A stretch of DNA of 45,929 nucleotides from an uncultured Victivallaceae bacterium. Its GTDB lineage: Bacteria > Verrucomicrobiota > Lentisphaeria > Victivallales > Victivallaceae. Made by a program: the position numbers and the translations under genes. The DNA is taken from assembly GCA_944389925.1 (NCBI GenBank), contig CALXOD010000048.1, positions 1-45,929 of the forward strand. Direction: 5' to 3'. Under the pieces are notes generated by a model. It did not search any database, was not told the origin of the DNA, and saw only the letters and a list, made by a program, of their open reading frames with translations. Numbering within the stretch: the first letter of the stretch is position 1; each line of letters starts with the position of its first letter. This document shows positions 1-45,929 of the stretch, one piece after another.

Positions 1-119
1 TGTTTGCCGACGGTCACGTCGGGGACACAGCCAAAGACACGCGGGTCCTGGCGGACAAGGCCTTTGAAAACATTGATTATCTCGTGACCGCCGACGGAAT
101 CAAAAAAACCATCCGCTGA
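1..119 (+). CDS. C-terminal end of a pseudopilin-like (DUF1559 / H-X9-DG type) protein, partial
   Basis: Only the last 38 codons are inside the window, read in frame from base 3 to the TGA at 117-119. The fragment begins F-A-D-G-H-V-G-D. This resembles the 'LF-x-DGHV' signature near the C-terminus of DUF1559 prepilin-type proteins, which are very abundant in Lentisphaerota and Planctomycetota. Those proteins have a type II/IV pilin-like N-terminal helix that is processed and methylated; that part lies outside the window and cannot be checked. The same signature recurs in the lipoprotein at 12160-12744. The family call rests on a short fragment. Confidence 0.6.
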   Translation, partial: FADGHVGDTAKDTRVLADKAFENIDYLVTADGIKKTIR

Positions 120-151
120 CACGGAGCGCCAAAGAAACCGGACATGCGTTC

Positions 152-183
152 GGAGGAGGTTCTGAGTTTCCGCTGCCTCCTCC
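152..183. terminator. Hairpin between convergent genes, possible bidirectional terminator
   Basis: GGAGGAGG at 152-159 pairs perfectly with CCTCCTCC at 176-183 across a 16-nt loop. It sits in the 77-nt gap between two convergent genes. No T-run follows on either strand, so intrinsic termination is not assured. Confidence 0.35.
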
Positions 184-196
184 TGAAGGCACGTTG

Positions 197-1624
197 TCAG
201 GAGCGGAGATCCTGCGGCGAAATGCTGCGCTCCGCACTTTTTTTGCGCATTTTTTCAAAAAACAGGCAGAGCACCGCTCCCGCCAGCACCGTCAGCACCG
301 GCAGCGCCGGCAGCTGATAGCGTGGCACCGTAATCGGTCCCGGCAGAAAAAAATAATACTCGGCGAATGCCAGAAAAATCAGCAGTGCTATGAATTCCCG
401 GCGCCAGTCCCGCAACTGCCGGATCAGCATCCACAGGGCCCCCGCGTAAGTGATCAGCACCGGAATCAGCAGTGGCGCCAGCACGAACGGCAGCCAGAGC
501 TGCCCGTTGAAATAATGCCGGACCGCGGCCCATAACCCATCGCGCTGCAGAACGCCGAGCGTACCACGGTCGGAGCGGGTTAAGCCCCAGTTTTCACACA
601 GGGTCGGGAAGTCCGGCAACAGTACCTGGGGCCGGAAATGCTGACTCAACCAGAGGAAAGGATGAGCCAGGATCAGTTCCCGGAATTTCCGGAGGCGATA
701 ATCGACTTTGCTTTTGGCATCGGGGTAGCGGGCGGTATCGGCGAATTCCGTTTCCAGTTCTGCCAGGATTTTCCGCTTTTCCTCTTCAAAACCGGTGCCG
801 TTGACCCGGGCGCGGAGCATAGCCCCGTTCTGGTGATACATGGAGCCGGTATTGATGTCCAGCACCCAGCCGGCGCCCAGTTGGGCATTGCGATACATCC
901 ACGGTGCGGGAATGGCGAAAAACAGCGCCAGCGCCACTCCTCCCAGTATCAGCTTGCGTCGCCACGGCAGCTTCGGCATGACCGCCAGAATGAAGAGCGC
1001 CGGGAAGATCCACGTCAAATTGATCGGGCGTACCAGCATTCCCACCGCCGCCACCGCGCAGGAGATGAGAAAATCCGCCCCGTTCCGATCCTTCCAAAAA
1101 CGGATGAAGAAATACAGCTGCCATGCCACCAGAAACGTGAACAGCGTATCCGTCAGGAACAGCGGCCGGTTGGCGATTCCCGTGGGATTAAAGAGAAACA
1201 GCGCTGCCGCCGCCAGTCCACAGCGTTCCCCGAACCATTCTCTGCCGGTAAGATAAACCGGTATGGTCGTCAATACGCCGACCACGCCGAGAAACAGTGC
1301 CGCCACCGGCAGCGCGCCGTTCTCCCCGAAGAACAGGAAAAACGGCGTCAGCACTACGCTCAATCCTGGTGAACGATAAAGATACGGTTCTCCGCCGGGA
1401 CCATCCAGATAACGTCCTTCCTGCGCCAGAGATAACGCCGGGCCCAGATAGCCCGGTGAATCCGGTCGGGAAAAACGCGCGGCCGTTTCCCCCACCGCCA
1501 GCGCTGGCAGCGTGACTGTCAGATGAACCAGTATGCCCAGTCCGATCAGCAGCAGCAGCCACCGGACGTCCCGGCACTCCGATCCCGGTGTGACTGGAAC
1601 GGAGGAGGTTGTCGGGACATTCAT
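197..1624 (-). CDS. GT39/ArnT-like membrane glycosyltransferase
   Basis: A 475-residue polytopic membrane protein. A first membrane segment (about residues 20-45) is followed by an extracytoplasmic stretch with R-P-D-S-P-G-Y, where GT39/ArnT/PMT enzymes keep a catalytic acidic residue. About ten further hydrophobic segments follow, with a soluble loop near residues 255-350. Family members transfer sugars from polyprenyl-phosphate donors to lipid or protein acceptors on the outer face of the membrane; the donor and acceptor here are unknown. The start codon overlaps the stop of the upstream NDK-like gene by 4 nt (ATGA), implying translational coupling and a shared promoter at 2839-2867. The C-terminus is basic and cytoplasmic. 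Confidence 0.75.
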   Translation of the reverse strand: MNVPTTSSVPVTPGSECRDVRWLLLLIGLGILVHLTVTLPALAVGETAARFSRPDSPGYLGPALSLAQEGRYLDGPGGEPYLYRSPGLSVVLTPFFLFFGENGALPVAALFLGVVGVLTTIPVYLTGREWFGERCGLAAAALFLFNPTGIANRPLFLTDTLFTFLVAWQLYFFIRFWKDRNGADFLISCAVAAVGMLVRPINLTWIFPALFILAVMPKLPWRRKLILGGVALALFFAIPAPWMYRNAQLGAGWVLDINTGSMYHQNGAMLRARVNGTGFEEEKRKILAELETEFADTARYPDAKSKVDYRLRKFRELILAHPFLWLSQHFRPQVLLPDFPTLCENWGLTRSDRGTLGVLQRDGLWAAVRHYFNGQLWLPFVLAPLLIPVLITYAGALWMLIRQLRDWRREFIALLIFLAFAEYYFFLPGPITVPRYQLPALPVLTVLAGAVLCLFFEKMRKKSAERSISPQDLRS

Positions 1625-2781
1625 GCCTGAAGACCGGTCCGGATCAGTTCGGCGAAATCGTTGCGGTCAATGCCGACGATGGCGGATTCCCGGATGACGC
1701 TTTCGGGTGCATCGGATGCGTGAGCCGCGTTGACCATGACGTTGCTGCCGAAATCACGACGGACCGTGCCGCCGGGGGCTTTCGCGGGATCGGTTGGTCC
1801 GAGGACGTGACGGATTTTGGCGATGGGATCGACTCCTTCGTAGATCAGCACCATGCATTTGGTGCTGTTACGGCTGGCGGCTTCGCTTTCGGGACAGTCT
1901 TCCGGGCGGCAGCCGGACATGAATTCCACCAGGCGGGAAAATTCGTCGTCGGCCGCCGCCACTCCGATGGACTGGACGAGCAGCGGCAGGGCGCTGTCCG
2001 GAAGGGTGACATGAAATGCCTCTTCCAGCATCGCCCGGGCTTTGGTCGCGATTTTCGGGGCGAGTTTTTCGCGGAGCGCATCCCGGACCGGCCCATAGAA
2101 TTTCAGCGCGTCGGCTACGGTCATGTGGTAAATTTTGCAGCCGACGATCCGCAACCCGGTGCGGCTGAGCATACCGATTACGCCGCCGGGTCGGCAGGAG
2201 GGGCAGCGCCAGTTATCCGGCTTGATCATGACCAGCGTGCGTGTATCTTCCGGAGTGCTTCCGACAGAATGGTCGATGAGATTGGGCTGGGCGTCGGCAA
2301 ATTCGGCCAGCATCGTCAGCTCACGTCGTGCTGCTTCGTCATCATTGGGCGTCAGGACGGCGGGTTCAAAGTAGCGGACCGTTTCCGGATCCCGGGGATC
2401 CATGACCACGTCGGCATAGGTATCGCGCAGCGTTTCCCCGCACTGAACCGTGGCGCCGCGCCGGGGGAGGTCGCCGACCAGGCGACGCAGCTGTTCTCCG
2501 GCCTGTTCCCCGCGGAAAAGCAGCAGCATGGTTCGTGGACGGGCCCCGTCGGCGGTGGGAGGAAAGTTGGTGCGGATATAATCGGCCAGCAGCCGGGAAC
2601 CGGGATGTTCGTTTTCGATGGCGGCGGCGTAACGTTCGGCCATTTCACGGGTGAAGGCCAGCATCCGGGCGCCGACCAGTTCCAGTTCCGTGCGGGAGAG
2701 CAGTCGGGCGAGAATGCCGCCGGTACGGGATTTGAGCAGACTGTAGGGGGTAATCAGGACGTAGGACAGATCTAAGGCCAT
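1621..2781 (-). CDS. Tandem nucleoside-diphosphate-kinase-domain protein, first domain degenerate
   Basis: The 386-residue protein holds two NDK-like units. The second (about residues 190-375) has R-T-L-V-M-I-K-P-D, the G-P-T-D-P-A-K-A-P-G-G-T-V-R-R-D-F-G segment and N-A-A-H-A-S-D with the phospho-acceptor histidine at residue 354, so it could move gamma-phosphates between NTP and NDP. The first unit (about 1-150) keeps the beta1/alpha1 pattern (I-T-P-Y-S, G-G-I-L-A-R-L-L) and a weak G-E-T-L-R-D motif but lacks the N-x-x-H-x-S-D active site. Classical NDK is about 140-150 residues. The second unit also carries an insertion of about 60 residues. The gene has its own promoter (2839-2867) and an AGGAG ribosome site. 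Exact substrate preference is unknown. Confidence 0.75.
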   Translation of the reverse strand: MALDLSYVLITPYSLLKSRTGGILARLLSRTELELVGARMLAFTREMAERYAAAIENEHPGSRLLADYIRTNFPPTADGARPRTMLLLFRGEQAGEQLRRLVGDLPRRGATVQCGETLRDTYADVVMDPRDPETVRYFEPAVLTPNDDEAARRELTMLAEFADAQPNLIDHSVGSTPEDTRTLVMIKPDNWRCPSCRPGGVIGMLSRTGLRIVGCKIYHMTVADALKFYGPVRDALREKLAPKIATKARAMLEEAFHVTLPDSALPLLVQSIGVAAADDEFSRLVEFMSGCRPEDCPESEAASRNSTKCMVLIYEGVDPIAKIRHVLGPTDPAKAPGGTVRRDFGSNVMVNAAHASDAPESVIRESAIVGIDRNDFAELIRTGLQA

Positions 2782-2838
2782 TTCACGCTTCTCCTGGGGT
2801 TGAACTGGGCCGTCCGGAGACGGTTGCGAATATGACGC

Positions 2839-2867
2839 AATATATCACCGGGAGCGGTGTTAGGCAA
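2839..2867 (-). promoter_or_regulatory. Promoter of the NDK-like / GT39 operon
   Basis: Read on the minus strand: TTGCCT (2867-2862), a 17-nt spacer ending in TGA, then TATATT (2844-2839). The spacer end makes it an extended -10 promoter. It lies about 58 nt upstream of the NDK start. Confidence 0.65.
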
Positions 2868-2898
2868 TCGGAGAAGAGGAAAAAAACAACGTTTCACC

Positions 2899-2926
2899 TT
2901 GCATTTTCAGCAAAAAATGTTACCTT
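2899..2926 (+). promoter_or_regulatory. Promoter of parE-parC
   Basis: TTGCAT, a 16-nt spacer ending in TGT, then TACCTT at 2921-2926. The predicted start of transcription (about 2932-2934) falls almost on the first ATG of parE at 2936. The message would therefore be leaderless or have a very short leader to the second ATG at 2948. Confidence 0.55.
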
Positions 2927-2935
2927 AGTAAGGTT

Positions 2936-4771
2936 ATGGAAAACGAGATGGAAAATCAGTCCCCGGTCGTCGACCCGGGGCAATACACCGAAGACGCCAT
3001 CCGCACCCTGAGTTCCCTGGATCATATCCGGCTTCGTCCCGGCATGTATATCGGGCGCATGGGTGACGGTTCCCATCCTGATGACGGCATCTATGTGCTG
3101 CTCAAGGAGATCGTCGACAACAGCATCGATGAGTTCATCATGGGCGTGGGGCGGCGAATCGACGTGGTGCTGGAAGGATCCCGGGTCAGCGTCCGGGATT
3201 ACGGTCGCGGCATTCCGCTTGGGAAACTGGTCGAATGCGTTTCCGTCATCAACACCGGCGGCAAGTACAACGACGACGTGTTTCAATTTTCCATCGGACT
3301 CAACGGAGTGGGGACCAAGGCGGTCAACGCGCTCTCCGAGGAGTTTGTGGTGCGCAGTGTGCGTGACGGGAAATTCCACGAGGCGTCGTTCGCGCGTGGA
3401 GTGCTGGTGGGCGAGCAGGATGGGGATACCGATGAGAAAAACGGCACGATGGTTACCTTTGTGCCGGACCGGGAGCTTTTTCCGAATTACGCCTATCGCG
3501 GCGAGTATATCGAAAAACGCATGTGGATGTACGCCTATCTCAACAGCGGTCTGTCGATTTACTACAACGGCGAACGGTATTATTCCCGGAATGGTCTGAA
3601 GGATCTGCTGGAGGCCGAACTGCCGGCGGACAACCGGTTGTACGATGTCATCTCCTACCGGGGCAAGACGATTGAATTTGCGCTGACCCACAGTGATTTC
3701 AACGAGACCTATTATTCATTCGTCAACGGGCAGTACACCAACGACGGGGGGACGCATTTGTCGGCTTTCCGCGAAGGGGTGCTCAAGGCGATCAACGAAT
3801 TTTCCGGGCGTAACTATCAGGCGTCCGATGTGCGCGACGGGATTTTCGGTGTGATCGCGATCAAGGTCAAGGCGCCGATTTTCGAGTCCCAGACCAAGAA
3901 CAAGCTCGGCAATACCGACGTGCGCGCCCCCATCGTCAATACCGTGCGCGACGAATTGGTGGATTTTCTGCACAAGAATCGGGAGACCGCCGAGGTCCTG
4001 CTGGACAAGATCAACCGCAATGAACAGTTGCGCCGCCAGATGGCGCAGGTCAAAAAGCAGTCCCGGGAAAAGGCCCGGAAAATGTCGCTGCGGATTCCCA
4101 AGCTCAATGACTGCAAGTTCCACCGCGGCGATCGAGGGGCGAAGGGCAAGCCGACCATGATTTTCCTGACCGAAGGCGATTCCGCCGCCGGAAGCATGAT
4201 CAGCTGTCGCGATCCCTATACCCAGGCGGTTTTCTCGCTGAAGGGCAAGCCCTACAACTGTTTTGGTGAAAAACGGGACAAAGTGTACGAAAATGAGGAG
4301 CTGTTCTACATTGTGCAGTCGCTGGATGTGGACGACGATGTGGAGAATCTCCGTTTCGACCAGGTGGTGATCGCCACCGATGCCGACGTGGACGGCATGC
4401 ATATCCGGAATCTGCTGATCACCTTTTTTCTGACGTTTTTCGAGCAGCTGGTGCTGTCGGGTCACTTGTTCGTGCTGGAAACCCCCTTGTTTCGGGTTCG
4501 GAACCGCAAGGAAACGGTGTATTGCTACTCCAACCGGGAACGTGATGAAGCGATGGCCCGGCTCAAGACCGGCTGCGAAATCACCCGCTTCAAAGGGTTG
4601 GGGGAAATCTCTCCGGCGGAGTTCTCCGCCTTCATCGGCCAGGGCATCCGGCTGTTGCCGGTTACGCTCGACAACATGCGCAATGTCCCGCAGATGCTGG
4701 GCTTCTACATGGGCAAGAACGATGCCGACCGCCGGGAATACATTATGAACAACCTCCGGGAGACCACGTGA
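2936..4771 (+). CDS. parE: DNA topoisomerase IV (type IIA) subunit B
   Basis: 611 residues, the ATPase and TOPRIM subunit of a heterotetrameric type IIA topoisomerase that decatenates or relaxes DNA with ParC. The GHKL ATPase is visible as E-I-V-D-N-S-I-D-E, the D-Y-G-R-G-I-P box and G-L-N-G-V-G. The transducer has a Q-T-K-N-K-L-G strand. The TOPRIM domain has T-E-G-D-S-A-A-G with Glu413 and the metal site D-A-D-V-D at 482-486. The end F-K-G-L-G-E-I is typical of ParE/GyrB. The length is that of ParE rather than long GyrB. The stop is one base from the parC ATG, so the two are co-translated. Start may be ATG 2936 or ATG 2948; neither has a well-placed ribosome site. Confidence 0.92.
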   Translation: MENEMENQSPVVDPGQYTEDAIRTLSSLDHIRLRPGMYIGRMGDGSHPDDGIYVLLKEIVDNSIDEFIMGVGRRIDVVLEGSRVSVRDYGRGIPLGKLVECVSVINTGGKYNDDVFQFSIGLNGVGTKAVNALSEEFVVRSVRDGKFHEASFARGVLVGEQDGDTDEKNGTMVTFVPDRELFPNYAYRGEYIEKRMWMYAYLNSGLSIYYNGERYYSRNGLKDLLEAELPADNRLYDVISYRGKTIEFALTHSDFNETYYSFVNGQYTNDGGTHLSAFREGVLKAINEFSGRNYQASDVRDGIFGVIAIKVKAPIFESQTKNKLGNTDVRAPIVNTVRDELVDFLHKNRETAEVLLDKINRNEQLRRQMAQVKKQSREKARKMSLRIPKLNDCKFHRGDRGAKGKPTMIFLTEGDSAAGSMISCRDPYTQAVFSLKGKPYNCFGEKRDKVYENEELFYIVQSLDVDDDVENLRFDQVVIATDADVDGMHIRNLLITFFLTFFEQLVLSGHLFVLETPLFRVRNRKETVYCYSNRERDEAMARLKTGCEITRFKGLGEISPAEFSAFIGQGIRLLPVTLDNMRNVPQMLGFYMGKNDADRREYIMNNLRETT

Positions 4772-4772
4772 T

Positions 4773-7445
4773 ATGAACGACGAAATACCGCCGATGCCGC
4801 CCGCGGCTCCCGAAAAAATCGACGACGACGCCGAAAACGGCGCCGCCGCGACGGCACGTTCCACCGATCTCGGTACCAACGCCTATCTGCGGGCGATGCT
4901 GGACGACAATTTTCTGGAATACGCCAGTTACGTTATCAAGGATCGGGCCATTCCCGATGTGGATGACGGCCTCAAGCCGGTGCAGCGGCGGATACTCTGG
5001 TCGCTCCACCGCATCGACGACGGCAAAACCCACAAGGTGGCCAACGTCATCGGCGACACCATGAAATTCCATCCACACGGCGACGCTTCCATCGGCGACG
5101 CGCTGGTGGTGCTGGCCAATAAGGAATACTTCATCCACAAGCAGGGGAACTACGGCAATATTTATACCGGGCATCCCGCCGCCGCGCCGCGTTATATTGA
5201 ATGCAGCCTTTCCGACCTCGGGCGGGAGGTGCTGTTCAACAACGACATCACCGAACTGGTCGACTCCTACGATGGCCGCAATCAGGAGCCGGTGGTGCTG
5301 CCGGTCAAGGTGCCGGCGCTGCTGATGCTGGGGTCTTACGGGATCGCGGTCGGGATGCGCACCCAGATCATGCCGCACAATTTTACGGAATTGCTCCAGG
5401 CTCAGATTGCTGAACTCCATGGCGAGGAATACGAGCTGTATCCCGATTTTCTGCAGGGCGGCCTCATGGACGTGGCCGAGTATGCCGACGGCAATGGCAA
5501 GATCAATCTGCGTGCCCGCATTGAAATCGACGGGCGCAAGCTGATTATTCGTGAAATTCCTGCGACCACGACCACCGAAGGACTGATCGCCTCGATCGAG
5601 AAGGCGGCGGATAAGGGCAAGATCAAGATTGCCTCCATCAACGACTTTACCGCGGAGAAGGTGGAAATCGAAATCGTGCCGACCCGCGGGTATGATCCGC
5701 AGAAGGCGTTGCGGGCGCTCTACATGTATACCGACTGCTCGGTGTCGATTTCCGTCAACATGATGGTGATTTGCGACGGCCGCCCCCGGGAGATGAGCGT
5801 TCACAGCGTGCTGAAGCGCAATACGGAAAAACTGCTTGAATACCTGCGGCGGGAGCTGGAGATCGAACTGGGCAAGCTGGAGGACCAGTTTCACGCCAAG
5901 ACGCTGGCGCAGATTTTTATCGAAAACCGCATTTACAAGCGCATCGAGGAGTGTGCCAGCGAGGAGGCTGTTTACGCTGAAGTGCACGCCGGGCTGGCGC
6001 CGTTCCGACATCTGGTTCGGCGGGAGATCACCGATGAGGATGTGGCGCGACTGCTGACGATCCAGATCGGCCGTATTTCCCGTTTCAGCATTGAAAAAAA
6101 CCAGAAGGAACTCCGGGAAATTCTGGAAGAGATCGATCGGGTGAACCGGCATCTGCGGCATCTCCGGGAATACGCGGTTTCCTATCTGGAAGGGTTGTTG
6201 AAGAAATACGGACCGCTGTATCCGCGGCGCACCGAAATCTGTGATCATTTCGAGAAAATCGACCGGCGCGCCGCGGCGCTCAACAACATCCGGATCGGCT
6301 GGGATCGCAAAAACGGCTACATCGGTACCGGTATCAAGAGCGATGATATGATCATCTGCAACGAATTCGACCATCTGCTGCAGGTGACGAAGGACGGTAC
6401 CTACAAGATCACCGATCTGCCCCCGGACAAGTTGTTCGTCGGGCGGCTTTACGATTGCCGTCGTCATGATCCGGCTCTGGAATTCGGGGTGGTTTACCGG
6501 GATGTGAAGTCGGGCAAATGTTATGGCAAACGCAGTGTGATCGGATCGTTCATCAAGGATCGGGAGTATCAGCTCTGCCCGGCCGGTTGCCGGTTGGAAC
6601 TGCTGACGCCCCGGACCGATGCGATTTACCAGCTGCGTTTCGGAGGACGCGGCACGAAGACCGAGGAGTTGAATCTGCTGACGCTGCCGCAACGGACGCC
6701 CCGGGCCCGGGGGATTCTCATCGGCGGGAAAAGTTTGAGCAAGATCATTCACGAGCGTTATCTGGACCCGGAAGAGGCGGAGGCATTGCGCCGTTCGGCT
6801 ATGACGGTCGAAGCGGCAGCTGACGGAGACGGCGAGTTGCCGGCCGTCGTGCCGGATGAAACGGCGATGCCATCTGCCGTTTCGGAAGGGAGCGTATCCC
6901 CTGCCGTACCTGCTGCTGCCGAGGAAACGCCGGTATCGGGCGCAACCGAGTCTCCGGAAGAACCTGCCGCAGTCGAGGAAATGCCGGTATCCGCAACAGC
7001 CGCGCTTGAGACGAGCGTTGTCCCGAAAACGACGGCCGGAGCGGAAAATGAAGCGGAAAATTCGGAGCAACTTTCCGCTGGTGCTGAGAGCGTTCCTGGG
7101 GATGAAGCGAAGTCTTCCGCCGCTGAGCCGGCGACGGTCTCTGCCGTTCTGCCGGAACCGGAGGTTGTTTCGGAGGAGACGGGAGTGCTTTCGGACGAGC
7201 TCCTTGTTCCGGAAGGGGAATCGCCGGTTCCTGCCTCCGCGCCGAAGAAAAAGAAAACGGCGGCCCGACACCGGAAAAATGGAGCGAAACCGGCACCGGA
7301 CGCGCTCGCTTCAGACACTTCCACAGCTGCGGGAAAAGAGGCCGCTACTCAGGAAACCCCGTCTGCCGCATCCGGGAGCGGGGCGGAATCCGGATCGGAT
7401 GATGCCGATGATTTCGGCATTCTGCAGCCGGAATTCGGATTCTGA
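4773..7445 (+). CDS. parC: DNA topoisomerase IV (type IIA) subunit A with a long low-complexity tail
   Basis: 890 residues. The breakage-reunion domain is clear: Y-V-I-K-D-R-A-I-P-D-V-D-D-G-L-K-P-V-Q-R-R near residue 50, K-F-H-P-H-G-D-A-S, and the A-P-R-Y segment with the DNA-attacking tyrosine at residue 141. A coiled-coil tower region spans about 370-500. The C-terminal domain is short and beta-rich (about 510-655). From about residue 665 onward there are about 225 residues rich in Ala, Glu, Pro, Val and Ser, then a basic patch (K-K-K-K near 829) and an acidic tip ending D-F-G-I-L-Q-P-E-F-G-F. Such a tail is far longer than in well-studied ParC and may modulate DNA binding (inference). It is co-transcribed with parE. 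Confidence 0.9.
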   Translation: MNDEIPPMPPAAPEKIDDDAENGAAATARSTDLGTNAYLRAMLDDNFLEYASYVIKDRAIPDVDDGLKPVQRRILWSLHRIDDGKTHKVANVIGDTMKFHPHGDASIGDALVVLANKEYFIHKQGNYGNIYTGHPAAAPRYIECSLSDLGREVLFNNDITELVDSYDGRNQEPVVLPVKVPALLMLGSYGIAVGMRTQIMPHNFTELLQAQIAELHGEEYELYPDFLQGGLMDVAEYADGNGKINLRARIEIDGRKLIIREIPATTTTEGLIASIEKAADKGKIKIASINDFTAEKVEIEIVPTRGYDPQKALRALYMYTDCSVSISVNMMVICDGRPREMSVHSVLKRNTEKLLEYLRRELEIELGKLEDQFHAKTLAQIFIENRIYKRIEECASEEAVYAEVHAGLAPFRHLVRREITDEDVARLLTIQIGRISRFSIEKNQKELREILEEIDRVNRHLRHLREYAVSYLEGLLKKYGPLYPRRTEICDHFEKIDRRAAALNNIRIGWDRKNGYIGTGIKSDDMIICNEFDHLLQVTKDGTYKITDLPPDKLFVGRLYDCRRHDPALEFGVVYRDVKSGKCYGKRSVIGSFIKDREYQLCPAGCRLELLTPRTDAIYQLRFGGRGTKTEELNLLTLPQRTPRARGILIGGKSLSKIIHERYLDPEEAEALRRSAMTVEAAADGDGELPAVVPDETAMPSAVSEGSVSPAVPAAAEETPVSGATESPEEPAAVEEMPVSATAALETSVVPKTTAGAENEAENSEQLSAGAESVPGDEAKSSAAEPATVSAVLPEPEVVSEETGVLSDELLVPEGESPVPASAPKKKKTAARHRKNGAKPAPDALASDTSTAAGKEAATQETPSAASGSGAESGSDDADDFGILQPEFGF

Positions 7446-7494
7446 ACGAATCTGGTCTCCCGGGGGCTTTGCCGGATTTGTGTGGTTCTCGGGG

Positions 7495-7523
7495 TTGATA
7501 AATTCTCCGACTCGTGGTACATT
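7495..7523 (+). promoter_or_regulatory. Promoter of the pfp-gatC-gatA operon
   Basis: TTGATA (7495-7500), a 17-nt spacer ending in TGG (extended -10), then TACATT (7518-7523). It starts transcription about 45 nt before the pfp ATG. Confidence 0.65.
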
Positions 7524-7576
7524 ACCGGAAAAGTCCATTCATGTTCAGAAGGCAATTTTTATCGACAGGAGACATC

Positions 7577-9226
7577 ATGATTTCACCGTTGCAGAAAGCC
7601 CGTGCCGCCTATCAGCCCAAACTGCCCGTCGCGTTGCGCCAAGGCGCCGCCGTCGGCATCCAGCAGGGCGAACCGACCACCGCTGTTGCCGATGTGGAAA
7701 AGATCCGGGAGCTGTTTCCCGCGACCTTCGGCAGTCCGGTTCTTACTTTTGAAGCCGCTGCCCGCCCGGCGGCTCTGCCGGCGGTCAACGTCGGCGTGAT
7801 TCTGTCCGGTGGCCAGGCCCCCGGCGGACACAACGTCATTGCCGGACTTTTTGACGGCATCAAATCGCTGAATCCGGACAGCCGTCTGTATGGATTCCTC
7901 AAGGGGCCGGACGGGCTGGTCAAGAACGAAGTTATGGAACTGACCGCCGACTTCATTGCCGACTACCGCAACACTGGCGGCTTCGACATGATCGGATCGG
8001 GGCGGACCAAGCTGGAGACCGAAGAACAGTTCCTCAAGGGCTTGGAACACTGCCGTGCGCTCGGGATCACCGCGCTGGTGATCATCGGCGGCGACGATTC
8101 CAATACCAACGCCTGTCTGCTGGCCGAATATTACAAGAAAAACAACGCCGGTATTCAGGTCATCGGCTGCCCGAAAACCATCGACGGCGACCTGAAAAAC
8201 GAGTGGATCGAAGCTTCTTTCGGCTTCGATACCGCCTGCCGTGTCTACAGCGAACTCATCGGCAACATCGGTCGCGACGCCAATTCCGCTAAAAAATACT
8301 GGCATTTCATCAAGTTGATGGGACGGTCCGCCTCGCACATCGCGTTGGAATGCGCCCTGCAGACCCAGCCCAATATCGCCATCATCTCCGAAGAAGTCGC
8401 CGCCAAGGGCATGACGCTCGGGCAGATCGTCGACGACATGGCAAAGGTCGTGGCTGCCCGCGCCGCCCGCAAATGCAATTTCGGCGTTGCCCTGATCCCC
8501 GAAGGGCTGATCGAATTTGTGCCGGAGGTCAAGAAACTGATCGCCGAACTCAACGATCTGCTGGCCCAGGAGGCCGAGGCTTTCGGTAAACTGACTGATG
8601 CTGAGTCCAAGACCGCATTTGTTGCGGCGTGGTTGTCCGCCGGCTGTGCGGCGGTGTTCCAGTCGCTGCCGAAGGGGATTCAGGCCCAGCTCTGCAACGA
8701 CCGCGACCCCCACGGGAACGTGCAGGTGTCGTTGATCGAAACGGAAAAAATGCTGGCCGAAATGGTCAAGGCCCGGCTGGCGGAAATGGCTGCCGAAGGC
8801 AAATATAACGGCAAATTCAGCACGCAGACGCATTTCTTCGGTTATGAAGGCCGTTGTGCCGCGCCGTCGAACTACGATGCGGATTACTGCTACAGTCTGG
8901 GGTATACCGCCGCCGCGCTGATCGGCGCAGGCAAGACCGGCTATATGGCCAATGTGCGCAATACCATGCGTCCGGCTTCCGAATGGATTGCCGGTGGTAT
9001 TCCGATTACCATGCTCATGAACGTCGAACGCCGCCACGGTCACGACAAGCCGGTGATCCGCAAGGCGCTGGTGGAGCTGGACGGCAAACCGTTCCAGACT
9101 TTTGCCGCCCGCCGTGCCGAATGGGCGACGGAGACGGCTTATGTCTATCCCGGTCCGATTCAGTATTTCGGTCCGTCCGAAGTATGCGACCAGGTCACCC
9201 GGACGCTGGAACTGGAAAAGGCGTGA
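7577..9226 (+). CDS. pfp: Pyrophosphate-dependent phosphofructokinase (diphosphate:fructose-6-phosphate 1-phosphotransferase)
   Basis: 549 residues from the ATG at 7577, chosen because AGGAG (7567-7571) lies 5 nt upstream; an in-frame upstream extension has no ribosome site. It interconverts fructose-6-phosphate and fructose-1,6-bisphosphate with PPi, a reversible glycolytic step. The phosphate-binding loop L-S-G-G-Q-A-P-G-G is near residue 80. G-G-D-D at 171-174 carries the second Asp that goes with PPi rather than ATP use, and P-K-T-I-D-G-D at 199-205 contains the catalytic Asp. The length fits the long clade II enzymes of plants, spirochetes and anaerobes (about 550 residues). It is first in an operon with gatC, whose start nearly overlaps its stop. 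Confidence 0.92.
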
Positions 9227-9231
9227 TCGCG

Positions 9232-9543
9232 GTGGAAAAGACAACTCAATCACTGGACGTCCGGTATGTCGCCGATCTGGCGCGACTGGAAATCGCTCCT
9301 GAGGCTCTGGAGCGGTTGCAGCGCGATATGGAGTCGATCGTCGGCTACATTGCCGAGCTCAGCGAACTGGACGTAACCGGAGTGGAACCCACTGCGCACG
9401 CTGTGCCGCTGGCGAATGTCTGGCGCGAAGACGTGGCCGGAACGCCGCTGGGACGGGAGGCCATGCTGGCCAACGCGCCCGCCGTCCTGCACGGAGAATT
9501 CATCAAGGTGCCGCAGGTGTTGCCCGGGGAAGGAATGAATTGA
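9232..9543 (+). CDS. gatC: Asp-tRNA(Asn)/Glu-tRNA(Gln) amidotransferase subunit C
   Basis: 103 residues from GTG 9232, which has AAGG 10 nt upstream; GTG 9223, overlapping the pfp stop, is the alternative and adds three residues. GatC is the small subunit that clamps GatA and GatB. Visible are V-A-D-L-A-R-L-E-I near the N-terminus, the helix M-E-S-I-V-G-Y-I-A-E-L, P-T-A-H-A-V-P, W-R-E-D and the closing E-F-I-K-V-P-Q-V-L, all family hallmarks. gatA follows immediately. gatB is not in this window. The set serves indirect Gln-tRNA and/or Asn-tRNA formation in the cytoplasm. Confidence 0.9.
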   Translation: MEKTTQSLDVRYVADLARLEIAPEALERLQRDMESIVGYIAELSELDVTGVEPTAHAVPLANVWREDVAGTPLGREAMLANAPAVLHGEFIKVPQVLPGEGMN

Positions 9544-9545
9544 TC

Positions 9546-10988
9546 ATGAGTATGACGGATTTCACCATTCACCATCTGGCCGGGCAGCTCGACCGCGGCG
9601 AATTGTCTGCGGTGGAGCTGGCGGAGGAGTGTCTCCGCCGCGTTGCCGACCGGGACGGAGAAATCGGCGCATTCCTTGCCGTTGATGCCGATCATGTCCG
9701 TACTGCCGCCGCCGAATCCGACGCCCGCCGGGCTGCCGGAAAGGCCCGGAGCCCCTATGATGGGATTCCGATCGGCATCAAGGATTGTATCGCTACTGCC
9801 GGAGAGCGTTGTTCCTGTGCTCCCCGGTTGCTGGAAACGGTGGTATCGCCCTACGACAGTACCGCCGTTGCCCGGTTGCGGGCCGCCGGTTTTATTCCCT
9901 TCGGGCGACTCAATATGGACGAATTCGCCATGGGCTCCAGTTGCGAAAACAGCGCTTTTCGGAAAACGGCCAATCCGCATGATCTCAGTCGGGTGCCCGG
10001 TGGTTCTTCCGGCGGTTCCGCCGCAGCTGTAGCGGCCGGACTGGTGCCGGCTGCGCTGGGGTCGGATACCGGCGGTTCGATCCGCCAGCCCGCCGCCTTT
10101 TGCGGGATTACCGGGCTGAAACCGACTTACGGGCGGGTTTCCCGGTACGGCCTGGTGGCATTTGCCTCGTCGCTGGATCAGATCGGTCCGATGACGCAGG
10201 ACACGCAGGATGCCGCGATTCTGCTGGATGTGCTGGCTGGTCGGGATCCGCTGGATTCGACGTCGCTTCCGGCGGCGTCAGGCGGGTTCGCCGATGCCGT
10301 TTCCAGAGCGGGCAAAGACCTGAAAGGTGTGCGCATCGGTCTGCCCCGGGAATATTTCGGGGCAGAGGGGCTGAGTCCAGCCGTGGCGAAAGTTGTGCAC
10401 GATGCCGTGGAGCGGGTGCGGGCACTTGGTGCGGAGACGGTGGAGGTTTCTCTGCCGCATACCCGTTATGCCGTGGCGGTTTACTATATTATCGCGACGG
10501 CGGAGGCCAGTGCCAATCTGGCTCGTTTCGACGGAATCCGCTATGGCGCGCGGGTGGAGGCGCCGGATCTGGTGGAAACTTATTTCAAAACCCGCGGCGC
10601 CGGTTTCGGAGACGAGGTTAAGCGGCGGATTCTGCTGGGGACCTATGTGCTCTCCAGTGGATATTACGACGCCTACTACCTCCGGGCGCAGAAGGTGCGT
10701 ACGCTGATCCGCCGTGACTTCGAGGAAGCCGCGAAATTGTGCGACGTGATGCTGACGCCGGTCACCCCGACGGTGGCATTTAAATTCCAGGAGAAAAGCG
10801 ATCCGCTGCAGATGTATCTGTCGGATATTTTCACCATCGCTTTGAATCTTTCCGGCAACTGCGGGATCAGTATCCCTGCCGGAACGGATCCTGAAACCGG
10901 TATGCCGATCGGCGTGCAGTTTCTGGCTCCGGCGCTGGAAGAGGCGCGGTTGCTGCGCACAGCCCGGATTTTCGAAGCGAACCGCTAA
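9546..10988 (+). CDS. gatA: Asp-tRNA(Asn)/Glu-tRNA(Gln) amidotransferase subunit A
   Basis: 480 residues, an amidase-signature glutaminase that releases ammonia for GatB to amidate mischarged Glu-tRNA(Gln) or Asp-tRNA(Asn). The Ser-cisSer-Lys triad is intact: Lys in G-I-P-I-G-I-K-D (residue 79), Ser in P-G-G-S-S-G-G-S (154) and Ser in T-G-G-S-I-R-Q-P (178). From the ATG at 9546 these numbers coincide with those I recall for Staphylococcus aureus GatA, which supports this start. A TTG at 9540 has better spacing from AAGGA (9530-9534) and would add two residues. It overlaps or abuts the gatC stop, so translation is coupled. Confidence 0.93.
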   Translation: MSMTDFTIHHLAGQLDRGELSAVELAEECLRRVADRDGEIGAFLAVDADHVRTAAAESDARRAAGKARSPYDGIPIGIKDCIATAGERCSCAPRLLETVVSPYDSTAVARLRAAGFIPFGRLNMDEFAMGSSCENSAFRKTANPHDLSRVPGGSSGGSAAAVAAGLVPAALGSDTGGSIRQPAAFCGITGLKPTYGRVSRYGLVAFASSLDQIGPMTQDTQDAAILLDVLAGRDPLDSTSLPAASGGFADAVSRAGKDLKGVRIGLPREYFGAEGLSPAVAKVVHDAVERVRALGAETVEVSLPHTRYAVAVYYIIATAEASANLARFDGIRYGARVEAPDLVETYFKTRGAGFGDEVKRRILLGTYVLSSGYYDAYYLRAQKVRTLIRRDFEEAAKLCDVMLTPVTPTVAFKFQEKSDPLQMYLSDIFTIALNLSGNCGISIPAGTDPETGMPIGVQFLAPALEEARLLRTARIFEANR

Positions 10989-11008
10989 CGGAGAAGGAGC
11001 GTGGGACG

Positions 11009-12163
11009 ATGAAGTGGCCCGTCTGGATGGTTTCGACATTGATGCTGGCGTTGGTTGCATGGCCGCGCTCGGCAGTGGCTCTGCGCACCGGAGATGACGC
11101 GGCTGAGTTAAAAGTCGACTTTCTGTCCAACGGACCCGTTTCCCTGGTGCCGGCGAAGGTGGACGCAAACCGGGAAAATCAGCTGAAAGTGCTGGTGATT
11201 CTCCGGGCGGATTCCGCAGTCGGCGCGGGTTTGCTGCCGTCATTGTACGATCTGCAATACCGTTTCCCGAATGTGGAGATGGTGGTGCTGTGTCCCGATA
11301 CGGAGGAAGCGACAAAAGCGTTTTTTGCTACGTTTCCGAATCCGAATTTTGCCACAGCACTGGATCGTACCCGGCAGACGACGGCTCAGTACATGGCCGG
11401 AAGTGCGATTTTTCCGAAGGCGTTTGTGATCGATTACCGTGGCCGGATCATCTGGGATGGTGAGGCGGTCGATCTTGGGGAAATGCTGGAATCGTTTGCC
11501 GCAGGCACCTATGACGAATCGCGCCAGCGGAAGATTTCTCCGGCGCTGGAGGAATTGCAGTCCCGCATGCGCAGCGGTGAAGATCGCATGGCCGAATATG
11601 CGGTGCAGCGGGTGTTGGAGCTGGATCCGGCCAATGCCGCCGCGCTGCGTATGCGCTTGTTCATGCTGGAAAATACGGATCGGGCAGAACAGGCATGGCA
11701 GTTGCTGGAGCGACAGCTGAAAGCCGCCCCGAAAGAACGGAAGCTCTACCTGATGCAGTTGGATTTTGCATCCCGTCAAAGACGTTACGGAGAGCGGATT
11801 CCGGAGATAGTAGCCGCTTATATGAAGAATGTGCCTTCCGATCCTGCCGGAGACGGCGCGGTGGGGTGGTTGCTCTTGACCCGGTATCCGTTCGACGCCG
11901 CGGCTTTGCGGGATGCCGGACTGCTTGTGGAACGGATTGCCGCCGGGCGTCAGGGACGGGCGGAAACGCTGGCGGACGCCGATGCCTGGAATCTGGCGGC
12001 GCTTTATGCTGCCCGGATTGGGCAGCTCGACCGGGCGTTGGAGTGTCAGCGCAGAGGAACCGCGTTGCTGGAAAAATTTGCGCCTCACCGGGCTTCTGCG
12101 TCCAAAGCGTTTGAAGAATATTACGCCGCCGCCGGAAAGGCCGGCCGGGAGAAGAAGCCATGA
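11009..12163 (+). CDS. Exported thioredoxin-fold protein with TPR-like C-terminus, redox cysteines absent
   Basis: 384 residues. A signal peptide (K near the N-terminus, hydrophobic stretch 6-22, A-V-A-like cleavage site) sends it out of the cytoplasm. Residues about 55-165 resemble TlpA/AhpC-type thioredoxin folds: beta strand L-K-V-L-V-I-L-R, P-N-V-E-M-V-V-L-C, and F-P-K-A-F-V-I-D-Y-R-G-R-I-I-W-D-G with the cis-Pro region. Where a CxxC motif would follow the first strand there is R-A-D-S-A-V-G-A, so no thiol chemistry is expected. From about 170 to 375 helical repeats with L-D-P-A-N-A-A-A-L-R suggest TPR scaffolding. It follows gatA by 20 nt with AAGGAG upstream and overlaps the next lipoprotein gene by 4 nt. 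Function is unknown. Confidence 0.6.
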   Translation: MKWPVWMVSTLMLALVAWPRSAVALRTGDDAAELKVDFLSNGPVSLVPAKVDANRENQLKVLVILRADSAVGAGLLPSLYDLQYRFPNVEMVVLCPDTEEATKAFFATFPNPNFATALDRTRQTTAQYMAGSAIFPKAFVIDYRGRIIWDGEAVDLGEMLESFAAGTYDESRQRKISPALEELQSRMRSGEDRMAEYAVQRVLELDPANAAALRMRLFMLENTDRAEQAWQLLERQLKAAPKERKLYLMQLDFASRQRRYGERIPEIVAAYMKNVPSDPAGDGAVGWLLLTRYPFDAAALRDAGLLVERIAAGRQGRAETLADADAWNLAALYAARIGQLDRALECQRRGTALLEKFAPHRASASKAFEEYYAAAGKAGREKKP

Positions 12164-12744
12164 AACGATATGCCGTTCCAGTTCTATTCATGTGCGGGAT
12201 GCTGGCATTGGGGGGATGCCGGGTCTGGCAGAACTGGTTTTGCCCTTTGAGTGATCTGGATCAGAAGACCAGTCTGACCAACTTGAAAATGATCGGACTG
12301 GCCGTGGCCGTTTACCGGGATTCCACCGGAGGGTGTCTGCCCGGAGAGTCCGGCGCCGCCGGATTGACCGTAGTGGGACAGGTCATTCATCAGCCCCGGA
12401 CGTTCATTGCTCCATTTGACGAAGAGGCGACGCTGTCGACGCCGCCGTTTACGGAACAGAATACCTCCTATGCGTTTATCGCCGGCGGCGAGAAATGGCC
12501 GACCGGCGCTGAGGCGTTGTCACGGGCGTCCAGTATTCCTGTGGCGTTGGAGAAACCCTGGTTGCGTAGCGACGGCAAAGTTGGTGTTCTTTTTCTGGAC
12601 GGACATGTGGCATTGATTGCGGGGGATTTTTCCGACTGTGAAGCGGTTGTGCGGTATCTGGAAGACGCGAGCGCCGCTTCGGCCCCCGTGTGGGAAACGT
12701 TGCGTGCCAATGCCCGCGCTGTGGACGCCGCCTCCCGGCAATAG
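12160..12744 (+). CDS. Lipoprotein resembling a pseudopilin (DUF1559-type) core
   Basis: 194 residues. The N-terminus is a lipoprotein signal with lipobox L-A-L-G-G-C (Cys about residue 20), so it is probably lipid-anchored. The body looks like the pseudopilin DUF1559 family: T-N-L-K-M-I-G-L-A-V-A-V-Y-R-D (compare the common N-L-K-Q-I-G-L-A-x-x-x-Y pattern) and a late V-L-F-L-D-G-H-V-A-L segment. A pilin would have a long N-terminal hydrophobic helix with a prepilin cleavage site; here the lipobox replaces it. The 4-nt overlap with the cysteine-less thioredoxin-fold protein suggests the two exported proteins work together. No known function. Confidence 0.6.
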   Translation: MKRYAVPVLFMCGMLALGGCRVWQNWFCPLSDLDQKTSLTNLKMIGLAVAVYRDSTGGCLPGESGAAGLTVVGQVIHQPRTFIAPFDEEATLSTPPFTEQNTSYAFIAGGEKWPTGAEALSRASSIPVALEKPWLRSDGKVGVLFLDGHVALIAGDFSDCEAVVRYLEDASAASAPVWETLRANARAVDAASRQ

Positions 12745-12912
12745 TGGTAAGCATGAGCAGGATGACGCCGGAAAAAGAGGCTTTTCCTGTTTAGCAGGGA
12801 ATCCCAGGCGGCCTTTTGGGGGTAAGCAGGGCGTCCCCGGAGGCATCAGACAAAGGAAAGCAGACGGTTGCCATGCCGCTGCGCAGGAGGGGGATTCGGA
12901 AAAACATCGGTG

Positions 12913-12924
12913 CTTTTCGAAAAG
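12913..12924. promoter_or_regulatory. 12-bp palindrome upstream of the etf promoter, possible operator
   Basis: CTTTTCGAAAAG is a perfect palindrome. It lies 18 nt upstream of the proposed -35 element of etfB, a position suited to an activator or repressor site. There is no second copy nearby and no adjacent regulator gene. Confidence 0.35.
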
Positions 12925-12941
12925 GAATCCCGGGGGATGAC

Positions 12942-12970
12942 TGGAAATTTTGAAAAGACGATGTTATAGT
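12942..12970 (+). promoter_or_regulatory. Promoter of the etfB-etfA-acd operon
   Basis: TGGAAA (12942-12947), a 17-nt spacer ending in TGT, then TATAGT (12965-12970). The -35 is a poor match, but the extended -10 is good. The 5' leader would be about 63 nt. Confidence 0.5.
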
Positions 12971-13039
12971 ATCCCTTCAGGCATTGTGTTTACGGATTTT
13001 TTTTGCCAGAATCCAAAATAAAAACAGGGAGTCGAAACT

Positions 13040-13936
13040 GTGAGCTACACCGTACTCGTGTTCGTCAAGCAGGTTCCGGATACCCAGAATATCACCGGCG
13101 ACGCCATGACGCCGGAGGGTACCGTGAATCGGGCAGCTCTCCCCGCGATCTTCAATCCCGAAGATCTCAACGCTCTTGAGCTTGCTCTCCAACTGAAAGA
13201 CCGCTATGGCGTTCGCGTCGTGGTCGGAACCATGGGCCCGCCCTCCGCCGCGGAGGTGCTGCGCAATTCCCTGTTCCGCGGCGCGGATGAGTGTGTGCTG
13301 CTGACGGACCGGGCGTTTGCCGGGGCCGATACGCTGGCCACCAGTTATGCGCTGAGCTGTTGCGCAAAGAAGATCGGCAATTTCGATCTGATCCTCTGTG
13401 GTCGTCAGGCCATCGACGGGGATACCGCCCAGGTCGGCCCGCAGTTGGCGGAAAAACTGCATATTCCGCAGATCTGCTACGTCGAGGAAGTCCTGGAACT
13501 GGCTCCGGGAAAGGTGGTTGCCCGGCGTGCCATCGAAGGCGGTTACGAAGTGCTCGAATCACCGCTTCCGGCCCTGATGACGGTAGTCGAAGGCAATGAC
13601 CCGCGCCCGATGGCCGGGCACCGGATTATGAAGTATAAGCGGGCGAAGACTCCTTCCGAAGTGCTCAAGGCGCAGGGGGATTCCAATTACGTTGACTCCG
13701 AAGCCGTGGTGCCGGTGGTGGAGGATTTGCGTGCCAAAGGACTGCTTATCGAAGAATGGACCGCCGAATACGTCGGCGCCGACAGAAGCCGGATCGGGCT
13801 GGCCGGCTCTCCGACCAAGGTCAAGAATATCATGAGCGTGGTATTGACCGCCAGCGAAGCCAAGGCGGTGGAACCCACCGATGCCGGCATTAACGGACTC
13901 ATTCACGAACTGATCAGCGATCATACCCTGGGGTGA
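13040..13936 (+). CDS. etfB: Electron transfer flavoprotein beta subunit
   Basis: 298 residues from a GTG start at 13040, with AGGGAG 8 nt upstream. EtfB forms a FAD/AMP- or two-FAD-binding heterodimer with EtfA and passes electrons from acyl-CoA dehydrogenases. Typical features are V-F-V-K-Q-V-P-D near the N-terminus, N-P-E-D-L-N-A-L-E-x-A-L, the C-G-R-Q-A-I-D-G-D-T-A-Q-V-G-P nucleotide-binding segment near residue 125 and A-L-M-T-V-V-E-G-N. The size is larger than mitochondrial EtfB (about 255), as in bacterial bifurcating-type or FixA-like groups. Which group this belongs to cannot be settled by eye. etfA follows 8 nt after the stop. Confidence 0.9.
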   Translation: MSYTVLVFVKQVPDTQNITGDAMTPEGTVNRAALPAIFNPEDLNALELALQLKDRYGVRVVVGTMGPPSAAEVLRNSLFRGADECVLLTDRAFAGADTLATSYALSCCAKKIGNFDLILCGRQAIDGDTAQVGPQLAEKLHIPQICYVEEVLELAPGKVVARRAIEGGYEVLESPLPALMTVVEGNDPRPMAGHRIMKYKRAKTPSEVLKAQGDSNYVDSEAVVPVVEDLRAKGLLIEEWTAEYVGADRSRIGLAGSPTKVKNIMSVVLTASEAKAVEPTDAGINGLIHELISDHTLG

Positions 13937-13944
13937 AAAATATC

Positions 13945-14967
13945 ATGGCTGAAAAAATAGGAAATGTCTGGGTGTTCATCGAGCAGGAAGGCGGGAAAAT
14001 CGCCGACGTCAGTCTCGAACTCGTCTGCAAGGGCCGTGAACTCGCTGCCCGGCTCGGTGTGAAAACCGAAGCCGTGCTGCTCGGGGACCAGCTGGAAGGC
14101 TGTCTGGACACATTGTACGCCTACGGTTGCGAAACGGTGTTTCTGGCCGAGGACAAGCGGCTGGAACCCTTCACCGTGTTGCCTTATGCCAAGGTGATCA
14201 TGAACTTGATCCGCAAGCACAAACCGAATATTCTGCTGTTCGGCGCGACGATGAAGGGGCGTGAGCTCGCTCCCCGCATCGCTTCCGAAAAACTTGCCGG
14301 CCTGACCGCCGACTGTACCGACCTCAAGATCGATAATTTCGATGATAAGGTCAATAAGAAGTCCTATACCGACAAACTTATGCAGATCCGTCCCGCTTTC
14401 GGGGGGAACATCATCGCCACCATCGTCAATACCTGGGACGATCCGCAGATGGTCACGGTACGCGAAGGCGTTATGAAAATGGATACGCCCGACTTTTCCC
14501 GCAAGGGCAAGGTCGTGCGCGTGCCGGTGGAATTGTCCGATGTCGACACGGTGGTCAAAGTGCTGGAACGGGTCCGCGCCGATAAGGAAGTGGACCTCAA
14601 GGGGGCCCAGATCATCGTGGCTGGTGGTTACGGGGTGGGATCCAAGGAAAACTTCAAGCTGATCCGTGAATTGGCAGAAGTGCTGGGTGGCGAAGTAGGT
14701 GCTTCCCGTGCGGCGGTAGACGCCGGCTGGATCGATCACGATCATCAGGTGGGACAGACCGGGGTGACGGTGCGGCCGCGTCTTTACATTGCATGCGGCA
14801 TTTCCGGTTCGATTCAGCACCGTGCCGGGATGAGTGATTCGAAAAAAATCATCGCCATTAATACCGATCCGGACGCCCCGATCTTTTCGGTGGCGCACTA
14901 CGCGATCGTCGGCGACTTGAACGAAGTGGTTCCGAAAATGATTAAAGCCTTCAAGGCCAAGGCGTAA
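13945..14967 (+). CDS. etfA: Electron transfer flavoprotein alpha subunit
   Basis: 340 residues from ATG 13945; GGGGTGA sits 8 nt upstream and straddles the etfB stop. A GTG at 13933 overlapping that stop is the other possibility. The N-terminal domain starts V-W-V-F-I-E-Q-E-G-G. The C-terminal FAD domain has V-A-G-G-Y-G-V-G-S, A-S-R-A-A-V-D-A-G-W, Q-V-G-Q-T-G, P-R-L-Y-I-A-C-G-I-S-G-S-I-Q-H and I-N-T-D-P-D-A-P-I-F, the usual EtfA signature. Residues 1-150 carry the adenosine-like domain. Together with etfB and the downstream dehydrogenase it makes a full acyl-CoA oxidation or enoyl-CoA reduction unit. Confidence 0.92.
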   Translation: MAEKIGNVWVFIEQEGGKIADVSLELVCKGRELAARLGVKTEAVLLGDQLEGCLDTLYAYGCETVFLAEDKRLEPFTVLPYAKVIMNLIRKHKPNILLFGATMKGRELAPRIASEKLAGLTADCTDLKIDNFDDKVNKKSYTDKLMQIRPAFGGNIIATIVNTWDDPQMVTVREGVMKMDTPDFSRKGKVVRVPVELSDVDTVVKVLERVRADKEVDLKGAQIIVAGGYGVGSKENFKLIRELAEVLGGEVGASRAAVDAGWIDHDHQVGQTGVTVRPRLYIACGISGSIQHRAGMSDSKKIIAINTDPDAPIFSVAHYAIVGDLNEVVPKMIKAFKAKA

Positions 14968-14982
14968 CGGAGGTTTTGCAAG

Positions 14983-16701
14983 ATGGCTAACTTTTTCAAG
15001 GACAATCCGGACCTCCAGTTTTCGCTCGAACATCTTGATCTGAGCGAAGCCGTGGCGTTGCGGGAAGACAATTACCGGGATGCGGAAAAATATGAAGGCG
15101 CTCCGGTGAATTTTCAGGACGCGCTGGACAACTACCGCCGAGTGCTGGACGTGATCGGCGAAATCTGCGGCGATCGGATCGATCCGCGTTCACGGACGGT
15201 CGACCGGGAGGGGCCGCATTTTGAGAACAACACGGTGACCTATCATCCGCTGACCCAGAAGAATCTGGAAGACCTTCGCCGGGCGGATGTCATGGGGGTG
15301 ATGTTGCCGCATCGTTATGGCGGGTTGAATTTCCCGGTTTCGGTCTACACCATGCTGACGGAAATGGTTTCCCGCGCCGATGCCTCGCTGCAGAACCTCT
15401 TCGGTCTGCAGGATATCGCTGAAACGATTTGCGAATTCGGCAACGAAGAGCAGCGTCAGCAGTATCTGCCACGTTTTGCCACCGGAGAATTCGATGGTTC
15501 GATGGACCTGACGGAACCGGATTTCGGCTCCGACCTGCAGTCGGTGCGGCTCCGGGCCTGGCAGGATGAAAAGACCGGCCAGTGGTACCTCAACGGGATG
15601 AAGCGTTTCATCACCAACGGTTGCGCCAAGGTACACCTGGTACTGGCCCGTTCTGAAGAAGGGACCAGTGACGGGCGCGGGCTGTCCATGTTCATTTGCG
15701 AAGCGGGACCGAAGCTGGTCGTGCGCCGGATTGAAGACAAACTCGGTATCCACGGTGTGGCAACCTGCGAATTGCAGTATAACGACGTGCCGGCGCAGCT
15801 GTGCGGTAAACGCCGTTTCGGTCTGATCAAGTACGTGATGAGCTTGATGAACGGCGCCCGGGTGGCGATCAGTGCTCAGGCGCTCGGTATTGCTGAGGCC
15901 GCCTATCGCGAAGCACGCAAGTATGCTTCCGAACGGGAACAGTTCAAGAAACCGATCGACCGTTTCCCGGCGATCTACGATATGCTCAGTTCGATGAAGG
16001 TAAAAATTACCGCGGCCCGCGCTCTGTTGTACGAAACAACCCGCGCCGTTGACCTGCGGAACGGTTACAACCATCTGGTCGAACGCGGGGAAAATGTGAC
16101 GCCGGAAGATCGTGCTGCACAGAAGTATTACAACCGCGTCGCCGCCGTACTGACACCGATGTGCAAGGCACTGGCCACCGAAACCGCCAATCAGGTTGCG
16201 TATGATGCGATTCAGATTCACGGTGGTACCGGATTCATGCGGGATTTCAACGTGGAACGGTATTACCGCGATGCGCGCATCACCAACATTTATGAAGGTA
16301 CCACGCAGTTGCAGGTAGTGGCCGCCATTGGTGGGGTGCTTCAGCGCGACAATGACAAGCGTCTGGAGGAATTGATGGCGTTGCCGTTCACCGGCAAGCT
16401 GCTTCGGCTCAAGGAAGTGGTTGCCGGTCACCATGCCCGGCTGCTGGATGCGGTGAAATTCGTGTCCGAAAAGAAAGATCCGGAATATCACGACCTGATG
16501 GCACGCAGCCTGGTCGAAATGGAAACCTATGTGTTTGTCGGCATGCTGCTGTTGCGGGATGCGTTGAAGTGCGACAAGCGTCTGCCCATCGCTGAACGCT
16601 ATGTGCTGGATTCCGTGCCGGAATTCCAGAAGCGTTACATGCGGGTGATGTCGAACGATACGGCGTTGATCGACAATCATCGCGACATCATCGATTATTG
16701 A
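14983..16701 (+). CDS. Acyl-CoA dehydrogenase family protein, long form
   Basis: 572 residues, about 190 longer than classical short/medium-chain enzymes; the extra length is mainly a C-terminal helical domain (about 450-572). The FAD-binding middle domain shows M-D-L-T-E-P-D-F-G-S-D and the substrate domain G-A-R-V-A-I-S-A-Q-A-L-G. The catalytic base is Glu438 in I-Y-E-G-T-T-Q-L-Q, at the position of Glu376 in MCAD, and G-F-M-R-D-F-N-V-E-R-Y-Y-R-D-A-R-I-T is conserved. GGAGG lies 9 nt before the ATG, and the gene is 15 nt after etfA, so EtfAB is its likely partner. Chain length and physiological direction are unknown. Confidence 0.88.
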   Translation: MANFFKDNPDLQFSLEHLDLSEAVALREDNYRDAEKYEGAPVNFQDALDNYRRVLDVIGEICGDRIDPRSRTVDREGPHFENNTVTYHPLTQKNLEDLRRADVMGVMLPHRYGGLNFPVSVYTMLTEMVSRADASLQNLFGLQDIAETICEFGNEEQRQQYLPRFATGEFDGSMDLTEPDFGSDLQSVRLRAWQDEKTGQWYLNGMKRFITNGCAKVHLVLARSEEGTSDGRGLSMFICEAGPKLVVRRIEDKLGIHGVATCELQYNDVPAQLCGKRRFGLIKYVMSLMNGARVAISAQALGIAEAAYREARKYASEREQFKKPIDRFPAIYDMLSSMKVKITAARALLYETTRAVDLRNGYNHLVERGENVTPEDRAAQKYYNRVAAVLTPMCKALATETANQVAYDAIQIHGGTGFMRDFNVERYYRDARITNIYEGTTQLQVVAAIGGVLQRDNDKRLEELMALPFTGKLLRLKEVVAGHHARLLDAVKFVSEKKDPEYHDLMARSLVEMETYVFVGMLLLRDALKCDKRLPIAERYVLDSVPEFQKRYMRVMSNDTALIDNHRDIIDY

Positions 16702-16737
16702 TGGTGGAGACAGAGGCGTTTTGCGCCTGAAGATCAT

Positions 16738-16772
16738 GGCGGGACGCGGCCTGGAAAAAGCCGCGCCCCGCC
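16738..16772 (+). terminator. GC-rich hairpin after the etf-acd operon
   Basis: A 13-bp stem (16738-16750 with 16760-16772) with one A/C mismatch and a 9-nt A-rich loop. No T-run follows, so it may be a weak or factor-aided terminator or an mRNA-stabilising structure before rpoZ. Confidence 0.45.
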
Positions 16773-16823
16773 CGGTTGTTGCCGGAGACCGGAGATTTTT
16801 CCGGGAAAACAAGGAGAGAAAAA

Positions 16824-17069
16824 ATGAATAATGATTATCTGGCCCGGGCCAGGAAAGTGATTCCCGATCCGCAGATTCTGTCCGTAGTGGCGGCCCGGCG
16901 GGCGCGTCAGCTCGCATTCGGCGCGCGTCCGATGATCAAGTGTGATTCGGAAAACCATCTGGACGTGGCTTTGCTGGAAATTGCCGAAGGATTGCTGAGC
17001 TACGAATTCGGTACGCCTGGCGATGCAGAGTCGGATGTAGAAACTCCGGCGTCCGAAAGCGCGGAATGA
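16824..17069 (+). CDS. rpoZ: RNA polymerase omega subunit
   Basis: 81 residues, a typical omega length. AAGGAG (16811-16816) sits 7 nt before the ATG. Omega binds the C-terminal part of the beta-prime subunit and aids core assembly. Recognisable features are the N-terminal N-N-D-Y-L helix, V-V-A-A-R-R-A-R-Q-L (family pattern with R-A-R-Q), and V-A-L-L-E-I-A-E-G, which matches the conserved A-L-x-E-I-A-x-G segment. The last 20 residues are acidic and probably disordered. It is followed 32 nt later by purE. Small size and low complexity leave some doubt, but the core motifs are clear. Confidence 0.8.
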   Translation: MNNDYLARARKVIPDPQILSVVAARRARQLAFGARPMIKCDSENHLDVALLEIAEGLLSYEFGTPGDAESDVETPASESAE

Positions 17070-17101
17070 ATTTTCTGGATTGAAAAAAGCGGAGAAAAGC
17101 G

Positions 17102-17614
17102 ATGGCGGAACAGGCACAAGTGGCTGTGCTGATGGGCAGCAAAAGCGATCTGCCGGTATTGCAGGGCGCGTTTCGGGTATTTGACGAATTCGGAGTCCGG
17201 TATGTGGCCCGGGTGCTTTCGGCGCATCGCACGCCGGAGGCGGCCGCGGAGTTCGCCGCCGGTGCGGAGGCCGCGGGAATCCGGGTGATCATCTGTGCCG
17301 CCGGCATGGCGGCTCATCTCGGAGGGGTTGTGGCGGCACATACCACGTTGCCGGTGATCGGAATACCGGTGGCTTCCGAACCATTCAATGCACTGGATTC
17401 TCTGCTGGCGACGGTGCAAATGCCGCCGGGCATTCCGGTAGCGGCGGTGACCGCGGGCAAGGCCGGAGGAAAAAATGCAGCGCTGTATGCGGTGGCGATT
17501 CTGGCGCTGAGTGCTCCCGAGCTGGCCGCGAAATTGAAAGCCTTCCGGCGGGAACAGGCGGAGCAGGTGTTGCGGGCCGACGCGGAATTGCAGCAGGAGC
17601 TGAAGCAGAGCTGA
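17102..17614 (+). CDS. purE: N5-carboxyaminoimidazole ribonucleotide mutase
   Basis: 170 residues, normal for class I PurE, which moves the carboxyl of N5-CAIR to C4 in de novo purine synthesis. Signature stretches are M-G-S-K-S-D-L-P near residue 11, V-L-S-A-H-R-T-P with the catalytic His, [23 protein letters not shown], and [12 protein letters not shown]. The S-A-H-R-T-P form points to class I rather than the AIR carboxylase of class II; a PurK partner is not in the window. GGAG lies 7 nt before the ATG, and the gene sits between rpoZ and a cysteine desulfurase homologue in the same direction. Confidence 0.92.
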
Positions 17615-17633
17615 GCTGCCAGCTCGTATCGGA

Positions 17634-18773
17634 ATGAAACAGATGTCCGAGCCGTGTGCAACACTTTATCTGGATCATGCCGCGGCAATGAAGCCGGAGC
17701 CGGAGGTTCTGGATTACTTCCGAGAGTGTTCATTGCGTGATTACGCCAATCAGGAGGCGGCCCATGGGGCGGCCTACCGGTTGCGCAACAAGCTGGAGGA
17801 GGCCGGAATGCGTCTGGCTCTGGCCGTTGCCGGGAGACCGATGGCGGTGCACTGGGCGATGACGGGAACGGAACTTTTCAGCTGCCTGGAAGGAGTGCCC
17901 CGCCGGGGGCGCGGCAATGTCGTGACCAGCGGGGCGGAACATCCGGCGCTGATGGCTGCATTGCGGCGCATGGGCGGTGAATTGCGGATTTTGTCCCGGC
18001 GGGACGGCGAGCTTTTTCCGACATCGGAGTGTCTGGATCAGCAGACACAGTTGCTGGCGGTTCATCATGTGCAGAGCGAAACCGGCCGGATCACGGATGT
18101 GGATGCGCTGGCATTGCGGTTACGCCGGGAAGCGCCTCAGGCGTTATTGCTGGCAGATACGATTCAATCCGCGGGCAAGCTGCCACTGCCGAAATCTGCG
18201 GATTTTCTGACGGTTTCAGGGCATAAGCTGGGCGCGCCTGGCGGCGCGGCATTGCTGATCAATCCGGCGTGGAAAGGGCTGCCGTTCATGCGGCAGACAT
18301 TGCAGCGGCTGCGAAGCGGGGAATACCGTTTCGGGCGACCGGAGCCGGCGCTGCTTCTGACGCTGGCTTTTGCGGCGGAACGCCGGGCAGAACGACGGGA
18401 AAGGGAATTAACCCGGGTGCGACAGGTGCAGGCCGCTATGAGGCTGGCACTGGCAGAGTTGAGGTTGCCTGGCGGTGGCAGAGTAGTGTTTAGTGTGCCG
18501 GAGGAGAAAAGTTCTCCTTATATTCTTCATTTGCGTTTTCCGGGATTTCAAGGCGGGGTGCTGGTGCGAATGCTTTCGGAATACGGGGTGTTTGCGGCGA
18601 GTGGCAGTGCCTGTCAGGCGGAAAGCGATCGTCCGAGTGCGGCGCTGCTGGAGCTGGGGCTGCCCCGGGACGAGGCGTATTCCGGAGTGCGGCTGAGTTT
18701 TTCCACGGAGAACAGCCCGGAAGAAGCCTTGGCACTTCGTGAAATCTTCGAGCGGGTGCTGCGCGCTTACTGA
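17634..18773 (+). CDS. Cysteine desulfurase family (NifS/IscS-like) PLP enzyme
   Basis: 379 residues, normal length for the family. It would remove sulfur from cysteine as an enzyme-bound persulfide, using PLP. The Schiff-base Lys198 is in [11 protein letters not shown], and the persulfide Cys327 is in [10 protein letters not shown]. The N-terminus L-Y-L-D-H-A-A-A corresponds to the usual Y-L-D-N-A-A-T-T. The common S-G-A-T-E-A-N-N motif is replaced by M-T-G-T-E-L-F-S, and the V-N-N-E-x-G strand by V-Q-S-E-T-G, so it is a divergent member. There is no iron-sulfur scaffold gene beside it, so it could supply sulfur for tRNA thiolation (inference). Start may be ATG 17634 or 17643. Confidence 0.8.
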
Positions 18774-18799
18774 AAAACATTTTTTCCATGAAAATGGGT

Positions 18800-18828
18800 T
18801 TGAAAAGCGGCCGCTTTCGTGTTATTTT
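18800..18828 (+). promoter_or_regulatory. Promoter of the large secreted propeller protein
   Basis: TTGAAA (18800-18805), a 17-nt spacer ending in TGT, then TATTTT (18823-18828). The 5' leader would be about 45 nt to the ATG at 18880. Confidence 0.65.
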
Positions 18829-18879
18829 CTCTCATACGGTGATTTATGCCGGAGAAAACACGAACAAAGGAGCGGAATC

Positions 18880-21800
18880 ATGTGGAAAAAATGGATGGCG
18901 TTGACCATGCTGGCCGTTGCATCGGCCGGGACCGCGGCGGAAGCTCTCTGGGACGGTGCGCTGGATCGTCTGTCTTTGCGGGAAGGGGCGAAGCTGAAAG
19001 AGGTTTCTGTGAAGTCTGAGGACGGAACGCTGGTGATCAATGCCCTCAGTGAAGGTGACAGTGTCACATATGTCTGCCTTCAGATTCCGACAACCCCCTG
19101 TTTTGTTACCGGGAAGCGACTCTCACTGGAGGCCTGGAGCGATACACCGAAGGAGACGATCGGGTTTTATGTGCGCGCTCTTACGGCCGACAATCGCAAG
19201 GTTTTGAGCTTTCAGAAATGGGATGTGCTGACGGACCGCCCCGAGGTGTTTGTATTGACGCCGGGAACGAATGGCCGGCTCCGCTGGGAAAGTACCGAAG
19301 TGCAGGCCCCGGATGGTGAGATTACGAAACTCTGGATTTATATCGGCGCCCGCGGCAACGGGAAAAAGATGAACCTTCGCATCCGGGATCTCAAGTGGAT
19401 CGATGATCCGCTGGCGGAATTCCGAGCACAGCCCGGCCGGGATCTGGCCGGTTCGACGAATGGTCAGGCTTTCGAGCGGAATGGGGTGATTGCGGCCGAG
19501 GCGGCGGCGGGAACCGGGACTGTCACATATTTTGATTTTCAGCTGCCGATCGAGCCGGTTTCCGTGGAAGGAAAACAGCTTAATTTCACGGCCTGGTCCA
19601 GGACGCCGGATTTGACGAAGGCGCTGTATGTTCGCGGATACAATGCGGCGGGGGAATGCATTCTCTCGTATAAGAGCTGGAATGGTTTGCTGGCTGCGGA
19701 GCCGAAAGAGTTCCGGCTGGCCATCGGACAGAATGCGAGCGGGCTCGTCTGGGAGCCGGAGATGGTCAAGGATACTGCTGATAAGAAACTGACGCAGCTG
19801 CGTTTCTACATCGGCACGCGCGGGAACCGGGGACAGGTGTTCAGCGCGGAATTTTCGAAGATTTCCGTGGGGGGAGTAACTCCGGGCGTCGTGCTTTCCG
19901 CCGCCGGGTTTGAAAAACTCGGTGTCGGCGCCCGTTCCGCGGAAATCCGCAGCCTGATCGCCGGAGAGGATGCTGCCGGGAAACGGTTCATTCTCTGCCG
20001 ACCGCAGGATCACGGTGAACGAGGCTATCTGCTGTTCACCGAACTGGACAGTGGTCGAACCTTCCAGTATTTTAACCCGGATGCCGTACGCCAAGGGGAT
20101 AATTTCGGTTCCGTGCTGACTCGGAACGGAAAGTTTTACTACGATCAGGCGGGCGGTCATGTGCTCTGTTTTGACGTCAATACCCGGAAGACGGAATATC
20201 TGGGGCGCCCTGATACTCAGACTCAGCATTTCATGGTGTATACCGAAGGTCCCGATGGAAGAGTCTGGATGGGGGGGCATCCCCATGCCAGCGTCACTGC
20301 TTATGACCCCCGGAGTGGAAAGTTCCGCAATTATGGTTCCATGGACCCACGGGAAAAATATCTCTATCAGATTGCTGTGGACCGGAACGGCTGGGTGTAC
20401 AGCGGCGTCGGTTCTGCCCGCGCCAATATTCTGGCGCTCGACCCGGAAAGCGGAAAAATTACCCAATTACTTCCGGAAGAGAAACGCGGCCTGGGATACG
20501 GTCGGGTGGTTGCCGGTCAGGATGGGTATGTGTATGCGGACTATCGGGATTTCCGGGTGCAGCTGCTGGACGGGAAAATTGTGGCGGAAAATGTGGCCTG
20601 TCCCGCTCCGGCCGCAATCAAGGCGCCGAAGTACGGTGGGAGCATCCGGGCGTTCTCCGACGGGTCCCGGGTGCTTTCTTACGACCTGTATCAGAAAAAA
20701 GCGGTAATTCGGGAAGCGGACGGGCGGATGCGGACATTTCCGTTTTCTTACCTTTCCGGAGGTTTGCTGTTCACCAGCATTGCCCGCGGGCCGAATGGCA
20801 AGATCTATGGTTCCACCTGTCACCCGATGCATTTCGTCGAACTGGATCCGGCGAACGGGGAAATCATTGACCATGGTCCGCATCCGATTGTGCTTGGCGG
20901 GAATTTCTGTAACATGGTTGCCGGCGGCGGTAAGTTGTATGCCTGTGAATATAGCGGTGGCCGGTTGTGGGAATACGATCCGGCGCAGCCGATTCGGATG
21001 CGGGGCGGCGCGCTGCCGTCGTTTGGGCCAACTCCGGAAGAACTGGCCGTGTCAGGCAAGGCGGAGAAGGGGCATTTTTCCGCTTTGAGCGCCCCGCGGA
21101 TTCTGTTTGCCAACGGACATACGGACGGAGCGGTTTTCACGCTGCCGGTCCGGGCGACGAAAGCGGGGAAAGCGTATTTGAATGTGCTGCTTTTTGAGCA
21201 CGCACAGTATGGCACGGTGACGGTGGCGTTTCAGGGGAAAAGCGAAGAGCGCAACGTTCAGAATCTGGCTGATCGGCCATCGAAAATGCTGACCCTCGGA
21301 CCGTTTGAGCTGCAACCCGGCGATTATGAAGTCACGTTCACCGTGCACGCCAACCGGGGAGGCAAGCCGTGGTTCGGTCTGGTGGGGATGGAACTGGCCG
21401 ACGCGCCCCGTGAAGGAAACGCCGCACCGAAGGAGGCGAATCCGCGTATTCTGGGGCGCTGGTCTGACCTGGTGACCCGGCCACGCGCGATCGCCGTGCA
21501 TTCGGACGGCCGTCATGTAATCATTGCCGGTTATGCAAATTACGGCCTGACCGGAGGCGGCTTTGGCATTCATGACCTGAAAACCGGTGAAAACCGGGAG
21601 ATTAAAGACTGGCTGCCGGGGCATAGCTGCATTGCATTCCGGGTGCTGCCGGACGGCGACCTGATCGGCGGTACCAGCATCGACGCTCCCGGGGGAGGGC
21701 ATATCCGGGCTACCGAAGCTGCCCTGTTCCGGCTGGATTGGAAAAGCGGCAAGGTGAAGCGTTCTGTCCCGTTGCCGGGAGCGACCAATGTGATCAGTGT

Positions 21801-22137
21801 GGAACTTTGGAAAGGAAAGCTGGTAGCGGTCACTTCCGATGGGCAATTGCTGACCGTTCATCCGGAAACCCTGGAAATTATGCGGCGGGAACAAATCGGA
21901 AATTACGGGAGCGTTCCCCGGAACGCCTTGCAGAAGAGTGATGACGATCGGTTGTTTGTGTTACTGTCCAATCACATTCTGGAACTTGATCCGGTATCCG
22001 GTGCAGCGGTCCCGATTGCCGGCAACAGTGCCGCGATCACTGCCGGTGGCGCCTGCATAGATGGTGCCCTGTATTTCGGGTGCTGGACGAATTTCGGCAA
22101 ATACCGGTATCCGGAAACTGCGCCGGGACAGAAGTAA
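18880..22137 (+). CDS. Large secreted protein: tandem beta-sandwich repeat plus two beta-propeller regions
   Basis: 1085 residues from ATG 18880, chosen for AAAGGAG (18866-18872) 7 nt upstream and a signal peptide (W-K-K-W, hydrophobic to about residue 20). Residues about 28-176 and 188-331 are a tandem duplication: both contain V-T-Y, a V-x-G-K-x-L-x-x-x-A-W-S strand, an L-S-F/Y-K-x-W turn and a late L-x-F/I-Y-I-G-x-R-G-N motif, as in carbohydrate-binding sandwiches. Residues about 341-722 form a propeller (repeats such as G-P-D-G-R-V-W-M-G-G and R-N-G-W-V-Y-S-G). Residues 741-846 look like another sandwich with W-F-G-L-V-G-M-E-L, and 861-1080 like a second propeller. No catalytic motif was recognised. 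It precedes a beta-helix gene by 67-70 nt. Confidence 0.65.
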   Translation: MWKKWMALTMLAVASAGTAAEALWDGALDRLSLREGAKLKEVSVKSEDGTLVINALSEGDSVTYVCLQIPTTPCFVTGKRLSLEAWSDTPKETIGFYVRALTADNRKVLSFQKWDVLTDRPEVFVLTPGTNGRLRWESTEVQAPDGEITKLWIYIGARGNGKKMNLRIRDLKWIDDPLAEFRAQPGRDLAGSTNGQAFERNGVIAAEAAAGTGTVTYFDFQLPIEPVSVEGKQLNFTAWSRTPDLTKALYVRGYNAAGECILSYKSWNGLLAAEPKEFRLAIGQNASGLVWEPEMVKDTADKKLTQLRFYIGTRGNRGQVFSAEFSKISVGGVTPGVVLSAAGFEKLGVGARSAEIRSLIAGEDAAGKRFILCRPQDHGERGYLLFTELDSGRTFQYFNPDAVRQGDNFGSVLTRNGKFYYDQAGGHVLCFDVNTRKTEYLGRPDTQTQHFMVYTEGPDGRVWMGGHPHASVTAYDPRSGKFRNYGSMDPREKYLYQIAVDRNGWVYSGVGSARANILALDPESGKITQLLPEEKRGLGYGRVVAGQDGYVYADYRDFRVQLLDGKIVAENVACPAPAAIKAPKYGGSIRAFSDGSRVLSYDLYQKKAVIREADGRMRTFPFSYLSGGLLFTSIARGPNGKIYGSTCHPMHFVELDPANGEIIDHGPHPIVLGGNFCNMVAGGGKLYACEYSGGRLWEYDPAQPIRMRGGALPSFGPTPEELAVSGKAEKGHFSALSAPRILFANGHTDGAVFTLPVRATKAGKAYLNVLLFEHAQYGTVTVAFQGKSEERNVQNLADRPSKMLTLGPFELQPGDYEVTFTVHANRGGKPWFGLVGMELADAPREGNAAPKEANPRILGRWSDLVTRPRAIAVHSDGRHVIIAGYANYGLTGGGFGIHDLKTGENREIKDWLPGHSCIAFRVLPDGDLIGGTSIDAPGGGHIRATEAALFRLDWKSGKVKRSVPLPGATNVISVELWKGKLVAVTSDGQLLTVHPETLEIMRREQIGNYGSVPRNALQKSDDDRLFVLLSNHILELDPVSGAAVPIAGNSAAITAGGACIDGALYFGCWTNFGKYRYPETAPGQK

Positions 22138-22207
22138 TGTCGATGGGAGCGGTCAGCGTTGATTTGAATGGAGTCCGAAAGGTTGATACTGAAAAGCGGG
22201 AGTCATG

Positions 22208-24919
22208 ATGAAGAGATGGCACTTGCCGATTGCATTGTGCAGTGCTGTTTGTATGACACTGGGGGCTGAAACCATGCAGATGGATCTGGCCAGCGCGCCG
22301 GTCGGCGGTGTGCCGGCAGGATGGAAAGTTTATGCCACCGGTCCGGATGACGTCCGGAAGAACGGCGGCGGGGTGCAGGTCGTCGAAGAGGAGGGCCGGA
22401 AAGTTCTGCGGATTGACGACCGGAGCGACCAATGCGAATTCGGTATTACCCGAACGTTCGATTGCGCGCCGGGAACGTTCTTCCGGGTGACGGCGCGGTA
22501 CCGGGCCGCTGATCCGGATGTGGCGTTGGGAGGACTGGAAATTTCCGCCTTTTTCAGCCCGGCCGTGAAGTACCGTGCGGGAACCGTGTATCCGGATTCT
22601 TCCGGCGTGTCGGTGATGGATACCGTCGTCGCACCTCCGGGAACGAAAAAAATCGTGATTACCTTTTATTCTTCCCGTCCGAACCGGACTGCCGTGCTCC
22701 TGGAGTCCATGACGGTGGAGACTTCCGACAAGGCGTTTCCGCCGGTGACGGTGGCATCGCTCCGTTTTGCCGGACGCACGTTTTATCTGTCGCCCCAGGG
22801 CGATGACAAAAATGTCGGCAGCCAGTCCGCTCCCTGGCGCAGCATTGCCAGGGCCAACCGCATGCTCCGGCCCGGCGATACGGCGGTGTTTCTGCCTGGC
22901 CGTTACGAGGGGACGATTCAGCCGGAACGTTCCGGGGCACCGGATGCTCCGATTGTGTACCGGGCGGAAGAACCGGGAACGGCGGTCCTCACCGGCCCGA
23001 AAAATCCCGGATTTGCCGCGAAGATCGAAAACCGGGCGCATATCGAGCTGGAGGGATTCCGCTTTGAAGTCGGGCCGGGCAGCCGCTGGCTCAGGGTGGA
23101 TGGTTCCCGTTTCTGCACGTTCAAAAATCTGCAGATGGAAAATTCCACAGTGGCCGATCCCATTGGCTGCCATAACAGCAGTCATCTGCGTTTTTCCGGT
23201 ATTCACGCTACCCGGTGCAAGAATATCGGAGCCAGCGGTGTGCTGAGCGGCGACATGTGGAATAACTTCAATGTGACGCACAGTGTCTTCGAGAATATGT
23301 ATGTCGGGCAGGTGGGACATCGACCGTTCGGATTGTGGTTCGACTGTTCCAATATTGTGGTGCGAGATTCGATTTTCGATTGCCGCTGGGGGCGGAATTT
23401 TGAATTTTTTTCCCCTCAGAGGGTCTTGTTCGAACGCTGCGTGGTGACCAACGCCTTTGAAGGTTCCGGTTCGTTCGACGGAGAGGCGAAACTGTTCCTC
23501 AACGAATCGGTCATCCGGAACAATCTGGTGATGCGGAACGGTTACCTGCCGGTCCGCGTCAGCGGCTATCAGTATCAGGATATGCCGAATTTCACATCGA
23601 TGAATTCACGTTACTACAACAACACGTTCTACCACAACGAAGATGCCGGCCTCGCAGTATACGGGGATACATGGGATCAGGCAAAGACCTGCTGTCGCAA
23701 CAATATTTTTAAGAATAACATTTTCTTCAAAAATGATTTTGATCGTGGCATCGCCATCCAGACCGGAACGACGATCACGCCGGATTGCCAATTCCGCTGC
23801 AACTTGATCACCGGCGAAAAGACCGGCGCTACCACCATCCGCTTCGCCCGCAGGGAAGGTGCGAAACTGTTGACCACGGCAGAGGCTGAAACCGAAGCCG
23901 CACCTTATTTCAAAAACAACATCGACCAGGATCCGAAATTTGTTGCTGCGGACCGGGACGACTATTCTCTGGCCCCGGACAGTCCGGCGATTGATGCGGG
24001 CGAGGCGTTGACCGTTACCCGGGCCGCGGGAACCAACACGATTTACCTGCCGGTGGAAGACGCGCGCTATTTCTTCGACGGATTCGGCATCCCCGGAGAG
24101 GTCGGAGATCTGCTGATGATCGGACCGGATAAACTTCAGGCCCGAATCGTTCATATTGCCGAAAGGCAGAATACGCTGGTGCTGGATCGGCGGGTGACGT
24201 TCGGGAAAGGTGACGCGGTGAACCTTGCCTATTCCGGCAAAGCTCCCGACCTCGGCGCTTATGAAAGCGGCATGGAACAGCCCACCGGCCCCCGGTTCGA
24301 TTCGGAGAAAATCCGTCCCCAGACCGAAAAAGACGGTGTGCTGCTTGCCGCTGATTTTGAACCGGAACATCAGGAACAGTGGTTCTATCTCTGGAAGTTC
24401 ACACGTCAACCCTCCAGCTTTGCCGTGGTCGACAATACCACCGCCGCTACCGGCAAGCAGTCCTGGCGTGTGGAGTATGTGCCCTATGAAAAACTGCGGA
24501 TGCTTACGGAACTTTCTCCTGCCTACAAGGACAGCGACTCCACGCTTTCCACTCATCTGAGTCCGGCCTGGTGGGAAATGGAGAAATATCCGATGTTGCG
24601 ATTCTCCTACCGGATTCCGAAGGGCGTGCCGGTCGGTGTGACGCTCTATTGTGCTTCCCGCAGCGCCACACCCGGCCCGGGATCGGTCTTTGTGGCGGAA
24701 ACTCCCGACTTCCCACTTCCACAGGGGTATGTCCAACACAAGCTCGTGGAGCTGGTGGCGGATGATCAGTGGCATACGGCGGAAATCGATCTGCGGAAAT
24801 TGCGCAAACTGATGCCGGATTACCGCTATATCTACAAACTTCGCTTCTGGGCCGGTGGACAGAACGGAAAGCCCGGTTCCCGTTACTGGTTGGATGACGT
24901 GAGCGTCCGTACCCGTTGA
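22208..24919 (+). CDS. Secreted right-handed beta-helix protein with flanking sandwich domains
   Basis: About 903 residues with a signal peptide ending A-L-C-S-A-V-C-M-T-L-G-A. GGGAG lies 5 nt before ATG 22208; ATG 22205 is also possible. After an N-terminal sandwich (about 20-180) the helix begins F-Y-L-S-P-Q-G-D-D-x-N-V-G, then S-A-P-W-R-S-I, L-R-P-G-D and F-L-P-G-R-Y, the entry pattern of pectate-lyase-like/PbH1 proteins. N-rich rungs (N-N-T-F-Y-H-N, N-N-I-F-K-N-N-I-F-F-K-N) follow, ending with S-P-A-I-D-A-G and D-L-G-A-Y-E near residue 680. A C-terminal sandwich (about 710-903) ends R-Y-W-L-D-D-V-S-V. It may bind or cleave polysaccharide; the active site is not identifiable by eye. A hairpin ends the unit. 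Confidence 0.75.
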   Translation: MKRWHLPIALCSAVCMTLGAETMQMDLASAPVGGVPAGWKVYATGPDDVRKNGGGVQVVEEEGRKVLRIDDRSDQCEFGITRTFDCAPGTFFRVTARYRAADPDVALGGLEISAFFSPAVKYRAGTVYPDSSGVSVMDTVVAPPGTKKIVITFYSSRPNRTAVLLESMTVETSDKAFPPVTVASLRFAGRTFYLSPQGDDKNVGSQSAPWRSIARANRMLRPGDTAVFLPGRYEGTIQPERSGAPDAPIVYRAEEPGTAVLTGPKNPGFAAKIENRAHIELEGFRFEVGPGSRWLRVDGSRFCTFKNLQMENSTVADPIGCHNSSHLRFSGIHATRCKNIGASGVLSGDMWNNFNVTHSVFENMYVGQVGHRPFGLWFDCSNIVVRDSIFDCRWGRNFEFFSPQRVLFERCVVTNAFEGSGSFDGEAKLFLNESVIRNNLVMRNGYLPVRVSGYQYQDMPNFTSMNSRYYNNTFYHNEDAGLAVYGDTWDQAKTCCRNNIFKNNIFFKNDFDRGIAIQTGTTITPDCQFRCNLITGEKTGATTIRFARREGAKLLTTAEAETEAAPYFKNNIDQDPKFVAADRDDYSLAPDSPAIDAGEALTVTRAAGTNTIYLPVEDARYFFDGFGIPGEVGDLLMIGPDKLQARIVHIAERQNTLVLDRRVTFGKGDAVNLAYSGKAPDLGAYESGMEQPTGPRFDSEKIRPQTEKDGVLLAADFEPEHQEQWFYLWKFTRQPSSFAVVDNTTAATGKQSWRVEYVPYEKLRMLTELSPAYKDSDSTLSTHLSPAWWEMEKYPMLRFSYRIPKGVPVGVTLYCASRSATPGPGSVFVAETPDFPLPQGYVQHKLVELVADDQWHTAEIDLRKLRKLMPDYRYIYKLRFWAGGQNGKPGSRYWLDDVSVRTR

Positions 24920-24937
24920 CGACGGAGGGCAGGTATG

Positions 24938-24966
24938 CGGCGTCCCGGTTTCAGACCGGGACGCCG
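24938..24966 (+). terminator. Perfect 12-bp hairpin after the beta-helix gene
   Basis: CGGCGTCCCGGT at 24938-24949 pairs fully with ACCGGGACGCCG at 24955-24966 around the loop TTCAG. The downstream tract is only weakly T-rich. It lies 19 nt after the stop codon. Confidence 0.65.
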
Positions 24967-25085
24967 TTGCCTTCAGCTCCGGGAATCGGACGGAGAGCGC
25001 GATACGGAAGGAATGCATTTTCGTCGGTGGACGGTCTGATCTGTGCGTTTTTTCAGTCCCTGTAATTTATGATCAGGAGGTGGAT

Positions 25086-25790
25086 ATGGCTCAGTTGATG
25101 ACAAACGGTACTTCGCCGGTCGGTACGGTGCCGGCGTGTTTTCATTCGGAATTGGCGGAAAAAACGTCCTGGACGCCGCTGGCGCGGCAGACGATGAGTT
25201 TCTGCTCGCACCGGCTGGGACCGGATCCCATGACCGGTGGTTGGCGATTCTGCTCGACGCCGGTGCTCCGTCTTTTCGGGATTCTGCCGACGGTATTCAT
25301 CGTTGTGACGTTGGGGATATTGCTGCTGGCGGGGAAACTCAATCCTCTTCGTACGCTTCTTGCTGAACTGCCGATCCTGTACGTGATCGTAGCGGGGGCG
25401 TGCATCGGCTCGGTGGTGATCGGCGTCTGGTTGTGGCGCCGGATGAATCCCGTTATCGTCTTCGACGGTCTCCGGGAGGCGTTCTACCGGGCGCCCCGGA
25501 ATCCGCGTGGGATGGAGGTGTCCGCACTGGATTCCTTTACTCCTTTTCAGGAGATCGGAGCTCTGCAGCTGCTGGAAAGGCGCGTCGTTCAGGGATCCGG
25601 AAAAAATGCAGTCGATTATCTGGCTTATGAATTAAATCTGGTCCGGCGCGACGGCAGCCGGGTGTCGATTCTCTGTCACGGAAACTATCCGAAACTGGCG
25701 GCGGACGCGGAACAGCTGGCCGGATATCTGCAGTGTCCTTGCTGGGATGCCACCGGTAAATCCGCTGCAGTCATTGCGGAAACGGAATAA
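25086..25790 (+). CDS. Membrane protein of unknown function, paralogue of the 29581-30627 product
   Basis: 234 residues from ATG 25086, with a strong AGGAGG site (25075-25080) 5 nt upstream. Two membrane helices lie at about residues 62-80 and 94-112. The C-terminal soluble part has the pattern I-V-F-D-G-L-R-E, F-x-E-I-G-A-L-Q-L-L-E-R-R-V, Y-E-L-N-L-V-R-R-D-G-S-R-V-S and D-A-E-Q-L-A-G-Y-L. The same order of motifs occurs in the protein at 29581-30627 (I-V-F-D-L-Q-R-E, F-S-E-I-A-A-V-Q-V-L-E-K-T-V, C-E-M-N-L-V-K-R-D-G-S-R-L-H, D-A-A-R-L-A-G-K-L), so the two share a PH-like or similar small domain. No function is assigned. Confidence 0.7.
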   Translation: MAQLMTNGTSPVGTVPACFHSELAEKTSWTPLARQTMSFCSHRLGPDPMTGGWRFCSTPVLRLFGILPTVFIVVTLGILLLAGKLNPLRTLLAELPILYVIVAGACIGSVVIGVWLWRRMNPVIVFDGLREAFYRAPRNPRGMEVSALDSFTPFQEIGALQLLERRVVQGSGKNAVDYLAYELNLVRRDGSRVSILCHGNYPKLAADAEQLAGYLQCPCWDATGKSAAVIAETE

Positions 25791-25842
25791 TGCTCCTTCT
25801 GGCTGTTCCATTGCCACGTTTTCTGGAAGCAGGACAAAAAAA

Positions 25843-25918
25843 TGGTGCGCCCACAAGGACTCGAACCTTGGACCCGATGATTAAGAGTCATCTGCTCTAC
25901 CAACTGAGCTATGAGCGC
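25843..25918 (-). tRNA. tRNA-Lys (anticodon CTT), CCA encoded
   Basis: A full 76-nt cloverleaf on the minus strand: acceptor GCGCTCA with TGGGCGC (one G-T pair), D stem GCTC/GAGC, anticodon stem GATGA/TCATC with loop CTCTTAA (anticodon CTT), T stem CAAGG/CCTTG with loop TTCGAGT, discriminator A and encoded CCA. Seven Ts follow the CCA (25842-25836 on this strand) and may end transcription. Confidence 0.96.
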
Positions 25919-26026
25919 ACTGCTTTCGCAATACCTTTAATTTGCCGCGTTTTTGTAAAAAAGCAAGTGAAAAAAGTTAAAAAAAAACAAAAAAGCCCCA
26001 CTCAAAGCCTTATTTTCACGGGAAGC

Positions 26027-26980
26027 CTAGAGATTTTCAAACAAATCCCCTTGAATCGGTTGTTCCGACTTCGGCATGGAAGCGGCTGTTGCGGCGAATA
26101 ACGGCAACTCATCGTTTTCCGGAGAAATTCTTTCCGATCGCGGGAGCTGCCGGAGCAGACTGTGCAGTTCCATGCGTTCGCAAATACCGGCGATTTTCTC
26201 CCAGTCCGGTGACTGGCGCGCGCAGGTCTCCGCGACCGGCAACAGACGTGTCGGCAGGTCGCTGCGCAGTCGGATCAGTTTACGGTTGCGTTGCAGCAGT
26301 TCAGTGGATTCCAGCAATCGGGCACGCTGCCGCTGATTGGGGATTTTCTCCGGTGAGGCCAGCAATTCATCGAGAGAGGCGATATGCAGCCACTCCGCCG
26401 CGGTTTTCGGGCCGACGCCCGGAACACCGGGAATGTTATCCGCCGCGTCTCCCAGCAGGGCAAGGTAATCTACGATCGCTGCAGGGGGAACGGAAAATTT
26501 TTTCAGCACGCCAGCAATATCCCGGCGCTCCCAGCCGGCACCGTTTTTCCCCGGAAGCAGGAGTGATACTCGTTGATCCACCAGCTGCGCCAGGTCTTTG
26601 TCAGAGCTGATGATTTGCACGGGTTCCCTGGTCGCCTGCGCCAGGGCGGCGATCAGATCGTCCGCTTCATATTCCGGTTCCTCCAGCAGCGGCCATCCGA
26701 AAGCGGCAGCCAGTTCCCGGAGCACGGGAACCTGTTGTTTCAGATCTTCGGGGGTCGGCGGACGGTTAGCTTTGTAATCAGCATTGAGCTCCAATCGGAA
26801 ATGGACACGCCCGCAGTCGAAAACCATTGCCCCCCGTTCCCCCGGGAAATCGTGCTGCAGCTTCAGCAGCAACCGGGTGAAAGGCAACAGCGCATTGGTG
26901 GGCTCTCCCCGGGAATTATTCAGGTGGCGGACCGCATGATAACAGCGGAAAATCTGTGAGTAGGCATCAATCAGAATCAT
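26027..26980 (-). CDS. Stand-alone 5'-3' exonuclease (FEN/Pol I N-domain family)
   Basis: 317 residues from ATG at 26980. The protein equals the N-terminal domain of DNA polymerase I without the polymerase. Motifs: M-I-L-I-D-A-Y-S near the start (metal Asp), Y-E-A-D-D-L-I-A-A-L-A, I-I-S-S-D-K-D-L-A-Q-L-V and the helix-hairpin-helix region L-L-G-D-A-A-D-N-I-P-G-V-P-G-V-G-P-K-T-A. Such enzymes remove RNA primers or flaps. The last about 40 residues are a tail ending Q-G-D-L-F-E-N-L, somewhat like a clamp-binding peptide (inference only). The start codon is 33 nt downstream of the small-RNA terminator at 27013, so the gene is either transcribed from elsewhere or by readthrough. AGGAG lies 12 nt upstream, further than usual. 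Confidence 0.88.
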   Translation of the reverse strand: MILIDAYSQIFRCYHAVRHLNNSRGEPTNALLPFTRLLLKLQHDFPGERGAMVFDCGRVHFRLELNADYKANRPPTPEDLKQQVPVLRELAAAFGWPLLEEPEYEADDLIAALAQATREPVQIISSDKDLAQLVDQRVSLLLPGKNGAGWERRDIAGVLKKFSVPPAAIVDYLALLGDAADNIPGVPGVGPKTAAEWLHIASLDELLASPEKIPNQRQRARLLESTELLQRNRKLIRLRSDLPTRLLPVAETCARQSPDWEKIAGICERMELHSLLRQLPRSERISPENDELPLFAATAASMPKSEQPIQGDLFENL

Positions 26981-27012
26981 GACGGTTCCGGTCTCCTGCT
27001 GGTGACTGTATG

Positions 27013-27111
27013 AAAAAAGGTTCAGCGGTGGGGCCTCTTGAGAACTTAGAGGAGTAATTATGAAGAGGAGAAAAATGCGTATAGGATCTCTTGAAACTTC
27101 ACCGCTGAACC
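27013..27111 (-). ncRNA. Candidate small RNA, about 99 nt, unknown family
   Basis: On the minus strand GGTTCAGCGGTG (27111-27100) pairs perfectly with CACCGCTGAACC (27030-27019), followed by TTTTTT (27018-27013), which closes the RNA as an intrinsic terminator. The 69-nt interior has two C/U-rich segments, CTCCTCTTC (27070-27062) and ACTCCTCTAA (27055-27046), complementary to AGGAG-type ribosome sites. It also has two copies of CAAGAG (27093-27088 and 27040-27035) that can pair with them. A promoter with correct spacing puts +1 at about 27111, the first base of the stem. No SRP-RNA, 6S or tmRNA consensus is visible. The alternative is a 5' attenuator of the exonuclease gene. Confidence 0.65.
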
Positions 27112-27118
27112 AACATTT

Positions 27119-27166
27119 ACTATAGCACGGTCTGAATGGATTGAAAAGTTTTTTTTTAAAAAAAAA
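27119..27166 (-). promoter_or_regulatory. Strong promoter with UP element for the small RNA
   Basis: On the minus strand: T9/A9 tract (27166-27149) just upstream, TTTTCA (27147-27142), a 17-nt spacer ending in TGC (extended -10), TATAGT (27124-27119), then 7 nt to the RNA 5' end. The A/T block occupies the usual UP-element position. Confidence 0.65.
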
Positions 27167-27267
27167 GAATATTTTTGAGTTTCCCGGGAAGAAATCTGTT
27201 TTTCCATGGGGACGTGCGGATCTGAAAACGATTCCGGTGCAGGGAGCGCCTGTCTTATTGCCAGTAG

Positions 27268-27306
27268 AAAAAAAACGGATACCGCTGTTCACGGCATCCG
27301 TTTTTT
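27268..27306 (-). terminator. Intrinsic terminator of the Gfo/Idh gene
   Basis: CGGATGCCG/CGGTATCCG arms (one C/A mismatch) flanked by A6 and T8 on the minus strand, 36 nt after the oxidoreductase stop. The A-tract before and T-tract after make it potentially bidirectional. Confidence 0.8.
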
Positions 27307-27341
27307 CCATTCCGGTCTCAGGAACCGGTTGGCATACAGGT

Positions 27342-28418
27342 TTATTCTGCGTTGCGCGGCAGCGGATTCTGCTTGTGAGCTTCTTCCATGACGTAAACCT
27401 GTTTGCGTACTTCCTCGTGCTTGATGATGGGTTCCGCACCGTTGACCAGGACATCGTACAGATTGTTGTACAAAGCGTGAACCAGACCGGAAAATCCGGT
27501 GGCGTTGCTGTTGTTATCAGTGTAAGTCCAGGTTTCTTCGTGCCAGGAGAGCTGTTCCGAGCAGTACTGGCGCTGATTGCTCCACGGTTTCCAGAATTCA
27601 TGCTTCGGCGCTTCCTCCGGCTTGAAGTATTTCCATTTCAAACCGTTCGGGCCGCCGGTCAGACCGCCGCGGGTGGCGCTGATATTGTACATTTCTCCCT
27701 GCGGATAAGCCTGGAAGGAGCTGACGATTACTTCGATATTCGGCTTCCCGGGGCCGTAGAGCGTGACGGATGCGTAGTTTTCCGCGTCGCCGCCCAGTCC
27801 CCAGTGATGGGCATACATCCGGGCGAACACTTGCGGATATCCTTCGCCAAACAGAACCACTGCCTGGTCAACCGGGTGCGGCCCGGTGTTGAAGAGATTG
27901 CCGGCGCATTCCTTCTGCAGCGTCTGCCAGTCCCAGCGGCGGGCGAATCCGCTCCAGTTCGACCGGATGCTGACGATATCGCCGAGAACACCGGACCGGA
28001 TGATTTCCTGCAATTTGATGAAGAACGGGTAAAAGCGGGAGTTCTGGAACGGGTAGAATACGACATTCGCTTCTCGGGCGGCAGCCGTCAGACGGTCGAA
28101 ATCAGCGACACAGGTGGCGGATGGTTTTTCACTGAGTACGTTGCGGCCTTTTTTCAGGGCAGCGAGAGAGGCTTCCACGTGGAAACGGCTCGGCGTGGCA
28201 TTGACGAAGAGGTCGATGTCCGCCTTGTCCAGCAGCTCCTGATAGTCGTTGTAGACGGCACAGCCGAACTCATTGACGGCGTCCTGACGCCGTTCGGGAA
28301 GTTGGTCTGCAACGGCGACGATTTGAAATTGTTCCGGTTTGTGTTTGAGGCAATTTGCGTGAATGCCGTATCCGCTGCGGCCGAATCCGGCGATGCCGAC
28401 TCTGATGACTTTGCTCAT
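27342..28418 (-). CDS. Gfo/Idh/MocA family oxidoreductase
   Basis: 358 residues. The N-terminal Rossmann fold has V-G-I-A-G-F-G-R-S-G-Y-G near residue 8. The family motif is L-S-E-K-P-S-A (about residues 94-100), and the C-terminal domain has N-T-G-P-H-P-V-D-Q-A around residue 180 with the usual catalytic-site His. These enzymes oxidise or reduce sugars, inositols and amino-sugars with NAD(P); the substrate is not evident. The promoter is the best consensus in the window (TTGACA-17-TATTAT) with a perfect LacI-type palindrome just after the start of transcription, which suggests induction by a sugar. A terminator follows, so it is monocistronic. Confidence 0.85.
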   Translation of the reverse strand: MSKVIRVGIAGFGRSGYGIHANCLKHKPEQFQIVAVADQLPERRQDAVNEFGCAVYNDYQELLDKADIDLFVNATPSRFHVEASLAALKKGRNVLSEKPSATCVADFDRLTAAAREANVVFYPFQNSRFYPFFIKLQEIIRSGVLGDIVSIRSNWSGFARRWDWQTLQKECAGNLFNTGPHPVDQAVVLFGEGYPQVFARMYAHHWGLGGDAENYASVTLYGPGKPNIEVIVSSFQAYPQGEMYNISATRGGLTGGPNGLKWKYFKPEEAPKHEFWKPWSNQRQYCSEQLSWHEETWTYTDNNSNATGFSGLVHALYNNLYDVLVNGAEPIIKHEEVRKQVYVMEEAHKQNPLPRNAE

Positions 28419-28484
28419 ACCCGCTTTCTCCTGCTGGATTCCGAGGTTTTACCTTTTGACCGGTTTTTGATTGTGGTGTTTTTA

Positions 28485-28496
28485 TAAACCGGTTTA
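28485..28496. promoter_or_regulatory. Putative LacI/GalR-family operator
   Basis: TAAACCGGTTTA is a perfect 12-bp palindrome with the central CG and A/T flanks typical of LacI-family sites. It lies at about +5 to +16 of the leftward promoter, a position that blocks transcription. Confidence 0.55.
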
Positions 28497-28506
28497 ACTT
28501 TGGAAT

Positions 28507-28535
28507 ATAATACTCTGTCGAAAAAGATATGTCAA
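28507..28535 (-). promoter_or_regulatory. Consensus promoter of the Gfo/Idh gene
   Basis: On the minus strand: TTGACA (28535-28530), a 17-nt spacer, TATTAT (28512-28507). It has no TGn extension, unlike most promoters here. The leader is about 80 nt and includes the operator. Confidence 0.75.
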
Positions 28536-28720
28536 ACACACAAAGTGAGAAAAATCAAAAATAGGGAAAATATTACATCAAATATCAGAAAAAAAGAGAA
28601 AAAATAAAAAGGATAGGGTAAAAACCGTTTGATTTTTGGAATAAGACAGATTAGGGTAAATGCAGATCGTGTGAAAGATCGTTGGAACACCAAAAACCCT
28701 CAATTTTAAGGAGAGTTCAT

Positions 28721-29482
28721 ATGTTAGTGGCATTGCTGATTGTCGTCATGCTTGCGTCATTGGTCGGGATGATTATCTGTAACAAAAAGCAGAATGTCAT
28801 GCCGACGGCCAAAATCATCGCCATGGTGCTGATGGTAGTGGTGGTGGTTTGCGGGGTTTTGTTGATGAAACAAATGGATGTCTTCGGCGGCAGCACCGAC
28901 TCTCTGCGGGCCAATGAAACGAAGTTCTTTACTTCTCAGGGATATGTCGTCGGCAAGTTTATCGGTTCCGGAGTCGGTGCCGGTAAAGTGTTGATTGTCG
29001 CAGAAAACGGTTATGAAAACGATACCCGGTTGCCGTTGCTGGCCGAAGCGATCAAAGAAGGCATGGGCGGTGGTGAAGTAGTGATCGACACCATCAATCT
29101 TCCCTCGAACGATCCCAATATGATCGAGCCTCTGATGGAACGCATGTCGGCCAAAGATTTTGATGCGCTGGTGGCCAAGCATTCCGATGCCAAAGTGATT
29201 CTCTCGATGGTCGGTGTGCCGCGTGACGCCGCCCGTATGAAACTCTTCAAGGATGCAATGGCGGGCAAGGGACCGGCGCTGATTCTGGTTGGCTACAGCG
29301 AAATGCCGGGCATGGCCATGGCGATCGCCAAGGGCGCGATCAGTGCGGTGGTGACGGTCAGCCCGAAGGCGGTTTTCGACGAAAAGGCGGCTCCGAGCGA
29401 TCCGCAGGAAGCGTTTAATGTCCGGTATGTGCTGGTCAACAAGGACAATGTTCAGGAATATGCTTCGCTGTTCGGCAACTGA
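28721..29482 (+). CDS. Membrane-anchored protein of unknown function
   Basis: 253 residues from ATG 28721, with AAGGAG (28708-28713) 7 nt upstream; the longer in-frame extension has no ribosome site. Two closely spaced hydrophobic helices (about 2-20 and 31-48) are followed by a soluble alpha/beta domain with alternating strands: G-K-V-L-I-V-A-E-N-G-Y, A-K-V-I-L-S-M-V-G-V-P, P-A-L-I-L-V-G-Y-S and I-S-A-V-V-T-V-S-P. This looks like a periplasmic-binding or Rossmann-like fold, but no ligand motif is recognised. A strong terminator follows directly, so it is probably monocistronic. Confidence 0.65.
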   Translation: MLVALLIVVMLASLVGMIICNKKQNVMPTAKIIAMVLMVVVVVCGVLLMKQMDVFGGSTDSLRANETKFFTSQGYVVGKFIGSGVGAGKVLIVAENGYENDTRLPLLAEAIKEGMGGGEVVIDTINLPSNDPNMIEPLMERMSAKDFDALVAKHSDAKVILSMVGVPRDAARMKLFKDAMAGKGPALILVGYSEMPGMAMAIAKGAISAVVTVSPKAVFDEKAAPSDPQEAFNVRYVLVNKDNVQEYASLFGN

Positions 29483-29515
29483 TCCGGCGAAAGCGGAATC
29501 TCTGTAATGATTCGC

Positions 29516-29551
29516 AACGGCGGCGCTCTTATGGGCGCCGCCGTTTTTTTT
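29516..29551 (+). terminator. Strong intrinsic terminator
   Basis: AACGGCGGCGC (29516-29526) pairs with the arm ending at 29545 around a TTAT-centred loop, followed by T8 (29544-29551). It lies 34 nt after the stop of the 28721-29482 gene. Confidence 0.9.
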
Positions 29552-29580
29552 AAGAAGCAACGGCATGAGGATCATGACGT

Positions 29581-30627
29581 ATGGAGATGCGGGAACGCTG
29601 TGCTCTGAAAGAACAATTTTTCGGCTGTGGAACGCTGCATGACGACGGCGTCGTCTGGAGAATTCGACCGGATGGGTGGGGACTGTTTCCTGTCCTGGTG
29701 CTGATGCTGACCGGGGGAGTGACGGTGGCCTGCGGAACGTACACGGCGTTCGGCGACATGGCGCTGGGAGCGTTTGGAATGGTGTTCGGGACGGGATTTT
29801 TCTGCTTGGGCCTTTTCATGGCGCGCGGTTGTCGGCAACGGATTGTATTTGATTTGCAGCGCGAGGTTTGTCGGAATGACGGGGCCGGAGCCGCCAAGTC
29901 CGGCTGGGCACCGGATGGAATACCTTTTTCCGAAATTGCGGCGGTGCAGGTTCTGGAAAAGACGGTGAGGTTTTCCGGCAACCATATTCGCTGTTGCGAG
30001 ATGAATCTGGTGAAACGGGATGGCAGCAGACTTCATCTGCTCGATTCCATGAGCCGCCGCCGGATCGAGCGGGATGCCGCAAGGCTGGCGGGAAAGCTGG
30101 GCCTGCCGCTGTGTATCGACGTGACGCCGGCTGAAGGCGGAAAATCCGATTGGCTGCCGGTGGTGCTGGCGGGGGGGCTGCTGCTGGCGGTTGGCGCCAT
30201 GTTTCTATGGTTTTTTACGCTCTCTCCGATTCTGACAGCCTATGCCAGCCGCGCCTGGGTGGAGGTGCCGGGCAAGGTGCTTTCCTCTGAGCTGGTTCGC
30301 AGTCGTTCTACCGGCAGGAATGCATCGACGACCTGGCGGATTCTGATCCGGTATGAATATGAATATGCCGGAGTTCGCTACGAGGGCGACCGCTTTGACC
30401 TGATCCGTTCGGAGCATAGTTCCAATATCGGAGTGCAGTCCATGCGGCAGGTGGTGCGGGCTCACCCGCCGGGAACGCCGGTTTCCTGCTACGTCAATCC
30501 GGAAAATCCGCAGGAGGCGTTGATCAGTCGCGAACTGTCCGGGAGTTTCTGGGGGATCGCCTGGTTTCCACTGTCGTTTGTCGCGTTCGGCATGATCTGC
30601 GTTTTTGCCGGGCTGCGGCGGCGATAA
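29581..30627 (+). CDS. Membrane protein with DUF3592-like C-terminal domain
   Basis: 348 residues. Hydrophobic helices lie at about 36-56, 60-82, 185-212 and 320-340. The region about 85-180 shares its motif order with the protein at 25086-25790 (I-V-F-D-L-Q-R-E, F-S-E-I-A-A-V-Q-V-L-E, C-E-M-N-L-V-K-R-D-G-S-R). Residues about 220-315 look like DUF3592: W-V-E-V-P-G-K-V-L-S-S-E-L, Y-E-Y-E-Y-A-G-V-R-Y-E-G-D-R and G-T-P-V-S-C-Y-V-N-P-E-N-P. Start ATG 29581 has GAGGA 9 nt upstream; ATG 29587 is also possible. Function is unknown. It is followed by the TtcA-like gene 24 nt later. Confidence 0.7.
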   Translation: MEMRERCALKEQFFGCGTLHDDGVVWRIRPDGWGLFPVLVLMLTGGVTVACGTYTAFGDMALGAFGMVFGTGFFCLGLFMARGCRQRIVFDLQREVCRNDGAGAAKSGWAPDGIPFSEIAAVQVLEKTVRFSGNHIRCCEMNLVKRDGSRLHLLDSMSRRRIERDAARLAGKLGLPLCIDVTPAEGGKSDWLPVVLAGGLLLAVGAMFLWFFTLSPILTAYASRAWVEVPGKVLSSELVRSRSTGRNASTTWRILIRYEYEYAGVRYEGDRFDLIRSEHSSNIGVQSMRQVVRAHPPGTPVSCYVNPENPQEALISRELSGSFWGIAWFPLSFVAFGMICVFAGLRRR

Positions 30628-30651
30628 CGGGGAGATCGGAAAGGAATGGGG

Positions 30652-31422
30652 ATGGAGAAGAAAAAAGATCCGGAGCGGAGCCGCGCTTTCCGGGAACTCT
30701 GCCGTCTGGCCGGGCAGGCTGTCGGTCGTTACCGGATGATTACCGGCGGCGAAAGGATTCTGATCGGGGTTTCCGGCGGCAAGGACAGTTTGATGCTGAC
30801 GCATGTACTGTATGCGATGCGGCGGCGTTCGCCGGTACCGTTTGAGTTGTATCCGGCGGTTTTTGATCCCGGATTTTCGGAATTCGGGCTGGAACGGTTG
30901 CGAAGCTACTGTATGCGGCAGGGGTGGCCGCTGCAGGTGGTGTCACTGCCGGTGGGGGATATCGTCCGGGAAAAGGCAGTATCCACTCCCTGCATGCTGT
31001 GTGCCCGGTTGCGTCGGGGAAAGCTCTATGGGTTGGCGGCTGAATTGCGGTGCGGGCACCTGGCGCTGGGGCAGCATCTGGACGACGCGCTGGCTTCGTT
31101 TCTGATGAGTTTCTGCCGGGGGCAGGGGCTCACAACCATGGGACCGAACGTGCGGGCGGAGCGCGAACCGGTTCGGGTCATCCGACCGTTGATCCTGGCG
31201 CCGGAGCAGTTGATCCGGGAGGCGGCGGCTGAATTTGAATTGCCCGAGGCGGGGAAGTGTGCTTACGCGGAACAGTTGGAGGTGAATGGCGACCGGGCGT
31301 ATTTCAAACGTCTGGTCGAGGAACTGGAGCAGCGCATGCCGCATGTGCGGGCACAGATGCTGCATTCCCTGTGCCGTTTGCAGCCGGAATATCTGTTGGA
31401 TCCGCGCTTCCTTGCGGAGTGA
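30652..31422 (+). CDS. TtcA-like tRNA 2-thiolation PP-loop ATPase
   Basis: 256 residues from ATG 30652. AAGGA (30641-30645) is 6 nt upstream of it but directly abuts the ATG at 30646, so the later start is preferred. The PP-loop S-G-G-K-D-S (about residue 40) binds ATP. C-M-L-C-A-R-L-R-R-G-K-L-Y near 120 corresponds to the CxxC iron-sulfur ligands of TtcA, and G-K-C-A-Y near 200 may give the third cysteine. L-A-L-G-Q-H-L-D-D resembles the TtcA G-H-H-x-D-D motif. TtcA makes 2-thiocytidine at position 32 of some tRNAs using a 4Fe-4S cluster. The exact tRNA target is unproven. Confidence 0.78.
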   Translation: MEKKKDPERSRAFRELCRLAGQAVGRYRMITGGERILIGVSGGKDSLMLTHVLYAMRRRSPVPFELYPAVFDPGFSEFGLERLRSYCMRQGWPLQVVSLPVGDIVREKAVSTPCMLCARLRRGKLYGLAAELRCGHLALGQHLDDALASFLMSFCRGQGLTTMGPNVRAEREPVRVIRPLILAPEQLIREAAAEFELPEAGKCAYAEQLEVNGDRAYFKRLVEELEQRMPHVRAQMLHSLCRLQPEYLLDPRFLAE

Positions 31423-31763
31423 CCTGCTGCCGCGAAGAGGAGAGGGGCGCGAATGGAGGGGCAGGAGGGCGGGAAGTTTTTTTCCGGTTTTCTTTTCAAT
31501 ACGGGGAATTTGTGTTATATTACCGATGTGAAAATGAAGAGAGGAGATGGACGCGGAATAACCATGAATCCGGATGAGCAGTTCCAACGGTGTGCATCTG
31601 GTCGAGTCCCTTCCCGCGGCAAGTGGTGCGGTGCGTACACCGGCCCTGATGGAAGTTCCCGGTGGCAATAGTATTGCTTGTGGAAAGCAGAATCGCGGCA
31701 GTCATTGCCAGATGATTCAGGCGGCCAATCCCCCTTTATAAAGTCAGTGTATACAATGTGCGA
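31423..31763. other. Long leader region upstream of the nonulosonic acid operon
   Basis: 341 nt without a convincing gene. It carries a promoter (31493-31521) and then a predicted 5' leader of about 235 nt. In the leader are a CGGTG/CACCG hairpin (near 31630), a GCAATA-G-TATTGC palindrome (31665-31677) and a nested GAATC..GGCA/TGCC..GATTC stem (near 31691-31719). Small frames at 31534-31671 (45 codons) and 31574-31741 (55 codons) have no well-placed ribosome site. Confidence 0.5.
31493..31521 (+). promoter_or_regulatory. Promoter of the nonulosonic acid operon
   Basis: TTTTCA (31493-31498), a 17-nt spacer ending in TGT, then TATATT (31516-31521). The -35 is the same hexamer as at the small-RNA promoter. 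Confidence 0.5.
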
Positions 31764-32945
31764 ATGATGAAAACGGAAATTGCCAGACTTGTGGAACTGA
31801 TTCGGGAGCTTTATCCCGATCGGGAGCGGATTGCGCTGCATGAACCGGTGTTTGTCGGCCGGGAACGTGAATATGTGCTGGCGGCGATCGATTCGACGTT
31901 TGTTTCTTCCGTGGGGGCTTATGTCGACCGTTTTGAGCGTATGTTGGCGGAGAGGGTTGGAGCGGCTTTTGCCGTGGCTACGGTCAACGGGACCAGTGCG
32001 CTGCATGCCGCGCTGCTGGTAGCGGGGGTGCAACCGGGGGATCGGGTGCTGACGCAGCCGCTCAGTTTTGTAGCGACATGTAACGCAATTCATTATTGTG
32101 GAGCGGAGCCGGTGTTTCTGGATGTGGATCCGGATACCGCAGGGTTGTCTCCGGCGGCGGTCGCGTCTTATCTGAAGGAACACTGTGTACGGCGGGCGGG
32201 GCAATGTATTTTGAAGAGCGACGGCGGGCGGGTGTCTGCCTGCGTGCCGATGCATACATTCGGACTGCCGGGACGTGTGGAAGAGTTGGCGGAACTTTGC
32301 TCGGAATGGGGGCTTATGCTGGTGGAAGATGCGGCGGAGGCATTGGGCAGCCGGATCGGGGACCGTCAGCTGGGGACATTCGGCCGGCTGGGGATTTTCA
32401 GCTTCAATGGGAACAAAACCGTAACCTGCGGCGGCGGCGGCGCGATCGTAACGGACGATCCCGAACTGGCGCGCCGGGCAAAACACCTGACGACCACGGC
32501 GAAGGTGCCCCATCGGTACGAATTTTTCCATGACGAGGCGGGGTTCAACTACCGGATGCCGAACATCAATGCCGCATTAGCCTGTGCGCAGCTGGAGCAG
32601 CTGCCGGTTTTTCTGGAGAACAAGCGGGAGACCGCGCGGTGTTACGCGGCGTTTTTTGCCGACGGGCCATGGACGTTCTTGCAGGAGCGTTCCGGGACAA
32701 GTTCCAATTACTGGCTGAATGCGATACGGTGTCGGAATCGGGCGGAACGGGACGAAGTACTGCAGGAGACCAACGACCGGCAGATCATGACCCGTCCGGC
32801 ATGGAGATTGTTATCGGAGCTGCCGATGTATCGTCATTGTTTCCGGAGCGCATTGCCGAACGCGGAGGCATTGGCGGAGCAGCTGGTGAATTTGCCGAGC
32901 GGCGTCCGTCCGGAAGCGTTGCCGAAAAGCGGAGCGGGCGTATGA
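31764..32945 (+). CDS. legC: LegC-type DegT/DnrJ/EryC1 aminotransferase
   Basis: 393 residues from ATG 31764 (ATG 31767 and GTG 31758 are alternatives; none has a clear ribosome site). A PLP sugar aminotransferase that adds the amino group at C4 of a nucleotide-linked 4-keto-6-deoxy hexosamine. I-A-L-H-E-P-V-F-V-G-x-E and F-V-S-S-V-G near the start are LegC-like. V-E-D-A-A-E-A-L-G-S holds the PLP aspartate, and Lys218 in F-N-G-N-K-T-V-T forms the Schiff base, followed by C-G-G-G-G-A-I-V-T-D-D. It heads eight overlapping genes that together make a CMP-nonulosonic acid. The substrate identity (GDP- or UDP-linked) is inferred from neighbours. Confidence 0.85.
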   Translation: MMKTEIARLVELIRELYPDRERIALHEPVFVGREREYVLAAIDSTFVSSVGAYVDRFERMLAERVGAAFAVATVNGTSALHAALLVAGVQPGDRVLTQPLSFVATCNAIHYCGAEPVFLDVDPDTAGLSPAAVASYLKEHCVRRAGQCILKSDGGRVSACVPMHTFGLPGRVEELAELCSEWGLMLVEDAAEALGSRIGDRQLGTFGRLGIFSFNGNKTVTCGGGGAIVTDDPELARRAKHLTTTAKVPHRYEFFHDEAGFNYRMPNINAALACAQLEQLPVFLENKRETARCYAAFFADGPWTFLQERSGTSSNYWLNAIRCRNRAERDEVLQETNDRQIMTRPAWRLLSELPMYRHCFRSALPNAEALAEQLVNLPSGVRPEALPKSGAGV

Positions 32946-33556
32946 AAAAAAACGAAAATCTGCTGCTGCTGGGCGGCGGCGGGCACTGCCGCTCCTGCAT
33001 CGAGGTGATCGAGAGCACGGGCCAATGGCGGATTATCGGTATCGTGGATCCGAATCTGCCGCCGGGATCCATGTTGTACGGATATCCGGTATTGGGCGAC
33101 GATGACCATCTGGCACAATGGCGGGATCGCGCGTCATACGCGCTGGTGACGGTGGGACAGATCCACACTGCGCAGGTGCGGCAGAGGCTGTTTGCATGGC
33201 TGACTGAGAATGGTTTTTCCGCGGCGACGGTAATATCTTCGCGGGCGTACGTGTCCCCGCGGGCACGGATCGGCGCGGGTACGATCGTGCTGCATGATGC
33301 GCTGATTAATGCCGGAAGTATTGTCGGCGAAAACTGTATCGTCAACACCAAGGCGTTGATTGAACATGACTGTCGGGTGGGGGCGCATTGCCATATCGCC
33401 ACCGGGGCACGAGTGAACGGGACCGTGCGGATCGGTGCCGGATCATTTATCGGGAGCGGGGCGATTGTGGTCAACGACGTGGTTCTGCCGGAAAACAGTT
33501 TTATCCGGGCCGGGGAACTGGTGCGCCGCAGTTGCGCAGAAGGAGCCGGAATATGA
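32942..33556 (+). CDS. PglD/NeuD-like sugar O/N-acetyltransferase
   Basis: 204 residues. The N-terminal Rossmann-like piece L-L-L-G-G-G-G-H-C-R-S-C binds sugar nucleotide. The C-terminal half is a left-handed beta-helix of hexapeptide repeats (A-R-I-G-A-G-T-I-V, I-V-G-E-N-C-I-V, C-R-V-G-A-H-C-H-I, V-R-I-G-A-G-S-F-I-G). PglD acetylates the 4-amino sugar with acetyl-CoA, its catalytic His lying near E-H-D-C, also seen here. In a legionaminic pathway this would do the LegH job of N-acetylating the amino group made by LegC. The 4-nt overlap with legC and with the synthase gene supports a coupled role. Confidence 0.82.
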   Translation: MKKNENLLLLGGGGHCRSCIEVIESTGQWRIIGIVDPNLPPGSMLYGYPVLGDDDHLAQWRDRASYALVTVGQIHTAQVRQRLFAWLTENGFSAATVISSRAYVSPRARIGAGTIVLHDALINAGSIVGENCIVNTKALIEHDCRVGAHCHIATGARVNGTVRIGAGSFIGSGAIVVNDVVLPENSFIRAGELVRRSCAEGAGI

Positions 33557-34557
33557 ACGGGCATTGCCTGATTATTGCAGAAGCGGGTGTCAATCACAAC
33601 GGTGATCCGGTGCTGGCAAAACGGCTGATCGATGCGGCGGCGGACGCCGGCGCCGATGCGGTAAAATTCCAAACCTTTCGGGCGGATGAACTGGCGGCGC
33701 CAGGCGCGCCGAAAGCGGCGTATCAGCAGGAACGCAGTGACGCCGGAGAAAGCCAGCTGGAAATGCTCCGGCACCTGGAGTTGAGCTGTGCCGATTTTGC
33801 CGGGCTGGCAGCGCATGCGGCGGCGCGCGGCATTGCCTTTCTCTCGACGGCATTCGATCCGGAGAGTCTGGCAATGCTGGTGGCGCTGGGCGTATCCCGC
33901 ATAAAAATTCCTTCCGGAGAGATTACCAATCCATCTCTGCTGCGGGCGGCGGCACGTTGCCGGTTGCCGATTCTGCTTTCAACGGGCATGAGTACGCTGG
34001 AGGAGGTGCGGGAGGCACTGACATTGCTGGAGCGGGAACAGGCGGGGCCGGTAACACTGCTGCACTGTACCACGGCATATCCGGCACCGTTTGCGGAGGT
34101 GAATCTGAACGTGCTGAAGACGCTGCGGCTGGCGTTTCCGGGAGTGGCGGTGGGATATTCCGACCATACTCCGGGGATTGCGGTGGCGGTAGCGGCGGCG
34201 GCGCTGGGGGCGACGGTGCTGGAAAAACATCTGACGCTGGATCGACGGCTGCCCGGTGTGGATCAGGCCGCATCATTGGAACCGGCGGAATTGGCGGAAC
34301 TGGTCCATTCCGTGCGGCAGGTGGAAGCCGCGCTGGGGGACGGACGAAAGGAACCAGCGGCGGGGGAATGGGCCAATCGTGCGGTGGCGCGGCGCAGCAT
34401 TGTCGCCTCGCGACCGATTACCGCAGGTGAATGTTTCAGCGAAGAGAATCTGACGTTCCGGCGCCCGGGAACAGGGATTTCACCGATGCGGATCGGGACT
34501 TTGCTGGGACGTCGGGCAGAGCGGAACTACCGGGAAAACGAGGCGATCGATGAGTAG
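33553..34557 (+). CDS. neuB: N-acylneuraminate/legionaminate synthase (NeuB/LegI family)
   Basis: 334 residues. It condenses phosphoenolpyruvate with a free 2-acetamido (or 2,4-diacetamido) sugar to form the nine-carbon acid. The TIM barrel shows I-I-A-E-A-G-V-N-H-N-G-D, A-D-A-V-K-F-Q-T-F, K-I-P-S-G-E-I-T-N, L-S-T-G-M-S-T-L-E-E-V, L-H-C-T-T-A-Y-P and Y-S-D-H-T-P-G, all synthase signatures. The C-terminal SAF/antifreeze-like domain starts about residue 275 (A-R-R-S-I-V-A). It begins 4 nt inside the acetyltransferase gene and its end overlaps the epimerase gene by 8 nt. Legionaminic rather than sialic acid is inferred from the LegC and acetyltransferase neighbours. Confidence 0.9.
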   Translation: MNGHCLIIAEAGVNHNGDPVLAKRLIDAAADAGADAVKFQTFRADELAAPGAPKAAYQQERSDAGESQLEMLRHLELSCADFAGLAAHAAARGIAFLSTAFDPESLAMLVALGVSRIKIPSGEITNPSLLRAAARCRLPILLSTGMSTLEEVREALTLLEREQAGPVTLLHCTTAYPAPFAEVNLNVLKTLRLAFPGVAVGYSDHTPGIAVAVAAAALGATVLEKHLTLDRRLPGVDQAASLEPAELAELVHSVRQVEAALGDGRKEPAAGEWANRAVARRSIVASRPITAGECFSEENLTFRRPGTGISPMRIGTLLGRRAERNYRENEAIDE

Positions 34558-35728
34558 AAAAATCGGGGTGGTTACCGGTTCCCGGGCGGATTACGGATTG
34601 TTGCGGCCGCTGTTGCGGGCGATTGCGGCGCGGGAGGAGCTGGCGTTGCGACTATATGTGACCGGGAGCCATCTCAGTCAGCGGCTGCACAGCGTGGACG
34701 AAATTCATGCGGACGGCATGCCGGTGGCGGCGGAGGTGTACATCGGCGAGGAATTCGATGGCGCGGCGGCGGTGGCGGCGGCGATGGGGGAAGCCGTCAA
34801 GAGGTTTGGCGCGGTTTTGGAAAAAGAGCGGCCGGAACTGTTGTTTCTGCTGGGAGACCGGTCGGAGATTTTTGCAGTGGGTGCGGCGGCGGCATTGTGC
34901 CGGGTGCCGATTGCCCACCTGCACGGAGGGGACTGTAGCGGGGGGGCGGTGGATGAGGTCTTTCGTCATGCGCTGAGGAAGATGAGTTATCTGCATTTTG
35001 CCAGCCACGAGGCGGCGCGGCGGCGGATCATCCGGATGGGGGAGGCCCCGGAGCGGGTATTCCGGGTCGGCGCCATCGGGTTGGAGAATCTGCATGAACT
35101 GGATTTCCCGACGCAGGCGGAGCTGGAAGCAGATTTGGCGTTTTCTTTCGGCCCACGCAGCGTGGTGGTGACGTTTCACCCGGAGACGCTCGTGGAACCG
35201 GCGGCGGCGGAACGTCAGGTGTCTTCGCTGCTGGCGGCACTGGATGATGTCGGCGCGCAGGCTCTGATCACCGGGACGAATGCCGATTGCGGCGGCGAAC
35301 GGGTGGCGACATTGCTGGCGGCGTACCGGGAGCGGAATCCGGAACGCTGTCAACTGGTGTCTTCGCTGGGGACCCGGCGTTATCTGGCCGCGATCCGTTA
35401 TGCTGCGGGTGTTGTGGGAAATTCCTCCAGCGGTTTGCTGGAGGCGCCCGCGCTGCATCAGGGGACGGTGGACATCGGCGACCGGCAGCGGGGGCGGCTG
35501 GCCGCGGCCAGTGTGATTCATTGCGGACATACGCGCGAAGAGATAGCGGCGGCGCTGGAGGAACTTTTTTCTCCGGAATTTCGGCGGACTTTGCCGGAAG
35601 TGCGTTCTCCCTACGGCGATGGACGCGGCGTGGCGGCGGCGATTCTGGACCATTGTCTGCCGTTTCTGGAACGGGGCATTGATCTGCGAAAAGTCTTTTA
35701 CGCTCCGGAGCTGGAGGTGAAAGCATGA
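34550..35728 (+). CDS. neuC: Hydrolysing NDP-N-acylhexosamine 2-epimerase (NeuC/LegG family)
   Basis: 392 residues, GT-B-like fold. It removes the nucleotide and inverts C2 to give the free manno-configured sugar for the synthase. Features: G-V-V-T-G-S-R-A-D-Y-G-L-L at the N-terminus, L-G-D-R-S-E-I-F-A near residue 102, H-L-H-G-G-D-C-S-G-G-A-V-D-E near 122, V-T-F-H-P-E-T near 205 and G-N-S-S-S-G-L-L-E-A near 288. In Campylobacter the LegG enzyme acts on a GDP-linked sugar; the presence of a PtmE-like guanylyltransferase homologue in this operon favours the same here. It overlaps its neighbours on both sides. Confidence 0.88.
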   Translation: MSRKIGVVTGSRADYGLLRPLLRAIAAREELALRLYVTGSHLSQRLHSVDEIHADGMPVAAEVYIGEEFDGAAAVAAAMGEAVKRFGAVLEKERPELLFLLGDRSEIFAVGAAAALCRVPIAHLHGGDCSGGAVDEVFRHALRKMSYLHFASHEAARRRIIRMGEAPERVFRVGAIGLENLHELDFPTQAELEADLAFSFGPRSVVVTFHPETLVEPAAAERQVSSLLAALDDVGAQALITGTNADCGGERVATLLAAYRERNPERCQLVSSLGTRRYLAAIRYAAGVVGNSSSGLLEAPALHQGTVDIGDRQRGRLAAASVIHCGHTREEIAAALEELFSPEFRRTLPEVRSPYGDGRGVAAAILDHCLPFLERGIDLRKVFYAPELEVKA

Positions 35729-36690
35729 GCCATCCTTCCCGGGCGCTGGTTATCGGCGGCGGTTCCATCGGACAGCGGCACTGCGAGGTACTGCGGCATA
35801 TGGGAGTATCAACCGCCCTGGTTTCCCGGCATCTTGCCATGGGGGGAGCAGAAACTGGAGTGTACTTTTCTCTGGCTGCGGCGTGGGCGGCGGAGCGATT
35901 TGATTATGTGGTGGTGGCCGTACCGACCGCCGCGCATGGCGAGGTACTGAGAACGCTGCGCGAAGAGCTGGGATACCGCGGCCTCTGCCTGTGTGAAAAA
36001 CCACTGGTGGCCGCGCCCTGTGCCGCTGTCTGGCTGACGCACCCGGGGACCCGGGTAGGCTATGTGTTGCGGTTTCATCCGGTGGTGCGGCGGGCCCGGG
36101 AATTGCTGCGGGGGAAACGAATTCGGACGTTGAATTTTCATGTTGGACAGTACCTGCCGGACTGGCGGCCGGGCCGGGATTATCGTCAGTGTTATTCCGC
36201 CCGGCGGGCGGATGGCGGCGGCGTGTTGCGGGATCTCAGCCATGAACTGGACCTGCTGCTGCATCTGGGGGGACCGTGGCAGGCGGTGACGGCGTTGATT
36301 GGCGACAGGGGGGAGCTGGAGATCGATTCAGAGGCGTCGGCGGAGCTGCTGGTGCAGATGGCGTCAGGAGCGTCGGGACAGTGTCATCTGGATTATCTGG
36401 CGCGCCGGGTGCGTCGGGATTTTCAGATTGAATACGACGGCGGCAGCCTCCGGGGCGATCTGATTGCCGGGGTGTTATGGCATAATGATCGAGAAGAGCA
36501 TTTTACCTGGGAGCGTAACGATTTGTTCGTGGCGATGCACCGGGAACTGCTGGATGGCACCGGTCCTTTAACAGGCTGTACCGCGTCTGAGGCGATGATG
36601 GTGGTGGGGCTGATAGACAGCGCGGAAACCGCTGCCCGCGAACGACGATGGTGCTTGCGTGCGGAATTGGAAGAAAAGGAGTGCATATGA
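35725..36690 (+). CDS. Gfo/Idh/MocA-family oxidoreductase of the nonulosonic acid operon
   Basis: 321 residues. Rossmann start V-I-G-G-G-S-I-G-Q-R-H near residue 10, C-E-K-P-L-V at about 90 (family E-K-P motif) and D-L-S-H-E-L-D-L-L-L-H-L near 172. Legionaminic and related loci often contain such a gene next to the cytidylyltransferase and SDR, as I recall for the Campylobacter ptm region, where these enzymes are thought to help supply the starting amino sugar. The actual reaction here is unknown. It overlaps neuC by 4 nt and the next gene by 4 nt. Confidence 0.8.
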   Translation: MSHPSRALVIGGGSIGQRHCEVLRHMGVSTALVSRHLAMGGAETGVYFSLAAAWAAERFDYVVVAVPTAAHGEVLRTLREELGYRGLCLCEKPLVAAPCAAVWLTHPGTRVGYVLRFHPVVRRARELLRGKRIRTLNFHVGQYLPDWRPGRDYRQCYSARRADGGGVLRDLSHELDLLLHLGGPWQAVTALIGDRGELEIDSEASAELLVQMASGASGQCHLDYLARRVRRDFQIEYDGGSLRGDLIAGVLWHNDREEHFTWERNDLFVAMHRELLDGTGPLTGCTASEAMMVVGLIDSAETAARERRWCLRAELEEKECI

Positions 36691-37412
36691 AGACAGCTGG
36701 CCGGGAAATACAGGCCTGGATTTTTGCCCGCGGCGGTTCCCGGGGGCTTCCGGGGAAAAATATTCGCCCCCTGTGCGGTCGGCCGCTGCTGCAATACGCG
36801 GTGGCGGTTGCCCGGGCATCGGCCTATATCCGGGAAGTGTTTGTGTCTACGGATTCGGAGGAGATTGCGGCAGTCGCCCGGGCGGCGGGGGCAGTCGTGC
36901 CGTTCCTGCGCCCGGCGGAACTGGCCGGAGACCGGACGCCGGAACGGTTGGCCTGGCGCCATGCGATCGAATGGAACCGGTCGCAGACCCGATATTCCCG
37001 GATGGAGGTGATGGTCTCGCTGCCGCCGACCGCGCCGTTGCGGACAGTGGCGGAAGTCGACAGTTGCATCGAGGCGTTTCTGCGGGGGGGGAGCGATACG
37101 GTGATTGCCGTGAGCCGCAGCAACCGGCATCCGGCATTCAACATGGTGACGCTGGATCAGGAGGGGTATGCACGGCTGGCAATGGAACAGGAACGAGGTG
37201 CGTGCCGGCAGAGTTTTTCGCCGGTTTACAATATTGCGACAGCGGCGTATGTGACCGATCCGGATTTTGTCCTGGCGCAGGACCATTATTTCGACGGCCG
37301 GGTGCGGGGAGTGGAAATTCCGGAGGAGGACGCACTGGATATCGACTCTGCTCTGGACTTTAAAATCGCTGACATGCTGATGAGGGAACGGAATCATGGA
37401 ACGCAGTGTTAA
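36687..37412 (+). CDS. neuA: CMP-nonulosonic acid synthetase (NeuA/LegF family)
   Basis: 241 residues from ATG 36687, with AAGGAG 5 nt upstream. It activates the nonulosonic acid with CTP. Motifs: I-F-A-R-G-G-S-R-G-L-P-G-K-N-I at residues 10-24 (CTP loop), V-S-T-D-S-E-E-I near 62, L-P-P-T-A-P-L-R-T near 113 and the closing D-I-D-S-A-L-D-F-K. There is a run of eight Gs at 37084-37091 inside the gene (codons for R-G-G), the only tract of that length in this operon that I found; slippage there would truncate the protein. Whether sialic or legionaminic acid is the substrate is inferred from context. Confidence 0.88.
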   Translation: MKTAGREIQAWIFARGGSRGLPGKNIRPLCGRPLLQYAVAVARASAYIREVFVSTDSEEIAAVARAAGAVVPFLRPAELAGDRTPERLAWRHAIEWNRSQTRYSRMEVMVSLPPTAPLRTVAEVDSCIEAFLRGGSDTVIAVSRSNRHPAFNMVTLDQEGYARLAMEQERGACRQSFSPVYNIATAAYVTDPDFVLAQDHYFDGRVRGVEIPEEDALDIDSALDFKIADMLMRERNHGTQC

Positions 37413-38202
37413 AACTTTGATGGACCTCTCCGGGCGGCGGGCGCTGATTACCGGCGGCGCGGGGCATCTCGGTCAGGTGATGGCGGCGGCTCTGATGGAG
37501 TGCGGCGCTGAGGTGCTGATTGCCGATTTGACCACGGAACGGGCGTGGGAAGCCGCCGAACGGCTGATGGCGGAACAGGGCGGCCGGGCCCGGTGGGTCG
37601 GCGGTGACTTGGAGCAGCCGGAAGGCACGGATGATATGGTGCGTTTCGTGGAACGGGAGTGGGGACGTCTGGACATTCTGGTCAACAATGCCGCCTTCGT
37701 CGGCACCAGTTCGCTGACCGGATGGAATGTGCCTTTTGATGAACAGTCCTACGAAAGCTGGTGTCGGGCGGTACAGGTCAACCTGAATTCGGTATTTCAG
37801 GTGACGCGCCGCATGAAACCGTTTCTGATGCGTTCTGAGGCGGCATCGGTCATCAATATTCTCAGTATTTACGGGATTTGCGGCCCGGATCTGCGGCTGT
37901 ACGAAGGATTGGCTATGAACAACCCGGCGGCGTACGGTGCGGGAAAGGCCGGTCTGCTGCAGTTCACGCGCTATTGTGCGAGTTGCTTTGCTCCGGCGAT
38001 CCGGGTGAACGCGATTACGCCGGGAGGAATTTTCCGGAATCAGGATCCGCGTTTTGTCGAACGGTATGCGGACCGGACACCCATGCGGCGAATGGCGAAG
38101 GAGGAGGATTTCAAGGGGGCGATCGTGTATCTGGCTTCCGATCTTTCGGCCTATGTGACCGGTCAGAATCTGGTAGTGGATGGCGGCTGGACGGTCTGGT
38201 AA
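37396..38202 (+). CDS. Short-chain dehydrogenase/reductase (PtmA-like)
   Basis: 268 residues. Nucleotide loop T-G-G-A-G-H-L-G at about residues 18-25, N-N-A-A near 96, and the catalytic Y-G-A-G-K near 177 with the preceding Ser in I-L-S-I-Y-G. The C-terminus has the usual L-A-S-D-L-S-A-Y-V-T-G-Q and V-D-G-G-W. It overlaps neuA by 17 nt; ATG 37420 is an alternative start. The position beside the cytidylyltransferase matches PtmA in Campylobacter. There PtmA is associated with supply of the amino sugar precursor, but its precise step here is unproven. Confidence 0.82.
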   Translation: MERSVKTLMDLSGRRALITGGAGHLGQVMAAALMECGAEVLIADLTTERAWEAAERLMAEQGGRARWVGGDLEQPEGTDDMVRFVEREWGRLDILVNNAAFVGTSSLTGWNVPFDEQSYESWCRAVQVNLNSVFQVTRRMKPFLMRSEAASVINILSIYGICGPDLRLYEGLAMNNPAAYGAGKAGLLQFTRYCASCFAPAIRVNAITPGGIFRNQDPRFVERYADRTPMRRMAKEEDFKGAIVYLASDLSAYVTGQNLVVDGGWTVW

Positions 38203-38258
38203 AATACAATCCGGGTTCGTTCCGTATGGCCGGGCCGGACCCGTTTACCGAGGAAATC

Positions 38259-39311
38259 ATGCATATGGATGAAAACGAACGGGACTATCTGCTTTCGCCC
38301 GCGGCATCCCTGCTGGAGGCGATGCGGAAAATTGAACGGAATTCTTCCGGCATGGTGCTGGTTACTGATGAGGATGAACACCTGCTGGGCACCCTGTCGG
38401 ATGGCGATATACGCCGGGCATTGCTGAAGGGAGCGACCGTGCAGGATGCGGTAGAGGGGTTTATCGAACGCCATTTTCTGGCTGTTTCGGAAGGCGCTGA
38501 CCGCAGCGAAGTCCTGGAACTGATGCAGGCCAGAAAAATCAATCAGGTCCCGGTCCTGGACCGCGACGGCCGGGTGGCCGGACTGCATCTGCTGCGGCAG
38601 TTTCTGAATCGGAGCGTGCGCGAAAATGCTGTGATTATTATGGCCGGCGGCATGGGATCGCGTCTGGGTACGTTGACGGCCCGGACGCCGAAACCCCTGT
38701 TGAAAGTCGCGGGAAGACCGATTCTGGAGCGGCTGATTCTGCGGCTGATGGGGTACGGGTTTACGGAACTGTTTCTGGCGGTGAACCATTTCGCTGATCA
38801 GATTGAAGCTTATTTCGGGGACGGGGCAGCGTTGGGATGCCGGATCCGGTACCTGCGGGAGGACAAGCCGCTCGGATCCGGCGGCGCCCTGGCTCTCCTG
38901 CCGGAGATGAAATTGCCGGTGCTGGCGCTGAACGGCGATCTGGTGGTGGAGGCGGATTTTGCGCGGATGTTGGATTTTCACTGTCGACATGGTTTTTATG
39001 CGACGATGGGAACCCATCTGTATACACATGAAGTACCTTTCGGGTGTGTGGAAAGTTGCAAGGGGCGGATGACGGCGCTGGAAGAAAAGCCGTTGGTGAC
39101 GAGAGAGGTCAATGCGGGGATTTATGTGTTGTCTCCGGAGGCGCTGCGTGATGTGCCCCGCGATGTGTTTTTCCCGATGACCAATCTGTTTGAAAATGCT
39201 CTGGCGAATGAGAAGCCGTGCGGTGTGTTTCAGCTGACGGGAGACTGGATTGACGTTGGACGCCCGGAGGAGCTGAAACGGGCGCGGGGCATGACAGCGG
39301 ATGGTTTGTAA
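38259..39311 (+). CDS. ptmE: CBS-pair nucleotidyltransferase (PtmE-like, sugar-1-phosphate guanylyltransferase)
   Basis: 350 residues from ATG 38259; AGGA lies 4 nt upstream and ATG 38265 is equally plausible. Two CBS motifs (about 10-115, with G-T-L-S-D-G-D-I-R-R-A-L-L and I-N-Q-V-P-V-L-D) precede a nucleotidyltransferase domain: I-I-M-A-G-G-M-G-S-R-L-G, P-K-P-L-L-K-V-A-G-R-P-I-L, L-N-G-D-L-V and the closing W-I-D-V-G-R-P-E-E. PtmE of Campylobacter has this architecture and makes GDP-glucosamine for legionaminic acid, so a GDP-linked pathway is likely (inference). It is last in the overlapping gene series, and its stop lies inside the next promoter. Confidence 0.8.
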   Translation: MHMDENERDYLLSPAASLLEAMRKIERNSSGMVLVTDEDEHLLGTLSDGDIRRALLKGATVQDAVEGFIERHFLAVSEGADRSEVLELMQARKINQVPVLDRDGRVAGLHLLRQFLNRSVRENAVIIMAGGMGSRLGTLTARTPKPLLKVAGRPILERLILRLMGYGFTELFLAVNHFADQIEAYFGDGAALGCRIRYLREDKPLGSGGALALLPEMKLPVLALNGDLVVEADFARMLDFHCRHGFYATMGTHLYTHEVPFGCVESCKGRMTALEEKPLVTREVNAGIYVLSPEALRDVPRDVFFPMTNLFENALANEKPCGVFQLTGDWIDVGRPEELKRARGMTADGL

Positions 39312-39334
39312 TACAGGGGTTTTACGGTTATATT
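39306..39334 (+). promoter_or_regulatory. Promoter of the radical SAM-GT2 unit
   Basis: TTGTAA (39306-39311), a 17-nt spacer, TATATT (39329-39334). It overlaps the end of the ptmE-like gene and gives a leader of about 80 nt. Confidence 0.6.
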
Positions 39335-39418
39335 ACTTGATGTCGGTATGAGAAAATGAGTTGCCGTGCCTGAAATGCGGCGATGAAATGGATGAGGAGC
39401 GGAAGCAGAGGAAAACAT

Positions 39419-40312
39419 ATGCGGGCCATTTACGATATTACGACACTGCACATTGAGGTTACCAATGCCTGCAATCTGGAGTGCTCCTGCTGTACCCGGT
39501 TCTGCGGGCATCACGTCAAACCATTTATGATGAGTCTGGAAATGGTGGAGCGGGCCCTGCAGTCCCTGGCGGATTTCCCGCACAATATCGGCATCATGGG
39601 AGGAGAGCCGACACTGCATCCCCAGTTCGCGGAAATCTGCCGCCTGGTACAGCGATATGTGCCCAAAGAACGGCGCGGGTTCTGGACCAACGGGGCACGC
39701 TGGGACCGGTACCGGGATCTGATTCTGGAGACGTTTTTTCCGGAAAATATTGTTTACAACGATCATACTGCGCCGGAAGGGCATCATCATCCGCTGCTGT
39801 GCGCCAGTGAGGAGATCGTGGCTGATCCGGAACTGCGGCGGGATTTGATTGAAAATTGCTGGATTCAGAAGCGCTGGTCGGCTTCTATTACGCCGAAAGG
39901 CGGTTTTTTCTGCGAGGTGGCGGCGGCGCTGGACATGTTGTTCGACGGTCCTGGCGGGTATCCGATCGAGCCGGGGTGGTGGAAGAAGACACCGGCGGAT
40001 TTTCAGGATCAGGTGGAGCGCTATTGCCGCTGGTGCAGTGCGGCGGTGCCGATGAAGCCGGTGGACGCCAGACTGGGCAAAGATCTGGTTTCGCCCGGTG
40101 TTGCGGAATTGCTGGACAAGGTGCAATCACCGCGTTACCGACGTGGATGTACGGAGGTTTTTTCCAAAGTTCTGACGGCGGAGGAAATCGAGGAGCTGAG
40201 ACGTGACTGGCGGCCCTGGAGTCATCGGCCCTTCCGGCAATGCGGTCCGGACATGTTCCTGGACGACGACGGCCGGGTGGTTCATCACAAGGTGTTTCAC
40301 GCCGGAAAGTGA
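39419..40312 (+). CDS. Radical SAM protein of a glycan locus
   Basis: 297 residues from ATG 39419, with AGAGGA (39407-39412) 6 nt upstream. The 4Fe-4S ligands are Cys18, Cys22 and Cys25 in C-N-L-E-C-S-C-C. G-G-E-P-T-L-H-P (about 62) is the SAM-binding glycine motif. Further cysteines (F-F-C-E-V, Y-C-R-W-C, R-R-G-C-T, Q-C-G-P) in the C-terminal half could ligate a SPASM/twitch-like second cluster. This makes it a small-molecule or peptide-modifying radical enzyme. Its place between a nonulosonic acid operon and a GT2 gene suggests a sugar or carrier modification, but the substrate is unknown. Confidence 0.82.
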   Translation: MRAIYDITTLHIEVTNACNLECSCCTRFCGHHVKPFMMSLEMVERALQSLADFPHNIGIMGGEPTLHPQFAEICRLVQRYVPKERRGFWTNGARWDRYRDLILETFFPENIVYNDHTAPEGHHHPLLCASEEIVADPELRRDLIENCWIQKRWSASITPKGGFFCEVAAALDMLFDGPGGYPIEPGWWKKTPADFQDQVERYCRWCSAAVPMKPVDARLGKDLVSPGVAELLDKVQSPRYRRGCTEVFSKVLTAEEIEELRRDWRPWSHRPFRQCGPDMFLDDDGRVVHHKVFHAGK

Positions 40313-40324
40313 GGAGCGGGACGG

Positions 40325-41233
40325 ATGACGGCTGGTCAATTAACGTGGAAAGACCGGGCGATTGCCGCCTGCCGTTCCTGCTGGTATGACTGTGTCGAGC
40401 CGTGGAAGCTGGCGCTTCTGCGGATGAAATACGAGAAATTTTACGGTCCGGACGAGCCGGAGCCGGAAATTTTTGTCTACACACCGACGTACAATCGTGG
40501 CGAACTTCTGATGGAGCGCGCTGTTGCCAGCGTACTGGGGCAGACTTATCGGAATTTCCATTATCTGGTGGTCGGCGACTGCTGTACCGACTGCACCGCG
40601 GAATTGGCCGCAAAGGTCGACGATCCGCGATTTGAATTCTACAATATTCCCCGTCGCGGGTACCGGTATCCGCCGACGGTGGAGAACCACTGGTTTGCCG
40701 GGCCCGTGACGGCCGCCAATGTGGCACTGGGACGGGTCCGGGGCAAATGGATCGCGCGGTTGGATGACGACGACACCTGGACGCCGGACCACCTGGAAAA
40801 AGTGCTGAAGTTCGCACAGGCCGGGAACTGGGAATTCGTTACCGCGGATATGAGGGAAGAACGGGACGGCAATGTGTTTCGAAGCAGCGGATATCCGTTG
40901 TATGGCGATTATTTCCGCCTGGAGGTACCGGGGCATGGGGAGTATGTCTATAATCCGGTGATTGGCGGCACCAGTACCTATTTTTATCGATCTTATTTGA
41001 AAGCTTTTCACTACAATCCGGACTGCTGGCGCAAAACGCATAACCGGGTCAATGATCTGGATCTGCTTGTCCGGCTGGGGAAGGCGGGGGTGCGGCTTGG
41101 GCATCTGAATGAGATTACCTGTCTGCTGCAGCCGCGTCCGGGGGAATCAACTGTGGGATTAGATGCCTACCGGCGGCATGAAAGTGAAATGCTGGAACAT
41201 TTCCGTTTTTCTTCCGGTTCCGGAACGCAATAG
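40325..41233 (+). CDS. Family 2 glycosyltransferase
   Basis: 302 residues. GT-A nucleotide-sugar transferase: Y-T-P-T-Y-N-R-G-E-L-L near residue 52, A-V-A-S-V-L-G-Q-T-Y-R-N-F-H-Y-L-V-V-G-D, and the metal-binding A-R-L-D-D-D-D-T-W (about 143). The N-terminal about 45 residues are a helical extension. No membrane helices, so it is probably cytoplasmic and builds a lipid-linked or surface glycan. It follows the radical SAM gene by 12 nt and precedes the unknown gene by 19 nt. It may transfer a sugar in the glycan that carries the nonulosonic acid. Confidence 0.85.
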   Translation: MTAGQLTWKDRAIAACRSCWYDCVEPWKLALLRMKYEKFYGPDEPEPEIFVYTPTYNRGELLMERAVASVLGQTYRNFHYLVVGDCCTDCTAELAAKVDDPRFEFYNIPRRGYRYPPTVENHWFAGPVTAANVALGRVRGKWIARLDDDDTWTPDHLEKVLKFAQAGNWEFVTADMREERDGNVFRSSGYPLYGDYFRLEVPGHGEYVYNPVIGGTSTYFYRSYLKAFHYNPDCWRKTHNRVNDLDLLVRLGKAGVRLGHLNEITCLLQPRPGESTVGLDAYRRHESEMLEHFRFSSGSGTQ

Positions 41234-41252
41234 CAGAGAAAGAAATTCAGAA

Positions 41253-42257
41253 ATGTCGATTGCTTTTAAACCGGAAGGATACAGCCCGAAAGAGTTGCAC
41301 GAGCTCTGCCGTTACGGGGGTGTGCGGCGGGGACATGCTCGCTGGAAATACTGGCCGCCGGAGGTTTATTCCTTCGGTCGACATATCCGGGACTATGCGA
41401 ATTATCCGGCATTTTTACCCCTGCATGTGTATACCGACCATGGAGTGGGGATGTATTACGACGGAATTCCGCCGCACGAACTGAATTCCGGGGCGTATTG
41501 TCAATTCTATCATTCTCCGGAGAACGTCAAGGCGTTTCGCAAGGTATCACAGCGCCCCTGTTACACCATGCTTTCGCCATTTGTGCATTACCGGCGGAAA
41601 AACGGTATTGAACCGGCCCCGGATGCGCAGGGGACGCTGGCATTTCACTCGCATAGTACCCCCGGGTTTTCGGTGGATACCGATCTGCCTGCTTACATAA
41701 AGCGGTTGCGGGAACTTCCGGAAAAATTTCAGCCGATCGGCATCATGCTGCATATGCATGACGTCGAGAAAGGGGTGCATAAAATTTATCAGGAGAGCGG
41801 TTTCCCGGTTTACACCGCCGGCAATGCCGCGGATTACCGGTTTGCGGAGCGGTTTTACGAAGTGCTTCGGCATTTTCGTTATACGACCTCCAACAGCCCC
41901 GGGTCACATACATATTATTCGGTGGAGATGGGGATTCCCTATTTCCTGTACGGGGACAGTCCGGTGTGGTACAATCACGGCGATCCGAATTTTGCGGCTG
42001 GCGCCTATGATTTGGAAAAGATGCCTGAGTATCAGAAATTATGTGCGTTGTTTCGAGATCGCGACCACGGTATTACTGCGGAACAGAAAGCTTTTGTAGA
42101 ATATCATCTGGGGATTCACGATTGCGTCAGCCCGGAAGAAATGCATCGACTGCTGTGGGCTGCCTACCGGGCACAGGGGTGCCCCCTGTTGGATCTCTGG
42201 TTTCAAATCGATCCCTGGCGGTGGTTGAAAGAACTTTGGAGACGGTGCCGCGGTTGA
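41253..42257 (+). CDS. Unknown protein with GT-B-like features in the glycan locus
   Basis: 334 residues from ATG 41253. No family recognised with certainty. It has H-V-Y-T-D-H-G-V-G-M near residue 51, L-A-F-H-S-H-S-T-P-G-F around 127, I-G-I-M-L-H-M-H-D-V-E-K-G near 160 and S-N-S-P-G-S-H-T-Y-Y-S-V-E-M-G-I-P-Y-F-L-Y-G around 213. The last segment, a serine/glycine turn followed by G-I-P-Y-F-L-Y-G, resembles the nucleotide-binding part of GT-B transferases and capsule glycosyltransferases, so a glycosyl- or nonulosonyltransferase role is plausible. It is third in a unit with a radical SAM enzyme and GT2. No signal peptide or membrane helix is seen. Confidence 0.6.
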   Translation: MSIAFKPEGYSPKELHELCRYGGVRRGHARWKYWPPEVYSFGRHIRDYANYPAFLPLHVYTDHGVGMYYDGIPPHELNSGAYCQFYHSPENVKAFRKVSQRPCYTMLSPFVHYRRKNGIEPAPDAQGTLAFHSHSTPGFSVDTDLPAYIKRLRELPEKFQPIGIMLHMHDVEKGVHKIYQESGFPVYTAGNAADYRFAERFYEVLRHFRYTTSNSPGSHTYYSVEMGIPYFLYGDSPVWYNHGDPNFAAGAYDLEKMPEYQKLCALFRDRDHGITAEQKAFVEYHLGIHDCVSPEEMHRLLWAAYRAQGCPLLDLWFQIDPWRWLKELWRRCRG

Positions 42258-42352
42258 TTCTGTCGAGGAGGTGACAGCCTGAAAGACGAGGAGTCGCCTG
42301 AACGACAGGAAATCAACCGGAAGGTCTGGCGTCGTGCTTTTTCGAACGACGG

Positions 42353-43453
42353 TCAGGGTTTCAAAATCCAGCGCCCCAGGGCATCTTTCGTGAAGAGGTC
42401 CTGATTGTAGTGTGAGTCGACAATGGTCCAGAATTCATGCTCGGAATAATGCAGAAATTCGCAGAATTCTCGTACGCAACGGGGATCAAGCGCATGATCA
42501 TGTTTTTTGATTAACCGAAATGCCTCTTCTCGGGAGATCATGCCGTAACGAACCATACGACTGGCGTAATCGGTTGCGGAGGCATGGCCGAATTTCGGAT
42601 ATTTCATCCATGAGTGGACCAGATAAGCCGGGCTGTCCACCTGATCCATTTGTTCTACATGATGGGTACGGCACCACTCGTGGGTCAGATCATGGAATCC
42701 ATATTTTTTGGCGATTTCATAATTGTGGAAACTGTTCCAGGGGACAAAATAACTCAGATAGATGGGATCCAGTGTCTGAAGCTGCTCCGGAGAAGGAGGC
42801 TCAAAAAAATTGAGATCTTTCAGGGTGACGCCATCCCCCAGCAGTTCCGTTGCGGGAATCCCCGCAGCCACACCGTTAAAAATCTGATCGCGGGCGGAAT
42901 AACTTTCAATCGCATGGCTGCCGCCGTATTCATAACTGACATTCTCTCCGTAGATCAGAAGCGGTGTCTGGAACCGTAGCGCCATCCACAACGGGTAGGT
43001 GTAAATGTAGCGATCGATCAGATAGGTGGGTTTCCCATAGCGTTCGAAGGTTTTGCGCATGATGATCTTCTGCGCTTTGATGTTGGGTTTCATGGTGATC
43101 AGGTCGCAGCCGAACGCTTCAGAGATATTTTTCAGGTTATGCTTGCCGGCCTCTGTCATTTTGAAATTATCCTCGACGGAAACCAGCAACGGATTCATCC
43201 CCAAGAGGTTTTTCATTACATGTACCTGAAAATGGGAATCCTTGCCGCCGGAAACTGCGATCATGCAGTCGTATCCGGCCGGTCCGTTCATGTTCCGGTA
43301 GCGGTCGCAGAGAACTTTCAGCTCTTCAAAACGTTGCTGATAATCCACGTTCTTCCGGTTGGCATAAGCCTGACATGCGGAACATACTCCGTTGTGATCA
43401 AAAGTGATTCCCGGTCGGGTATCCGGCATGGCGCATCGGGTACAGTATTTCAT
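42353..43453 (-). CDS. N-acetyl sugar amidotransferase (PseA/PtmG/WbpG family)
   Basis: 366 residues from ATG at 43453. It begins C-T-R-C-A-M-P-D-T-R-P-G-I-T-F and has a C-x2-C ... C-S-A-C zinc-like set (residues 4-34), then the ATP-PPase loop A-V-S-G-G-K-D-S-H near residue 70. Y-G-E-N-V-S-Y-E-Y-G-G (about 170) is characteristic. In Campylobacter PseA and PtmG of this family convert an acetamido to an acetamidino group on pseudaminic or legionaminic acid, so here it probably tailors the product of the neighbouring operon. It is transcribed convergently from its own promoter (43539-43567), which would allow separate control of this modification. Confidence 0.85.
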   Translation of the reverse strand: MKYCTRCAMPDTRPGITFDHNGVCSACQAYANRKNVDYQQRFEELKVLCDRYRNMNGPAGYDCMIAVSGGKDSHFQVHVMKNLLGMNPLLVSVEDNFKMTEAGKHNLKNISEAFGCDLITMKPNIKAQKIIMRKTFERYGKPTYLIDRYIYTYPLWMALRFQTPLLIYGENVSYEYGGSHAIESYSARDQIFNGVAAGIPATELLGDGVTLKDLNFFEPPSPEQLQTLDPIYLSYFVPWNSFHNYEIAKKYGFHDLTHEWCRTHHVEQMDQVDSPAYLVHSWMKYPKFGHASATDYASRMVRYGMISREEAFRLIKKHDHALDPRCVREFCEFLHYSEHEFWTIVDSHYNQDLFTKDALGRWILKP

Positions 43454-43538
43454 GTTATTCACTTCTCCGTTGGCGAACTTGCGGAAAATTATTTGAGGCG
43501 ATCCTGTTTTCAGTGAGAATTCAGGAGAATACCGGGTT

Positions 43539-43567
43539 ACTATAACGGATGGTGCTGTTGATTGCAA
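43539..43567 (-). promoter_or_regulatory. Promoter of the amidotransferase gene
   Basis: On the minus strand: TTGCAA (43567-43562), a 17-nt spacer, TATAGT (43544-43539). It gives a leader of about 80 nt. Confidence 0.65.
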
Positions 43568-43624
43568 GCAGGAGAGCGGAATCTTCTTCGCCATATCCGC
43601 AGGGATGGGATGCAAAAAAACAGA

Positions 43625-43677
43625 AAAATCCTGCCGGAACTTTGCCACGATTCGCACGAAAATTCCGGCAGGATTTT
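43625..43677 (-). terminator. Terminator of the Fur-PTPS unit
   Basis: A perfect 15-bp stem (43625-43639 with 43663-43677) around a 23-nt loop, followed on the minus strand by T-rich sequence. It lies 35 nt after the PTPS-like stop codon. Confidence 0.75.
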
Positions 43678-43711
43678 CAGTTTTAGCCGTAGCACGGCCT
43701 TATGATTTTGT

Positions 43712-44275
43712 TCAGTGCTTTCTGTAACCGCACTTCGGGCAGACACCGTTCACCAGTTCCACGCCGCAGAGCGGACAGCGATCCAGCGTCCGGGTGGGCG
43801 TGTATTCCTGGGTCGCGGCGTTGACGCCGCTGGTGAAGGTGATCCGGGCAATGTTCAATTTGTCTTTCAGGAGATCATAGACGATTTTGATCATGCCTTC
43901 GACCGTCATGGTTTCCTTGGTGACGACCAGCCGGGCGTCCGGATAGGCGGTGGCCCATTCGGTTCGGAAGGCTTCGCCTTTCATCTTATTGGACGGCGCG
44001 CCGTTCCGGATGCCCTGTTTGTCGTAGACATCGAGGATGGCCGGGAGCAGCGGATCGTCTTCCCGCAGGATCAAGGCATGATCGAAATTTTTCAGCACAT
44101 TCCAGGCGACTTTCTGGATTTCGTTGCAGGGGTAGACCATGTTGACGCCGGGTTCGATGGTGTCTTCCACCTCGATGGTCAGAACCCCCGTATGGCCGTG
44201 GAGGTACTGGGCTTCACCCTGAAACTTGTAGAAACGATGGGCGTACTGGATGTCAAAACGGGTGATGCTTCTCAT
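43712..44275 (-). CDS. PTPS/QueD-like protein with C-terminal zinc ribbon
   Basis: 187 residues. The 6-pyruvoyl-tetrahydropterin synthase/QueD fold is seen in H-R-F-Y near residue 13, Y-L-H-G-H-T-G (zinc histidines), F-D-H-A-L-I-L (Asp-His dyad) and T-K-E-T-M-T-V-E-G-M (substrate Glu). The catalytic Cys that normally sits three residues before L-H-G-H is replaced by Ala, next to a Glu (G-E-A-Q-Y-L-H-G-H), so activity may be altered. The last 25 residues form a zinc ribbon, C-P-L-C ... C-P-K-C. It shares a transcript with the Fur-type gene (23-nt overlap; AAAGGA 8 nt upstream of its ATG), suggesting metal- or peroxide-linked control. It may act in queuosine, folate or an unknown pterin route. 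Confidence 0.8.
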   Translation of the reverse strand: MRSITRFDIQYAHRFYKFQGEAQYLHGHTGVLTIEVEDTIEPGVNMVYPCNEIQKVAWNVLKNFDHALILREDDPLLPAILDVYDKQGIRNGAPSNKMKGEAFRTEWATAYPDARLVVTKETMTVEGMIKIVYDLLKDKLNIARITFTSGVNAATQEYTPTRTLDRCPLCGVELVNGVCPKCGYRKH

Positions 44276-44768
44276 GATGATTTCCTTTCTTTTTCATGAG
44301 TGGCGGTTGAGGGGACGCATTATTCCGTTCCTGCGCGGAAGCGTCTTCCGGAGCGGCGATAGCGCACCGGGGACAGATTCCAACGAGGCGGAGTTCCATA
44401 TGAATGAGATCTCGCCGGCGCATTTCCGGCGGCAGCGTCATTTCCGGCGGCCAGTCAAAATCGGCAATTTCTCCGCAACTGGAACAGAGAAAATGGCCGT
44501 GGGCTCCGGTATGGGAATCGTAACGGGCGTGGTCAATATGATCCAGCCGGGCGATAAGCCCTTTGTCGGCGAACTCATTGAGAATCCGGTAGACACTTTC
44601 CCGGGTGATTGCCGGCAGGTGCCGACGTACCGCGTTCCAGACAGTGTCCACATCAGGGTGGCTCAGATTGCCTTTCAGGAATTCATATACAGCCACGCGC
44701 TGAGAGGTACACTTCCAGCCGTTTTGCCGACAGAATTCCGGAAAATTCCCATGTGCGTCGTTTCTCAT
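44253..44768 (-). CDS. Fur-family transcriptional regulator
   Basis: 171 residues. Winged-helix N-domain with T-S-Q-R-V-A-V-Y-E-F-L, H-P-D-V-D-T-V-W-N-A-V and R-E-S-V-Y-R-I-L-N-E-F-A-D-K-G-L-I. The dimerisation domain has H-G-H-F-L-C-S-S-C-G-E-I-x-D and a second C-P-R-C, giving the structural zinc site. The shape resembles PerR/Fur, but Fe, Zn, Mn or peroxide sensing cannot be told apart. About 30 residues at the C-terminus, rich in His, Lys and Asn, overlap the start of the PTPS-like gene. An inverted repeat across its own -10 (44798-44813) suggests autoregulation. Confidence 0.88.
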   Translation of the reverse strand: MRNDAHGNFPEFCRQNGWKCTSQRVAVYEFLKGNLSHPDVDTVWNAVRRHLPAITRESVYRILNEFADKGLIARLDHIDHARYDSHTGAHGHFLCSSCGEIADFDWPPEMTLPPEMRRRDLIHMELRLVGICPRCAIAAPEDASAQERNNASPQPPLMKKKGNHHEKHHPF

Positions 44769-44797
44769 GATGCTTAAATCAAAATGCTGTTTTAACT

Positions 44798-44813
44798 TTT
44801 AAATCTATTTAAA
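44798..44813. promoter_or_regulatory. Inverted repeat over the fur-type promoter, probable operator
   Basis: TTTAAAT and ATTTAAA arms separated by 2 nt (7-2-7) overlap the -10 element at 44812-44817. The position suits repression by the Fur-family protein encoded downstream. Confidence 0.5.
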
Positions 44814-44839
44814 TATAATATTTATTTTTTGGAGGTCAA
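44812..44839 (-). promoter_or_regulatory. Promoter of the Fur-PTPS unit
   Basis: On the minus strand: TTGACC (44839-44834), a 16-nt spacer, TATATT (44817-44812). The leader is about 37 nt to ATG 44768. Confidence 0.6.
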
Positions 44840-44929
44840 CCCTGATTTTGAAAATTTTTTAAAAAAATATCAGTCAGAGGGGAGTCGGAAAACGGGACGA
44901 TGTTTTGAAAAACCTTCTCCGATCGTGAC

Positions 44930-44958
44930 TTGATTCCACTCGCAGGTAGTGTTATTTT
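44930..44958 (+). promoter_or_regulatory. Promoter of the MetH-activation-domain gene
   Basis: TTGATT (44930-44935), a 17-nt spacer ending in TGT, TATTTT (44953-44958). The leader is about 21 nt. Confidence 0.65.
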
Positions 44959-44985
44959 AACGGAAACCCCAAAAACAGGTGCTGT

Positions 44986-45693
44986 ATGAGTGAAGCCATT
45001 GTGCTGGATTCTATTCCATTTTGTCTGGATGCTGCTGGACTCGCGGCGGGAATCCATCTGCCGGAGGAGGATGCAGAGTTGCGCCAAGCCTGGGAAGCGC
45101 TGGTGCGGAATGTAACGAAGCTCGCGCGTCCGAAGGCGATTTACCGGGATTGTACAGTTGATGCCGTGTCCGATGATATTGTCGTTGTCGAAGGCGTGCC
45201 GCTGAAGAGCCGGGTACTGGCCGGCCAGATCGGAGAGCGCCGGCGGCTCTTCGCCTATTGTGTCACTTGCGGAACGGAGACTGCCGTGCTGGAAGACTCA
45301 CTGGATGCCCTGGGGCGTTTCTGGTTGGAGGAGCTGAGGCTGAATCTTCTGCGTCAGGCGATTGCGTATCTGCATAAAGAAATCCGCCGACGGTATCGCA
45401 TTCCCCGGTTGGCGGGTATGGCGCCGGGATCGGGCGATGCTGAAGTATGGCCGTTGACGGAGCAACCCAAGCTTTTTACGCAACTACTTGATAACAAGGT
45501 AACCGCAGCCATCGGAGTGGTGCTGACCGAGTCGTTGCTGATGCTGCCGTACAAGAGTTCGTCCGGTGTTTTATTTGCAGCGGAACACAACTTTGCCACC
45601 TGTCAGTTGTGCCATCGGACGAATTGTCCCAACCGGCGTGCGCCGTTTGATTCCGGGCTCTGGCGTCAAAATGGGATGGATGGGATGCGGTAA
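44986..45693 (+). CDS. Methionine synthase activation-domain (MetH C-domain-like) protein
   Basis: 235 residues. It resembles stand-alone versions of the cobalamin-dependent methionine synthase activation domain, found in anaerobes that have a short MetH. Seen: R-x-x-x-P-R-L-A-G-M-A-P-G-S-G-D-A-E-V-W-P-L-T-E-Q (residues about 135-165), then the V-L-T-E-S-L-L-M-L-P-Y-K-S-S-S-G-V-L-F strand and a C-terminal cysteine cluster C-x-x-C-x-x-x-x-C (about 208-220) followed by N-R-R-A-P-F. The normal domain binds S-adenosylmethionine and helps re-methylate inactive cob(II)alamin; the cysteine cluster may hold an iron-sulfur centre (inference). It has its own promoter and no methionine synthase gene next to it. 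Confidence 0.72.
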   Translation: MSEAIVLDSIPFCLDAAGLAAGIHLPEEDAELRQAWEALVRNVTKLARPKAIYRDCTVDAVSDDIVVVEGVPLKSRVLAGQIGERRRLFAYCVTCGTETAVLEDSLDALGRFWLEELRLNLLRQAIAYLHKEIRRRYRIPRLAGMAPGSGDAEVWPLTEQPKLFTQLLDNKVTAAIGVVLTESLLMLPYKSSSGVLFAAEHNFATCQLCHRTNCPNRRAPFDSGLWRQNGMDGMR

Positions 45694-45717
45694 AAACATG
45701 CTGCAGCCGTTTCTTTT

Positions 45718-45727
45718 GGGGGGGGGG
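45718..45727. repeat. Run of ten Gs between convergent genes
   Basis: Ten Gs 24 nt after the MetH-like stop and 4 nt from the rmlD stop. A GCAGCC/GGCTGC stem (45703-45708 and 45725-45730) brackets it. It is non-coding and may be prone to slippage or to sequencing error. Confidence 0.7.
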
Positions 45728-45731
45728 CTGC

Positions 45732-45929
45732 TTACCGGGGCCATTCCGTTTTCATGAATTCCTGCAACGCCTCGCGCCAGTCCGGCATGGGGGGCAGTCC
45801 GGCAATCCGCAACATCCGCTTCTCCAGCCGTGAATTTGCCGGGCGCTGCGCCGGGCGGGGGAATGCCGCCGTCGTACATGGCTGCAGCGTCCGCGTGATG
45901 CCGGCCGTTGCCAGAACCGCTTCCGCCAG
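45732..45929 (-). CDS. rmlD: dTDP-4-dehydrorhamnose reductase, C-terminal part
   Basis: The last 65 codons up to TAA at 45734-45732; the start is outside the window. The fragment contains T-A-A-F-P-R-P-A-Q-R-P-A-N-S-R-L-E and P-D-W-R-E-A-L-Q-E-F. These match the well-conserved 'R-P-A-N-S-x-L' and 'D-W-x-x-A-L' elements near the end of RmlD/RfbD, which reduces dTDP-4-keto-L-rhamnose to dTDP-L-rhamnose. Its presence beside the nonulosonic acid genes fits a surface-polysaccharide region. The N-terminal half and other rml genes are not visible here. Confidence 0.85.
   Translation of the reverse strand: MAEAVLATAGITRTLQPCTTAAFPRPAQRPANSRLEKRMLRIAGLPPMPDWREALQEFMKTEWPR

Follow-up and report, generated by a model that had tools for sequence, protein, structure and literature searches.

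A stretch of about 100 nt on the minus strand of an uncultured Victivallaceae genome raises the question of whether it encodes an RNA of its own and what such an RNA might regulate. The window analyzed is the whole 45,929-nt stretch of DNA that contains it. An earlier note had read the element as a complete small-RNA gene, and direct reading of the minus strand reproduced its promoter, perfect 12-bp stem, 69-nt interior, U6 tract and coordinates exactly (Table 1). The stem lies 7 to 8 nt from the −10 element on this strand, the interior between its arms contains an inner helix and an open apical loop with two copies of CUCCUC, and the two C/U-rich segments singled out in the note, CTCCTCTTC and ACTCCTCTAA, are both found on the minus strand. 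Folding of 101 nt yielded an energy of −31.3 kcal/mol versus a mean of −15.8 kcal/mol for shuffled sequences (z of −5.7), and none of the 200 shuffles equaled it.

Table 1. Features of the RNA gene and of its 3′ neighbor in the window.
Feature	Position	Strand	Basis
Small RNA gene, ~99 nt, one long hairpin doubling as its own terminator	27013..27111	-	Fold, alignment, covariation, covariance model
A9/T9 tract 5′ of the −35 element, UP-element position	27149..27166	-	Sequence reading
Sigma-70-type promoter, TTTTCA-17-TATAGT with TGC extension	27119..27147	-	Sequence; promoter scores of homologues
−35 element, TTTTCA	27147-27142	-	Sequence reading
Extended −10 element, TGC-TATAGT	27127-27119	-	Sequence reading; 17-nt spacer to −35
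5′ arm of basal stem, GGTTCAGCGGTG	27100..27111	-	Fast-changing letters, pairing kept (covariation)
3′ arm of basal stem, CACCGCTGAACC	27019..27030	-	Sequence, fold, covariation
U6 of intrinsic terminator	27013..27018	-	Sequence reading
Motif 1, UUCUCCUCUUCA, putative anti-Shine-Dalgarno seed in apical loop	27061..27072	-	Alignment A1 and diverged copies
Motif 2, ACUCCUC, putative second anti-Shine-Dalgarno seed	27049..27055	-	Alignment A1 and diverged copies
Stand-alone 5′-3′ exonuclease, DNA polymerase I N-terminal type, directly 3′ of the RNA	26027..26980	-	PF02739 and PF01367

Comparison with relatives shows that this design exceeds chance, as the whole layout is kept in 36 distinct homologues, with a conserved loop and a covarying stem. 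Promoter-like sites matching at least 9 of 12 consensus positions precede 83% of these homologues versus 22% of shuffles, and nearly all of them have a run of U after the stem; the exact A9/T9 tract is not general among relatives. In most species the stem comprises 20 to 30 bp whose sequence evolves fast while pairing is kept: 8 out of 8 consensus pairs changed on both sides, 53 double-change cells were counted for 18.5 expected, and the signal was lost on sliding the partner. With a promoter and an intrinsic terminator of its own, as judged from sequence features, and no match in Rfam, the element is, as had been proposed, a complete small-RNA gene outside the known families. At the gathering threshold, Rfam 15 returned a tRNA only from the window and no family for the RNA, and the permissive search (E ≤ 10) gave two chance matches only, far under threshold.

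The homology search that the earlier note had called for among Lentisphaerota revealed an RNA conserved across Victivallaceae. BLAST against 60 relatives recovered a strongly conserved core from many Victivallaceae genomes, and when 84,980 species genomes were scanned with a pattern, matches came from Lentisphaerota/Victivallales, including Victivallis vadensis DSM 14823 and strain zth2. Pattern matches in non-Lentisphaerota genomes, like two in viruses, lack the stem and the promoter and were rejected as chance; the phage, plasmid and viral collections gave no real match to the RNA. A covariance model built from 36 distinct copies detected the RNA in 52 of the 78 Victivallaceae genomes, V. 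vadensis among them, a few at weak scores. Outside this family but within the class, it gave two marginal matches only (G108:C63:2653-2746 and G054:C105:955-1049, E about 5e-4). A search 5′ of the exonuclease gene in 29 genomes, most of them without a match, yielded one very diverged copy (G065, L162) and otherwise none. Most genomes carry a single copy. The RNA is present twice in G016 and in G005; a second copy was also noted in G022, and at L060, where the two copies stand at positions 237 and 5801, some 5.5 kb from each other; their RNA body is the same and the sequence upstream of it differs. The element is thus a real gene and defines a conserved, previously undescribed RNA family.

The part of the RNA that changes least is the loop. 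In the alignment GCAAUUUCUCCUCUUCAUAAUUACUCCUC is nearly constant and up to 30 nt are near-invariant in most members, an invariance that partly reflects selection of the material, since many alignment rows were found with a pattern taken from this same loop. The diverged copies recovered by the covariance model without the loop pattern retain both UUCUCCUCUUCA and ACUCCUC in slightly altered form, about 6 to 13 nt apart, and in the very diverged copy of G065 the CUCC-type cores alone remain. Both the alignment and these copies show the two CUCCUC-type motifs as the conserved part, a point that the earlier note had put up for checking. Because diverged copies shrink to motif 1 and motif 2 with a variable spacer, the loop would fit two separate anti-Shine-Dalgarno seeds. 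Such a conserved, single-stranded seed, predicted to be complementary to ribosome sites, is a feature expected of trans-acting anti-Shine-Dalgarno small RNAs, and pairing of the motifs in trans with AGGAG-type ribosome sites, raised in the same note, appears possible. The standard spacer also contains CAU, so that motif 2 and the spacer mirror GAGGAG-UAAUU-AUG (a Shine-Dalgarno sequence, 5 nt and AUG) and may mask the start codon along with the ribosome site; diverged copies no longer have CAU.

Two further proposals of the earlier note, whose interpretation was partly supported overall, fared less well. It had pointed to CAAGAG copies as internal partners of the C/U-rich segments. These copies are indeed present in the window species, but they lie within the stem arms there and are not conserved among relatives, which have swapped them for unrelated letters while the loop is unchanged. 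The proposed switch between self-pairing and pairing with messages is therefore unsupported, its partners being unconserved stem sequence. Ribosome titration is improbable as well, since the motif and the 3′ tail of 16S rRNA share one sense, so that the motif, like the tail, can pair with messages and not with the anti-Shine-Dalgarno of the ribosome.

We then considered known kinds of RNA. Hfq (PF17209) was found in none of the 37 Victivallales genomes searched, while control genomes gave a match, and an Hfq-dependent small RNA was accordingly rejected. The RNA was also rejected as a 6S RNA since it has no RF00013 match and its loop is apical rather than an internal bubble between two stems; no RF00013 match was obtained from the window genome and 36 relatives while controls were positive, although a diverged 6S RNA is possible. 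A close functional parallel may be the αr14 family (NfeR1 and its homologues, the ‘cuckoo’ RNAs of rhizobia), in which an ultraconserved anti-Shine-Dalgarno motif occupies unpaired regions of hairpins with differing stems (PMC10746234). The likeness extends to pairing with translation initiation regions through several functionally redundant motifs (PMC10746234), but αr14 RNAs of alphaproteobacteria have three hairpins, each with CCUCCUCCC, and the window RNA, which has no Rfam match, has a single hairpin with two CUCCUC in one loop; membership in αr14 was rejected. LhrC of Listeria, which regulates lapB without Hfq, RsaE and other UCCC-motif small RNAs of low-GC bacteria likewise place redundant C/U-rich loop seeds over Shine-Dalgarno sequences, yet LhrC-type RNAs have a CUCCC/UCCC motif with seeds distributed among two loops and a linker, are multicopy and belong to another phylum (PMC4132741). 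The csRNAs of Streptococcus (CiaRH regulon; 87-151 nt) resemble the window RNA in complementarity to ribosome site and AUG together, but occur as five sibling copies under CiaR control in another phylum (PMC4507080). Acido-Lenti-1 (RF01687), a Lentisphaerae RNA motif, comes from the same phylum (PMC2864571), and the window RNA does not match it. Since architecture and motif differ and an Rfam match is absent, the RNA stands outside αr14, the LhrC type and the csRNAs. To our knowledge, no csRNA has tandem CUCCUC in a hairpin loop. The RNA thus belongs to none of the families compared, and we view it as a new family that would be a variant of a known functional kind, the trans-acting anti-Shine-Dalgarno small RNAs.

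If the loop acts on messages, their ribosome sites should carry its complement. The exact complement of the whole loop, sought as a single target in 60 relatives and in ten genomes, returned RNA genes only. The complement of motif 1, GAAGAGGAG, located 3 to 9 nt before ATG in the ten genomes, matched true gene starts that, with identities assigned by Pfam, included the thioredoxin reductase gene trxB (in four Victivallis), peroxiredoxin, superoxide reductase, glutaredoxin, methionine sulfoxide reductase, glucose-6-phosphate dehydrogenase and 6-phosphogluconate dehydrogenase, a redox theme that was spotted post hoc in a list also holding unrelated genes. In the window species the matches included a protein with a NifU domain and a small cysteine protein that has no match in Pfam. 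Starts of Orn/Lys/Arg decarboxylase type in two genera, L185 (G034, by Pfam) and L230 (G020), have GAAGAGGAG ribosome sites, so that this gene may be another target common to both genera. Among 279 V. vadensis genes, the loop is predicted to pair most stably (−26 kcal/mol) with L289 (G026 C2, near 65476), presumably a Mur ligase gene, which its protein start resembles by eye.

Superoxide reductase and rubrerythrin were evaluated with a criterion fixed beforehand, namely AGAGGAG or pairing at −17.5 kcal/mol or below, which superoxide reductase passed and rubrerythrin failed. In the first 16 RNA-positive genomes, the superoxide-reductase ribosome site contains AGAGGAG in 5, any GAGGAG in 11 and pairs at ≤ −17.5 kcal/mol in 7, whereas the respective backgrounds are about 1%, 3-4% and 2%. 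A second set gave GAGGAG in 5 of 9 RNA-positive versus 1 of 21 RNA-negative genomes. Pooled, this wider form, which was chosen on reading the result, occurs in 16 of 25 RNA-positive versus 1 of 21 RNA-negative genomes (Fisher p of 3e-5), counts in which genomes of one family are non-independent observations and G065 and G019 were scored RNA-positive on diverged copies. The association holds within the family (16/25 versus 0/10, p of 5e-4) and by genus (7/11 versus 1/18, p of 0.001), for a GAGGAG background of 19 out of 604 genes in three genera. Rubrerythrin, the functional-neighbor control, gave 1 of 25 and was rejected as a target. In RNA-positive genomes the superoxide-reductase site is predicted to pair more strongly with the loop (p of 0.014), while pairing to the 16S tail, calculated with a general tail sequence rather than those of these genomes, does not differ between the groups (p of 0.41); scrambled loops of the same composition matched or exceeded the group difference for the loop in 19 out of 300 cases. 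These results make a good but not conclusive case for superoxide reductase as a predicted target. Of 8 Victivallis, 7 have AGAGGAG at trxB even though their spacers have diverged (background of 3 out of 279 V. vadensis genes), and no such complementarity was found in the other genera. Because neither the superoxide-reductase nor the trxB ribosome site matches in the window species, its target set must differ.

The neighborhood of the RNA suggests another reading, that it is a cis-acting leader or attenuator of the exonuclease gene, which is the immediate 3′ neighbor on the same strand in 29 of some 37 loci (as the second gene in two of them), the genes on the 5′ side varying by genus. We find this very unlikely: the RNA and the exonuclease are far apart or on different contigs in genera g2, g5 and g7, G016 and G005 hold two RNA copies, an intrinsic terminator separates RNA and exonuclease, and ribosome sites of the exonuclease show no special complementarity. 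Since several genera have the RNA elsewhere, the link is not obligatory and the RNA is its own gene. Also in this region of the window, a strong inverted repeat flanked by A and T runs (27267-27306) lies between the RNA promoter and a GFO/IDH/MocA-type oxidoreductase gene (27342-28418, minus strand), of which it is by its looks the terminator, and the sole tRNA of the window, tRNA-Lys(CTT) (25843-25918, minus strand), lies 3′ of the exonuclease gene. A gene for a small protein on the opposite strand is even harder to credit and can practically be dismissed. The reverse complement of the loop does read as an ideal translation start (AGAGGAG-TAATT-ATG-AAG-AGG-AGA), but the run after this start differs between genera by single bases that shift the frame, no conserved frame was seen, the C-termini are unrelated, ATG is lost in diverged copies, and promoter and terminator are on the RNA strand.

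The remaining alternatives concern what the loop binds. It could be a decoy for an RNA-binding protein rather than a partner of messages, and a near-invariant loop of up to 30 nt in most members does exceed the need of two short seeds. This interpretation is improbable given that diverged members keep two C/U motifs only, with variable spacing, and that message complementarity follows the presence of the RNA. The same trans-acting anti-Shine-Dalgarno RNA might instead act broadly on many messages that are not related to one another and have no particular link to oxidative-stress genes, a reading consistent with the sufficiency of about 8 nt of complementarity, with target sets that vary by genus and with match lists that include transporters, decarboxylases (G034, G020), and murein and protease genes. 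We consider such a broad regulator rather unlikely, though clearly less so than the protein decoy, because complementarity in superoxide reductase follows RNA presence over several genera and that in rubrerythrin does not.

We favor, as the probable explanation, a trans-acting, Hfq-independent small RNA whose anti-Shine-Dalgarno seeds block translation, with superoxide reductase and trxB as the best-supported targets. Its own promoter would produce an RNA of about 100 nt folding into a single hairpin, of 20 to 30 bp in most species, whose base together with the U-tract would also serve as terminator and whose apical loop of 25 to 40 nt would expose both seeds. Either seed could then pair with messages having a GAGGAG or GAAGAGGAG ribosome site and prevent initiation of translation, motif 2 and the CAU of the spacer covering the start codon as well. 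Targets would be superoxide reductase (desulfoferrodoxin) in several genera and thioredoxin reductase in Victivallis, with peroxiredoxin, glutaredoxin, methionine sulfoxide reductase and glucose-6-phosphate dehydrogenase as further candidates. What the computation shows is the gene, its structure, the conserved loop and the complementarity of the targets, which co-occurs with the RNA. Regulation of messages by base pairing is suggested by these co-occurrence and complementarity statistics, and we infer that the RNA is expressed, binds and represses its targets and has a physiological role. A bolder view is that of a lineage-specific, Hfq-independent master small RNA for the oxidative-stress defense of anaerobes, which would control the translation of superoxide reductase, thioredoxin reductase, peroxiredoxin and enzymes supplying NADPH, and whose target sites would co-evolve with the loop across genera; we offer it tentatively and with some doubt.

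Our literature search found no small regulatory RNA from this phylum. Because of this and of the lack of Hfq in these genomes, V. vadensis would provide a defined and cultivable system in which to study how a hairpin-loop RNA may control translation without Hfq, and target ribosome sites that co-occur with the RNA may offer a worked case of co-evolution between a small RNA and its targets. Victivallaceae are mostly anaerobes, in which the RNA may set the level of oxidative-stress defense, and its likely targets would bear on how these bacteria survive exposure to oxygen.
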